This document shows positions 1 through 38,832 of a DNA stretch of 38,832 nucleotides, piece after piece. The stretch covers positions 1 through 38,832 of the forward strand of contig JANSYJ010000014.1 in NCBI GenBank assembly GCA_024742495.1, in the 5' to 3' direction. How positions within the stretch are numbered: the first letter of the stretch is position 1; every line of letters begins with the position of its first letter. The notes beneath the pieces are model-generated. The model did not search any database. It was not told where the DNA came from and saw only the letters and a list, made by a program, of their open reading frames with translations. This DNA comes from Bacteroidota bacterium. GTDB lineage: Bacteria > Bacteroidota > Bacteroidia > Flavobacteriales > Schleiferiaceae. The translations under genes and the position numbers were made by a program.

Positions 1-68
1 CGGTTCATCCAAGAAAAAAGAAAGAAGAAATATAAAAATTGAATAGGATTTTAACGAAATCGTAATTT

Positions 69-215
69 GTGCTGGCCCGGCCCAAGAGTCGATGGTCTGT
101 GGGCAAACCGAAGGTTGGACCGCAGAATTGCCTTTTCAGGGGCCTAGCGTTTTTGCCTACTTTTTGGGCAATGCAAAAAGTAGGAGGAAGACCGCTTCGC
201 TTTTATGGTTCGACA
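69..215 (+). repeat. Dispersed repeat element B, copy 1
   Basis: This element starts at GTGCTGGCCCGGCCCAAGAG and runs through GATGGTCTGTGGGCAAACCG, CCTTTTCAGGGGCCTAGCG and a strong hairpin to GACCGCTTCGCTTTT. The same text recurs at 32786-32911 and 38568-38712, with a partial copy at 33251-33309, all in the same orientation. No copy contains a convincing reading frame. The AT-rich lead-in ending TTGAATAGGATTTTAACG before it is also shared with the copies at 32786 and 38568, so the full repeat begins near position 1. Confidence 0.85.
156..184. repeat. Perfect 11-bp hairpin in element B
   Basis: CCTACTTTTTG (156-166) pairs perfectly with CAAAAAGTAGG (174-184) around the 7-base loop GGCAATG. 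The same hairpin occurs at 32874-32902 with one G-T pair, and in a slightly weaker form at 38656-38684. It could fold in RNA from either strand. Its role is unknown. Confidence 0.8.
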
Positions 216-240
216 AACTCATCATGACATCATAAACCTT

Positions 241-263
241 GTCACCCCGAGCCTGTCGAGGGG
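241..263. repeat. Small palindromic dispersed repeat (GTCACCCCGAGC type)
   Basis: The sequence carries CCCCGAG and CGAGGGG as inverted arms, preceded by CATAAACCTT. It resembles the small GTCACCCTGAGC...GTCGAAGGG intergenic palindrome that is common in Bacteroidota genomes. A degenerate relative lies at 707-738 with the same TAAACCTTGT lead-in. No function is assigned. Confidence 0.55.
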
Positions 264-270
264 CCGCATA

Positions 271-592
271 GCTGTTAAATATTAGACCTGAGATCAGTCG
301 CTGCGCTCCTTGTTAGAGGGATTGCGTTTTAGAATAGCAGACATTACTCTAGAATTTCAATTTACTTGATTAGTATGAGGCAACGTTTTATGAGTGCTTA
401 AAACGAACAGTATCGGGTAGTTGCTGGCCCTAGGGTGCTGCGCTTTTAAAATGGAAGTAGACGACTATTTGAGTTGGGCAGCTCCGCAGGAGATCACCCA
501 CCGAAAAAGGAGACTACAAGCATTTTAAAAGTAAAGTACCCAGGCCATGATCTTTTGTTTCTTTGGCATCCAAGGGAAAAGAAAAATAAAAA
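271..592 (+). repeat. Dispersed repeat element A plus middle segment, copy 1
   Basis: The element begins near TATTAGACCTGAGATCAGTC and continues through GCGCTCCTTG, GGCCCTAGGGTGCTG and GTAGACGACTATTTGAGTTG to CCCAGGCCATGAT. It is collinear with 32437-32735 with scattered substitutions. A short ATG frame at the middle segment (MEVDDYLSW...) is interrupted differently in each copy, so I treat the unit as non-coding repeat DNA. Confidence 0.8.
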
Positions 593-690
593 GACCGCTT
601 CGCTGTAAGATATTAGACCTGAGATCAGTCGCTTCGCTCCTTGAGAGAGGATTGCGTGTTGGAGTAGCGGGTATTATTCAGTAGCTAGAC
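593..690 (+). repeat. Element A, partial copy directly after the first
   Basis: It starts with GACCGCTTCGCT and continues TATTAGACCTGAGATCAGTC, CGCTCCTTGAGAGAGG and ATTGCGT, then loses similarity near TATTATTC. It follows the preceding copy head to tail, the same tandem order as at 32425 and 32912. Confidence 0.75.
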
Positions 691-706
691 CTTTCCATGA
701 CTGCCT

Positions 707-738
707 AAACCTTGTTATCCCCAGCAAAGTCGAAGGGG
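707..738. repeat. Degenerate small palindromic repeat
   Basis: AACCTTGTTATCCCCAGC followed by AAAGTCGAAGGGG is a worn relative of the element at 241-263, with the same AACCTTGT lead-in. It lies 74 bp past the lhgO stop codon on the minus strand. Its arms are imperfect, so a terminator role is doubtful. Confidence 0.45.
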
Positions 739-811
739 TAAATCGCTTTTAGATTATATAGTGCTGACCTTAGTCGTGTTGCTCTCAGAAAGGCTATAAA
801 ATCAAAAAAAG

Positions 812-2026
812 CTAAGCCTTAGGCACTAAACCCGCCATATCCAAAATCTCATCGGCAATAGCCAAACTAGCGGTAGCAGCGGGTGATGGCGCATTAAGGA
901 CATGCACAGAATTTCCAAACTTCTCGATCTTGAAATCATCTACTAATTCGCCATTGTACTTTAAAGCTTGGGCCCTTACTCCGGCTCGTACAGGCTGAAT
1001 ATCTTCCATTTGAAGATCGGGAATCATTTTTCGTAAGGCTTGTAGGAATAGCTTTTTGGAAAAAGCCCTTTTCATCTCTTCCATCCCTTGCTTGGCATGT
1101 TTGCCAAAAAGCTTCCAAGTTCCGGCATAGGAGAGGGCTTCCACCGTATCTTTTAAATCGAAGGAAGTTGGACTATAGCCCTCGCGCTTAAAGGAAAAAA
1201 CGGCGTTTGGACCGCACTCAATACTTTGATCTACCATCCGGGTGAAGTGCACGCCAAGGAAGGGGAAATCAGGGTCGGGAACGGGGTAAATCAAATGCTT
1301 CACTTTATGTCGAGCTTGTTCGGTAAGCTCATAATAGTCTCCCCTAAAGCCAATAATTTTCATGTCGGGCTTCGCACCTTCCTTGCGCGCCAAACGGTCG
1401 CTTTGCAGGCCGGCACAAAATATTTTTAATCCGGTATAAAATGTTCCCTGATTGGTTTTAATGCCCTCTTTGCCATCCTCAGTAAAGCTTTCCAAGAATT
1501 GGGTGTTGAGCATGAGTTTACTTTCCGGGTTTATAGCTTCAATGAGTTCCACCAATTTATGGCACATCCCAACATAGTCGATAATGCCGGTTACTGGAAC
1601 CCTAATGGCTTTAATGCCACGCACATGAGGTTCTATTTCACGAATGGCCTCTGGGCCAATCATCTCAATTCCTTCAATTTCATTCTCTACTCCGCGATCA
1701 AAAATGCGCTGCAATATGGGCAACTCTTTTTCTTCCGTGGCCAAAATTATTTTACCACAAATATCGTGCTTCACCCCATGTTCCTTGGCAAAGGCCACAA
1801 TTTGCTTGCGACCATTGGTGCAGTTTAAAGCTTTGAAACTTCCGGGCTTGTAGTAAATACCCGAATGGATAACCCCCGAATTTCTTCCGGTTTGATGAGC
1901 TCCTAGCTTTGATTCCTTTTCTAAAATTGCAATGCGATGCTGGGGGAAGGCCATCTGATATTTATAGGCTGTTGATAAGCCTACTATTCCTCCGCCTACT
2001 ACCACTAAATCATAAGAATCCTGCAT
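812..2026 (-). CDS. lhgO: L-2-hydroxyglutarate oxidase/dehydrogenase
   Basis: This 404-residue protein is a full-length member of the FAD-dependent DAO-type oxidoreductase family. It oxidises L-2-hydroxyglutarate to 2-oxoglutarate and passes electrons to the quinone pool or oxygen, clearing a side product of 2-oxoglutarate metabolism. An N-terminal Rossmann dinucleotide motif VVGGGIVG is at about residues 9-16, and the family block GRNSGVIHSGIYYKPGS follows at about 48-64. A second conserved block, PVRAGVRAQAL, lies near the C-terminus. No signal peptide is visible, so it is cytoplasmic or loosely membrane-attached. It starts at ATG 2026 and lies 33 bp downstream of the metallo-hydrolase gene on the same strand, so the two may be co-transcribed. 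The identification is firm at family level. Confidence 0.9.
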   Translation of the reverse strand: MQDSYDLVVVGGGIVGLSTAYKYQMAFPQHRIAILEKESKLGAHQTGRNSGVIHSGIYYKPGSFKALNCTNGRKQIVAFAKEHGVKHDICGKIILATEEKELPILQRIFDRGVENEIEGIEMIGPEAIREIEPHVRGIKAIRVPVTGIIDYVGMCHKLVELIEAINPESKLMLNTQFLESFTEDGKEGIKTNQGTFYTGLKIFCAGLQSDRLARKEGAKPDMKIIGFRGDYYELTEQARHKVKHLIYPVPDPDFPFLGVHFTRMVDQSIECGPNAVFSFKREGYSPTSFDLKDTVEALSYAGTWKLFGKHAKQGMEEMKRAFSKKLFLQALRKMIPDLQMEDIQPVRAGVRAQALKYNGELVDDFKIEKFGNSVHVLNAPSPAATASLAIADEILDMAGLVPKA

Positions 2027-2059
2027 GCTGCAATTTTTGGCAAAAGTAAGCCCTGGGAT

Positions 2060-2851
2060 TTAATCAAGACTTAATTGAAGTCCATCAAAAGCCAACTTTC
2101 TGTCGGTTTTTAAAGTATCCTCCACTTCTTTATGCAATCCCATTTGGTGACTAATATGAGTGAGATATAATTGTGGCACGGATAATTGATCCGCCAAGGC
2201 CAAGGCTTCTTCTAAATTAAAATGGGAGTGATGCTTTTCTTTTCGGAGGGCATTTAGGATTAAGACTTCTAAATTTTGAAGCTTTTCCCATTCAGTTTCT
2301 AAAAGCTTGTTGGCATCGGTAAGGTAGGCTAGTGGACCAAAACGAAAACCATAGACAGGTAAATCCCAGTGCATTAATTGTATGGGCTCAATGTTGATTT
2401 CGCCAATTTGAAGGGGTGCCTCGTCTAAGCGTTTAAAATGAATTTGGGGAATACCGGGATATTTGGAATTCTTAAAAATATAGGAATACTGTTCTCTCAA
2501 TCGTTCCTCTACTGGCTCGGTGCAATAAATAGGAATGGCATGCTTTTGCATGAAGTTAATGGCCCGTAAATCATCGATCCCCGCCGTATGATCTTGATGC
2601 TCATGCGTAATGAGTACCGCGTCAATGTCGGCAATTTGATTGTTCAATAATTGTTGCCTAAAATCGGGACCGGCATCAACTATTAGGCGCGTAGATCCTT
2701 TTTGAACATATAAGCTACTGCGAAGTCTTTGGTCTTTAGGGTCATTAGATTGACAAACAGCACAAGTGCATCCAATAACCGGAACACCTTGGGAGGTACC
2801 GCTGCCAAGCACTGTAAATTGCCAATTTGAATCTCCTTTTTTTGCGGTCAA
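2060..2851 (-). CDS. PhnP-like metallo-beta-lactamase-fold hydrolase
   Basis: This is a 263-residue metallo-beta-lactamase-fold phosphodiesterase of the PhnP-like type. The N-terminal block LGSGTSQGVPVIGCTCAVC (about 15-33) has the family start and a cysteine cluster. The metal-binding motif HEHQDH is at residues 83-88, and a further His-containing block, YLTHISH, lies near the C-terminus. PhnP itself hydrolyses cyclic ribose phosphates in phosphonate breakdown, but no phn genes are nearby. The Bacteroidota branch is usually annotated only as an MBL-fold hydrolase, so the substrate is unknown. The start is uncertain: no ATG lies before the first beta strand, so a TTG at 2851 is the best candidate. 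AAAGGAG occurs on this strand at about codons 5-7 but precedes no in-frame start. Confidence 0.85.
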   Translation of the reverse strand: MTAKKGDSNWQFTVLGSGTSQGVPVIGCTCAVCQSNDPKDQRLRSSLYVQKGSTRLIVDAGPDFRQQLLNNQIADIDAVLITHEHQDHTAGIDDLRAINFMQKHAIPIYCTEPVEERLREQYSYIFKNSKYPGIPQIHFKRLDEAPLQIGEINIEPIQLMHWDLPVYGFRFGPLAYLTDANKLLETEWEKLQNLEVLILNALRKEKHHSHFNLEEALALADQLSVPQLYLTHISHQMGLHKEVEDTLKTDRKLAFDGLQLSLD

Positions 2852-2889
2852 AATATTTGAATTTTAGGCCCCAAACTTAGCTATTCTCT

Positions 2890-2897
2890 TACATTTG
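2890..2897 (+). promoter_or_regulatory. Candidate Bacteroidota -7 element TACATTTG
   Basis: TACATTTG matches the Bacteroidota -7 consensus TAnnTTTG and lies 37 bp before the ATG of the gene at 2935. I see no convincing -33 element at the expected spacing. It sits between two divergent genes, where a promoter is needed. Confidence 0.45.
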
Positions 2898-2934
2898 TTA
2901 TCGTTAACCTTCTGTTAGATTAGATCCCACGATT

Positions 2935-4407
2935 ATGGAGCGCTTAGTGCTGTCCACCGCCCAAAAGGCCCTTAAAGTTAATCTTAATGAAAACATCTAT
3001 GGCACCTTCGCCGAAATAGGAGCGGGCCAGGAAGTTGTCCGCAACTTTTTTAGAGTAGGAGCGGCCTCGGGAACAGTTGCCAAAGCAATGAGCGCCTACG
3101 ATAAGTTATTTTCCGATGCCATTTATGGTAAGGAAGTAGATGGTCGATATGTTACTGAAGCTCGAGTGCGAAAAATGCTCGATCATGAGTATGGCCTTAT
3201 CGAACAAAGGCTGAGCAGGGAGGATCATCCCAAAAGATGCTATTTCGCTTTTGCAAATACCATTGCTACCATCAACTTTACCCGCAAGTTTAAAGGCCAT
3301 GGCTGGATGGGAATTCGTTTTCAACTGGATCCAGATCAAGCTCCTAATGATGTGCTCTTCCATATTCGAATGAAAGAGGAGGAAGCATCCTTACAACAAG
3401 AGACCATTGGGGTAATGGGGGTAAACTTAATTTACGGCTGCTTTAATGTTCGGAATAATCCGGAAGAACTGCTGAAATCCCTTTACGACAATATTGCTCG
3501 CTACAAAATGGAAATCGATATGATCCATTTTGAAGGACCAGAGTTTAAAAATGTCGATAATAGACTGATGTCGCTGCGCCTCATTAAAAACGGCATGACC
3601 GACGCGGTTATTTTTGGGCCAGAAGGAAATAACATTCTTCCTGCAGCATTACTTTACAAGAAGAATATACTCACCGCAAGGGGGAGCTTTCGCCCGGTAA
3701 CTAAGGTGAATATGGACATGGTGCGCACTGGTATTGATGCCTTTACCCAAGAGAAAAAGGTGAATCGCGAAAAGCTGGTGGTGCTCTTTGAAATTACCCT
3801 AAATAACTTAAAAGCAGAAGGAGAGATTGACGAGCAGGATTTCCTCGCTCGAGCGGATATACTCTGTTCCCTGGGGCAAACGGTTTTGATTTCTAACTAT
3901 CAGGAGTACTACAAATTAGTAGAGTATTTCTCTCGTTATTCTGAGGAGCGCATGGGTATGATAATGGGCGTTACTAATCTGCATGAGCTATTTGATAATA
4001 AGTATTACCGCGATTTAAAAGGTGGCATTTTAGAGGCCTTTGGGATTCTATATTCCAGCGATCTTAAAATTTACGTGTATCCTTATCAACCGAAGCCAGG
4101 TGATGATTTGGAAACCCTGGAAGATTTTAAAACCCATCCGCGATTCCAGCAGCTTTATAACTTCTTGGTTTCTAACCGACGAATAAAGGATATTGAAAAT
4201 TACGATCCCGATATTCTTCAAATCTTTTCTCGGGAGGTGCTGCGTAAAATACGAAAAGGCGAAAGTGGTTGGGAAGAGTGCCTACCCACTTATGTAGATC
4301 AGATGATTCGCGATAAGCGATTATTTGGCTACAATTCCGATTCCGAAACGGAAGATCAAGAGGCAGATCTTGTAGAGGATAAATTTCTTGACGATCAAGA
4401 AGGCTAA
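2935..4407 (+). CDS. Conserved Bacteroidota protein of unknown function (490 aa)
   Basis: I recognise this as a widespread Bacteroidota protein beginning MERLVLSTAQKALKVNL with the block YGTFAEIGAGQEVVRNFF. From memory, relatives carry transferred labels such as nicotinate-nucleotide adenylyltransferase or TonB-dependent receptor. I cannot support either: there is no HxGH nucleotidyltransferase motif, no signal peptide and no barrel-like C-terminus. The protein looks soluble and cytoplasmic, is rich in charged residues, and ends in an acidic tail of about 25 residues. It stands alone on the plus strand between divergent and convergent neighbours. Its stop overlaps the stop of the convergent cysteine desulfurase by 3 bp. 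The function is unknown. Confidence 0.85.
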   Translation: MERLVLSTAQKALKVNLNENIYGTFAEIGAGQEVVRNFFRVGAASGTVAKAMSAYDKLFSDAIYGKEVDGRYVTEARVRKMLDHEYGLIEQRLSREDHPKRCYFAFANTIATINFTRKFKGHGWMGIRFQLDPDQAPNDVLFHIRMKEEEASLQQETIGVMGVNLIYGCFNVRNNPEELLKSLYDNIARYKMEIDMIHFEGPEFKNVDNRLMSLRLIKNGMTDAVIFGPEGNNILPAALLYKKNILTARGSFRPVTKVNMDMVRTGIDAFTQEKKVNREKLVVLFEITLNNLKAEGEIDEQDFLARADILCSLGQTVLISNYQEYYKLVEYFSRYSEERMGMIMGVTNLHELFDNKYYRDLKGGILEAFGILYSSDLKIYVYPYQPKPGDDLETLEDFKTHPRFQQLYNFLVSNRRIKDIENYDPDILQIFSREVLRKIRKGESGWEECLPTYVDQMIRDKRLFGYNSDSETEDQEADLVEDKFLDDQEG

Positions 4408-5540
4408 ACCGAAAGTTCAGCTAATATCTCGAGGGCCCTTTTTATTTCGGTCTCCGTGCTTAAGGCACTAAAGGAGAACCGTATTACCGGATCGCTGTGA
4501 TTTGGGTTTAAACTGCTGATGACATGCGATTGCTGAAGGCTTCCCGAAGAACAAGCACTACCGCCTGAAACGGCCAAACCCTTTAAATCGAGATTGAATA
4601 GTAGCATTGAATCTGTGGCAAGCTCCGGGAGGCTTACATTAAGCACGGTATAAAGACTTTCCTCTTCCACTAAACCAAGACCATTTACATAGGCTTGGGG
4701 GAATAGGGCTTTGAGGCCTTTCCAAAAATGCTGTTTTAGATTTAGTATATGCTGCTTTTCCGCCGTCATTTCAGCACTGGCCATCTCCAAAGCTTTGGCC
4801 ATAGCACCAATTTGAACGATGCTTTCGGTACCACCCCGTAATCCGCGTTCTTGGGATCCACCTTTAATAAAAGCATCTACTTTAAGGCGTCTATTGATAT
4901 ACAAAAAGCCAACCCCCTTTGGCCCGTGAAATTTATGGGCAGAAGCAGTGGCAAAATCGATAGGTAATTCTCCCAGATTAAGCGGGAAGTGACCAACGGT
5001 TTGCACGGTGTCACTATGGAAATAGGCATTGTTAGAACGACATAAATGGCCGATCTTGGAAAGGTCGTTTATATTCCCAATCTCATTATTGCCATGCATT
5101 AGGCTAACTAAAGTGCTTTTAGACTGATCTTGCAACAGCTTTTCTAGTTGCTGGTAATCGATCCGTCCTTTAGCATCAACATCCAGTAAAACAAGTTCCG
5201 CCTTAAAAGCCTTGCACCAGGTTTCCGCAGCATGTAAAACGGCATGATGCTCTATAGGTGACGTGATCACGCGCTTAACCCCTAAATCGCGTAGGGCCAA
5301 GTTTATAGCCGTATTGTCACCCTCCGTTCCACCAGAACAAAAGCTGATTTCTGCTGCTAAGCAATGCATGTTTTTAGCAATGCTTTTACGACTGGCTTCT
5401 AGAATGGCTTTGGCTTTGCGGCCTGCACTATGGGTACTCGATGGATTGGCATAAGATGCGTCCATGAGCTCTAACATATAAGCTTTAACCTCGGGCCTTA
5501 GAGGTGTAGATGCGGCATGATCGAGGTAAATTGTGTTCAT
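4404..5540 (-). CDS. Cysteine desulfurase (IscS/NifS family)
   Basis: This 378-residue PLP enzyme removes sulfur from cysteine, giving alanine and an enzyme persulfide used for iron-sulfur clusters and thio-modified tRNA. It begins with DHAASTPLRPEV, a class V aminotransferase start. The PLP-binding lysine is K203 in SAHKFHGPKG, and the persulfide cysteine is C330 in GGSACSSGS, followed by the usual C-terminal region. The length fits NifS/IscS proteins. Its ATG lies directly after the stop codon of the upstream aminotransferase-fold gene with no spacer, so the two are translated from one message. No iscU-like scaffold gene is in the window, so I leave the symbol open. Confidence 0.9.
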   Translation of the reverse strand: MNTIYLDHAASTPLRPEVKAYMLELMDASYANPSSTHSAGRKAKAILEASRKSIAKNMHCLAAEISFCSGGTEGDNTAINLALRDLGVKRVITSPIEHHAVLHAAETWCKAFKAELVLLDVDAKGRIDYQQLEKLLQDQSKSTLVSLMHGNNEIGNINDLSKIGHLCRSNNAYFHSDTVQTVGHFPLNLGELPIDFATASAHKFHGPKGVGFLYINRRLKVDAFIKGGSQERGLRGGTESIVQIGAMAKALEMASAEMTAEKQHILNLKQHFWKGLKALFPQAYVNGLGLVEEESLYTVLNVSLPELATDSMLLFNLDLKGLAVSGGSACSSGSLQQSHVISSLNPNHSDPVIRFSFSALSTETEIKRALEILAELSV

Positions 5541-7040
5541 TTAACTGAACCAGCTATTAACCTGACGATCACTATGGTCAGGGCTTTGTAAATGAATAAA
5601 GCGATTACTACCTTTTTCGTAGTGATATTGAGGAGCATAATCCTGCCAATGCAAAGCAATATGTTCGATGGCATCACAAATATCAATCACTTCCTGATCG
5701 GTAAAAGTAGGGTGGACGGATAAGCGGACCCAACCTGGGCGAATCGATTGATCGCCGGCGATAATCTTATTTAAAGATTTACTGCTGCTCTCCTGGTCGA
5801 GATGCAATAAGTAATGGCCATAAGTTCCTGCACAACTGCAACCTCCTCTGGTTTGAATACCAAACAAGTCATTGAGCAATTGAACCACAAAATTGTAATG
5901 CACCTCCTGGAGGTAAAAGGATACCGCGCCTATTCGATCTTTAATATGTCCTGCCAAAACAACCATGCCGGGGATTTTTTCAAAACGATCAAAAATGTAG
6001 CTCAACAATTCTTTTTCACGCGCTTTAATGGCCTTTACCCCAATTTCGTCCTTAAGCTGCATGGCAAAAGCCGCCTTTATGGTTTGCAAAAATCCAGGTG
6101 TTCCGCCGTCCTCACGGGTTTCAATATCTTCGATATAGTAGCGACCGCCCCAAGGATCGGTCCAAAGTACCGTGCCACCGCCGGGGTGATCGGGAACGCT
6201 ATTGCGGTAAAGTTGTGAATTGAAAATTAAGATTCCCGGCGTACCGGGCCCACCTAAAAATTTATGTGGGGAATAAAAAATCGCATCCAAATGCGCTCCT
6301 TCTTCCTCAGGGTGCATGTCTATTTCTACATAAGGGCCAGAAGCGGCAAAATCTACAAAACAATAGCCACCTGCTTTGTGAATCTTTTTTGCCACTTCAT
6401 AATAAGGTGTAAAAACACCAGTAACATTACTGCAGGAAGTAATACAGGCAATTTTATAAGGGCGATCGGCATACTGTTCCAGTAGCTGATCAAAATGATT
6501 GAGGTCCATTAAACCTTGGTCGGTATGACCAATAACCACTAAATCAACAATGGTTTCTAACCAAGATGTTTGATTGGAGTGATGCTCCATATGGCTTACA
6601 AAAACCACCGGGCGGAACTGATCATCCATCTCAATTTTACCTTTAAACTGCTCGGGCAGCTTTAGGCCTAAAATGCGCTGAAATTTTAATGCTGCGCCGG
6701 TCATTCCCGTTCCAGTAGGAATTAAAACATCATCCAGACTTGCATTAACATGCTGTTTAATTATTTGCTTGGCACGATGGTAGGCCTTGGTCATGGTGCT
6801 GCCAGTGTAGGAAGTCTCCGTATGCGTATTGGCCACCATAGGTCCGATCTCTTCCAGCATTTTGGTTTCAATCGGTTCATACAGTCTTCCGCTAGCAATC
6901 CAATCGGCATATAGAATACGTTTCTTACCAAAAGGTCCTTCGAGCTCCGCGTATTGACCAACAATTTTATCGCGATAGGGATCGAAGTGTGACTCCCATT
7001 TAGTGCCAGGTATTTTGGCACCTACCATCGTATTCTCCAT
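5541..7040 (-). CDS. Class V aminotransferase-fold PLP enzyme
   Basis: This 499-residue PLP-dependent enzyme belongs to the class V aminotransferase superfamily (cysteine desulfurase/selenocysteine lyase/isopenicillin N epimerase relatives). The PLP lysine is K260 in FYSPHKFLGGPGTPG. The block VFVSHMEHHSNQTSW carries the cofactor-stacking histidine, and a cysteine-containing TRGGCSCAGTYGH lies at about residues 395-410. That cysteine could act like the sulfur-accepting residue of desulfurases. It is longer than typical SufS (about 400 aa), with extra C-terminal sequence. It sits between the glmM-like gene (6-bp gap) and a true cysteine desulfurase (0-bp gap). The reaction cannot be named from sequence; a sulfur-transfer or lyase role is an inference from the neighbour. 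Confidence 0.8.
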   Translation of the reverse strand: MENTMVGAKIPGTKWESHFDPYRDKIVGQYAELEGPFGKKRILYADWIASGRLYEPIETKMLEEIGPMVANTHTETSYTGSTMTKAYHRAKQIIKQHVNASLDDVLIPTGTGMTGAALKFQRILGLKLPEQFKGKIEMDDQFRPVVFVSHMEHHSNQTSWLETIVDLVVIGHTDQGLMDLNHFDQLLEQYADRPYKIACITSCSNVTGVFTPYYEVAKKIHKAGGYCFVDFAASGPYVEIDMHPEEEGAHLDAIFYSPHKFLGGPGTPGILIFNSQLYRNSVPDHPGGGTVLWTDPWGGRYYIEDIETREDGGTPGFLQTIKAAFAMQLKDEIGVKAIKAREKELLSYIFDRFEKIPGMVVLAGHIKDRIGAVSFYLQEVHYNFVVQLLNDLFGIQTRGGCSCAGTYGHYLLHLDQESSSKSLNKIIAGDQSIRPGWVRLSVHPTFTDQEVIDICDAIEHIALHWQDYAPQYHYEKGSNRFIHLQSPDHSDRQVNSWFS

Positions 7041-7046
7041 AAGCGA

Positions 7047-8432
7047 TTAGATGAGATCTTTTAATTCTTTAATAAAACGCTCACCAAGAGCATTGGCCTG
7101 TTCTAGACTTTTCGCCTCGGTATAAATTCGAATAATTGGTTCGGTATTCGACTTTCGTAAATGTACCCATTCCTCAGCAAAATCAATCTTCACCCCATCA
7201 ATGCGTGAAAGCTCCTCAGATTGATATTTATCGGCAATCTTCGCTAACAAACCATCTACATCCATGCCCGCCTCAAGCTGAATTTTATTCTTGCCCATGA
7301 AATAGGCAGGATATTCGGAACGAAGGGTACTTAGGTTTTTACCGCATGTTGCAAGGTGGCTTAATATCATTGCAATACCTACCAGTGAATCGCGGCCATA
7401 ATGCAAATCTGGTAAAATAACACCACCATTGCCTTCACCGCCAAGAACCGCATTTACCGCTTTCATCTTTGTTACCACATTTACCTCGCCTACGGCAGAA
7501 GCAAAATATTCTTGACCACGACTTTTTGCTAAGTCGCGCAAAGCACGTGAGCTGGATAAATTACTCACCAAGGGACCTTGTTTATGATTTAAAAGGAAAT
7601 CGGCCGCAGCAACCAAGGTATACTCCTCGCCAAACATTTCACCATTATTATCAATAAGGGCCAAGCGATCCACATCTGGGTCAACTACTACCCCTAGGTC
7701 GCAAGACTTTTCTTTTACCACCTTCATGATTTCCCCTAAATGCTCCTTTAGTGGCTCGGGGTTATGAGGGAATTGACCATTGGGTTCGCAATAAAGCAAT
7801 TCGGTTTTTTGCACGCCAAGGGCCTCCAATAACATAGGGATGGCTATGCCTCCAGTTGAATTAACTGCATCTACGGCAACTGATAAATCGGCCTTGCGAA
7901 TGGCATCCACATCAATAAATGGAAGATCCAATATGGCTTCAATATGACGCTCCATCGTACCATCCTTTGCTTCAACGCTTCCTAAGTCATCTACTTCTAC
8001 AAAGTCGTAATCTTCATTTTCAATCATGGCCAATAACTCGGCACCATCAGCACCAGAGATAAATTCGCCTTTGGCATTCAATAATTTAAGCGCGTTCCAT
8101 TGCTTTGGGTTGTGCGAGGCGGTAAGAATAATTCCCCCCTGCGCCTTTTCGAAAACCACCGCCATTTCTACTGTTGGAGTGGTGGAAAGGCCTAAATCAA
8201 TAACATCAATACCAGTTCCAACTAAGGTGTTTTGCACTATACCTTGAATCATGGGTCCACTGGGTCTGGCATCGCGACCAATTACCACGGAGATGCGCTC
8301 TCCCGGATATTTCTTTTTTAGCCAATGGCCGTATGCTGCTGCAAATTCAGCGGCATCAAGCGGACTGAGATTTTCGCCTTTGGCTCCGCCAATGGTGCCG
8401 CGAACGCCAGAAATTGATTTTATTAATGTCAT
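7047..8432 (-). CDS. glmM: Phosphoglucosamine mutase / phosphohexomutase
   Basis: This 461-residue alpha-D-phosphohexomutase most likely converts glucosamine-6-phosphate to glucosamine-1-phosphate for peptidoglycan and lipid A precursors. The phosphoserine loop TASHNP places the catalytic serine at about residue 106. The metal-binding loop VDPDVDR is at about 250, the sugar-binding loop GGEGNGGVI follows, and a C-terminal phosphate-binding block RKSNTEPIIRIY is present. The sugar loop differs from the GGEQSGH of proteobacterial GlmM and resembles the Bacteroidota and archaeal type, so phosphomannomutase activity is not excluded. The start at ATG 8432 is 22 bp after a TATCTTTG promoter element on the minus strand. 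It is the first gene of an apparent three-gene operon with the two PLP enzymes. Confidence 0.85.
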   Translation of the reverse strand: MTLIKSISGVRGTIGGAKGENLSPLDAAEFAAAYGHWLKKKYPGERISVVIGRDARPSGPMIQGIVQNTLVGTGIDVIDLGLSTTPTVEMAVVFEKAQGGIILTASHNPKQWNALKLLNAKGEFISGADGAELLAMIENEDYDFVEVDDLGSVEAKDGTMERHIEAILDLPFIDVDAIRKADLSVAVDAVNSTGGIAIPMLLEALGVQKTELLYCEPNGQFPHNPEPLKEHLGEIMKVVKEKSCDLGVVVDPDVDRLALIDNNGEMFGEEYTLVAAADFLLNHKQGPLVSNLSSSRALRDLAKSRGQEYFASAVGEVNVVTKMKAVNAVLGGEGNGGVILPDLHYGRDSLVGIAMILSHLATCGKNLSTLRSEYPAYFMGKNKIQLEAGMDVDGLLAKIADKYQSEELSRIDGVKIDFAEEWVHLRKSNTEPIIRIYTEAKSLEQANALGERFIKELKDLI

Positions 8433-8454
8433 TAAGTAGGGGTCTAAATTTCCG

Positions 8455-8462
8455 CAAAGATA
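8455..8462 (-). promoter_or_regulatory. -7 promoter element TATCTTTG for glmM operon
   Basis: Read on the minus strand, TATCTTTG is an exact TAnnTTTG match, with its last base 22 bp upstream of the glmM ATG. No clear -33 TTTG is seen upstream. It is placed sensibly in the divergent region before glmM. Confidence 0.55.
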
Positions 8463-8702
8463 ATTTTCGATTTGAATGATTGGCTTTTATTCATCGCCTT
8501 AAAACAGGATTTCACAGCGATTAAGTCTTTCATTTTCCTACTTCTCAGCGAATAGGAAAAAATATAGCAGCCAAAGCGTTGATTAAGTGTTTGCTTTACA
8601 GGGTTTTGATGACAAAGTGTTGATTTCTTTGTGGATAAGCGTTCCGAAGGCTCTACCTTTGCCAAAGTCATTTGGGTACCTTTAATTATCCAATGCAATT
8701 GT

Positions 8703-10100
8703 ATGTTCGAAGAAGATAACGAGGACGACTTTTTTAACCTGCTGGATCTCATTGATGAGTTCAAGAAAATGCAGGCGGAGGGACGTTCGAGGTTTTATGA
8801 TTTAGAGGAGTTCGAAGCGATTTCCGATTACTTCTTTGAGATAGGGAAATCTAAAAAGGCCCTAGAAGTTGTGGAAATGGCCAGCGAGCAGCATCCCTAT
8901 GCTACCGCTTTAAAACTGAAGAAAGTTCAGTACCTCACTTCCATGGACAAAACTAAGGAAGCAAGTCAAGTGCTAAATGAATTGGAGGCCGAAAGTCCTG
9001 ATCGTTACGAAATGCACATGGCACGGGCGGGTTTGTACTCCAAAACAGGAAATCACCAAAAAGCCATTGAACAGTACCGCCAAGCTCTGGCCCACACGGA
9101 GTTTCCAGAAGATATATATCATTTGCTGGCCTTGGAGTATCAGTTAACCGGTGCCTATGAAAAGGCCTTACGTTATTTGAAACTTGCACTAAAACTTTTC
9201 CCGGAGGATGAAATTGCCCTTTACAACCTCGCTCTTTGTTACGATTTATTAGAACACCCAGAAGAGGGAGTTAGCTACCTAGAGGGTTTTATTGATACCA
9301 ATCCCTATTCTGAAATCGCCTGGTACCATTTAGGTTTAATGCAGGCTAAAATGGAGCATTATTCCGAGGCCTTAAAGGCATTGGATTATTCCATTCTTAT
9401 TGATGAGTATTTCTCTGCAGCTTACTATGAAAAAGCGCGAATTTTAGAATTAGAATTTCGATACCAAGAAGCAGCAGAAACCTATCAGGCTACTTTTGAA
9501 TACGACGGAGCCAGCGGTTATGGCTATTATAAAACTGGGCTTTGCTATCTGAAATTAGGAAAAGAGCAAAAGGCGGAGAAATTTCTGAATAAGGCAATCC
9601 AAGAGGATGCAGAATTGGAAGAAGCATATTTTGAACTGGCCCTCCTAAAGGACGAGCAAAAACAATGGCCTGAATCCCTTTACCATATTAATAAAGCGGT
9701 AGAGCTCGATCCAGAAAATTGGGAGTACCTCCAGAGCTCAGCATTAATGCATCGTCGTGCCGGCAAGCAGGATGAGGCAGTAGAGATTTATAAAGGCTTA
9801 ATAAGCAGTTCCTATTGCAATGCCCATACCTATATGGAATATGCGCAATTGCTTTTTGATATGTGTGAGTTTAAAACGGGAATGGATGCAATGTACAAGG
9901 CCCTAGACCTTTATCCCAATTCCAGTAAACTGCATTATCAAATGAGCGGCTATCTATACACCATCGAAGAAGGAGATGAGGCTGAAATCTATCTGCGTAA
10001 AGCAATTGCCATTGATGCCGGCGGTCGCAGTTTCTTTTTGGCACTTTTCCCTTGGCTGAAAGACAATGCTCAAGTGCAGGCCATCATACAGAAGCATTGA
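8703..10100 (+). CDS. Tetratricopeptide-repeat protein
   Basis: This 465-residue protein is built almost wholly of TPR repeats, recognisable by units such as ALAYNLALCY-like helices, KALRYLKLALKLFPED, EKARILELEFRYQEAAETY and HINKAVELDPENWEYL. About twelve units can be counted by eye. The first 20 residues are very acidic (MFEEDNEDDFF). There is no signal peptide, so it is probably a cytoplasmic scaffold for protein contacts. I chose ATG 8703 over an ATG 24 codons upstream because the upstream extension is unlike the rest and TPR relatives begin at the acidic segment. It precedes the DUF368 gene by 29 bp and may share its transcript. Its partner is unknown. Confidence 0.85.
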   Translation: MFEEDNEDDFFNLLDLIDEFKKMQAEGRSRFYDLEEFEAISDYFFEIGKSKKALEVVEMASEQHPYATALKLKKVQYLTSMDKTKEASQVLNELEAESPDRYEMHMARAGLYSKTGNHQKAIEQYRQALAHTEFPEDIYHLLALEYQLTGAYEKALRYLKLALKLFPEDEIALYNLALCYDLLEHPEEGVSYLEGFIDTNPYSEIAWYHLGLMQAKMEHYSEALKALDYSILIDEYFSAAYYEKARILELEFRYQEAAETYQATFEYDGASGYGYYKTGLCYLKLGKEQKAEKFLNKAIQEDAELEEAYFELALLKDEQKQWPESLYHINKAVELDPENWEYLQSSALMHRRAGKQDEAVEIYKGLISSSYCNAHTYMEYAQLLFDMCEFKTGMDAMYKALDLYPNSSKLHYQMSGYLYTIEEGDEAEIYLRKAIAIDAGGRSFFLALFPWLKDNAQVQAIIQKH

Positions 10101-10129
10101 TGCCTTTATTTTAAAGACCAAAAAATCAG

Positions 10130-11098
10130 ATGAATAAACTATTTCTATTCCTTAAAGGGATGGCCATGGGTGCCGCCGATGTTGTTCCAGGTGTTAGCGG
10201 TGGAACAATAGCTTTCATTACCGGGATTTATGAGGAGCTTATCGAAAGTATAAACCGAATTAATCTTCAAGCCCTAAAAACCTTGCGTAAGGAGGGTTTT
10301 GCTGCAGCTTGGAAATATATCAATGGTTGGTTTTTTGTTCCACTTTTCCTAGGAATAGGAGTATCCATTATTTCCTTGGCAAAAGGCATATCTTGGCTTT
10401 TAGAGAATCAGCCGGTTTTACTTTGGAGTTTCTTTTTCGGATTGGTCTTTGCCTCCATTTACTTTGTTGGAAAGCAAGTGAAACAATGGAGTTTTCCACC
10501 AATAGTGGCCTTTCTGCTTGGTGCGGCCATTGCCTATATGATTACCATTTTACCCGCTTCTGGTTCTAATGATGCCCTTTGGTATTTATTCTTAAGTGGG
10601 AGTATTGCAATTTGCGCCATGATTCTTCCCGGAATTTCAGGATCCTTTATTTTGGTTCTATTAGGCTCCTATTCTACGGTGCTAAATGCCATCCACGAAC
10701 GTGATTTCGCGATTATTGCCGTGGTGGGCGCAGGGGCCATCATAGGTTTACTTTCATTTGCTCGAGTTTTAAAACTGATGTTTGCCAAATACCACGATCT
10801 CACTATTGCCTTGCTATCTGGCTTTTTATTAGGGTCCTTAAACAAGATCTGGCCTTGGAAGCGGGTAGATGAAATAATGATTAAACACGCGGGTGAACCG
10901 AAGGAAGAAATAGTTCCATTAGTGGAGCAGGCGGTTTTACCAGCTGATTTTTGCAGCCCCATTATTGAGGGTTCTCAGGTGGTAGGGCAGAATGCTACGG
11001 ATCCTCAATTAGTTCCAGCGATTGGATTAGCACTGCTAGGAGCTCTCTTAATTTTACTACTCGAAAAATTAGGCGCTACTAATAAGTCAAAAGCCTAG
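10130..11098 (+). CDS. DUF368 / PopT-type polyprenyl-phosphate transporter
   Basis: This 322-residue polytopic membrane protein belongs to the DUF368 family. Work on the family (PopT) ties it to recycling of undecaprenyl phosphate across the cytoplasmic membrane for cell-wall and surface-glycan synthesis. The N-terminal signature GAADVVPGVSGGTIAF is at about residues 14-29, and a related internal block, AMILPGISGSFILVLLGSY, appears near residue 165, consistent with an inverted duplication. About eight to ten hydrophobic segments are visible. An insertion before the last membrane segment (about residues 250-295) is hydrophilic. aroE begins 1 bp after its stop, so the two are certainly co-transcribed. 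The transport role comes from family knowledge; the family assignment is firm. Confidence 0.88.
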   Translation: MNKLFLFLKGMAMGAADVVPGVSGGTIAFITGIYEELIESINRINLQALKTLRKEGFAAAWKYINGWFFVPLFLGIGVSIISLAKGISWLLENQPVLLWSFFFGLVFASIYFVGKQVKQWSFPPIVAFLLGAAIAYMITILPASGSNDALWYLFLSGSIAICAMILPGISGSFILVLLGSYSTVLNAIHERDFAIIAVVGAGAIIGLLSFARVLKLMFAKYHDLTIALLSGFLLGSLNKIWPWKRVDEIMIKHAGEPKEEIVPLVEQAVLPADFCSPIIEGSQVVGQNATDPQLVPAIGLALLGALLILLLEKLGATNKSKA

Positions 11099-11099
11099 T

Positions 11100-11828
11100 A
11101 TGAACCTGGGCCTTTTTGGTGAAAGTCTGGGCTATAGTTTCTCCGCCTCTTATTTTAAAGCGAAATTTGAGCGGGAAGGCCTGCTCCATCATCATTACTC
11201 CAATTGCGAGTTGCCAAGTATAGAAGCGGTTCAAGCTTATCTAGATAGTCCAGATTGGCAGGGCTTTAATGTTACTATTCCTTATAAGCAAAGTATAATT
11301 CCATTTTTAGATGGGCTTTCGCCTGACGCTAAAGCGATTGGAGCGGTAAACACTTTAAAGCGTAGCGAGGGAAAATGGTTTGGTTACAACACTGATCACC
11401 TCGGTTTTCGCAAGGCTATATTTAATAAATGGCCCGACTTAAAGCCCAATCGTGCTTTGGTCTTGGGCAGCGGTGGCGCTTCAAAAGCGATTATCTATGC
11501 TTTAAAGCAGATGGAAGTAGCGGTGCAATTGGTCAGTCGTAGTCCAAATGCCGAGGCGATTAGTTATTTGGATGCCCAAAATCAATTGTTGGATTTTCCT
11601 TTGGTTATTAATACCAGTCCCTTGGGTACCTTTCCCGATGTGGAGCAAATGCCCTTGTTAATTCCGCAGGGCGACTTGCAAAATCACTACTTTATGGATC
11701 TGATTTACAATCCTGAACGTAGTTTATGGCTGCAAAAAGCAGAAGAATCTGGAGCCCAAATTTGCAATGGCTATCCCATGCTAGTGCAACAGGCAGAGGC
11801 CGCCTGGGAAATTTGGAACCGTCCTTAA
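11100..11828 (+). CDS. aroE: Shikimate dehydrogenase
   Basis: This 242-residue enzyme reduces 3-dehydroshikimate to shikimate with NADPH in aromatic amino-acid synthesis. The substrate-binding N-terminal domain has SLGYSFSASYF and FNVTIPYK, placing the catalytic lysine at K63. The partner aspartate is D99 in YNTDHLGF. The NADP-binding loop GSGGASKAI is at about residues 123-131. A C-terminal GYPMLVQQAEAAWEIW is the usual family ending. It is slightly shorter than the 270-residue E. coli enzyme, as is common in Bacteroidota. It is joined to the DUF368 gene with a 1-bp spacer. Confidence 0.93.
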   Translation: MNLGLFGESLGYSFSASYFKAKFEREGLLHHHYSNCELPSIEAVQAYLDSPDWQGFNVTIPYKQSIIPFLDGLSPDAKAIGAVNTLKRSEGKWFGYNTDHLGFRKAIFNKWPDLKPNRALVLGSGGASKAIIYALKQMEVAVQLVSRSPNAEAISYLDAQNQLLDFPLVINTSPLGTFPDVEQMPLLIPQGDLQNHYFMDLIYNPERSLWLQKAEESGAQICNGYPMLVQQAEAAWEIWNRP

Positions 11829-11893
11829 GCGGCATTCTAATATTAAGCTTCCTTAAAATAATGGCCATTGCCGCGCCTGCATTGAAATTCGAT

Positions 11894-11901
11894 TATTTTT
11901 G
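11894..11901 (+). promoter_or_regulatory. -7 promoter element TATTTTTG before DUF349 gene
   Basis: TATTTTTG matches TAnnTTTG exactly and its last base is 21 bp before the ATG at 11922. A TTG at 11868-11870 is a possible but distant -33 element (23-bp spacing). The transcript would begin close to the hairpin at 11901-11920. Confidence 0.5.
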
Positions 11902-11920
11902 TGCTCCCATTTAAGAGCAC
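11901..11920 (+). promoter_or_regulatory. Leader hairpin directly before the DUF349 start
   Basis: GTGCTC (11901-11906) pairs with GAGCAC (11915-11920) around the 8-base loop CCATTTAA. It lies immediately before the ATG at 11922, so it could occupy the ribosome landing site. It is short, and chance is possible. Confidence 0.4.
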
Positions 11921-11921
11921 T

Positions 11922-14096
11922 ATGGACAATACACCCCACAACTTACCAGAAGGTAAGGAGCAAAATCAGCATGAAGCTAGCCAAGAGCAAGAGCTTTCTG
12001 CATCTACCGAGCAAAACCCGAAAACGGAGGCCACAACGGAAGTGAATACTGAAACTGAAAATGAGGTTTTAGAAAAGTCAGTTTCTGAAGGCGCTGAAGT
12101 TGAGCCCCTTGAAAAGGCGGAAGTCGAAGTAAAAGATGCAACTGCTGCCGAAGCGCAAATAGCCGAATCTGAAGAAACCACAGCGGAGAACAATTCCCCA
12201 GAGGAGGAGAATTCAGAAGCGAGCAAGGCAGAAAGGGAGGAGGTTTTGTCCGATGCTGACTTAGAGAAGGATGATGATACCAATGAAGTTAAGGGTGATG
12301 AAGATCATGAGGATCACCCGGATGAATTGGAAATGCCAGATTATTCCAGCTTCTTACCGGAAGATTTAGTGGCTGATGCCTTTCGCCTACTAAAAGACTT
12401 TCCAATTCAAAAGCTCAAGGGGCATTTTGCGGAAATACGTAAATACCTGATGAAGCATTTGAATGATGAACGTTCAGAAAAACTATCAGAATTTGTAGAA
12501 GGAGGGGGCAATGAATTGGACTTCGAGTTTATTCAGCCTTTAAGGGAGCAATTCCGCACTATATATAGCGAATTTAGAGGTCGACGTAAAAAGTACTACG
12601 AGGACTTAAGTGCGAAACTCGATCAGAATTTAGTAGTTAAACGCGGCCTAATAGACCGTTTAAAGGAAATTGTAACCAAGGAAGAATCCATTGGTGATAC
12701 CTTTAAGGAGTTTAGAAGCATCCAAGAGGAATGGCGGAATACTGGTCCGGTACCTAGCGCAGAGAGCCGCGACTTATGGCGCACCTACCACTTTCACGTG
12801 GAGAATTTTTATGAGTTTATAAAGATTAATAAGGAACTCCGCGACCTAGATTATAAGAAGAATTTAGAGCATAAAGAGGAATTGGTGAAAAAGGCGCAAG
12901 CCATTTTAGAAGCCAACAATTTGCGTGAAGGATTTAAAGAATTGCAGAAACTACATAAGGAATGGCGTCAAGTTGGCCCAGTTGAACCCGAATTAAGGGA
13001 GCAACTCTGGGATCAATTTTCAGGCATCACCAAAAAAATACATGAGAACCGCGAGGAGTATTACAAGGAATTAAGACTTAAGCGAGCAGAGCTCTTAGAA
13101 GAGAAAAAGGCGCTTGTTAAAAAGCTAGAGGATTTCCCCAAAGACCATAAGAAGCATCACGAATGGCAAAAAGCGATTAAGGGAATTAATGAAATTCAAA
13201 ATGACTTTAAAAAACTTGGCCGCTTAAATATTCCAGGTAATGATGAGGTTTGGGAGAGTTTCCGCCAGGCTTTACGCGACTTTAATAAGGCTAAGAATGA
13301 GTTTTACCGCGACCTCAAAAAGGAGCATAACGAAAACTTAGAAAAGAAGAAAACCTTACTAGCCCGTGCCGAGGAAATTAAGGACAGCGATAATTGGCGC
13401 GATACCGCTAATGAACTCAAGCGTATTCAATCAGACTGGAAGGCTATTGGCCACGTTCCGAAAAGCGAAAGCGATAAAATTTGGAAAGAATTTAGAGCTG
13501 CTTGTAATCACTTCTTTGATCGTTTAACAGCTCACAATAAAGGTCGAGATGCCGAATTTGAGGCCAATGCAAAAGAGAAACAAGACTTTTTGGACGCCTT
13601 GGAAAAATGGAGCCCCGACCTAAGTGATAAAAAGGAAGCGGTTAAGAGCATTAAGGCTAAAATTGGAGACTGGCGTAAACTTGGAGCTTCACCGCGCAAG
13701 CAAAGAAACGATCTAGAAGGTCGCTTTAATAAAGCGATTGATGGTTTCTTTAAATCCATTGACCTCGATCGCAAAGAGTCACAGCGTATTCGTTTTGAGA
13801 ATAAAATTGAAAGCTTAGCTTCTCAAGGGCAAAATGAAGTGCAAAGAGAGCGCGATTTCTTACGCCGCAAGTTAGATGAGGCCAAAAAGGAACTCATGCA
13901 ATTGGAAACCAATATGAGTTTCTTTAGCAGTAGCAATCCCAATAGCCCCATAGTTAAGGAAGCCCAGAAAAACATTGATGCCCAAAAAGCTAATGTAGCT
14001 TCTATACAAGGTCAGTTAAAAATGCTAAGCCAAAAGATAAAGGCGATGCAAGCGGCTGAACAGAGTGAAGCAGAAGGTTCTCAAGAAGGCGAATAG
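11922..14096 (+). CDS. DUF349 repeat protein with acidic N-terminus
   Basis: This 724-residue protein has an acidic, low-complexity N-terminus (about residues 1-140, rich in Glu with Ala, Ser and Thr) followed by five tandem DUF349-type helical repeats. Each has a core like IQEEWRNTGPVP, HKEWRQVGPVEP, QNDFKKLGRLN, QSDWKAIGHVP and IGDWRKLGASP. The last 100 residues are predicted coiled coil (DFLRRKLDEAKKELMQLE). No signal peptide or membrane segment is visible, so it is cytoplasmic. The biochemical role of DUF349 proteins is not settled. I chose ATG 11922 over the GTG at 11901, since that extension is part of the promoter-hairpin region. The next gene starts directly after its stop. Confidence 0.88.
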   Translation: MDNTPHNLPEGKEQNQHEASQEQELSASTEQNPKTEATTEVNTETENEVLEKSVSEGAEVEPLEKAEVEVKDATAAEAQIAESEETTAENNSPEEENSEASKAEREEVLSDADLEKDDDTNEVKGDEDHEDHPDELEMPDYSSFLPEDLVADAFRLLKDFPIQKLKGHFAEIRKYLMKHLNDERSEKLSEFVEGGGNELDFEFIQPLREQFRTIYSEFRGRRKKYYEDLSAKLDQNLVVKRGLIDRLKEIVTKEESIGDTFKEFRSIQEEWRNTGPVPSAESRDLWRTYHFHVENFYEFIKINKELRDLDYKKNLEHKEELVKKAQAILEANNLREGFKELQKLHKEWRQVGPVEPELREQLWDQFSGITKKIHENREEYYKELRLKRAELLEEKKALVKKLEDFPKDHKKHHEWQKAIKGINEIQNDFKKLGRLNIPGNDEVWESFRQALRDFNKAKNEFYRDLKKEHNENLEKKKTLLARAEEIKDSDNWRDTANELKRIQSDWKAIGHVPKSESDKIWKEFRAACNHFFDRLTAHNKGRDAEFEANAKEKQDFLDALEKWSPDLSDKKEAVKSIKAKIGDWRKLGASPRKQRNDLEGRFNKAIDGFFKSIDLDRKESQRIRFENKIESLASQGQNEVQRERDFLRRKLDEAKKELMQLETNMSFFSSSNPNSPIVKEAQKNIDAQKANVASIQGQLKMLSQKIKAMQAAEQSEAEGSQEGE

Positions 14097-14990
14097 GTGC
14101 AGAATATAGGCGATTACTTAATTCCTGGAGGCATAGCTTTTATTATGCTAGGAATTGGTTTGAGCTTAAAATTCAAAGACTTTAGTCGTGTTTTCCTGCG
14201 GCCTAAAGGAATACTAATTGGTTTAACTGGTCAGTTTTTCTTTCTTCCCGCTTTAGCGTTTCTTATGGCTTGGCTCTTGCCGATAGATCCCCTGCACAAG
14301 GTGGGCTTAGTTTTAATTGCCTCCGCACCGGGTGGAACAGCCTCTAATCTCGTAACCCACATGTTAAAGGGTAGGGTGGCCTTATCGGTGAGCTTAACCT
14401 CCTTTAATAGCTTGGGCATATTGTTAAGCATTCCTCTTTATCTAAACTTGGCTTTGTTCTGGTTTATGGGCACGGAGTCGGAAATAAGCATAGGCTTTTT
14501 AGACACCTTTACCGAAATCGCTTATACCGTTGTTTTGCCAGTTGTTGCGGGAATATTATTGAATGAATATGGACCTCATAAACTGATAGTCAAATTACAA
14601 GAACCCTTGCGATTTATACTGCCTGCGGTCTTATTCCTAATTTTTGGATATCATATTTTTTTAGAGGATGGCGGCTCACAAACCACTGCCTTGATGGCTA
14701 ATTATGGGCTTTTTATTCCCCTGATCTTATTTAATCTAGGAACCATGATTATTGGTTATTTCCTTTCCATTTGGGCAGGTATGAGGCATGATGGCGCTTA
14801 TACGATCTCTATTGAGTTGGGATTGCAAAACGCGGCCTTAGCCATTTTTATCGCCACCCAAGTTTTAGAGCGCAGTGAGATCTCCTTAGTTGCTGTGATG
14901 TACAGCAGCTTCAGCTTCTTCAGCACCTTACTTATTGCTTGGCTCCTGAAACGTAAATATGGAAAGTCTAAACTTGCGGCTACTTCTTAG
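14097..14990 (+). CDS. BASS-family (bile acid:sodium symporter-like) transporter
   Basis: This 297-residue membrane protein fits the SBF/BASS family, which moves organic anions with sodium. Nine or ten hydrophobic segments are visible. The family block APGGTASNLVTHMLKGR is at about residues 78-94 and ELGLQNAALAIFIA at about 240-253, the two crossed-helix regions that form the sodium and substrate sites. The start is a GTG immediately following the DUF349 stop codon, so translation is probably coupled. The substrate cannot be told from sequence; family members carry bile acids, pantoate, pyruvate and others. Its 3' end overlaps the convergent membrane-protein gene by 11 bp. Confidence 0.85.
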   Translation: MQNIGDYLIPGGIAFIMLGIGLSLKFKDFSRVFLRPKGILIGLTGQFFFLPALAFLMAWLLPIDPLHKVGLVLIASAPGGTASNLVTHMLKGRVALSVSLTSFNSLGILLSIPLYLNLALFWFMGTESEISIGFLDTFTEIAYTVVLPVVAGILLNEYGPHKLIVKLQEPLRFILPAVLFLIFGYHIFLEDGGSQTTALMANYGLFIPLILFNLGTMIIGYFLSIWAGMRHDGAYTISIELGLQNAALAIFIATQVLERSEISLVAVMYSSFSFFSTLLIAWLLKRKYGKSKLAATS

Positions 14991-15387
14991 CTAATAAGAA
15001 GCCTAGCCAGCCCATTGGGAAATAAGCTACCACTAAATCGAGGGCATTAAACCAAGCGGGAGAAGGAAGCTCAACTACCATCATAATTCCCCCAATCAGA
15101 AATACGCCGCCTATGAGTAGGGCGAAAATTCGCTTGCGATTGGCCGCAATTTTTGCAGCTACAAAAGCACCAACTAGGGTTCCTAGGGCGTGGGCTAAAA
15201 AGGGCATTATAAAATGCATGGTTTCGTAGCGATGCATATTTGCTTTAATGCTTTCCATGTCGTTGGGGTCAACCCCTTCTGGTAAGGGCACTAAAGAGCC
15301 ACTAATGCTAATAATAAGCATATTTACCGCGGCGCCAATTACGATGCCCGCTACTACCGCTAAAATGTTCTTTAAAATTGGATTCAT
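14980..15387 (-). CDS. Small four-helix membrane protein, unknown function
   Basis: This 135-residue protein has four hydrophobic segments: about residues 7-30 (ILAVVAGIVIGAAVNMLI), 58-80 (IMPFLAHALGTLVGAFVAA), 86-105 and 115-133. A polar loop follows the first helix (PLPEGVDPNDMESIKANMHR). I recognise the general type from Bacteroidota genomes but no function. ATG 15387 is preferred over a TTG eight codons upstream because hydrophobic sequence begins right after it. It is convergent with the BASS transporter, with an 11-bp overlap. Confidence 0.7.
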   Translation of the reverse strand: MNPILKNILAVVAGIVIGAAVNMLIISISGSLVPLPEGVDPNDMESIKANMHRYETMHFIMPFLAHALGTLVGAFVAAKIAANRKRIFALLIGGVFLIGGIMMVVELPSPAWFNALDLVVAYFPMGWLGFLLAKK

Positions 15388-15508
15388 GTTGATTGGTGTT
15401 TGCGGCACCAATTTAGATATTTTTTAGAAGGCATGATTAGCCTGAAACTTTTTGGCTCATTGTAATTAATAAGCTGTAGCGGACTTTTGTATGAAATTGC
15501 CAGAATAT

Positions 15509-16012
15509 CTAGCTATTTGCAAAGGAAGCCTTAATGGCAGCCTTGAGATCGACCTCAATATTGGAAGGCTCAGTGGTAGGAGCATAGCGCTTTAAGGGCT
15601 GCCCATCAGCGGCGATAAGAAACTTGGTGAAGTTCCATTTGATGGCGTTGGTTAATGTGCCCGGCAATTCCTTTTTAAGGTATTTGAATAGTGGATGTGC
15701 CCCACGACCATTCACCTCAATTTTTTCAAACATGGGGAAACTAACACCATAATTTACAGCGCAGAAGCTTTCAATGTCCGAAGCTGTGCCCGGCTCTTGA
15801 GCGCCAAATTGATTGCAGGGGAAACCTAGGATTTCTAAACCCTCCGATTGGTATTTCTGGTAAAGTTCCTCCAAACCTTCATATTGAGGGGTAAGGCCGC
15901 ATTTACTGGCGGTATTAACAATTAGCAAGGTTTTGCCTTTATAATCGGAAAGGTTTACGCTTTCACCTTTAAGGTTTTTAGCTTGAAAGGAATAAAGAGT
16001 CGCTTCGCTCAT
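15509..16012 (-). CDS. Glutathione peroxidase family (Cys type)
   Basis: This 167-residue thiol peroxidase of the glutathione peroxidase fold reduces hydrogen peroxide and organic hydroperoxides; bacterial Cys forms often use thioredoxin rather than glutathione. The peroxidatic cysteine is C38 in NTASKCGLTPQY. The block FPCNQFGAQEPG carries the catalytic glutamine and a second cysteine, and KWNFTKFL supplies the Trp and Asn of the active-site tetrad. No signal peptide is seen, so it is cytoplasmic. It lies 77 bp downstream of the cytochrome c peroxidase gene on the same strand, a second peroxide-removing enzyme. Confidence 0.92.
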   Translation of the reverse strand: MSEATLYSFQAKNLKGESVNLSDYKGKTLLIVNTASKCGLTPQYEGLEELYQKYQSEGLEILGFPCNQFGAQEPGTASDIESFCAVNYGVSFPMFEKIEVNGRGAHPLFKYLKKELPGTLTNAIKWNFTKFLIAADGQPLKRYAPTTEPSNIEVDLKAAIKASFANS

Positions 16013-16089
16013 GCTGCTTTAATTTATGTCGTACACGATAAAAAACGAAGCTCATTAAAAAAGGTTTAGCTGCAATTGCTTATTCCTTA

Positions 16090-17265
16090 TTAGTTGATGT
16101 CACCCCCAACTTGAAGGCCGCTTGGAACAGCGCTGGGGATGCTACGATCGAAATCCTGATCGGTGAGACTGCCTAAAAAAGCAATGATCTCATCTATATC
16201 TCCGCCATTTAAGTCGAGCCGGCGTGCCTCATCAGCAAGATCATTGCGATTGAGATTATCATTGATGGCATTATTGGCGCGATTGCCGGAAATGTCATTA
16301 TAAAACTCCAAAACCTCACGCAGGCTGTTCATTTCCCCATTGTGCATATAGGGTCCGGTTAAAGCAATATTTCGTAAGCTCGGTGTTCGGAAATCGAAAT
16401 TCCCTGCTCCGCGATCGGTGAGACCATTTACATCCGGGACACCCAGTACATGTAGTTCAAAATCACTTAGCATTGGCCCGCCATGGCAATCGGCACAACC
16501 GACTTCCACAAAGTCGCGCATGCCTTCTTGTTCTTGCTCGCTTAAGGCTGATTCATCACCGCGCATAAATTGATCGAAGGGGCTATTGTTAGCAATGATA
16601 CTGCGCTCGTAGGCGGAAAGGGCCGCTAACAAACGACTTTGGTTAATCTCGGAAGTTCCAAAAGCTTGATTGAATAAATCTTGATATTCTGCAATGTTGT
16701 TTAAACGCATCAGAAGGCTATCCATAATTTGATCTTCGGGAATGTTTGGCCCACGCATCTCTTCGCGATTAAGCATTGGCAATAATGCTTGTTCTTCTAA
16801 ACTTTGGGCTCGGGAATCCCAAAACATTGGGGCTTGATCGGGATTGTAATTAGCGTTTTGGCCTATGCCATTAAAGGCGGTGTTAATTATGGTTGGAGCA
16901 TTGCGATTTATGCGAACACCATTTCTTCTTTCTGCACCTAGCCCCATACCATTTACGCCAATTGATAAACGAATGCCATCAGCGAAAGCTAAATTGGGAT
17001 GATGACAAGTAGCACAAGAAACATTTTTTGTGCCGGAAAGAATGGGATCGAAGAATAGCAGACGGCCTAAATCGCGCTTCTCATCGCTTTGAATATTTGT
17101 GGCCGGTGCGATAACATTTGCAGGCAGGGCGCTTAAAACGGCGAAAACATTTTGATTGTCCTCATCAGCGCCAGCTCGATCATCATTACAGGCGATTGTG
17201 CCAAAAAGGAAAAAGAGCATAAAAAGACTATGACGAAATGACTTTTGACTTAAAGAACTGTTCAT
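16090..17265 (-). CDS. Di-haem cytochrome c peroxidase (lipoprotein)
   Basis: This 391-residue protein of the bacterial di-haem cytochrome c peroxidase/MauG family reduces hydrogen peroxide in the periplasm with electrons from small cytochromes. A lipoprotein signal ends at C26 (FLFGTIACNDD). The first haem site is CATCH at residues 84-88 in the N-terminal domain; the second is CADCH at 257-261. Blocks such as GRLLFFDPILSG and FRTPSLRNIALTGPYMHNG are typical of the family. It is slightly longer than usual because of the lipid anchor and a linker. The start ATG 17265 gives a canonical signal peptide. Confidence 0.92.
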   Translation of the reverse strand: MNSSLSQKSFRHSLFMLFFLFGTIACNDDRAGADEDNQNVFAVLSALPANVIAPATNIQSDEKRDLGRLLFFDPILSGTKNVSCATCHHPNLAFADGIRLSIGVNGMGLGAERRNGVRINRNAPTIINTAFNGIGQNANYNPDQAPMFWDSRAQSLEEQALLPMLNREEMRGPNIPEDQIMDSLLMRLNNIAEYQDLFNQAFGTSEINQSRLLAALSAYERSIIANNSPFDQFMRGDESALSEQEQEGMRDFVEVGCADCHGGPMLSDFELHVLGVPDVNGLTDRGAGNFDFRTPSLRNIALTGPYMHNGEMNSLREVLEFYNDISGNRANNAINDNLNRNDLADEARRLDLNGGDIDEIIAFLGSLTDQDFDRSIPSAVPSGLQVGGDIN

Positions 17266-17371
17266 GATGGGAGCGTATTGGTTCCTAAATGAAACGGCTA
17301 TAAAATGGAATTAGGTATTTAAGACTGAAATAAGGGCTGCAAATAGGCCCTGCTTTCCTGCTTAGAAATGG

Positions 17372-17379
17372 TAATTTCG
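17372..17379 (+). promoter_or_regulatory. -7-like element TAATTTCG 4 bp before uvrB ATG
   Basis: TAATTTCG differs from TAnnTTTG at one base and ends 4 bp before the uvrB ATG at 17384. If used, transcription would start at or next to the start codon, giving a leaderless message. The same spacing is seen for the gene starting at 27525. Confidence 0.45.
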
Positions 17380-17383
17380 CGGC

Positions 17384-19402
17384 ATGGCACAAAAATTTGA
17401 GATTCAATCTGAATACAGCCCAACCGGAGATCAGCCTCAGGCAATTAAGGAATTAACCGCAGGCATGAATGAAGGGGAACGTTATCAGACCCTACTGGGG
17501 GTTACTGGATCGGGCAAAACCTTTACCGTGGCCAATGTGATAAAGGAGATTAATCGTCCTACCCTGGTTTTGAGTCATAACAAAACCCTAGCGGCCCAGC
17601 TTTATTCGGAATTTAAACAGTTCTTCCCCAATAATGCGGTAGAATATTTTGTGTCCTATTACGACTACTATCAGCCAGAGGCTTATATCCCAACAACGGG
17701 AACCTATATTGAGAAGGACCTGAGCATTAATGATGAAATTGAAAAACTGCGACTTTCCACAACGTCCTCTTTATTGTCAGGTAGAAGAGATGTGCTGGTG
17801 GTAGCTTCAGTTTCCTGTTTATATGGTATCGGTAATCCGGAATCCTTTAATAGCCAGGTAATTGAAATTGCAGTTGGTGATGTGATTCCCCGAAATAAAC
17901 TGCTTTATACTTTTGTAAATGCCTTGTACAATCGCACTACTGCTGAGTTTAACCGTGGCAGTTTTAGAGTTAAAGGGGATACGGTAGATATTTTCCCCGC
18001 TTATGCGGATACTGCTTTTAGGATTCATTTTTGGGGCGATGAAATTGAAACGATTGAAAGTTTTAACCCCAGCGATCGATCGGTTTTAGAAACCTTTGAT
18101 CAGGTGCGCATTTTCCCCGCAAATATCTTTGTGACCGGCAAGGAGCATCTGCAGCAAGCCATTCATCAAATACAAGATGATATGGTAGCGCAAGTGGATT
18201 TCTTTAATAAACAAGCCCGCCCTTTAGAGGCGAAGAGATTGCAGGAACGCACCGAGTTCGACTTAGAAATGATTCGTGAATTGGGCTACTGCTCTGGGAT
18301 TGAAAACTATTCGCGCTACCTCGATGGTCGCGAGCCAGGCACGCGTCCTTTCTGCTTATTGGATTATTTTCCAGAAGATTACCTGATGGTGATTGATGAA
18401 AGTCATGTTACTGTTTCGCAAGTGCGTGCCATGTATGGTGGCGATCGCTCGCGCAAGGAGAATTTGGTGGAATATGGTTTTCGCCTTCCTGCGGCCATGG
18501 ATAATAGACCTTTAACTTTCGATGAGTTTGAAAGTCTGCAAAATCAGGTGATCTACGTAAGTGCCACGCCGGCGGATTATGAATTGGAGAAAAGCCAAGG
18601 GGTAGTAGTGGAGCAGCTAATTCGCCCCACTGGATTATTAGATCCACGCATTGAGGTACGGCCGGTTCAAAATCAAGTGGATGACTTGATGGCCGAAATT
18701 AAAATACGTGAGGAATTAGATGAGCGGGTATTAGTAACCACCTTAACCAAAAGGATGGCGGAGGAACTTACTAAATACCTCACTCGCTATGGCGTGCGTT
18801 GTCGCTATGTGCATTCGGATGTGGATACCTTGGAAAGGGTAGAGATTATGCGTGACTTGCGCTTGGGTCTTTTTGATGTGCTGATTGGGGTTAACCTATT
18901 AAGAGAGGGTTTGGATTTACCGGAAGTTAGCCTGGTAGCAATATTGGATGCCGATAAAGAAGGTTTCCTTCGCGCAGAGCGTTCCTTAGTGCAAACGGTG
19001 GGGCGTGCAGCGCGAAATGTTAATGGGTTGGCGATAATGTATGCTGAGAAAATCACCGATAGCATGCGCCGTACTATCGACGAAACCAATCGCCGGCGTT
19101 CGAAGCAAACCGAGTATAATGAGAAACATGGTATGGTTCCTACGGCGCTTAAAAAATCGACCGATTCTATTTTACCGGGTTCCAAAAAGGATCATAATCC
19201 ATATCGAAGTACCGCGCCCGTAGCAGAGGTGGCGGAAGAAAATGAGGTGTATACCAGTGCTGCCGCCATGCGCAAGGCCATTGATAAGGTGAGGCGTAAA
19301 ATGGAAGTGGCAGCGAAATCTTTAGACTTTATTGAAGCGGCGGCTTTAAGAGATGAAATGGTAGCCTTGGAAGAGCGCTTAAAAAAGGAATTTCCGGCCT
19401 AA
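17384..19402 (+). CDS. uvrB: Excinuclease ABC subunit B
   Basis: UvrB (672 residues, normal length) is the damage-verifying helicase-like core of nucleotide excision repair, handing lesions from UvrA to UvrC. Walker A GVTGSGKT is at residues 39-46. The beta-hairpin region YYDYYQPEAYIPTTGTYIEK is at about 92-111. The DEAD-like box is VIDESHVT, helicase motif VI is QTVGRAARN, and a C-terminal UVR domain (about 628-665, FIEAAALRDEMVALEERL) binds UvrC. All expected parts are intact. A possible -7 element sits 4 bp upstream. uvrA and uvrC are not in the window. Confidence 0.97.
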   Translation: MAQKFEIQSEYSPTGDQPQAIKELTAGMNEGERYQTLLGVTGSGKTFTVANVIKEINRPTLVLSHNKTLAAQLYSEFKQFFPNNAVEYFVSYYDYYQPEAYIPTTGTYIEKDLSINDEIEKLRLSTTSSLLSGRRDVLVVASVSCLYGIGNPESFNSQVIEIAVGDVIPRNKLLYTFVNALYNRTTAEFNRGSFRVKGDTVDIFPAYADTAFRIHFWGDEIETIESFNPSDRSVLETFDQVRIFPANIFVTGKEHLQQAIHQIQDDMVAQVDFFNKQARPLEAKRLQERTEFDLEMIRELGYCSGIENYSRYLDGREPGTRPFCLLDYFPEDYLMVIDESHVTVSQVRAMYGGDRSRKENLVEYGFRLPAAMDNRPLTFDEFESLQNQVIYVSATPADYELEKSQGVVVEQLIRPTGLLDPRIEVRPVQNQVDDLMAEIKIREELDERVLVTTLTKRMAEELTKYLTRYGVRCRYVHSDVDTLERVEIMRDLRLGLFDVLIGVNLLREGLDLPEVSLVAILDADKEGFLRAERSLVQTVGRAARNVNGLAIMYAEKITDSMRRTIDETNRRRSKQTEYNEKHGMVPTALKKSTDSILPGSKKDHNPYRSTAPVAEVAEENEVYTSAAAMRKAIDKVRRKMEVAAKSLDFIEAAALRDEMVALEERLKKEFPA

Positions 19403-19439
19403 GCCATGAACAATAATAACTTTAAAACACTATTAGAGT

Positions 19440-21848
19440 ATGCATTTTAGAGCTTACTCCCTAATTCTACTTTTCCTCTTTACTTCTTGGAACCTCAAAG
19501 CCCAATTAAAAGGGAAAGTTGTGGATGCCAATAATGAGCCTTTGCCCATGGTAAATTTGGTGCTGCTCCAAGATGGAAGCTTGGTTCAAGGATCAGCGGC
19601 CGATACCGAAGGACGCTTCAGCCTAAAGCTGAATCCCGGAAAATACCAATTGGCCCTAAGTTTTGTGGGCATGCAAAATGATACCATTGCCGTAGAAATG
19701 CCATCATCCGCTTATTTGGATTTAGGAGCTATTAAAATGCGAGGTGGCTCGGAGGTAATTGCAGAAGTTCAGGTAATGGCGAAGGCCAAAATGATGGAAT
19801 TTGAGCAGGATAAACGCGTTTTTAATGTAGGTCAAGATTTAACTTCCGTTGGCAGTAATGCTTCGGAATTACTCAATAATTTGCCTTCGGTTTCGGTAGG
19901 GGTGGAAGGTGAAGTTTCCTTACGTGGTAGTTCTAATGTTCGAATTTTAATTAATGGAAAGCCCTCTGGACTTATTGGCTCCGATCCGGCTTCAGCCTTA
20001 AGGCAATTGCAAGGTAGTAGCATAGAGAAAATTGAAGTTATTACCAATCCCTCGGCACGCTATGATGCCGAAGGAGAAGCGGGTATCATCAATATTGTAC
20101 TAAAAAAGCAGGATCAAAAAGGCTTTAATGGAAGCTTTGATTTAAGTGGAGGTTATCCGGAATTATTTGGAGCGGGGGCTTCTATGAACTACCGTCGCAA
20201 TAAGCTAAACCTCTTCAGTAATATTAGCTATCGACAAAATCGCTCGCCAGGAGGTGGAGTATCCGATCAGAAATTTTTTCTACCCGATACGAGCTATTCC
20301 TTTTTAAGAGATCGCAATCAGAATCGTGGAGGCCAGGATTTAAACCTTCGCTTTGGCGCAGATTATTACATCACCGAAAGTCAAAGTATTACCGGATCTT
20401 TTATTTACAGTCCCAGCCGAAGCAAGAATTATGTGGACCTTAATTTTCGTGACCTAGATGCTAATGGCGAAGAGGTGCGAGAGGTAAATCGTTTTGATGA
20501 TGAAACTGAAATTTCCTCAGAAATTGAGGCGGATATAAATTGGCAGAAAACCTTTGGCGGAAATAAGGACCACAAATGGACGGCCGATTTTCGCTACAGC
20601 CTCGAAGATGAAAATGAGAATTCACAAATCCGGCAGGATACCTCGGGCATTCCCGGTGTTTTTTTACAGGAAGTGTCGAATGTGGAGTATCAGCGCCGAA
20701 CCTTGTTTCAAACCGATTATGTGCATCCCTTGGGGGAGAAGCGGAGTTATGAAATGGGAGCACGCCTTACCCTTCGGGAAATTGAGAATGACTACAAGCT
20801 TAGTGATCAGGCGGATGATGGTACATTTATCCCAGATCCGGATTTTAATAGTCGCTTCTTATTTGAGGAGAACGTTTATGCCCTCTATGGCATTTACAAT
20901 GATGCTTTTGGTTCTAAAATCACCTATCAAGTAGGATTAAGAGCCGAGCTAACCGATTTAACAACCGAAGTTGGAAATGGGGATAGCATCAACCCACGTT
21001 CCTATGCCAACCTCTTTCCATCCGCTTTTTTCACCTACAGTTTTAGTCCACTTAGCGACTTACAATTAAGTTATAGTCGTCGTATTAGTCGGCCCGGCTT
21101 TAGAACCCTAGCACCCTTTTTTGGCTTTAGCGACAATCGAAATTTTTACTCGGGGAACCCCAATGTGAACCCCGAATTTACCGACAGCTATGAGGCGGGT
21201 TATGTGCGCTATTTTGAAAAAGGTAGTTTATACAGCGGGCTATATTACCGCCATCGTACTGGCGTTATTGAGCGCATCACGGTAGTAGAGGAAAGAGATG
21301 GCCAGGAGTTTTCACGCTTCTTACCCATTAACCTAGCGGTACAGGATGCCTATGGTTTAGAGTTTAATTTTCAGTACAATGTTGCGGAATGGTATGAGAT
21401 CAATGCCAATTTAAATCTTTTCTATACCCAAACGGTAGGTAGTTTTCAAGGACAGGATTTTGGGGCCGAAAACCAATCTAGTAGTGGACGATTGGTAAAC
21501 CGAATTAAATTTTGGAAGAGCGACTTGCAAGTGAGCTTTAATATGCGCGGTGCTAGTCAGAATGCCCAAAGCCGACGTTTGGGAATGTATACCATGGACT
21601 TGGCCTGGAGTAAAGACTTCTTAGATGGTAATGCTACGGTTACCCTATCGGTACGGGATTTATTTAACACCAGAGTGCGCAGATATTATACCAATGGAGC
21701 TATCGCTGGAGGTGGGTTTTTCGACACCTATGGCACCTTTCAATGGCGTGAAAGACAAATTACTTTGAATTTAAGTTACCGCTTGAATCAAAGGAAATCG
21801 CGTCCTTCAAGAGGCGGCGGTGGTGATTTTGACGGTGGGGAGTTTTAA
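19440..21848 (+). CDS. Outer-membrane beta-barrel protein with CarboxypepD_reg and plug domains
   Basis: This 802-residue outer-membrane protein resembles TonB-dependent receptors of the OMP_b-brl_3 group. A signal peptide ends near residue 22 (SWNLKAQ). A CarboxypepD_reg-like beta-sandwich covers about 23-100 (GKVVDANNEPLPMVNL), a plug domain about 120-220 (VSLRGSSNVRILINGKPSG, KIEVITNPSARYDAEGEAGI), and the rest is barrel with many aromatic-ended strands. A C-terminal RPSRGGGGDFDGGEF tail is glycine-rich and follows the last strand. No SusD partner lies next to it, so it is probably not a polysaccharide-utilisation pair. The ligand is unknown. Confidence 0.88.
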   Translation: MHFRAYSLILLFLFTSWNLKAQLKGKVVDANNEPLPMVNLVLLQDGSLVQGSAADTEGRFSLKLNPGKYQLALSFVGMQNDTIAVEMPSSAYLDLGAIKMRGGSEVIAEVQVMAKAKMMEFEQDKRVFNVGQDLTSVGSNASELLNNLPSVSVGVEGEVSLRGSSNVRILINGKPSGLIGSDPASALRQLQGSSIEKIEVITNPSARYDAEGEAGIINIVLKKQDQKGFNGSFDLSGGYPELFGAGASMNYRRNKLNLFSNISYRQNRSPGGGVSDQKFFLPDTSYSFLRDRNQNRGGQDLNLRFGADYYITESQSITGSFIYSPSRSKNYVDLNFRDLDANGEEVREVNRFDDETEISSEIEADINWQKTFGGNKDHKWTADFRYSLEDENENSQIRQDTSGIPGVFLQEVSNVEYQRRTLFQTDYVHPLGEKRSYEMGARLTLREIENDYKLSDQADDGTFIPDPDFNSRFLFEENVYALYGIYNDAFGSKITYQVGLRAELTDLTTEVGNGDSINPRSYANLFPSAFFTYSFSPLSDLQLSYSRRISRPGFRTLAPFFGFSDNRNFYSGNPNVNPEFTDSYEAGYVRYFEKGSLYSGLYYRHRTGVIERITVVEERDGQEFSRFLPINLAVQDAYGLEFNFQYNVAEWYEINANLNLFYTQTVGSFQGQDFGAENQSSSGRLVNRIKFWKSDLQVSFNMRGASQNAQSRRLGMYTMDLAWSKDFLDGNATVTLSVRDLFNTRVRRYYTNGAIAGGGFFDTYGTFQWRERQITLNLSYRLNQRKSRPSRGGGGDFDGGEF

Positions 21849-21880
21849 AAGCTAATCCATCAGCCGAAAGGCAAAAAGAG

Positions 21881-23806
21881 CTAATCCTTGTAAATGAGAA
21901 TCACCGGGCTGCCAGTAACAATCAGTTTTTCTCCTGCTATTAACTTCTGTGCTTGAATATCCCTTTCTTGGCCTTGGAGGGCATAGATTTGAGCTTCACC
22001 TTCTTCATCCAAAAAGTAAATAGATTGGTATTCGCTTTGACCATTATTGGGATTCCAAAGAACGTAGGCCCTAAAACCCTTTTCGGGATGGCGAAACCTT
22101 AGGATTATTAGCCGTTTGAGGTAGGCTTTCTCCCTCTCCTCAAAATGGTAATCGCCTAAAATAGATTTAAGTTGTTTTAATTTAAAGTAGGCTGGCTTGG
22201 GCCGATGTTGGGTCCATTTTTCACCGGTAATACCGCTACTCATATACTTAGTTGGATTGGGCGCATTTACATCGCGAAGCATATAAATAAAGGCCCCATC
22301 AATACCACTGGCTTGGGCAAGTAAAAGCGATCGAACCAGGTAATTCGCCTGTTGCTCTAAAACCTGTAATGAATCTTCGCCCGGTGCAGCTTGAATGGAA
22401 CGAGGGTTTGAGTCATAACCAAACTCACTGAGGTAAATCTTTAAATCGGGTAGATGCTGATTGCGGTAGCGCACCAAGGCCTCCAAACGTTGCATTAATC
22501 GATCTTCTTCCGGGGAAACTCCTTTTTTAGCGCGATCATCTTGACCACCTGCATCATTGCTGTAATGATGAAAGTTTAGGGCATCGGCCGGGAAATCGCC
22601 CTTTGGCCTTTGATAGAGGGACCAGAGGCGGATCGCTTCTATGTAATTGGTGTCTAGTCCGGCCAAACCGCCCATAATAAACTCCAAGTTAGGATCGGCT
22701 TGTTTGGCTCCAAAGCGGCGACCCAAAGCTCCGGCATGGCCATCAAAATCGGCGCTGAGCATGGCAGCGTATTCAAAAGGGTGGAAATAACCTTCGCGGC
22801 CCCGCCACCATTTATCGGGTTCATTCCAAGTTTCGAGACCGGCAATTAAATTAAGGCCCGAGATTCGCTCCTGCCCCTCGGCGAGATTCAACATGGTGGG
22901 AACCCGATTTCTGGCGCCATAACGGGCAGCATAATTCCAAATGAAAGCACTGTGCAGGCGATAGGCCATGGGATCATCGGCCGGTAAATTGGGATGCTGG
23001 GGTTTATGATCGAAATTGGCGGCCATCCACTTGGGGCTACCTTGTAGGCAAGGATAAACCTTTACTCCTGCTGCTTTAAGTTCTGCATAATAATTATCAA
23101 AATTCCAATTTCCAGCAGGAGTAGGAGCGAAGCGGATGCCTTCTGCAATAATCCCTCCCGGCTGAATGTTTTCCGGATAATGCCAGTCCCAATTATGGTA
23201 TTCGCGAAGCCGACCGGCAACGGCCTCCACCTTATTCAGGGGATCATCTACAAAAGCATTAATACCCATGAAATCAGCAAAGGATTGACTAGACCGTAGT
23301 TTTCGGATGGGCAAAGGGATTTTTCGAGCCTCGGCTTCCTTTTCCCCGTAGAAATAGAGTTCACCAATTTCGGCTTGTGGACCTAAAAAACGCAAGAGTA
23401 GAAATTCGCTTTGTTGCTTCAGTGGAATCTGCCGCCAGGCATTATAGGAGTTGGTATAGATTCCTTTGATTAATGTCCATTCGCCCGGCACTCCGGCGTA
23501 AATCAGTACACTATCGCGACCAGAGCCATCGTAAAAGATAAGGGAATCTAATTGGTACAGGCCATCCAATTTAAGTAGGAAGTCTTGCGGCCGGTATAGC
23601 TTATTATAGGTAGAATGAAAAAGTGAATTTGGTTTTAGACTGGGGATTTGATTTTCTTGGAATAGCTGTGCTCCTTCGTCAAATAAGCCACTTTGCAGGG
23701 CCTTGCCATTAAGTTGTAAAACTTGCTTTTCGGAAATGGGAATCCATCTGCCTTGAGCAAAAGCAAAAAGTGGAAAAAGTAAAATGAGGAAAATTCGAAT
23801 AAGCAT
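21881..23806 (-). CDS. Secreted clan-A-like glycoside hydrolase, substrate unknown
   Basis: This 641-residue protein begins with a clear signal peptide (MLIRIFLILLFPLFAFAQG); ATG 23806 is chosen because the eight codons upstream spoil the signal. Residues of about 60-165 look like a beta-sandwich/discoidin-type module (LYQLDSLIFYDGSGRDSVLI). The middle and C-terminal part resembles a TIM-barrel glycosidase: ETWNEPDKWW supplies a likely acid/base glutamate, and KIYLSEFGYDS a likely nucleophile. DALNFHHYSND and GAFIYMLRDVN support this fold. GH39-like or related clan-A families are the best guess. It is convergent with the outer-membrane barrel gene, and its upstream region holds the terminator of the prolyl-isomerase operon. 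Confidence 0.65.
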   Translation of the reverse strand: MLIRIFLILLFPLFAFAQGRWIPISEKQVLQLNGKALQSGLFDEGAQLFQENQIPSLKPNSLFHSTYNKLYRPQDFLLKLDGLYQLDSLIFYDGSGRDSVLIYAGVPGEWTLIKGIYTNSYNAWRQIPLKQQSEFLLLRFLGPQAEIGELYFYGEKEAEARKIPLPIRKLRSSQSFADFMGINAFVDDPLNKVEAVAGRLREYHNWDWHYPENIQPGGIIAEGIRFAPTPAGNWNFDNYYAELKAAGVKVYPCLQGSPKWMAANFDHKPQHPNLPADDPMAYRLHSAFIWNYAARYGARNRVPTMLNLAEGQERISGLNLIAGLETWNEPDKWWRGREGYFHPFEYAAMLSADFDGHAGALGRRFGAKQADPNLEFIMGGLAGLDTNYIEAIRLWSLYQRPKGDFPADALNFHHYSNDAGGQDDRAKKGVSPEEDRLMQRLEALVRYRNQHLPDLKIYLSEFGYDSNPRSIQAAPGEDSLQVLEQQANYLVRSLLLAQASGIDGAFIYMLRDVNAPNPTKYMSSGITGEKWTQHRPKPAYFKLKQLKSILGDYHFEEREKAYLKRLIILRFRHPEKGFRAYVLWNPNNGQSEYQSIYFLDEEGEAQIYALQGQERDIQAQKLIAGEKLIVTGSPVILIYKD

Positions 23807-23853
23807 AGAAAGGGGCAAAGGCAACACCAACGAAGTTAGGCTAAAGCAAGCAA

Positions 23854-23882
23854 CAAAAAAAAGCGGACCGAAGCCCGCTTTT
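23854..23882 (-). terminator. Rho-independent terminator of the gldI/prolyl-isomerase operon
   Basis: On the minus strand AAAAGCGGGC, loop TTCG, GTCCGCTTTT forms a 10-bp stem with one G-T pair, followed by more T residues. It starts 17 bp past the stop codon of the last operon gene. The UUCG loop and T tract make this the clearest terminator in the window. Confidence 0.85.
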
Positions 23883-23899
23883 AAAATATTTATCGCTGT

Positions 23900-24832
23900 T
23901 TAAGAAACTGACACCAGCTCTACTTCAAAGCGAAGCCAGGCATTTGGTGGAATAACACCACCTGCTCCTGAGGCACCATAGGCCAACTGGGGCGGTATAA
24001 TTAAACTGGCTTTACTACCAACTTTTAATAAGGAAATTCCTTCATCCCAGCCGGGAATAACGCGACCCACACCAATGGGGAAGCTTATAGGCTCACCTCT
24101 TTGTTTGGAGTCATCGAATACAGTACCATCCATCAATTGACCTTGATAGTGCACTGCTACGGTTTTCCCTTTGGCGGGCTGCTCACCCGAACCTTCGCTT
24201 TGCATTTTATAGAAAAGCCCGCTTTCGGTTTTGCTATAGCCTTCGGTTAGGCTGGCCATTTTAGCTTCTTCCGCTTTTTGTGCTTGAGCTTCAATTTCAT
24301 CTTGTCTTGAAATCATGTCGCTAAACACCGCGGCGGCATCCCAAGCTTCAGCGGCATCGCCTACTCTTAGGATTTCTACCTTATCCATGGTATCACCTTG
24401 CTTTATTGCGTTCACAACCTCCATTCCTTCAACAATAGAACCGAACACGGTGTGCTTGCCATCCAGCCAAGGTGTAGCAGCATGAGTGATAAAGAATTGC
24501 GAACCATTGGTACCAGGACCAGCATTGGCCATGCTCAAGGTTCCGGCTTTATCATGTTTAAGTTCAGGATGAATCTCATCTACAAACTTATAACCCGGGC
24601 CACCTGCACCACTGCCAGTAGGGTCGCCCCCTTGTACCATAAAATCGGCAATCACTCTATGAAAGCTTAGGCCATCGTAATAAGGTTCATTGGTAGCTTT
24701 GGCTTCATTTTCAATCGCCCCTTCCGCTAGGCCCACAAAATTGGCCACTGTTAGAGGGGTTTTTTCATGCTCCAACTTTAGGGTAATGTTGCCTCTTGGG
24801 GTTGTAAAGCGCGCGTAAATTCCGTCTTGCAT
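23900..24832 (-). CDS. Two-domain prolyl isomerase (cyclophilin + FKBP), cytoplasmic
   Basis: This 310-residue fusion joins a cyclophilin domain (about residues 1-150; FHRVIADFMVQGGDPTG, GPGTNGSQFFIT) to a C-terminal FKBP domain (about 200-310; VAVHYQGQLMDGTVFDDS, IPPQLAYGASGAGGVIPPN). Both are peptidyl-prolyl cis-trans isomerases that speed protein folding. A charged helical linker joins them. Unlike its neighbour it lacks a signal peptide or lipobox, starting directly at the cyclophilin fold (MQDGIYARFTTPRGN), so it is probably cytoplasmic. It follows the paralogous lipoprotein gene by 8 bp and shares its architecture, which points to tandem duplication. It is the last gene before a strong terminator. 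Confidence 0.88.
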   Translation of the reverse strand: MQDGIYARFTTPRGNITLKLEHEKTPLTVANFVGLAEGAIENEAKATNEPYYDGLSFHRVIADFMVQGGDPTGSGAGGPGYKFVDEIHPELKHDKAGTLSMANAGPGTNGSQFFITHAATPWLDGKHTVFGSIVEGMEVVNAIKQGDTMDKVEILRVGDAAEAWDAAAVFSDMISRQDEIEAQAQKAEEAKMASLTEGYSKTESGLFYKMQSEGSGEQPAKGKTVAVHYQGQLMDGTVFDDSKQRGEPISFPIGVGRVIPGWDEGISLLKVGSKASLIIPPQLAYGASGAGGVIPPNAWLRFEVELVSVS

Positions 24833-24840
24833 CTCTTCGA

Positions 24841-25959
24841 TTATTTGCCTGCTTCGGCTTCTTTAATTTCAACCATTTCCACTTCAAAAATCAACCAGGC
24901 ATTTGGTGGAATTACGTTTCCTGCGCCACGAGCGCCATAACCTAGTTCAGGTGAAATTAGAAGTTTCCACTTATCACCTACTTTCATGCGCACTAAAGCT
25001 TCGCGCCATCCTTGAATAACACCAGCATTCATACTCGCTTCAACCGCGATAGGGGCATAAGGGCGTTTGGGATTGTAAACACCACCTTCTTTTGCTTTTT
25101 CTTCTATGCTGGTATCGAACATTTTACCGTCAACCAAATAACCGGTATAATTCATATTTACGGTTTGACTATTGTTTGGCTTTGGTCCGGCGCCATCTAC
25201 GAGCACTTCATAGTAAAGTCCCGATTCCGTTTTTTGCATGCCTTCGGAAAGACCAGCAATCATTTTTTCACGCTCCTCCGCTTCTTTTGCCGCTGCTGCG
25301 GAAATCGCTTCTTTAGCTTCGGCAAAAGCCTTAGGCGCATCGTAATTTTTAGCACTTCCTTTACGGATGATTTTAACGGTATTCATCGCCACATCTACAT
25401 TGGGGCGATCGCTGCGGTTGCGAGGTACCATGGAAATGGAATCAGCCACTTCTTGTCCGGCAACAACGCTACCGAAAATATTATAGCCACCATCGAGGTG
25501 GGCGGTAGGAGCCACGGTGATAAAAAACTGACTACCATTGGTGTTTGGGCCAGAGTTTGCCATAGAGATAACCCCTTTTTTATGGCTTAGCTCATCGCTT
25601 GTTTCATTGTCAAATTTGTATCCTGGGCCACCCATGCCTGTTCCTTGAGGGTCGCCACCTTGAATCATGAAATTTGGAATTACACGGTGGAAGATTAAAC
25701 CATCGTAAAAAGGTTTTCCTTGAAATTCCGCAGAAGCTTCAGGGTGATTTCCTTCGGCTAGGGCTACAAAATTAGCGGTGGTCATTGGGGCTTTTTCATC
25801 CTCCAATTTAATTAGGATATCACCTTTCGTGGTGTTGAAATGGGCATAAACGCCATCCTCTAATTCTTGTTCTACTCCATTGATAACTACAGAGTTTTGG
25901 GAGCTACAGCTCGACAATATTCCTCCAATGAGTAATGCTGTCATCCAAAAGTTTCTCAT
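24841..25959 (-). CDS. Two-domain prolyl isomerase lipoprotein (cyclophilin + FKBP)
   Basis: This 372-residue prolyl isomerase has a lipoprotein signal (GGILSSCSSQ, lipidated at about C18), so it folds proteins in the periplasm or at a membrane. A cyclophilin domain fills about residues 35-200 (FHRVIPNFMIQGGDPQGTG, GPNTNGSQFFIT). A linker rich in Ala/Glu/Lys follows, then an FKBP domain covers about 245-365 (VNMNYTGYLVDGKMFDTS, ISPELGYGARGAGNVIPPN). It overlaps gldI upstream by 4 bp (ATGA type), so it is translationally coupled. It is a paralogue of the downstream gene. Gliding-related folding is an inference from its place in the gldI operon. Confidence 0.88.
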   Translation of the reverse strand: MRNFWMTALLIGGILSSCSSQNSVVINGVEQELEDGVYAHFNTTKGDILIKLEDEKAPMTTANFVALAEGNHPEASAEFQGKPFYDGLIFHRVIPNFMIQGGDPQGTGMGGPGYKFDNETSDELSHKKGVISMANSGPNTNGSQFFITVAPTAHLDGGYNIFGSVVAGQEVADSISMVPRNRSDRPNVDVAMNTVKIIRKGSAKNYDAPKAFAEAKEAISAAAAKEAEEREKMIAGLSEGMQKTESGLYYEVLVDGAGPKPNNSQTVNMNYTGYLVDGKMFDTSIEEKAKEGGVYNPKRPYAPIAVEASMNAGVIQGWREALVRMKVGDKWKLLISPELGYGARGAGNVIPPNAWLIFEVEMVEIKEAEAGK

Positions 25960-26510
25960 TTCTGTTGATTTTGATTTTGAATTTCTAAGACTTCTAATTT
26001 GTACACTAAAGCGGTAAAAGGGGGAACTTTATTCTGATCACCCGCCACCCCAAAAGCGCGGTGCGAAGGTAATATAAAGAAACCCTTATCACCAACGCGC
26101 ATGAGCTTTAAAGCATCGTGTAATCCAATCTCCGCATCTTGCCGATCGATGAGCAATTGCGCTGGTTTCTCCGCTTTAGACTCGTAAAGGATACTTCCAT
26201 TAAGCATGCTTATTTCGTAACTATAGCTCACAAGGTCTCCAGATTGTGCGACCGGACCTTGGGCCTTTTCTCCATCGATAGCATAATGAATGCCCGTACC
26301 ATTTCTTTGTAAATCCAGGTCTCTTTCTTCGATATAGGCCTTTATGGATTCTATTTCCTGCTTTAAAAATCGACGATGGGCTTCAATATTATTTTCCCTT
26401 GGATTTTGATTTCGCTCTTGGAACAACTGATCCGGCTCTGGGCTTGCTGGTCCATTATGGCAGGCTGCAAGGATTAAGCTGAGAAAAGCGAGGCTAAGGA
26501 TTTTGGGCAT
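25956..26510 (-). CDS. gldI: GldI-like FKBP prolyl isomerase lipoprotein
   Basis: This 184-residue protein has a lipoprotein signal (LSLILAACHNG, C17) and one FKBP domain (about residues 75-180). The FKBP fold is seen in DLVSYSYEISMLNGSILYES and FFILPSHRAFGVAG. GldI is a lipoprotein needed for gliding and type IX secretion in Flavobacterium, thought to fold other Gld proteins. Length, architecture and position next to a DHH phosphoesterase gene match what I remember for flavobacterial gldI loci. The gene overlaps the upstream DHH gene by 17 bp and the downstream isomerase by 4 bp. The remaining gld/spr genes are not in the window, so gliding itself is not shown. Confidence 0.8.
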   Translation of the reverse strand: MPKILSLAFLSLILAACHNGPASPEPDQLFQERNQNPRENNIEAHRRFLKQEIESIKAYIEERDLDLQRNGTGIHYAIDGEKAQGPVAQSGDLVSYSYEISMLNGSILYESKAEKPAQLLIDRQDAEIGLHDALKLMRVGDKGFFILPSHRAFGVAGDQNKVPPFTALVYKLEVLEIQNQNQQK

Positions 26511-27525
26511 AGGCAGTTATTTCATCAAGATGTTTGTGCAAGCTTTCTTTAAGATGGGCAATGGTATCGCTTAAATTTTGATCGGAAATGCCTCCAGCGG
26601 CGTTTTTATGTCCACCCCCACTAAAGTAGTTGCGGGCAAATTGGTTTACATCGAAACTTGTTTTGCTGCGAAAGCTCATCTTAAACCGATCGTCCCTGGG
26701 GAGGATAATTACCGCAACCTCCACCTCTTGCAGGGAAAGGCCATAATTTACAAAGCCTTCGGTATCGCCTTTCACAAAGCCGCATTCATCGAGGTCACTT
26801 TGACTTAAATGCATAATGGCGGCATGTAATTCCGGCACGAGTTCCATCTGGTTCAACATTCGTCCTAATAACTGGAATCGGCTTAAAGTATTGCTGTCGT
26901 AAATTCTGCTGGCAACTTTTTGGCTTTCTACTCCTTTCTCTAGCAATTGCGCTGCAACGCGATGGGTGAGGGGGCTAGTGGCGCTAAATCGAAAGTTTCC
27001 AGTATCGGTAGCGATGCCGGCATAAAGGGCTTCGGCTAAATCTTTGGTTACGAGATCGGTCCATTCCAGAGCGGCTAAAAAATGCCAAACCATTTCGCAG
27101 GTGCTACTCATGCTGGTATCGCTGTAGCGCCAATCGCAAAAATCATCTGGTTGTTGATGGTGATCTATCATTAACTTCTTAGCACTGCTCTCGCGGATTA
27201 CTCTTTCCATTTTACCGCTGCGGGCGGGATGATTATAATCTAGATGTATAAGGAGATTGGCATTGGAAATAATTTGATCCGCTTCCATTTCCGATTGATC
27301 GTAAAAAAGCACTTCTTCGCTTAAGCTCATCCATTTAAGGTTGGCAGAATAATCATTGGGCATGATCATCTTTACTCGAAAACCCAATTGCATTAAAACG
27401 CCACTAAGGGCGGTAGCACTGCCTACCGCATCACCATCGGGGTTTTGATGATTGGTAACAACAATATCGGGGCGTTCCCCCAAAAATTCTTTGATTTCCC
27501 GACTAAGGGTTTTGAGATTTTGCAT
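26494..27525 (-). CDS. DHH/DHHA1 phosphoesterase (NrnA-like)
   Basis: This 343-residue DHH-family phosphoesterase resembles NrnA, which degrades nano-RNA and/or pAp and in some bacteria cyclic-di-AMP products. Metal-binding motif I NHQNPDGDAVGS has H26, D30 and D32; the DHH-type motif IDHH lies at residues 120-123. The C-terminal DHHA1 domain carries GGGHKNAAGG. It has no signal peptide. It is the first gene of the operon with gldI (17-bp overlap), and its ATG lies only 4 bp after a perfect TATATTTG element, suggesting a leaderless message. Family and fold are firm; the substrate is not settled by sequence. Confidence 0.9.
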   Translation of the reverse strand: MQNLKTLSREIKEFLGERPDIVVTNHQNPDGDAVGSATALSGVLMQLGFRVKMIMPNDYSANLKWMSLSEEVLFYDQSEMEADQIISNANLLIHLDYNHPARSGKMERVIRESSAKKLMIDHHQQPDDFCDWRYSDTSMSSTCEMVWHFLAALEWTDLVTKDLAEALYAGIATDTGNFRFSATSPLTHRVAAQLLEKGVESQKVASRIYDSNTLSRFQLLGRMLNQMELVPELHAAIMHLSQSDLDECGFVKGDTEGFVNYGLSLQEVEVAVIILPRDDRFKMSFRSKTSFDVNQFARNYFSGGGHKNAAGGISDQNLSDTIAHLKESLHKHLDEITAYAQNP

Positions 27526-27529
27526 TGCG

Positions 27530-27537
27530 CAAATATA
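27530..27537 (-). promoter_or_regulatory. -7 promoter element TATATTTG, 4 bp before ATG
   Basis: On the minus strand TATATTTG is an exact TAnnTTTG match, with only CGCA between it and the ATG at 27525. Transcription from it would start at or inside the start codon. A weaker plus-strand element, TATCTTGC at 27562-27569, faces the other way 4 bp before the ATG at 27574. Confidence 0.6.
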
Positions 27538-27573
27538 AAATCAAATTATAGCTTTGATTATTATCTTGCAGGC

Positions 27574-28857
27574 ATGACCAACAAACGCGTACAATCCGGA
27601 TGGGCCTTTTACGATTGGGCTAATTCTGTTTATTCTTTGGTTATTTCAACCGCAATATTCCCAATCTACTTTGCGGCAATCTGCCCCGAGCAAATTGAGC
27701 TTTTTGGAACAAGCTTTGAAAGCACCGCTTTGTATTCCTATTCCTTGGCCTTCTCCTTTGTATTGGTGGCCATATTAAGCCCTTTCCTTTCGGGAATTGC
27801 CGATTATTCGGGTAATAAGAAGGGATTCCTCAAGGCCTTTGCCTATATGGGATCAGCGGCTTGTATGGGTTTGTTTTTTTTCGATGAAAATCAGATTTAC
27901 TTAGGCTTAGGCCTCAGCATAGTGGCTAGTGTAGGCTTTTGGGGATCTATAGTTTATTATAATGCCTTCTTGCCCGAAATTGCCGCTCCTGAGGAGCAAG
28001 ACCAATTAAGTGCCCGTGGCTTTACCCTGGGTTATGTGGGGGCATCACTACTTTTAATAATCAATTTGGTGCTGGCCACTTTTGCTGAAGATTTTGGCTT
28101 TGCAGATACCGGTGCTGCCACGCGATTCGGTTTCCTGCTAACAGGAATTTGGTGGATAGGTTTTGCGCAAATTACCTTTAGGCGTTTGCCTGATAATGTG
28201 CATCAGCGTAAGCCCAAAGAGAGCGGCTACATCTGGCAAGGATTTAGAGAATTGAGGGCCGTTTTGAAATTGAGTTTTGAAAACCCTCGACTTAAAGTTT
28301 ACCTCTACAGTTTTTTCTTTTTTAGCATTGGGGTGCAAACCGTAATACTCTTGGCCAGCTTATTTGGGAGTGAAGAGTTAGGGCTAGATAGCACCAAGCT
28401 GATTGCTACCATTCTCATTATTCAGTTTGTAGGAATTGCTGGTGCAAACCTCTTCGCTTGGGTTGCCCGCAAGCATGGCAATATCCTATCCTTGAAAATA
28501 AGCATAGTAATTTGGGCCTTAGTATGTGTTTTGGCTTATTTACTTCAGTCTGATGACCCTTGGGTGGAGTATAAATTTTACGCCATTGGTGCTTTAGTAG
28601 GCTTGGTAATGGGGGGAATACAGTCGGTTAGTCGCAGTACTTATTCCAAGTTATTACCAGAAACCCAATCTACCGCTTCCTTTTTTAGCCTTTACGATGT
28701 AAGTGAAAAGGTGGCTATAATTTGCGGCACCTTTGTGTATGGTTATTTAATTGAGCTCACGGGAGATATGCGAGCCAGTGCCTTAAGTTTATCGATCTTT
28801 TTTGTGATAGGATTTTTACAATTACTCCGGTTAAAACGAAGTACTTGGGTGTACTAA
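27574..28857 (+). CDS. MFS transporter, UMF1/Atg22-like
   Basis: This 427-residue protein has about twelve membrane segments. The start MTNKRVQSGWAFYDWANSVY is the signature of the UMF1 (Atg22-like) branch of the major facilitator superfamily, common in Bacteroidota. Further family blocks are SPFLSGIADYSGNKKGFL and MGGIQSVSRSTYSKLLPE. The substrate is unknown; yeast Atg22 exports amino acids, but that cannot be carried over safely. ATG 27574 is chosen because the 43 codons upstream run antisense into the nrnA-like gene and do not match the family. It is divergent from that gene with a 48-bp gap, and ends directly against the stop of the convergent OB-fold gene. Confidence 0.87.
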   Translation: MTNKRVQSGWAFYDWANSVYSLVISTAIFPIYFAAICPEQIELFGTSFESTALYSYSLAFSFVLVAILSPFLSGIADYSGNKKGFLKAFAYMGSAACMGLFFFDENQIYLGLGLSIVASVGFWGSIVYYNAFLPEIAAPEEQDQLSARGFTLGYVGASLLLIINLVLATFAEDFGFADTGAATRFGFLLTGIWWIGFAQITFRRLPDNVHQRKPKESGYIWQGFRELRAVLKLSFENPRLKVYLYSFFFFSIGVQTVILLASLFGSEELGLDSTKLIATILIIQFVGIAGANLFAWVARKHGNILSLKISIVIWALVCVLAYLLQSDDPWVEYKFYAIGALVGLVMGGIQSVSRSTYSKLLPETQSTASFFSLYDVSEKVAIICGTFVYGYLIELTGDMRASALSLSIFFVIGFLQLLRLKRSTWVY

Positions 28858-29247
28858 TTATTTATCCACGAATTGTACGTAATCCATTTTCACTTCTTCG
28901 AATAGCTCATCGAAGCTTAAAACTCTACCACGGATTTTCACCGGATCACCAGCTTTTAGAGCGGGCATGGTGGCCGTGCTATCGAGGCTTCCATAAATAC
29001 CTGGGCGAATAATTAGGGCCCGCTCTTCTACAGATTCTACGATACCCTCTAAGGAAATCAACTGATCTACATAAAGTGAATCGGCCGTAGCCTGATCTTC
29101 ACTAAAAGCTTGCATTAGTTCATCCGCCTGAAGACTATAGGCTACTTCTTCATTTTGTAAATCGCGATGTGGTTTGTGAAAAACGTACCAATAAGTGCCA
29201 CCTGCAATTCCAAGCAGAATGATGATAATGTAAACAAGCTTTTTCAT
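28858..29247 (-). CDS. tRNA_anti-like (OB-fold) small protein
   Basis: This 129-residue protein has one N-terminal hydrophobic segment (residues 4-24, YIIIILLGIAGGTYWYVF) and an OB-fold of the tRNA_anti-like family in the C-terminal 85 residues. The blocks ISLEGIVESVEERALIIRPG and GDPVKIRGRVLSFDELF are typical. The family is common in Bacteroidota and has no established function; the fold suggests ligand or nucleic-acid binding, but the anchor would place the domain outside the cytoplasm. It is convergent with the MFS gene with no spacer. Confidence 0.75.
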   Translation of the reverse strand: MKKLVYIIIILLGIAGGTYWYVFHKPHRDLQNEEVAYSLQADELMQAFSEDQATADSLYVDQLISLEGIVESVEERALIIRPGIYGSLDSTATMPALKAGDPVKIRGRVLSFDELFEEVKMDYVQFVDK

Positions 29248-29328
29248 AATTATTGGGGGCTTTACAACAAACCAAATTTTGGTTTTTACGTGTTTAATAA
29301 GCAGCTCCTAATATCTAAAAAATTAGAA

Positions 29329-29336
29329 TATATTCG
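29329..29336 (+). promoter_or_regulatory. -7-like element TATATTCG before cytochrome/YceI operon
   Basis: TATATTCG has one mismatch to TAnnTTTG and ends 20 bp before the ATG at 29357. It is in the divergent gap, where the operon promoter should lie. No clear -33 element was found. Confidence 0.4.
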
Positions 29337-29356
29337 TGCTGTTCCAATTAAAGACT

Positions 29357-29710
29357 ATGAGAAAATTTTACCTCCTAGGTTCACTTGCATTAATTTTTAC
29401 TGCCTGCAGCAGTGAGAATGTAGAGGATCTATCTGATGACTGCAAAACGCGGGAAATCACTTACCAAAGCGAAATGGAAAGCTTGATAAGTAGTAATTGT
29501 GCAACGGCCGGCTGCCATGTTGGCCCTAATGGAATTGGTGGCTTAGACCTAAGCACCTATAACGATGTGAAGCAAATTGCTGCTTCTGGTCAATTGCTTG
29601 GAAGAGTGACGGGTAGCAATGGAAATATTATGCCTCCAAGCGGTCAGCTTGGTCAATGTGATATCAAAAAAATCACCGCCTGGGTTCAGGATGGTGCCCC
29701 TAATAATTAA
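29357..29710 (+). CDS. Small cytochrome c-like lipoprotein with CX4CH haem motif
   Basis: This 117-residue protein has a lipoprotein signal (LALIFTACSSE, C17) and one apparent haem-attachment site, C48-ATAG-C53-H54. That is four residues between the cysteines instead of two. A candidate distal methionine lies in NIMPPSGQ. The second half (LDLSTYNDVKQIAASGQLLG, ITAWVQDGAPNN) resembles cytochrome-c-like domains common in Bacteroidota and Planctomycetes. It is followed after 9 bp by YceI, then a DUF5777 barrel, a grouping I recall from other Bacteroidota, so it probably works at the cell envelope in electron transfer. ATG 29357 is chosen since the signal peptide starts there. Confidence 0.75.
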   Translation: MRKFYLLGSLALIFTACSSENVEDLSDDCKTREITYQSEMESLISSNCATAGCHVGPNGIGGLDLSTYNDVKQIAASGQLLGRVTGSNGNIMPPSGQLGQCDIKKITAWVQDGAPNN

Positions 29711-29719
29711 ATCAAAGAA

Positions 29720-30259
29720 ATGAGAAAGATTAGCCTCCTTGCCTTAATGCTAAGCTTAGGTTTAGCCCTAAATGCTCAAAAATTAAAAACCCGCAGTGGT
29801 TACGTGAAATTCTTTTCGGATGCCGCGGTTGAAGATATAAGTGCTGAGAACAAACAAGTAAGTAGCATTATAAACCTAGAGAATGGGGAGTTTGCTTTTT
29901 TAGCACCCATTAAAGCCTTTGAATTCGAGAAAGCGCTGATGCAAGAGCACTTTAACGAAAATTACATGGAGAGCGGGAAGTTTCCCAAAGCCATATTTAA
30001 AGGAAAAATTAAAGGTTATGAGCAGATCGATTTAAGTAAAGATGGATCCTATACTTTGGTCTTTACAGGCGTCATGACCATCCACGGCGTTGAGCAGAAG
30101 ATTGAGCAGAAAGTGATGATGACGGTTAAGGATGGTAAAGCATCTGCGGAAGCGGAGTTTATGCTAAAATGTTCTGACTATGAGGTTGAAATCCCATCAG
30201 CGAAAGCGGATAATATTAGCAATGAACTAAAGATTACCGTAAAGTTCGATTATGCTTAA
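29720..30259 (+). CDS. YceI family lipid-binding protein
   Basis: This 179-residue secreted protein (signal MRKISLLALMLSLGLALNAQ) has the YceI fold, a lipocalin-like beta barrel that binds isoprenoid chains. Family features include SGYVKFFSDAAVEDISAENK at the start of the fold, KFPKAIFKGKI in the middle and TGVMTIHGVEQ in the second half. It is exported to the periplasm. It lies between the cytochrome-like lipoprotein (9-bp gap) and the DUF5777 gene, which it overlaps by 8 bp, so the three are one unit. YceI proteins near cytochromes are often thought to carry quinone-like isoprenoids; that is inference here. Confidence 0.9.
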   Translation: MRKISLLALMLSLGLALNAQKLKTRSGYVKFFSDAAVEDISAENKQVSSIINLENGEFAFLAPIKAFEFEKALMQEHFNENYMESGKFPKAIFKGKIKGYEQIDLSKDGSYTLVFTGVMTIHGVEQKIEQKVMMTVKDGKASAEAEFMLKCSDYEVEIPSAKADNISNELKITVKFDYA

Positions 30260-31154
30260 ACGATATTTAGTTGCGCTGGCCTTGCTGCCAAGCTTGCTTA
30301 TTGCGCAGGACGATTTACTTTCGGAGCTGGAAGGAGATGCCGGCCAGGAAACCGATTATGCCTTTGCCACTTGGAAGGGTACCAAGGTGGTTAATTTGCA
30401 AACCAATGAATTGCCGGGGGCTGGGGTTCTGCAATACACCATCTTACACCGTTTTGGGTCTTTTAGCGAAGATTTCATGTATAATTTCTTGGGCTTGAAT
30501 AATGCTCAAGTTCGCCTTACTTTGGATTACAGTCCTACCGAATGGTTAAACCTTGGTTTAGGTCACACGGGCTTTCAAAAAACCTATGATGGTTTTGTAA
30601 AGTACCGTTTGCTGCGTCAATCTAAAGGGGCTATTAATATGCCGGTTAGCGTTACAGGTTTTTCATCGGCCTATTACAGTGCCTTACGTTATGATGAGCA
30701 AGATTTTGAACGCAATTTAGGTCGTCGGATGTCTTATGTGCACGAATTGATAATTGCCCGAAAGTTTAACCAGAACTTTTCCGCGCAGGTAGTGCCTACG
30801 GTAATTCACACCAATTTAAGTCAAACATTTGAGGATGCTAATACCCAAATAGCCATTGGTTTAGCCGCCCGATATAAAATTACCGCTATGCATGCCATTA
30901 CGGTTGAGTGGGTGCCCATTCTTAACGGCAATTCTTATATAGACCCTGAAGCAGCAGATGGATTTAGCCCTTATAATAATGCCCTTTCTATTGGAATGGA
31001 CATTGAAACAGGCGGACATGTATTTCAGCTATTTATAACTAATGCCCGCGGGGTGGCGGAGCCTTATGCCTTTACCCAAACTCCGGGATCTTGGTTAGAA
31101 GGAGATTTGCACTTTGGCTTTAATATTAGCCGGGTATTTACAATGACCCACTAG
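30252..31154 (+). CDS. DUF5777 family beta-barrel protein
   Basis: This 300-residue protein has a signal peptide (ALALLPSLLIAQDD) and an outer-membrane barrel pattern of alternating, aromatic-rich strands to the C-terminus. WKGTKVVNLQTNELPGAGVL and LQYTILHRFGSFSEDF near the N-terminus mark the DUF5777 family. The ending NARGVAEPYAFTQTPGSWL followed by LHFGFNISRVF is also typical. The function is unknown. Its start overlaps the end of yceI by 8 bp, and the set with YceI and a c-type cytochrome suggests a shared envelope redox role. Confidence 0.85.
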   Translation: MLKRYLVALALLPSLLIAQDDLLSELEGDAGQETDYAFATWKGTKVVNLQTNELPGAGVLQYTILHRFGSFSEDFMYNFLGLNNAQVRLTLDYSPTEWLNLGLGHTGFQKTYDGFVKYRLLRQSKGAINMPVSVTGFSSAYYSALRYDEQDFERNLGRRMSYVHELIIARKFNQNFSAQVVPTVIHTNLSQTFEDANTQIAIGLAARYKITAMHAITVEWVPILNGNSYIDPEAADGFSPYNNALSIGMDIETGGHVFQLFITNARGVAEPYAFTQTPGSWLEGDLHFGFNISRVFTMTH

Positions 31155-31182
31155 TTTCTAAAAGTAAAATAAGGATAAGCCA

Positions 31183-32406
31183 ATGAAAGGCAAGCAGGCC
31201 GCAGTAGGCTTTATTTTTGTTACCGTTTTAATTGACATCATGGGCATAGGGATTATTATTCCTATAGTTCCCGAATTAATCCAGGAGCTTACTGATTTTA
31301 GCAATAGTAAATCTGCTTTTTACGGCGGTTTGTTGGCCGCTACTTATGCGGTGATGCAATTGCTCTTCGCACCAATTTTGGGAGGCCTTAGTGATAATTA
31401 TGGCCGCCGAACCCTTTTGCTGATTTCGCTTTTCGGTTTGGGCTTGGATTATTTGGTGATTGTATTTGCGCCTACGCTAGCATGGCTTTTTGTAGCTCGA
31501 ATAATTTCGGGAATTTGCGGAAGCAGCTTTACGGTGGCGAATGCTTATATCGCGGATATCAGCGAAGCTAAAGATCGGGCCAAGAATTTCGGTATGGTTG
31601 GCGCCGCTTTTGGTTTGGGATTTATTATTGGTCCAACCTTAGGTGGTGTTTTAGGTGAATTCGGTACGCGCGTTCCTTTTATGGTAGCGGCGGGTATTAC
31701 CTTGCTCAATTGGTTGTATGGCTATTTTATGGTACCCGAATCTTTGAGCGCGGCCAATAAAAGATCCTTTAGTTGGAGGCGGGCTAATCCCATTGGTACT
31801 TTAAAAAGTATTTCCAGCAATAAGGTGATTGTACCCTTGCTTATAAGCTTATTTATGATCTATGTAGCATCTCATGCTACTCAGTCTAACTGGTCTTTTT
31901 ACGCCAAGGAAAAATTTGCCTGGACACCCTTGCAAATTGGCCTGTCATTGGGTTTTGTGGGTGTTATGGTGGCTTTGGTGCAAGGTTTTATTGTGCCCAG
32001 GGTTGTAAAGCGTTTTGGCGAAATTAAAGCAGTTTATACTGGCTTTGCCTTTAATGCTCTTGGTCTCACTCTATTTGCTTTAATAAGCGAGCCATGGATG
32101 GTTTATGCGGTAATTGTTCCTTTCGCTTTAGGCGGATTGGCGGGACCCTCCTTACAATCTATTATGGCTGGGCAAACCGAAGCCAATGCCCAAGGAGAAT
32201 TGCAGGGCGGCCTCACCCAAATTATGACTTTAACGGCTATTATTGGTCCACCCTTAATGACCGGAGTTTTTCGCTATTACACCGATCCCGCCAACGAAGT
32301 TTATTTCCCCGGCGCTCCATTTATATTAGCGGCGGTATTAGCCTTGCTAAGCATTTTGGTCGCCTATCGCACCCTTTCGGTGATTGTGATGAAGAAGCAC
32401 AAATAG
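31183..32406 (+). CDS. MFS transporter, TetA/TCR-like
   Basis: This 407-residue drug-antiporter-type MFS protein has twelve predicted membrane helices. The start LIDIMGIGIIIPIVPELI and motif A GGLSDNYGRRTLL (about residues 63-75) are typical of the DHA1/TetA branch, and GAAFGLGFIIGPTLGG is motif C of proton-coupled exporters. The annotation TCR/Tet family is common for such Bacteroidota proteins, but tetracycline export is not shown. It begins 28 bp after the DUF5777 stop and may be read through from that operon. Its last codons form one arm of a 12-bp hairpin with the sequence just past the stop. Confidence 0.88.
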   Translation: MKGKQAAVGFIFVTVLIDIMGIGIIIPIVPELIQELTDFSNSKSAFYGGLLAATYAVMQLLFAPILGGLSDNYGRRTLLLISLFGLGLDYLVIVFAPTLAWLFVARIISGICGSSFTVANAYIADISEAKDRAKNFGMVGAAFGLGFIIGPTLGGVLGEFGTRVPFMVAAGITLLNWLYGYFMVPESLSAANKRSFSWRRANPIGTLKSISSNKVIVPLLISLFMIYVASHATQSNWSFYAKEKFAWTPLQIGLSLGFVGVMVALVQGFIVPRVVKRFGEIKAVYTGFAFNALGLTLFALISEPWMVYAVIVPFALGGLAGPSLQSIMAGQTEANAQGELQGGLTQIMTLTAIIGPPLMTGVFRYYTDPANEVYFPGAPFILAAVLALLSILVAYRTLSVIVMKKHK

Positions 32407-32422
32407 CTTCGCTATTTGTGCT
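32396..32422 (+). terminator. 12-bp hairpin spanning the MFS stop codon
   Basis: AGCACAAATAGC (32396-32407) pairs perfectly with GCTATTTGTGCT (32411-32422), leaving a TTC loop. The left arm contains the last codons and the TAG stop of the MFS gene. No T tract follows, so it is a poor rho-independent terminator; it may protect the mRNA end or mark the edge of the repeat region. Confidence 0.5.
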
Positions 32423-32424
32423 CA

Positions 32425-32911
32425 GACCGCTTCGCTTTTAGATATTAGACATGAGATCAGTCGCAGCGCTCCTTGAGAGAGGGATTGCGTTTTAGAATAA
32501 TAGGCATTACTCTGGAGCTATAGTTTACTTGATCGGTATAAGGTACCGTTTCATAATTGTTTAAAAAGAACAGTATTGGGTAGTTGCCGGCCCTAGGGTG
32601 CTGGGCTATTAAAATGAAAGTAGACGACTATTTGAGTTGGGCAGCTCCGCAGGAGATCGCCCACCGAAAAAGGAGGCTACAAACATTTGAAGAGCTAAGC
32701 ACCCAGGCCATGATTTTTTGTTTTTTTTTTATCCAAGAAAAAAGAAATATTAAAATTGAATAGGATTATAACAAAATCGTCATCCGTGCTGGCCCGGCCC
32801 AAGAGTCGATGGTCTGTGGGCAAACCGCAGGTTGGCCCAACAGAATTGCCTTTTCAGGGGCCTAGCGTTTTTGCCTACTTTTTGGGCAATGCAAAAAGTG
32901 GGGGTAAAAAA
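32425..32911 (+). repeat. Full composite repeat unit (elements A + middle + B), 487 bp
   Basis: This is the complete copy of the repeat. It starts GACCGCTTCGCTTTTAGAT, passes CATGAGATCAGTCGCAGCGC, GGCCCTAGGGTGCTGGGC, GTAGACGACTATTTGAGTTG and CCCAGGCCATGATT, then enters element B at 32786 with its hairpin at 32874-32902. A second unit starts at 32912 with the same GACCGCTTCGCT. Parts occur at 1-690, 34840-35016 and 38232-38712. No transposase, integrase or terminal inverted repeats are present. Confidence 0.85.
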
Positions 32912-33309
32912 GACCGCTTCGCTATTAGAACCTAGACATGAGATCATTCGCTGCGCTCCTTGAGAGAGGGATGGCGTTTAAAAGTAACGAGCATTACTCC
33001 GAAGCTAAATTATACGAATACAGTAAGAGGCACCGCAACTAAAACACCTAGACCGAATAGTATTGCTTAGGTTTCGGCCCTAGGGTGCTGGGCTATTAAA
33101 ATGAAAGTAGACGACTATTTGAGTTGGGAGTTGAGGCTGCAAGCCGAAACCATGAACTCCTTTAAAAAATTAATTAGTTGTTCATAACCGACCGCAGGAG
33201 ATCGACCACCGAAGCAGGAGACTACAAACATTTGAAGAGTTAAGCACCCCGGCCTGAGAGTCGATGGTCTGTGGGCAAACCGCAGGTTTGACCGCAGAAT
33301 TACCTTTCA
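32912..33309 (+). repeat. Second composite repeat unit, shortened and with an insertion
   Basis: It follows the first unit directly. Its first 175 bp (32912-33087) match 34840-35015 far better than they match the first unit. The middle segment matches the other copies, except that a stretch of about 60 bp near 33128-33190 replaces the short CAGCTC of other copies. Element B is reduced to 33251-33309 (GAGTCGATGGTCTGTGGGC, CCGCAGAATTACC) and lacks the hairpin. The rest of 33310-33423 is AT-rich and leads to the next gene. Confidence 0.8.
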
Positions 33310-33378
33310 TGTACCAATCCTTTTTTCATAGTTTTGAAAGATTCAAAATTATAAAAGAGCCTAGGTGGTTGTCTCAAT

Positions 33379-33414
33379 CTAGTTTTAATCGGTCGAATTT
33401 CGGGGAACCTTACA
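33379..33414 (+). repeat. Short upstream repeat TTTTAATCGGTCGAATT, copy 1
   Basis: TTTTAATCGGTCGAATT followed by CGGGGAACCTTACA lies just before the gene at 33424. A close copy at 36469-36505 (TTTTAATCAGTCGAATT, GGAAGCTTACA) lies before the gene at 36529, and a weaker one at 36995-37028. It may be a promoter region carried with each gene or a recombination boundary. Confidence 0.55.
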
Positions 33415-33423
33415 CTTTTAATC

Positions 33424-33957
33424 ATGGATAAGAGAATTTTATTTATTCAGATGTTATTCTTTCTCGGAGTTAATGCCTTTGGGCAAATGGATAGTATTTC
33501 AATTTTTAGGATTGAAGCGAAATCATTTTTACTGCAAGCACCTCAAAATGATCTTGAAGACTTCATCCCAGATTCCGATGACATCGGAATATTAGTATTT
33601 GAAAGTGATTCGATCGGTAAAGTTTTTTTTAGGGCTTTTTATTTACGAAAGGCTTATGTTCCTGACTTCGAAGAATACCTAAAGGATAAATTTATTTTCA
33701 CAACTGATTCTTTAGGAGGCACTTCATTATATTATATTTCCGAGAAGGATCAAGGTTTTTTTATAGGAGATGGCATTAATGCTTTAAGGAAGTTTAGGCA
33801 ACTACTGCCAGATGAGTTTAGCCTTTATAGAGAGCATAAGAATTCTGGATATTATATTAGACCAGGCCTTAATATTTTGATATTTGGAAAATATATCGGT
33901 GATAATAGGATTATGATATTCAGAGGTTTAAATAGTCCTCCATTTATTTTAGACTAA
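33424..33957 (+). CDS. Unrecognised secreted protein (177 aa)
   Basis: I do not recognise this protein. It has a signal peptide (MDKRILFIQMLFFLGVNAFGQ), then about 155 residues of mixed alpha/beta character with many aromatic and acidic residues (DFIPDSDDIGILVFESDS, LRKFRQLLPDEFSLY). No catalytic motif or internal repeat stands out. The reading frame is clearly AT-richer than the operons to the left, and the gene is isolated between repeat unit 2 and an RHS remnant. It has the look of an acquired accessory gene, possibly an orphan immunity or effector partner, but that is only context. Confidence 0.7.
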   Translation: MDKRILFIQMLFFLGVNAFGQMDSISIFRIEAKSFLLQAPQNDLEDFIPDSDDIGILVFESDSIGKVFFRAFYLRKAYVPDFEEYLKDKFIFTTDSLGGTSLYYISEKDQGFFIGDGINALRKFRQLLPDEFSLYREHKNSGYYIRPGLNILIFGKYIGDNRIMIFRGLNSPPFILD

Positions 33958-34031
33958 AATTTAGCGTCCGCTCCGTCAAAAATCAAATATAAAACTACAA
34001 GAGGTATTTCTCTTTAGTTTAATAATAAAGA

Positions 34032-34148
34032 ATGGGAGTAGATACAGGCCTGTTCTATTATGGAGCGCGGTATTATGATCCTAAGATTAGTGTTTGGCTG
34101 AGTGTGGATAGATTTGAATTAGAATCCATGGAAACTATGACACTATAG
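34032..34148 (+). pseudogene. RHS-core remnant (39 codons)
   Basis: This short frame encodes GLFYYGARYYDPKISVWLSV followed by D, the conserved C-terminal core of RHS-repeat/wall-associated proteins, which normally precedes a variable toxin domain. An in-frame stop (TAA at 34026) lies just before it, so the thousands of bases of RHS repeats expected upstream are gone. After the core, only 12 unrelated codons (FELESMETMTL) remain before TAG. The next gene starts 6 bp downstream. I read it as the leftover end of an RHS gene, not a functional gene. Confidence 0.85.
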
Positions 34149-34154
34149 AAATAA

Positions 34155-34619
34155 ATGAAAAGAATAATAGCATTTTTCGCCTTAATTTTAAGCACCCATT
34201 TTGCAATTGGTCAAGATGGTTCGGGAATGACTTATTACTGGTCAAGTTTGGTACAATCAATAGAGGGTTCGCGCTCCTATGAAAAAAGATCCTCTCCAGA
34301 CTTATTCCCCTTGACTGCTTGGATAGAAATAGATTCAAATTCATTGAAGAATGATTCAATAGCGATGAGGATTCATCTCGTGAGTATATCTGATAGTAGC
34401 TCTAGGTTTTTTATGAGCACCCTTTTCTTATCTTCAAGATCTTCATTGAATGACAATCGTCGAGATGTATACTTGGTAGATAAGTACATTCTTGAATTAT
34501 CCGCAAGACCAACGGTTTCGGATTGGATAAAAGTCCATAGGAGTGGAGGTATAATGATAACGCAGTCAACGGCGTGTAGCACCAGGGTAAATGTTGGGAT
34601 ATTTCCAGTAATGGAGTGA
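34155..34619 (+). CDS. Unrecognised secreted protein downstream of RHS remnant (154 aa)
   Basis: This protein starts with a signal peptide (MKRIIAFFALILSTHFAIGQDG) and has about 135 further residues, polar and serine-rich (SRSYEKRSSPDLFPL, SISDSSSRFFMS), with hydrophobic strands and no motif I know. Its ATG lies 6 bp after the stop of the RHS-core remnant, the position where immunity genes of RHS toxins normally sit. A role as an immunity protein to a lost or distant RHS toxin is an inference. The export signal would suit a toxin acting in the periplasm. Confidence 0.65.
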   Translation: MKRIIAFFALILSTHFAIGQDGSGMTYYWSSLVQSIEGSRSYEKRSSPDLFPLTAWIEIDSNSLKNDSIAMRIHLVSISDSSSRFFMSTLFLSSRSSLNDNRRDVYLVDKYILELSARPTVSDWIKVHRSGGIMITQSTACSTRVNVGIFPVME

Positions 34620-34732
34620 ACCTATATACGGAAAATATCATGGGATGTCCAATTTATTGGTCCCTTTTAATACTCCCTCAGGTTAAAAGTGCAGAAAATG
34701 ATTCATACAAACCATGAGTTTCTGAATTTTCA

Positions 34733-34860
34733 ACAAGGCATTGAAAGAGAACCTTTATACAGAAGGCCTCAAGTCCTACAGTGATTTAAGCCAGCAACGT
34801 GCTGAGTATGCCTTAAAGCGCTGGGATATTGTTAGATCAGACCGCTTCGCTATTAGAACC
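34733..34860 (+). pseudogene. Unidentified ORF fragment cut by repeat element A
   Basis: An open frame reads NKALKENLYTEGLKSYSDLS and then QQRAEYALKRWDIVRS. It enters repeat element A at 34840, where it continues only as SDRFAIRT before a stop. An in-frame TGA lies just before it, so neither end is intact. The residue composition is protein-like, but I do not recognise the family. It is probably a leftover of a gene disrupted when the repeat arrived. Confidence 0.45.
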
Positions 34861-35016
34861 TAGACATGAGATCAGTCGCTGCGCTCCTTGAGAGAGGGAT
34901 GGCGTTTAAAGGTAGCGAGCATTACACCGAAGCTAAATTACACGAATACAGTAAGAGGCACCACAACTGAAACACCTAAACCCACTAATATTGCTTAGGT
35001 TTCGGCCCTAGGGTGA
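34840..35016 (+). repeat. Element A copy, directly repeated with 32912-33087
   Basis: GACCGCTTCGCTATTAGAAC, CGCTCCTTGAGAGAGGGATGG, GAATACAGTAAGAGGCACC and TTGCTTAGGTTTCGGCCC follow the same order as at 32912, with roughly ten differences over 175 bp. Similarity stops at CCTAGGGTG (about 35015); beyond it lies coding-like sequence instead of the middle segment. The two copies flank a 1.75-kb segment that holds the gene at 33424, the RHS remnant and the gene at 34155. Confidence 0.85.
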
Positions 35017-35124
35017 AATTATGGGGAGAATACGAATGAAATCCGAATACCGAAGGAAATAGGTAATGGCCCTGATAACGAAATTATTCCTGGTGAATGG
35101 GAGAATGGAGATGTTAATGAATAG
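35017..35124 (+). pseudogene. C-terminal tail of a truncated protein
   Basis: Directly after the repeat boundary an open frame of 35 codons reads NYGENTNEIRIPKEIGNGPD and then NEIIPGEWENGDVNE before TAG at 35122-35124. It has no start, and a stop (TGA at 35014) belongs to the repeat. Its last codons overlap the ATG (35117) of the next gene, an arrangement typical of a natural operon junction. I interpret it as the surviving end of a gene whose 5' part was replaced by the repeat, plausibly an RHS toxin tail. Confidence 0.55.
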
Positions 35125-36310
35125 AATAAAAAGCCTTTTAATCATGCTAGCCCTTTTAATTAGCTTTAACTCTTACGGGGTAATAGTTAGTTCTATGGAG
35201 CAGTTTGAGCAAGCCCTCGCTGAAAAGAAGCATACATGGTACAGCATCTGGTTTGACTTCACTTCGATACCCGTGGATGATCTTGATCTTTCGGGTATAA
35301 CTGGAGTCTCATTTGACGAAGATCTTGATCCGCGCTACTTAAAACACTTTCCTGATTTACGAACTCTTGTGGTTAATGGCGAGGTCAGAGGTACTTTTGA
35401 TTTACTTCTTTTACCACCCACATGTACAAGAGTTGGTTTCTACACTGATGATCAAGTTGATTTCTTTTGCTCCTCTCAAAAAGGGAGGTTTCTCAACTTG
35501 GAATCTCTTCGGATTAAATATAAGAGAAACCTAAATCTTTTAAATTTTATTGATACCGTCGAGCAGCTCGATATTCCCCTTGCAGAGGGTTTGGGGGTGG
35601 AAATTGAAAGTAAGGGTATATCCGGTCTTAAAGTGCTTACGCTGCATGGTTGTCCAGATAGGACTTCTTTAGATGGATTTAACATTGAAGAACTTAGCGC
35701 CCTTGCGTTGATTGGTTGTGAGAATTTAGACTCCACCTGTATCGATGGCTTTGGTGACCTTAATTTAAAGTGGCTTTCAATCCAAGAATCCAAGGCCAAG
35801 GAAGGTTCGGCTATCTCATTAAGAAGACACAAACATTTGAAAGGTTTGATTTTAAAACAGTCAAGAATTCCTTTTTTGTTCTTAGCTTCAGACTCTTTAG
35901 GCCTATTGTTAACCGATCGATTTCACGCAAACAAAATTTACCTTGAGTCTTCAGCTGATTCTGTATATCTGAGCTTTCTCAAGTCTAGTGTAAATATTAG
36001 CCCACACCATAACTTTAGTTCTGCCTTAAGGATGATTTTAGTCGACAAAGAATCCCATGTTAAAGGCCTCAGTGCAAAGTTTTATCCTGAACTTAGGGTC
36101 TTAGACTTTACAAATCCTGCCGCATGCCTTTACGATATCAATAAGATTAAGGCACTGAATCTTGACTATAAAAGGGACTCTAACCTAGAAGATTATTACC
36201 CTGATATTAGCTTTATCACAATTGATCAAACTAATTTAGGCTTTGAAGAAGAGTTTTTAAGTCAGCTAAATAATGCAGATTGGCAAGAGATGATTAAAGC
36301 TTTGTATTAG
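35117..36310 (+). CDS. Secreted leucine-rich-repeat-like protein (397 aa), unrecognised
   Basis: The protein has a signal peptide (MNRIKSLLIMLALLISFNSYG) and a body with irregular leucine-rich-repeat rhythm: LKVLTLHGCPDRTSLDGF, LSALALIGCENLDS, LKWLSIQESKAKEG and LKGLILKQSRIPFLFL. Such repeats form curved binding surfaces. I chose ATG 35117, which overlaps the end of the truncated upstream frame (stop 35124) and begins exactly at the signal peptide; in-frame ATGs at 35066, 35105 and 35111 would put extra residues before it. Its coupling to the truncated tail suggests it was the second gene of an effector-partner pair. LRR-like immunity proteins are conceivable, but no family match can be claimed. 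Confidence 0.7.
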   Translation: MNRIKSLLIMLALLISFNSYGVIVSSMEQFEQALAEKKHTWYSIWFDFTSIPVDDLDLSGITGVSFDEDLDPRYLKHFPDLRTLVVNGEVRGTFDLLLLPPTCTRVGFYTDDQVDFFCSSQKGRFLNLESLRIKYKRNLNLLNFIDTVEQLDIPLAEGLGVEIESKGISGLKVLTLHGCPDRTSLDGFNIEELSALALIGCENLDSTCIDGFGDLNLKWLSIQESKAKEGSAISLRRHKHLKGLILKQSRIPFLFLASDSLGLLLTDRFHANKIYLESSADSVYLSFLKSSVNISPHHNFSSALRMILVDKESHVKGLSAKFYPELRVLDFTNPAACLYDINKIKALNLDYKRDSNLEDYYPDISFITIDQTNLGFEEEFLSQLNNADWQEMIKALY

Positions 36311-36468
36311 GAAACGAGGGGTGCCGGGATTTGGCTTAAAGCTGGTAATACTCCAAATTATTTGTTTTGCAGTTAGTAATATTTAAATTATTGAAAATCA
36401 ATGGATATTTCTCCTTTTTTCAAAGAAAGGGGAGTAGTTCATAAAGGGTACCTTTAGATTTGTTGCGT

Positions 36469-36505
36469 TCTAATTTTAATCAGTCGAATTACCTGGAAGC
36501 TTACA
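36469..36505 (+). repeat. Short upstream repeat TTTTAATCAGTCGAATT, copy 2
   Basis: TTTTAATCAGTCGAATT and GGAAGCTTACA match the sequence before the gene at 33424 (33379-33414). Here it lies 24 bp before the gene at 36529. A third, weaker copy at 36995-37028 reads GTTGAATATTTCGGGAAGCTTA and has no gene immediately after it on this strand. Confidence 0.5.
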
Positions 36506-36528
36506 GAACCATTCCACATAGAATTTAG

Positions 36529-36921
36529 ATGATGATTGTAAATTTTTTTTCAATAGCAGCTTTACTCGTTTTGTGTAATCCTAGTTTTTATTTTGTGACT
36601 AAAGTGGACTATTCTAATTGGGATAAAGGATCGGGGGTAGGAATAGTCTGGCTTGAACGTGAGGGTTCAAGCTTTAAGGTTTTAGTGCACAGAGAAAACA
36701 ACTTTGGCAACCAGTTGCCACAAGTTTCAGACTCAATTCATGTAGCACTTGAGAATTATAGTTATAGCGAGTGTAATATCGAGGGAAATGTTAAATGGCA
36801 TCCTGGATCTAATCAACCTAGGTGCTGGACTAATTTAAAACATACCGTTTGTCCAGATACGGATAGCACTTACCTCTATTATATCTTAACTGATGAGGAA
36901 CTTCTTAGGTTGAAGGATTGA
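36529..36921 (+). CDS. Unrecognised small exported protein (130 aa)
   Basis: This protein begins with a hydrophobic segment (VNFFSIAALLVLCNPSFYF) that could be a signal peptide or anchor. The remaining 105 residues contain three cysteines (SECNIEGN, QPRCWTN, HTVCPDT), and W/G-rich beta-like sequence (KGSGVGIVWLEREGSS). The odd cysteine spacing suggests disulfides outside the cytoplasm. Two ATGs in tandem (36529 and 36532) are possible starts. I do not recognise the family. The upstream repeat it shares with the gene at 33424 suggests a common origin for the two loci. Confidence 0.6.
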   Translation: MMIVNFFSIAALLVLCNPSFYFVTKVDYSNWDKGSGVGIVWLEREGSSFKVLVHRENNFGNQLPQVSDSIHVALENYSYSECNIEGNVKWHPGSNQPRCWTNLKHTVCPDTDSTYLYYILTDEELLRLKD

Positions 36922-37062
36922 ATAGTTCATTATTCCCTCGCAATTTAATGGATGCAAGCCCTTTAGTATCCTCGGCAAGCCAGCAGCAGTTATAAATTTA
37001 ATGGTTGAATATTTCGGGAAGCTTAAAGCCCTTAATTTCTGTAATAAAGCATTTTCTAATGC

Positions 37063-38169
37063 TTACAACCTGTCGTCTTTTTGTTGGAGCATATTTTCCC
37101 ATGGCTCACTTAAGCCATAGGTACGACCCTTCTTAGAAGGATTAATTATAACCACGAAGTCCATCTCAATCCATTCTTTCAAATTGCGATACACCGCTCG
37201 GGAGGACACTCCAAGATGATCCGCTATTTCCTGCAAGCTTACTTCCTTTGATTTCTCAAATAGCGACAACACTTGCTTTTGCATGGGACGAAGTTCTCTG
37301 ATTTTTTTGACCTGATCCACTTGGGGAAGGGATTTATACTTCTCCACTTCCTTTCGAACACTGCTAAAAGAGAGTGCCATTCCCGAAAGAAAATACTCCA
37401 GAAAAGGGGTGACATCGGCTTCGGCTCTGCCCATATAGTAATTATGATTATCTCCAATATTTAGAGCTTCATAATAAGCCAAGAGGTTTTTCGCATAATA
37501 TTCTTCCAGTGAATAAATCCCTTTTAAGCCGTACCCCATATTATGCAATAGTAAAGTAGTTAGCAAACGCGCCGTTCTACCATTGCCATCGTAATAGGGG
37601 TGAATGGTGGCAAATTGATAATGTACCAAACCAGCTATAATAGGAGCCGGCAATATCTTTCCTTTTATTTGCAGATTCATCCATTCGGATAAAACCTTCA
37701 TCAATTTAGGAACATCCTTTGCCTCGGGAGGCATGTAAACAATCCTAGCCGATCGGTTATCTCGAATAACATTTTGTCCCTCTCGGTAAGGTGTACCTCG
37801 CTTAGCACCCTTTAGTACCAAAGAATGAATTTCCTTAATCTGTTTTTCGGTAATCGACGAATCTTGACCAACTAGACTTTCAACATAGGCCAGTGCTTTG
37901 AAATAGTTGCGGACCTCCCGTTCATCTCGGTCTTTGCCTGGAAAACCACCTTTATGCCCCTGAGCCAATTGTTCTACCTCCGATATAGCAAGAGCATTAC
38001 CTTCAATTTGGGTAGAATAGTGGGTCGATATCATACGAGCCGTTTCCCGTAAAGATGCCACCATTCGTGCATTGATGGGCAAAACATCAATCGCTTCTTT
38101 ATGGCGTTCTATCTCTAGAAGGGTATTGGTTAATGCTGGAGTTATGGTGAATTTAGGTGTGAATTCCAT
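37063..38169 (-). CDS. Fic family protein with N-terminal inhibitory motif and C-terminal HTH
   Basis: This 368-residue Fic-domain protein transfers AMP (or another nucleotide-derived group) to target proteins. The Fic motif HPYYDGNGRTAR is at residues 190-201 with the catalytic histidine H190. An N-terminal inhibitory motif, STQIEGN (S52 to N58), matches the [S/T]xxxE[G/N] pattern of self-inhibited class II Fic proteins, with E56 as the blocking glutamate. The C-terminal 75 residues form a winged-helix-like DNA-binding region (VSLQEIADHLGVSSRAVYRNL). This Fic-plus-HTH architecture is common in Bacteroidota. No toxin or antitoxin partner is adjacent. Two tandem TAAAGTGCAA repeats lie upstream and could be its operator. 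Confidence 0.9.
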   Translation of the reverse strand: MEFTPKFTITPALTNTLLEIERHKEAIDVLPINARMVASLRETARMISTHYSTQIEGNALAISEVEQLAQGHKGGFPGKDRDEREVRNYFKALAYVESLVGQDSSITEKQIKEIHSLVLKGAKRGTPYREGQNVIRDNRSARIVYMPPEAKDVPKLMKVLSEWMNLQIKGKILPAPIIAGLVHYQFATIHPYYDGNGRTARLLTTLLLHNMGYGLKGIYSLEEYYAKNLLAYYEALNIGDNHNYYMGRAEADVTPFLEYFLSGMALSFSSVRKEVEKYKSLPQVDQVKKIRELRPMQKQVLSLFEKSKEVSLQEIADHLGVSSRAVYRNLKEWIEMDFVVIINPSKKGRTYGLSEPWENMLQQKDDRL

Positions 38170-38194
38170 AGGATTAAGTCAAGCCCAAGGTAGT

Positions 38195-38216
38195 TAAAGT
38201 GCAAATAAAGTGCAAT
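38195..38216 (-). promoter_or_regulatory. Tandem 11-bp direct repeat upstream of fic
   Basis: TAAAGTGCAAA (38195-38205) is followed head to tail by TAAAGTGCAAT (38206-38216), 26 bp upstream of the fic ATG. On the minus strand it also contains TTTATTTG, one mismatch from a -7 element. It could be an operator, perhaps for the HTH domain of the Fic protein itself; that is inference. Confidence 0.4.
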
Positions 38217-38231
38217 TAAATTGTTAGTAAA

Positions 38232-38309
38232 GACCGCTGCGCTTTAAACTCAGACCGCTTCGCTGTTAGATATGAGATCTTAGACCGGTCGCTTTGCTCC
38301 CTTTTAGAC
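38232..38309 (+). repeat. Degenerate element A fragments
   Basis: GACCGCTGCGCTTTAAACTC is followed by GACCGCTTCGCTGTTAGATA, TGAGATC and GGTCGCTTTGCTCCCTTTTA. It is a scrambled, doubled version of the start of element A. The stretch 38310-38560 that follows holds no gene that I can support. Confidence 0.6.
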
Positions 38310-38567
38310 TTAATACTGCAAATAACTTCGTGATTCTTCCAAATAGCCATTCTCTAATCAGACTCAATACTATTTAGTGATTACTAACTTCAATATTGGA
38401 TCGCTCTTTAAGCTTTAGCTAAAAACGTATTGACGAATCACCACTACAAGCAACGGACAGGACTACGGAGCGAGAGGGCCCCTGAGCAGCAATAATCGCT
38501 CGTAGGGCAATCATTAGGAAAAAAGTGGCTATAAAAATTGAGTGGGATTTTAACGAAGTCGTCATCC

Positions 38568-38712
38568 GTGCTGGCCCGGCCCAAGAGTCGATGGTCTGTG
38601 GGCAAACCGCAGGTTGGCCCAACAGAATTGCCTTTTCAGGGGCCTAGCGTTTTTGCCTACTTTTTTGGCAATGCAAAAAGTGGGAGGAAGGCCGCTTCGC
38701 TTTTATGGTTCG
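38568..38712 (+). repeat. Element B, copy 4
   Basis: GTGCTGGCCCGGCCCAAGAG through GGCCTAGCGTTTTTGCCTAC and the hairpin at 38656-38684 to GCTTCGCTTTTATGGTTCG. It continues past the element for about 10 bp in agreement with copy 1 at 69-215 (TTATGGTTCGRCAARCT), so these two copies are closest at that end. The remainder to 38832 has no gene that I can support. Confidence 0.85.
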
Positions 38713-38832
38713 GCAAGCTATTAGATTAGCTTCTTTAAATTCAGGTAGTTTTTAATGGAGTAAAATCTGAGCAACCAGAGGGTAAAGGTGAACTAGTTCG
38801 ACAGTTAAGCATAGGCTTCAGGTGAGCAATAG

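Follow-up and report, generated by a model that had tools for sequence, protein, structure and literature searches.

ERIC elements are imperfect palindromes of about 127 bp. Their copy numbers differ among taxa (PMC10969869). BOX elements of Streptococcus pneumoniae are composite, have a predicted fold and are over-represented between convergent genes (PMC3049150). REPINs are described as REP doublets linked to RAYTs (PMC3116915). In attC sites, structure is better preserved than sequence, and a single complete integron is named for Bacteroidetes, in Salinibacter ruber (PMC9024848).

Here we describe repeats found in a window of 38,832 bp, the whole stretch of DNA that was analysed, and in the genome to which it belongs (own genome, G000; 3,606,072 bp in 32 contigs). 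They are modular, folding, species-homogeneous interspersed repeats that matched no Rfam family where searched and most resemble BOX and ERIC. With moderate confidence, we read them as non-autonomous, structure-dependent repeats of the BOX/ERIC kind, amplified separately in each species by a putative trans-acting enzyme. Large interspersed repeats that show strong compensatory evolution across species yet lack any recognised mobility enzyme are, to our knowledge, few. Should the fold be what spreads, the partner enzyme would be a concrete target, to be sought by comparing family genomes with and without the repeats.

Modular organisation of the repeat

The repeat family is real: the 487-bp unit at 32425–32911 has 78 BLAST matches in the own genome at E ≤ 0.001, the best with E 4.4e-256. 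Five copies are nearly full-length, each covering at least 478 of the 487 positions (contigs C18, C10, C12, C30 and C21), which shows that the order A-middle-B is itself repeated. A pattern for the head matched 52 times genome-wide versus 0 times for its reversed control. The recurrence is not chance. We found no description of this repeat in the openly licensed literature, and a phage collection searched with it gave no match.

The unit at 32425–32911 (+ strand) consists of a head, core1, a U-run/hairpin and the 3′ part of core2. The 48-bp head (32425–32472, +), in which degenerate 7-bp repeats are visible by eye, is common to core1-type and core2-type units. Core1 (32588–32713, +) is an imperfect palindrome with compensatory changes; it folds with −51.1 kcal/mol (z −5.06) and scores 135.5 bits with R1, the covariance model of core1, whose training alignment includes this copy. 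What the unit has of core2 (32747–32900, +) is the 3′ part, terminal hairpin included; it matches profile positions 69–220 and lacks the 5′ part present in the full-length core2 at 38460–38653 (+), a row of alignment A4. The RNA fold of 38460–38700 has a z of −2.60 and was equalled by 2 of 200 shuffles. Across copies, the head measures about 48 bp, core1 about 127 nt and core2 about 190 nt.

Partial copies recur in the window, all on the + strand. A second unit directly follows the first (32912–33335), with a core1 at 33075–33258 that is 184 nt rather than 126 nt long owing to an insert of about 58 nt, and then a truncated core2 end. A head with a 5′ body of core1 type lies at 34840–35015, and the head of a core2-type unit at 38253–38300 is followed by a further partial match at 38518–38689. 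The contig start carries the 3′ part of a core2 (18–189), a core1-type unit (264–592, core1 at 425–550) and a head with the start of another unit (593–700). Two weak − strand matches (433–541 and 32596–32704; 65–66%) are the palindrome matching itself.

The head joins either of two bodies, of core1 or core2 type, at a spacing of about 115 bp to core1 in the 32425 unit and about 160 bp to core2 in the 38253 unit. The first-pass annotation had taken the ordered 487-bp stretch as the unit. Its order does recur, but the head is found with a full core2 body as well (38253–38689), so that the stretch is a composite and not the elementary unit. Contig C17 carries tandem copies of about 203 bp made of head and 5′ body without a full core1. 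In some copies, inserts of about 57 nt sit in the hairpin loop or near the core1 apex. Such loop inserts of about 57 nt appear in several species (L063 9440–9720; L041 17340–17400; L195 1501–1685), and one own insert copy is, by eye, apparently inverted relative to the others. Some repeat clusters span 1–3 kb, and some also contain diverged core2-like copies in opposite orientation.

Two further claims of the first-pass annotation hold within the window and change when the genome is considered. Repeats do lie at both ends of the window, but these are the ends of contig C18, the window being this whole contig, so that they are contig-end repeats. Several further matches are close to contig ends, which suggests that assembly probably stops at the repeats; draft genomes of this group are probably fragmented by them as well. 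Likewise, copies said always to point in the same direction do so in the window but not genome-wide. Among 45 clusters in fetched loci of the own genome and of G003, a second copy-rich genome, 31 are strand-pure and 14 contain opposite copies, with the reservations that two of the 45 are one cluster split by a fetch boundary and that palindromic copies carrying an insert may have their strand miscalled (the L045 copy at 10291 is + in the tally and − by R1). On contig C12, copies are + at 652–655 kb, − at 663–664 kb and + at 673–674 kb.

Compensatory changes keep both folds

Compensatory changes keep the folds of both modules. In a genus alignment of core1 (23 copies from two species, 29 pairs), 97.8% of the cells are paired and both sides have changed in 6 of the 29 pairs. 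Doubly changed cells number 41 versus 16.3 in shuffles, and neither this count nor the covariation score was reached by any of 500 shuffles; the count of doubly changed pairs is not above shuffles, 284 of 500 reaching the same number. Core2 (27 copies from three species, 23 pairs) is 98.1% paired, with 71 doubly changed cells versus 25.2 in shuffles (reached by 0 of 500) and double changes in 7 of 23 pairs, a number equalled by 48 of 500 shuffles. Across three genera, 22 of the 29 core1 pairs covary, a number that none of 500 shuffles reached, and there are 188 doubly changed cells versus 42.6 in shuffles, in an alignment of 45 rows (31 forward, 14 reverse-strand palindrome matches) that leans towards the core1 model, to which its distant rows were fitted. 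Slid controls collapse in all three alignments; in the core1 genus alignment they are 30–49% paired, with at most 1 doubly changed cell.

Across genera, the stems of core1 have been rewritten, and the apical sequence and the ends are nearly constant. Two internal loops of core1 consist of tandem G.A; in the genus, 23 of 23 copies retain the first and 22 of 23 the second. Watson-Crick pairs take the place of the first in G006, G010 and G013; the second persists in G002 and G006 and is absent from G010 and G013. Five single copies folded on both strands gave z values of −2.4 to −5.9. Searches against Rfam gave 0 matches at gathering scores in the window and 0 at E ≤ 5 in four repeat-bearing loci.

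The first-pass annotation had proposed a family that spreads or is maintained, which is supported and now joined by a conserved fold. It had suggested looking for compensatory changes in the predicted stems, and such changes occur in core1 and core2. It had also named random orientation and neighbours, together with no conserved structure, as what would speak against it: orientation does vary between clusters and neighbours are diverse, yet conserved structure is clearly present.

We also considered whether the loop of the terminal hairpin forms a pseudoknot with sequence upstream of it. Of 95 distinct hairpins, 8 showed complementarity of at least 6, versus 1.2 in shuffles (with a maximum of 4 over 200 runs). 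In the listed loop types, the complementarity came from G010 and G005, the own genome's commonest types lacking it, and we do not claim a pseudoknot.

Acting strand and a possible RNA function

A folded module could act as RNA. The repeats could be a structured non-coding RNA, or a 3′-UTR or terminator element, with a host function, in which head-forward core RNAs would bind a protein or shape transcript ends and gene conversion would keep the copies alike. We regard this reading as possible but rather unlikely. It draws on the covariation of core1 and core2 and on the conserved G.A loops of the genus copies. In three alignments the consensus energy is better on the forward than on the reverse strand (−30.7 vs −24.0, −12.1 vs −10.3 and −21.9 vs −19.0), and most aligned copies have U-runs after the closing stem. 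Among pairs predicted on both strands, GU outnumbers AC by 18 to 1 in alignment A6 and 10 to 0 in A4, cells that are not independent and, in A6, lean forward by construction because the alignment was made to a forward-strand model; in A3 the two are equal (2 and 2). Taken together, the forward strand is weakly favoured as the putative acting strand. A first GU/AC count (19 GU, 2 AC) was dropped for this strand-neutral one, as it was biased by a structure predicted on one strand.

Several observations stand against the RNA reading. The reverse strand alone folds about equally well in 4 of the 5 single copies. A strict Bacteroidota-type promoter pattern was found upstream of 0 of 77 core matches, 6 of which are opposite-strand palindrome matches, and a loose version in 2 of the 77 upstream stretches versus 6.1 in shuffles. 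No consistent neighbour was seen. Where clusters lie between tandem genes, 5 run along the direction of the genes and 10 against it. A replication-strand bias is not claimed either, as GC skew is weak and the G003 clusters are about evenly divided in a hand count.

Distribution and homogeneity among genomes

R1 matched in 6 of 88 family genomes: 19 times in the own genome, 20 in G003, 3 in G002, 5 in G006, 7 in G010 and once in G013, with a few of these being the opposite strand of the same palindrome. G010 and G013 represent two further genera with core1 matches. The core1 motif occurred in 3 of 60 family genomes, all of the own genus, and R2 matched 4 of 296 order genomes, again all of the own genus. 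First-look filters bound these surveys to 39 scored candidates per genome for R1 and 8 for R2. A wide distribution was considered and set aside, the exact core1 loop pattern being present in 1 of 395 phylum genomes.

The identity of core1 copies is 86% and 92% within genomes versus 74% between them, with overlapping ranges. For core2, the contrast is 87–88% within versus 51–56% between genomes, and the ranges do not overlap. The repeats were amplified or homogenised separately in each genome compared.

Under our preferred reading of BOX/ERIC-like repeats amplified in each species, the set of each species would be copied from a few master copies, or homogenised by gene conversion. The putative trans-acting enzyme would recognise the folded form, and the need to spread, rather than a host function at each site, would preserve the fold. 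Through homologous recombination, tandem units and heads on both sides could enlarge clusters and bring in foreign genes. As a counterpoint, the homogeneity within genomes could come from gene conversion without mobility. Any mobility, transcription or cassette role of the repeats is putative.

Genes in and around the repeat clusters

The repeats are intergenic, often between convergent genes, and accessory genes, type II toxin and Fic genes among them, occur inside clusters. Considering clusters with a flanking ORF of at least 120 aa on both sides, 10 of 28 were flanked by convergent genes, compared with 31 of 279 other neighbouring pairs in the same loci (p 0.0013). A link to RHS-like loci had been proposed in the first-pass annotation and was not borne out: 0 of 10 singly tested neighbours carried an RHS domain, and there was none among the 25 of 83 and 25 of 64 families listed.

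In or beside clusters, the own genome encodes a Gp49/HTH pair, ParE and YoeB toxins and a Fic protein, and G003 encodes ParE with an antitoxin, a DUF1016/YhcG protein, YoeB and Phd/YefM. Within 1 kb of repeats lie 3 of 6 own ParE/Gp49 genes (p 1.1e-4), two of the three in a single cluster, and 1 of 7 in G003 (p 0.11), which is not significant on its own; repeats with 1 kb around them make up 1.8% of the own genome and 1.6% of G003 (fetched loci only), and the test is post hoc, its families having been picked after toxins had been seen. The clusters look like collecting places for toxin–antitoxin and other accessory genes. Repeats are also borne by the small contigs C6, C11, C4 and C31 (L074, L071, L072 and L073); six of the larger proteins on them have no Pfam match at E ≤ 0.001.

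Genes between same-direction heads, namely a YoeB toxin in L065 and a Gp49/HTH pair with a ParE toxin in L060, bring to mind integron-like cassettes. Heads and folded cores would then be single-strand recombination sites, and a putative recombinase would move toxin–antitoxin and small genes. The enrichment of toxin genes near repeats would fit, as would a fold kept while the sequence changes, which attC sites share (PMC9024848); same-direction sites with small genes between them are likewise reminiscent of attC arrays and CALIN. We nevertheless consider this reading doubtful. The integron integrase model TIGR02249 matched three loci of the own genome, all below the 265-bit cut-off. GTT stands at the expected place of the R-box in 21 of 52 heads, and 11 of 52 carry the full GTTRRRY, so the triplet is not conserved in the heads searched. 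The repeats form many clusters scattered over the chromosome, and many units have no gene between them. The best TIGR02249 match, a 378-aa gene on C22, was rejected as an integron integrase, being below the cut-off and by eye an ordinary tyrosine recombinase. We also give little credence to a family-specific cassette platform without integron integrase, in which a putative recombinase or transposase would read the folded forward strand, copy units and move toxin–antitoxin and small genes between clusters.

REP/REPIN elements moved by a Y1 (RAYT) transposase are a very improbable source. The repeats are intergenic palindromes in sometimes tandem clusters, as are REPs (PMC3116915), and Y1_Tnp was matched in full in G010 and G013 and in part in G001 and G006. 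But the repeats are much longer, Y1_Tnp gave no match in G000, G002, G003, G004 and G005, of which G000, G003 and G005 are rich in copies, and the perfect hairpins at the Y1 loci of the relatives are of other sequence, with no R1 match at E ≤ 5 in those of G001, G006, G010 and G013.

Comparison with BOX and ERIC

The claim that mobility genes are absent held for the two families that the genome-wide search for a mobilising enzyme covered, Y1_Tnp and TIGR02249: it yielded no Y1_Tnp and only the below-cut-off TIGR02249 matches. Of the features expected of a MITE, no inverted pair of at least 30 nt bounds the 487-bp unit, and no defined ends or target duplications were seen. No excision or insertion was seen within one strain.

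Returning to the BOX/ERIC-like reading, the repeats share with BOX ordered modules in variable copy number, some in tandem (head-core1, head-core2 and the C17 copies), a fold predicted if transcribed and an excess between convergent genes (PMC3049150). They differ from BOX elements as described in their modules and sizes. Their cores of about 127 and 190 nt carry cross-species compensatory changes, and some of their clusters reach 1–3 kb, with toxin and Fic genes inside. As with ERIC, core1 is an intergenic imperfect palindrome of similar length found in several genera of a family at varying copy number. Unlike ERIC, it belongs to another taxon and sits in a composite with a head and a second structured module.

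Occupied sites and an accessory island

When 207 own ORFs of at least 100 aa from fetched loci were searched against the 14 repeat loci of G003 (224,011 bp), two shared neighbourhoods and scattered single-gene matches emerged. In L075/L210, G003 has about 1.7 kb including repeats between carbonic anhydrase and LytTR genes, where the own genome has a gap of 26 bp. This is the sole clean occupied/empty pair, and its whole spacer is replaced, not simply interrupted. L067/L207 have two adjacent genes in common (64–66% identity). In the own genome, the repeats stop 34 bp short of the shared HU-type gene, and the nearest repeat found in G003 is about 2.4 kb from it, beyond a 561-aa gene; as the other flank differs, this is not a clean empty site.

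In the window itself, the genes from 23900 to the end of an MFS transporter gene (31183–32406, +) are syntenic with L097 (isolate ih4, CP051243.1) and L098. The transporter, identified by tblastn against both loci and with MFS_1 listed for one member, is the last window gene syntenic with these relatives. Their genes from about 1.7 kb (L097) and 0.75 kb (L098) past the MFS gene match the end of the own contig C25, whose terminal repeat unit points in the same relative direction. Neither 15-kb locus has a core match. Given this synteny break and the lack of core matches in those loci, the sequence from 32425 on resembles an accessory island that has same-direction repeats at its borders and is absent from the two relatives. 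C25 probably follows C18, to judge by synteny and not by the assembly. The putative island holds four accessory ORFs without a Pfam match (177, 154, 414 and 130 aa; 33424–36921, +), with the partial unit at 34840–35015 among them, and a Fic/DOC-domain protein between repeats (37063–38169, −; PF02661, E 1.3e-18).

Some minor observations concern contig ends. By eye, window positions 38705–38832 and L072 4050–4180 share the same sequence after the last head, so that a further repeated element probably lies beyond these two contig ends. At the start of contig C26 (L068 1–140), a frame shortly after a repeat head resembles by eye the start of an IS3-type transposase, which suggests an IS inserted in a repeat cluster. 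Near the end of the own C25, L076 5340–5954 encodes a 204-aa protein without a Pfam match, and a relative of it (57% over 202 aa) lies at L207 7602–8162, in a repeat cluster elsewhere in G003.
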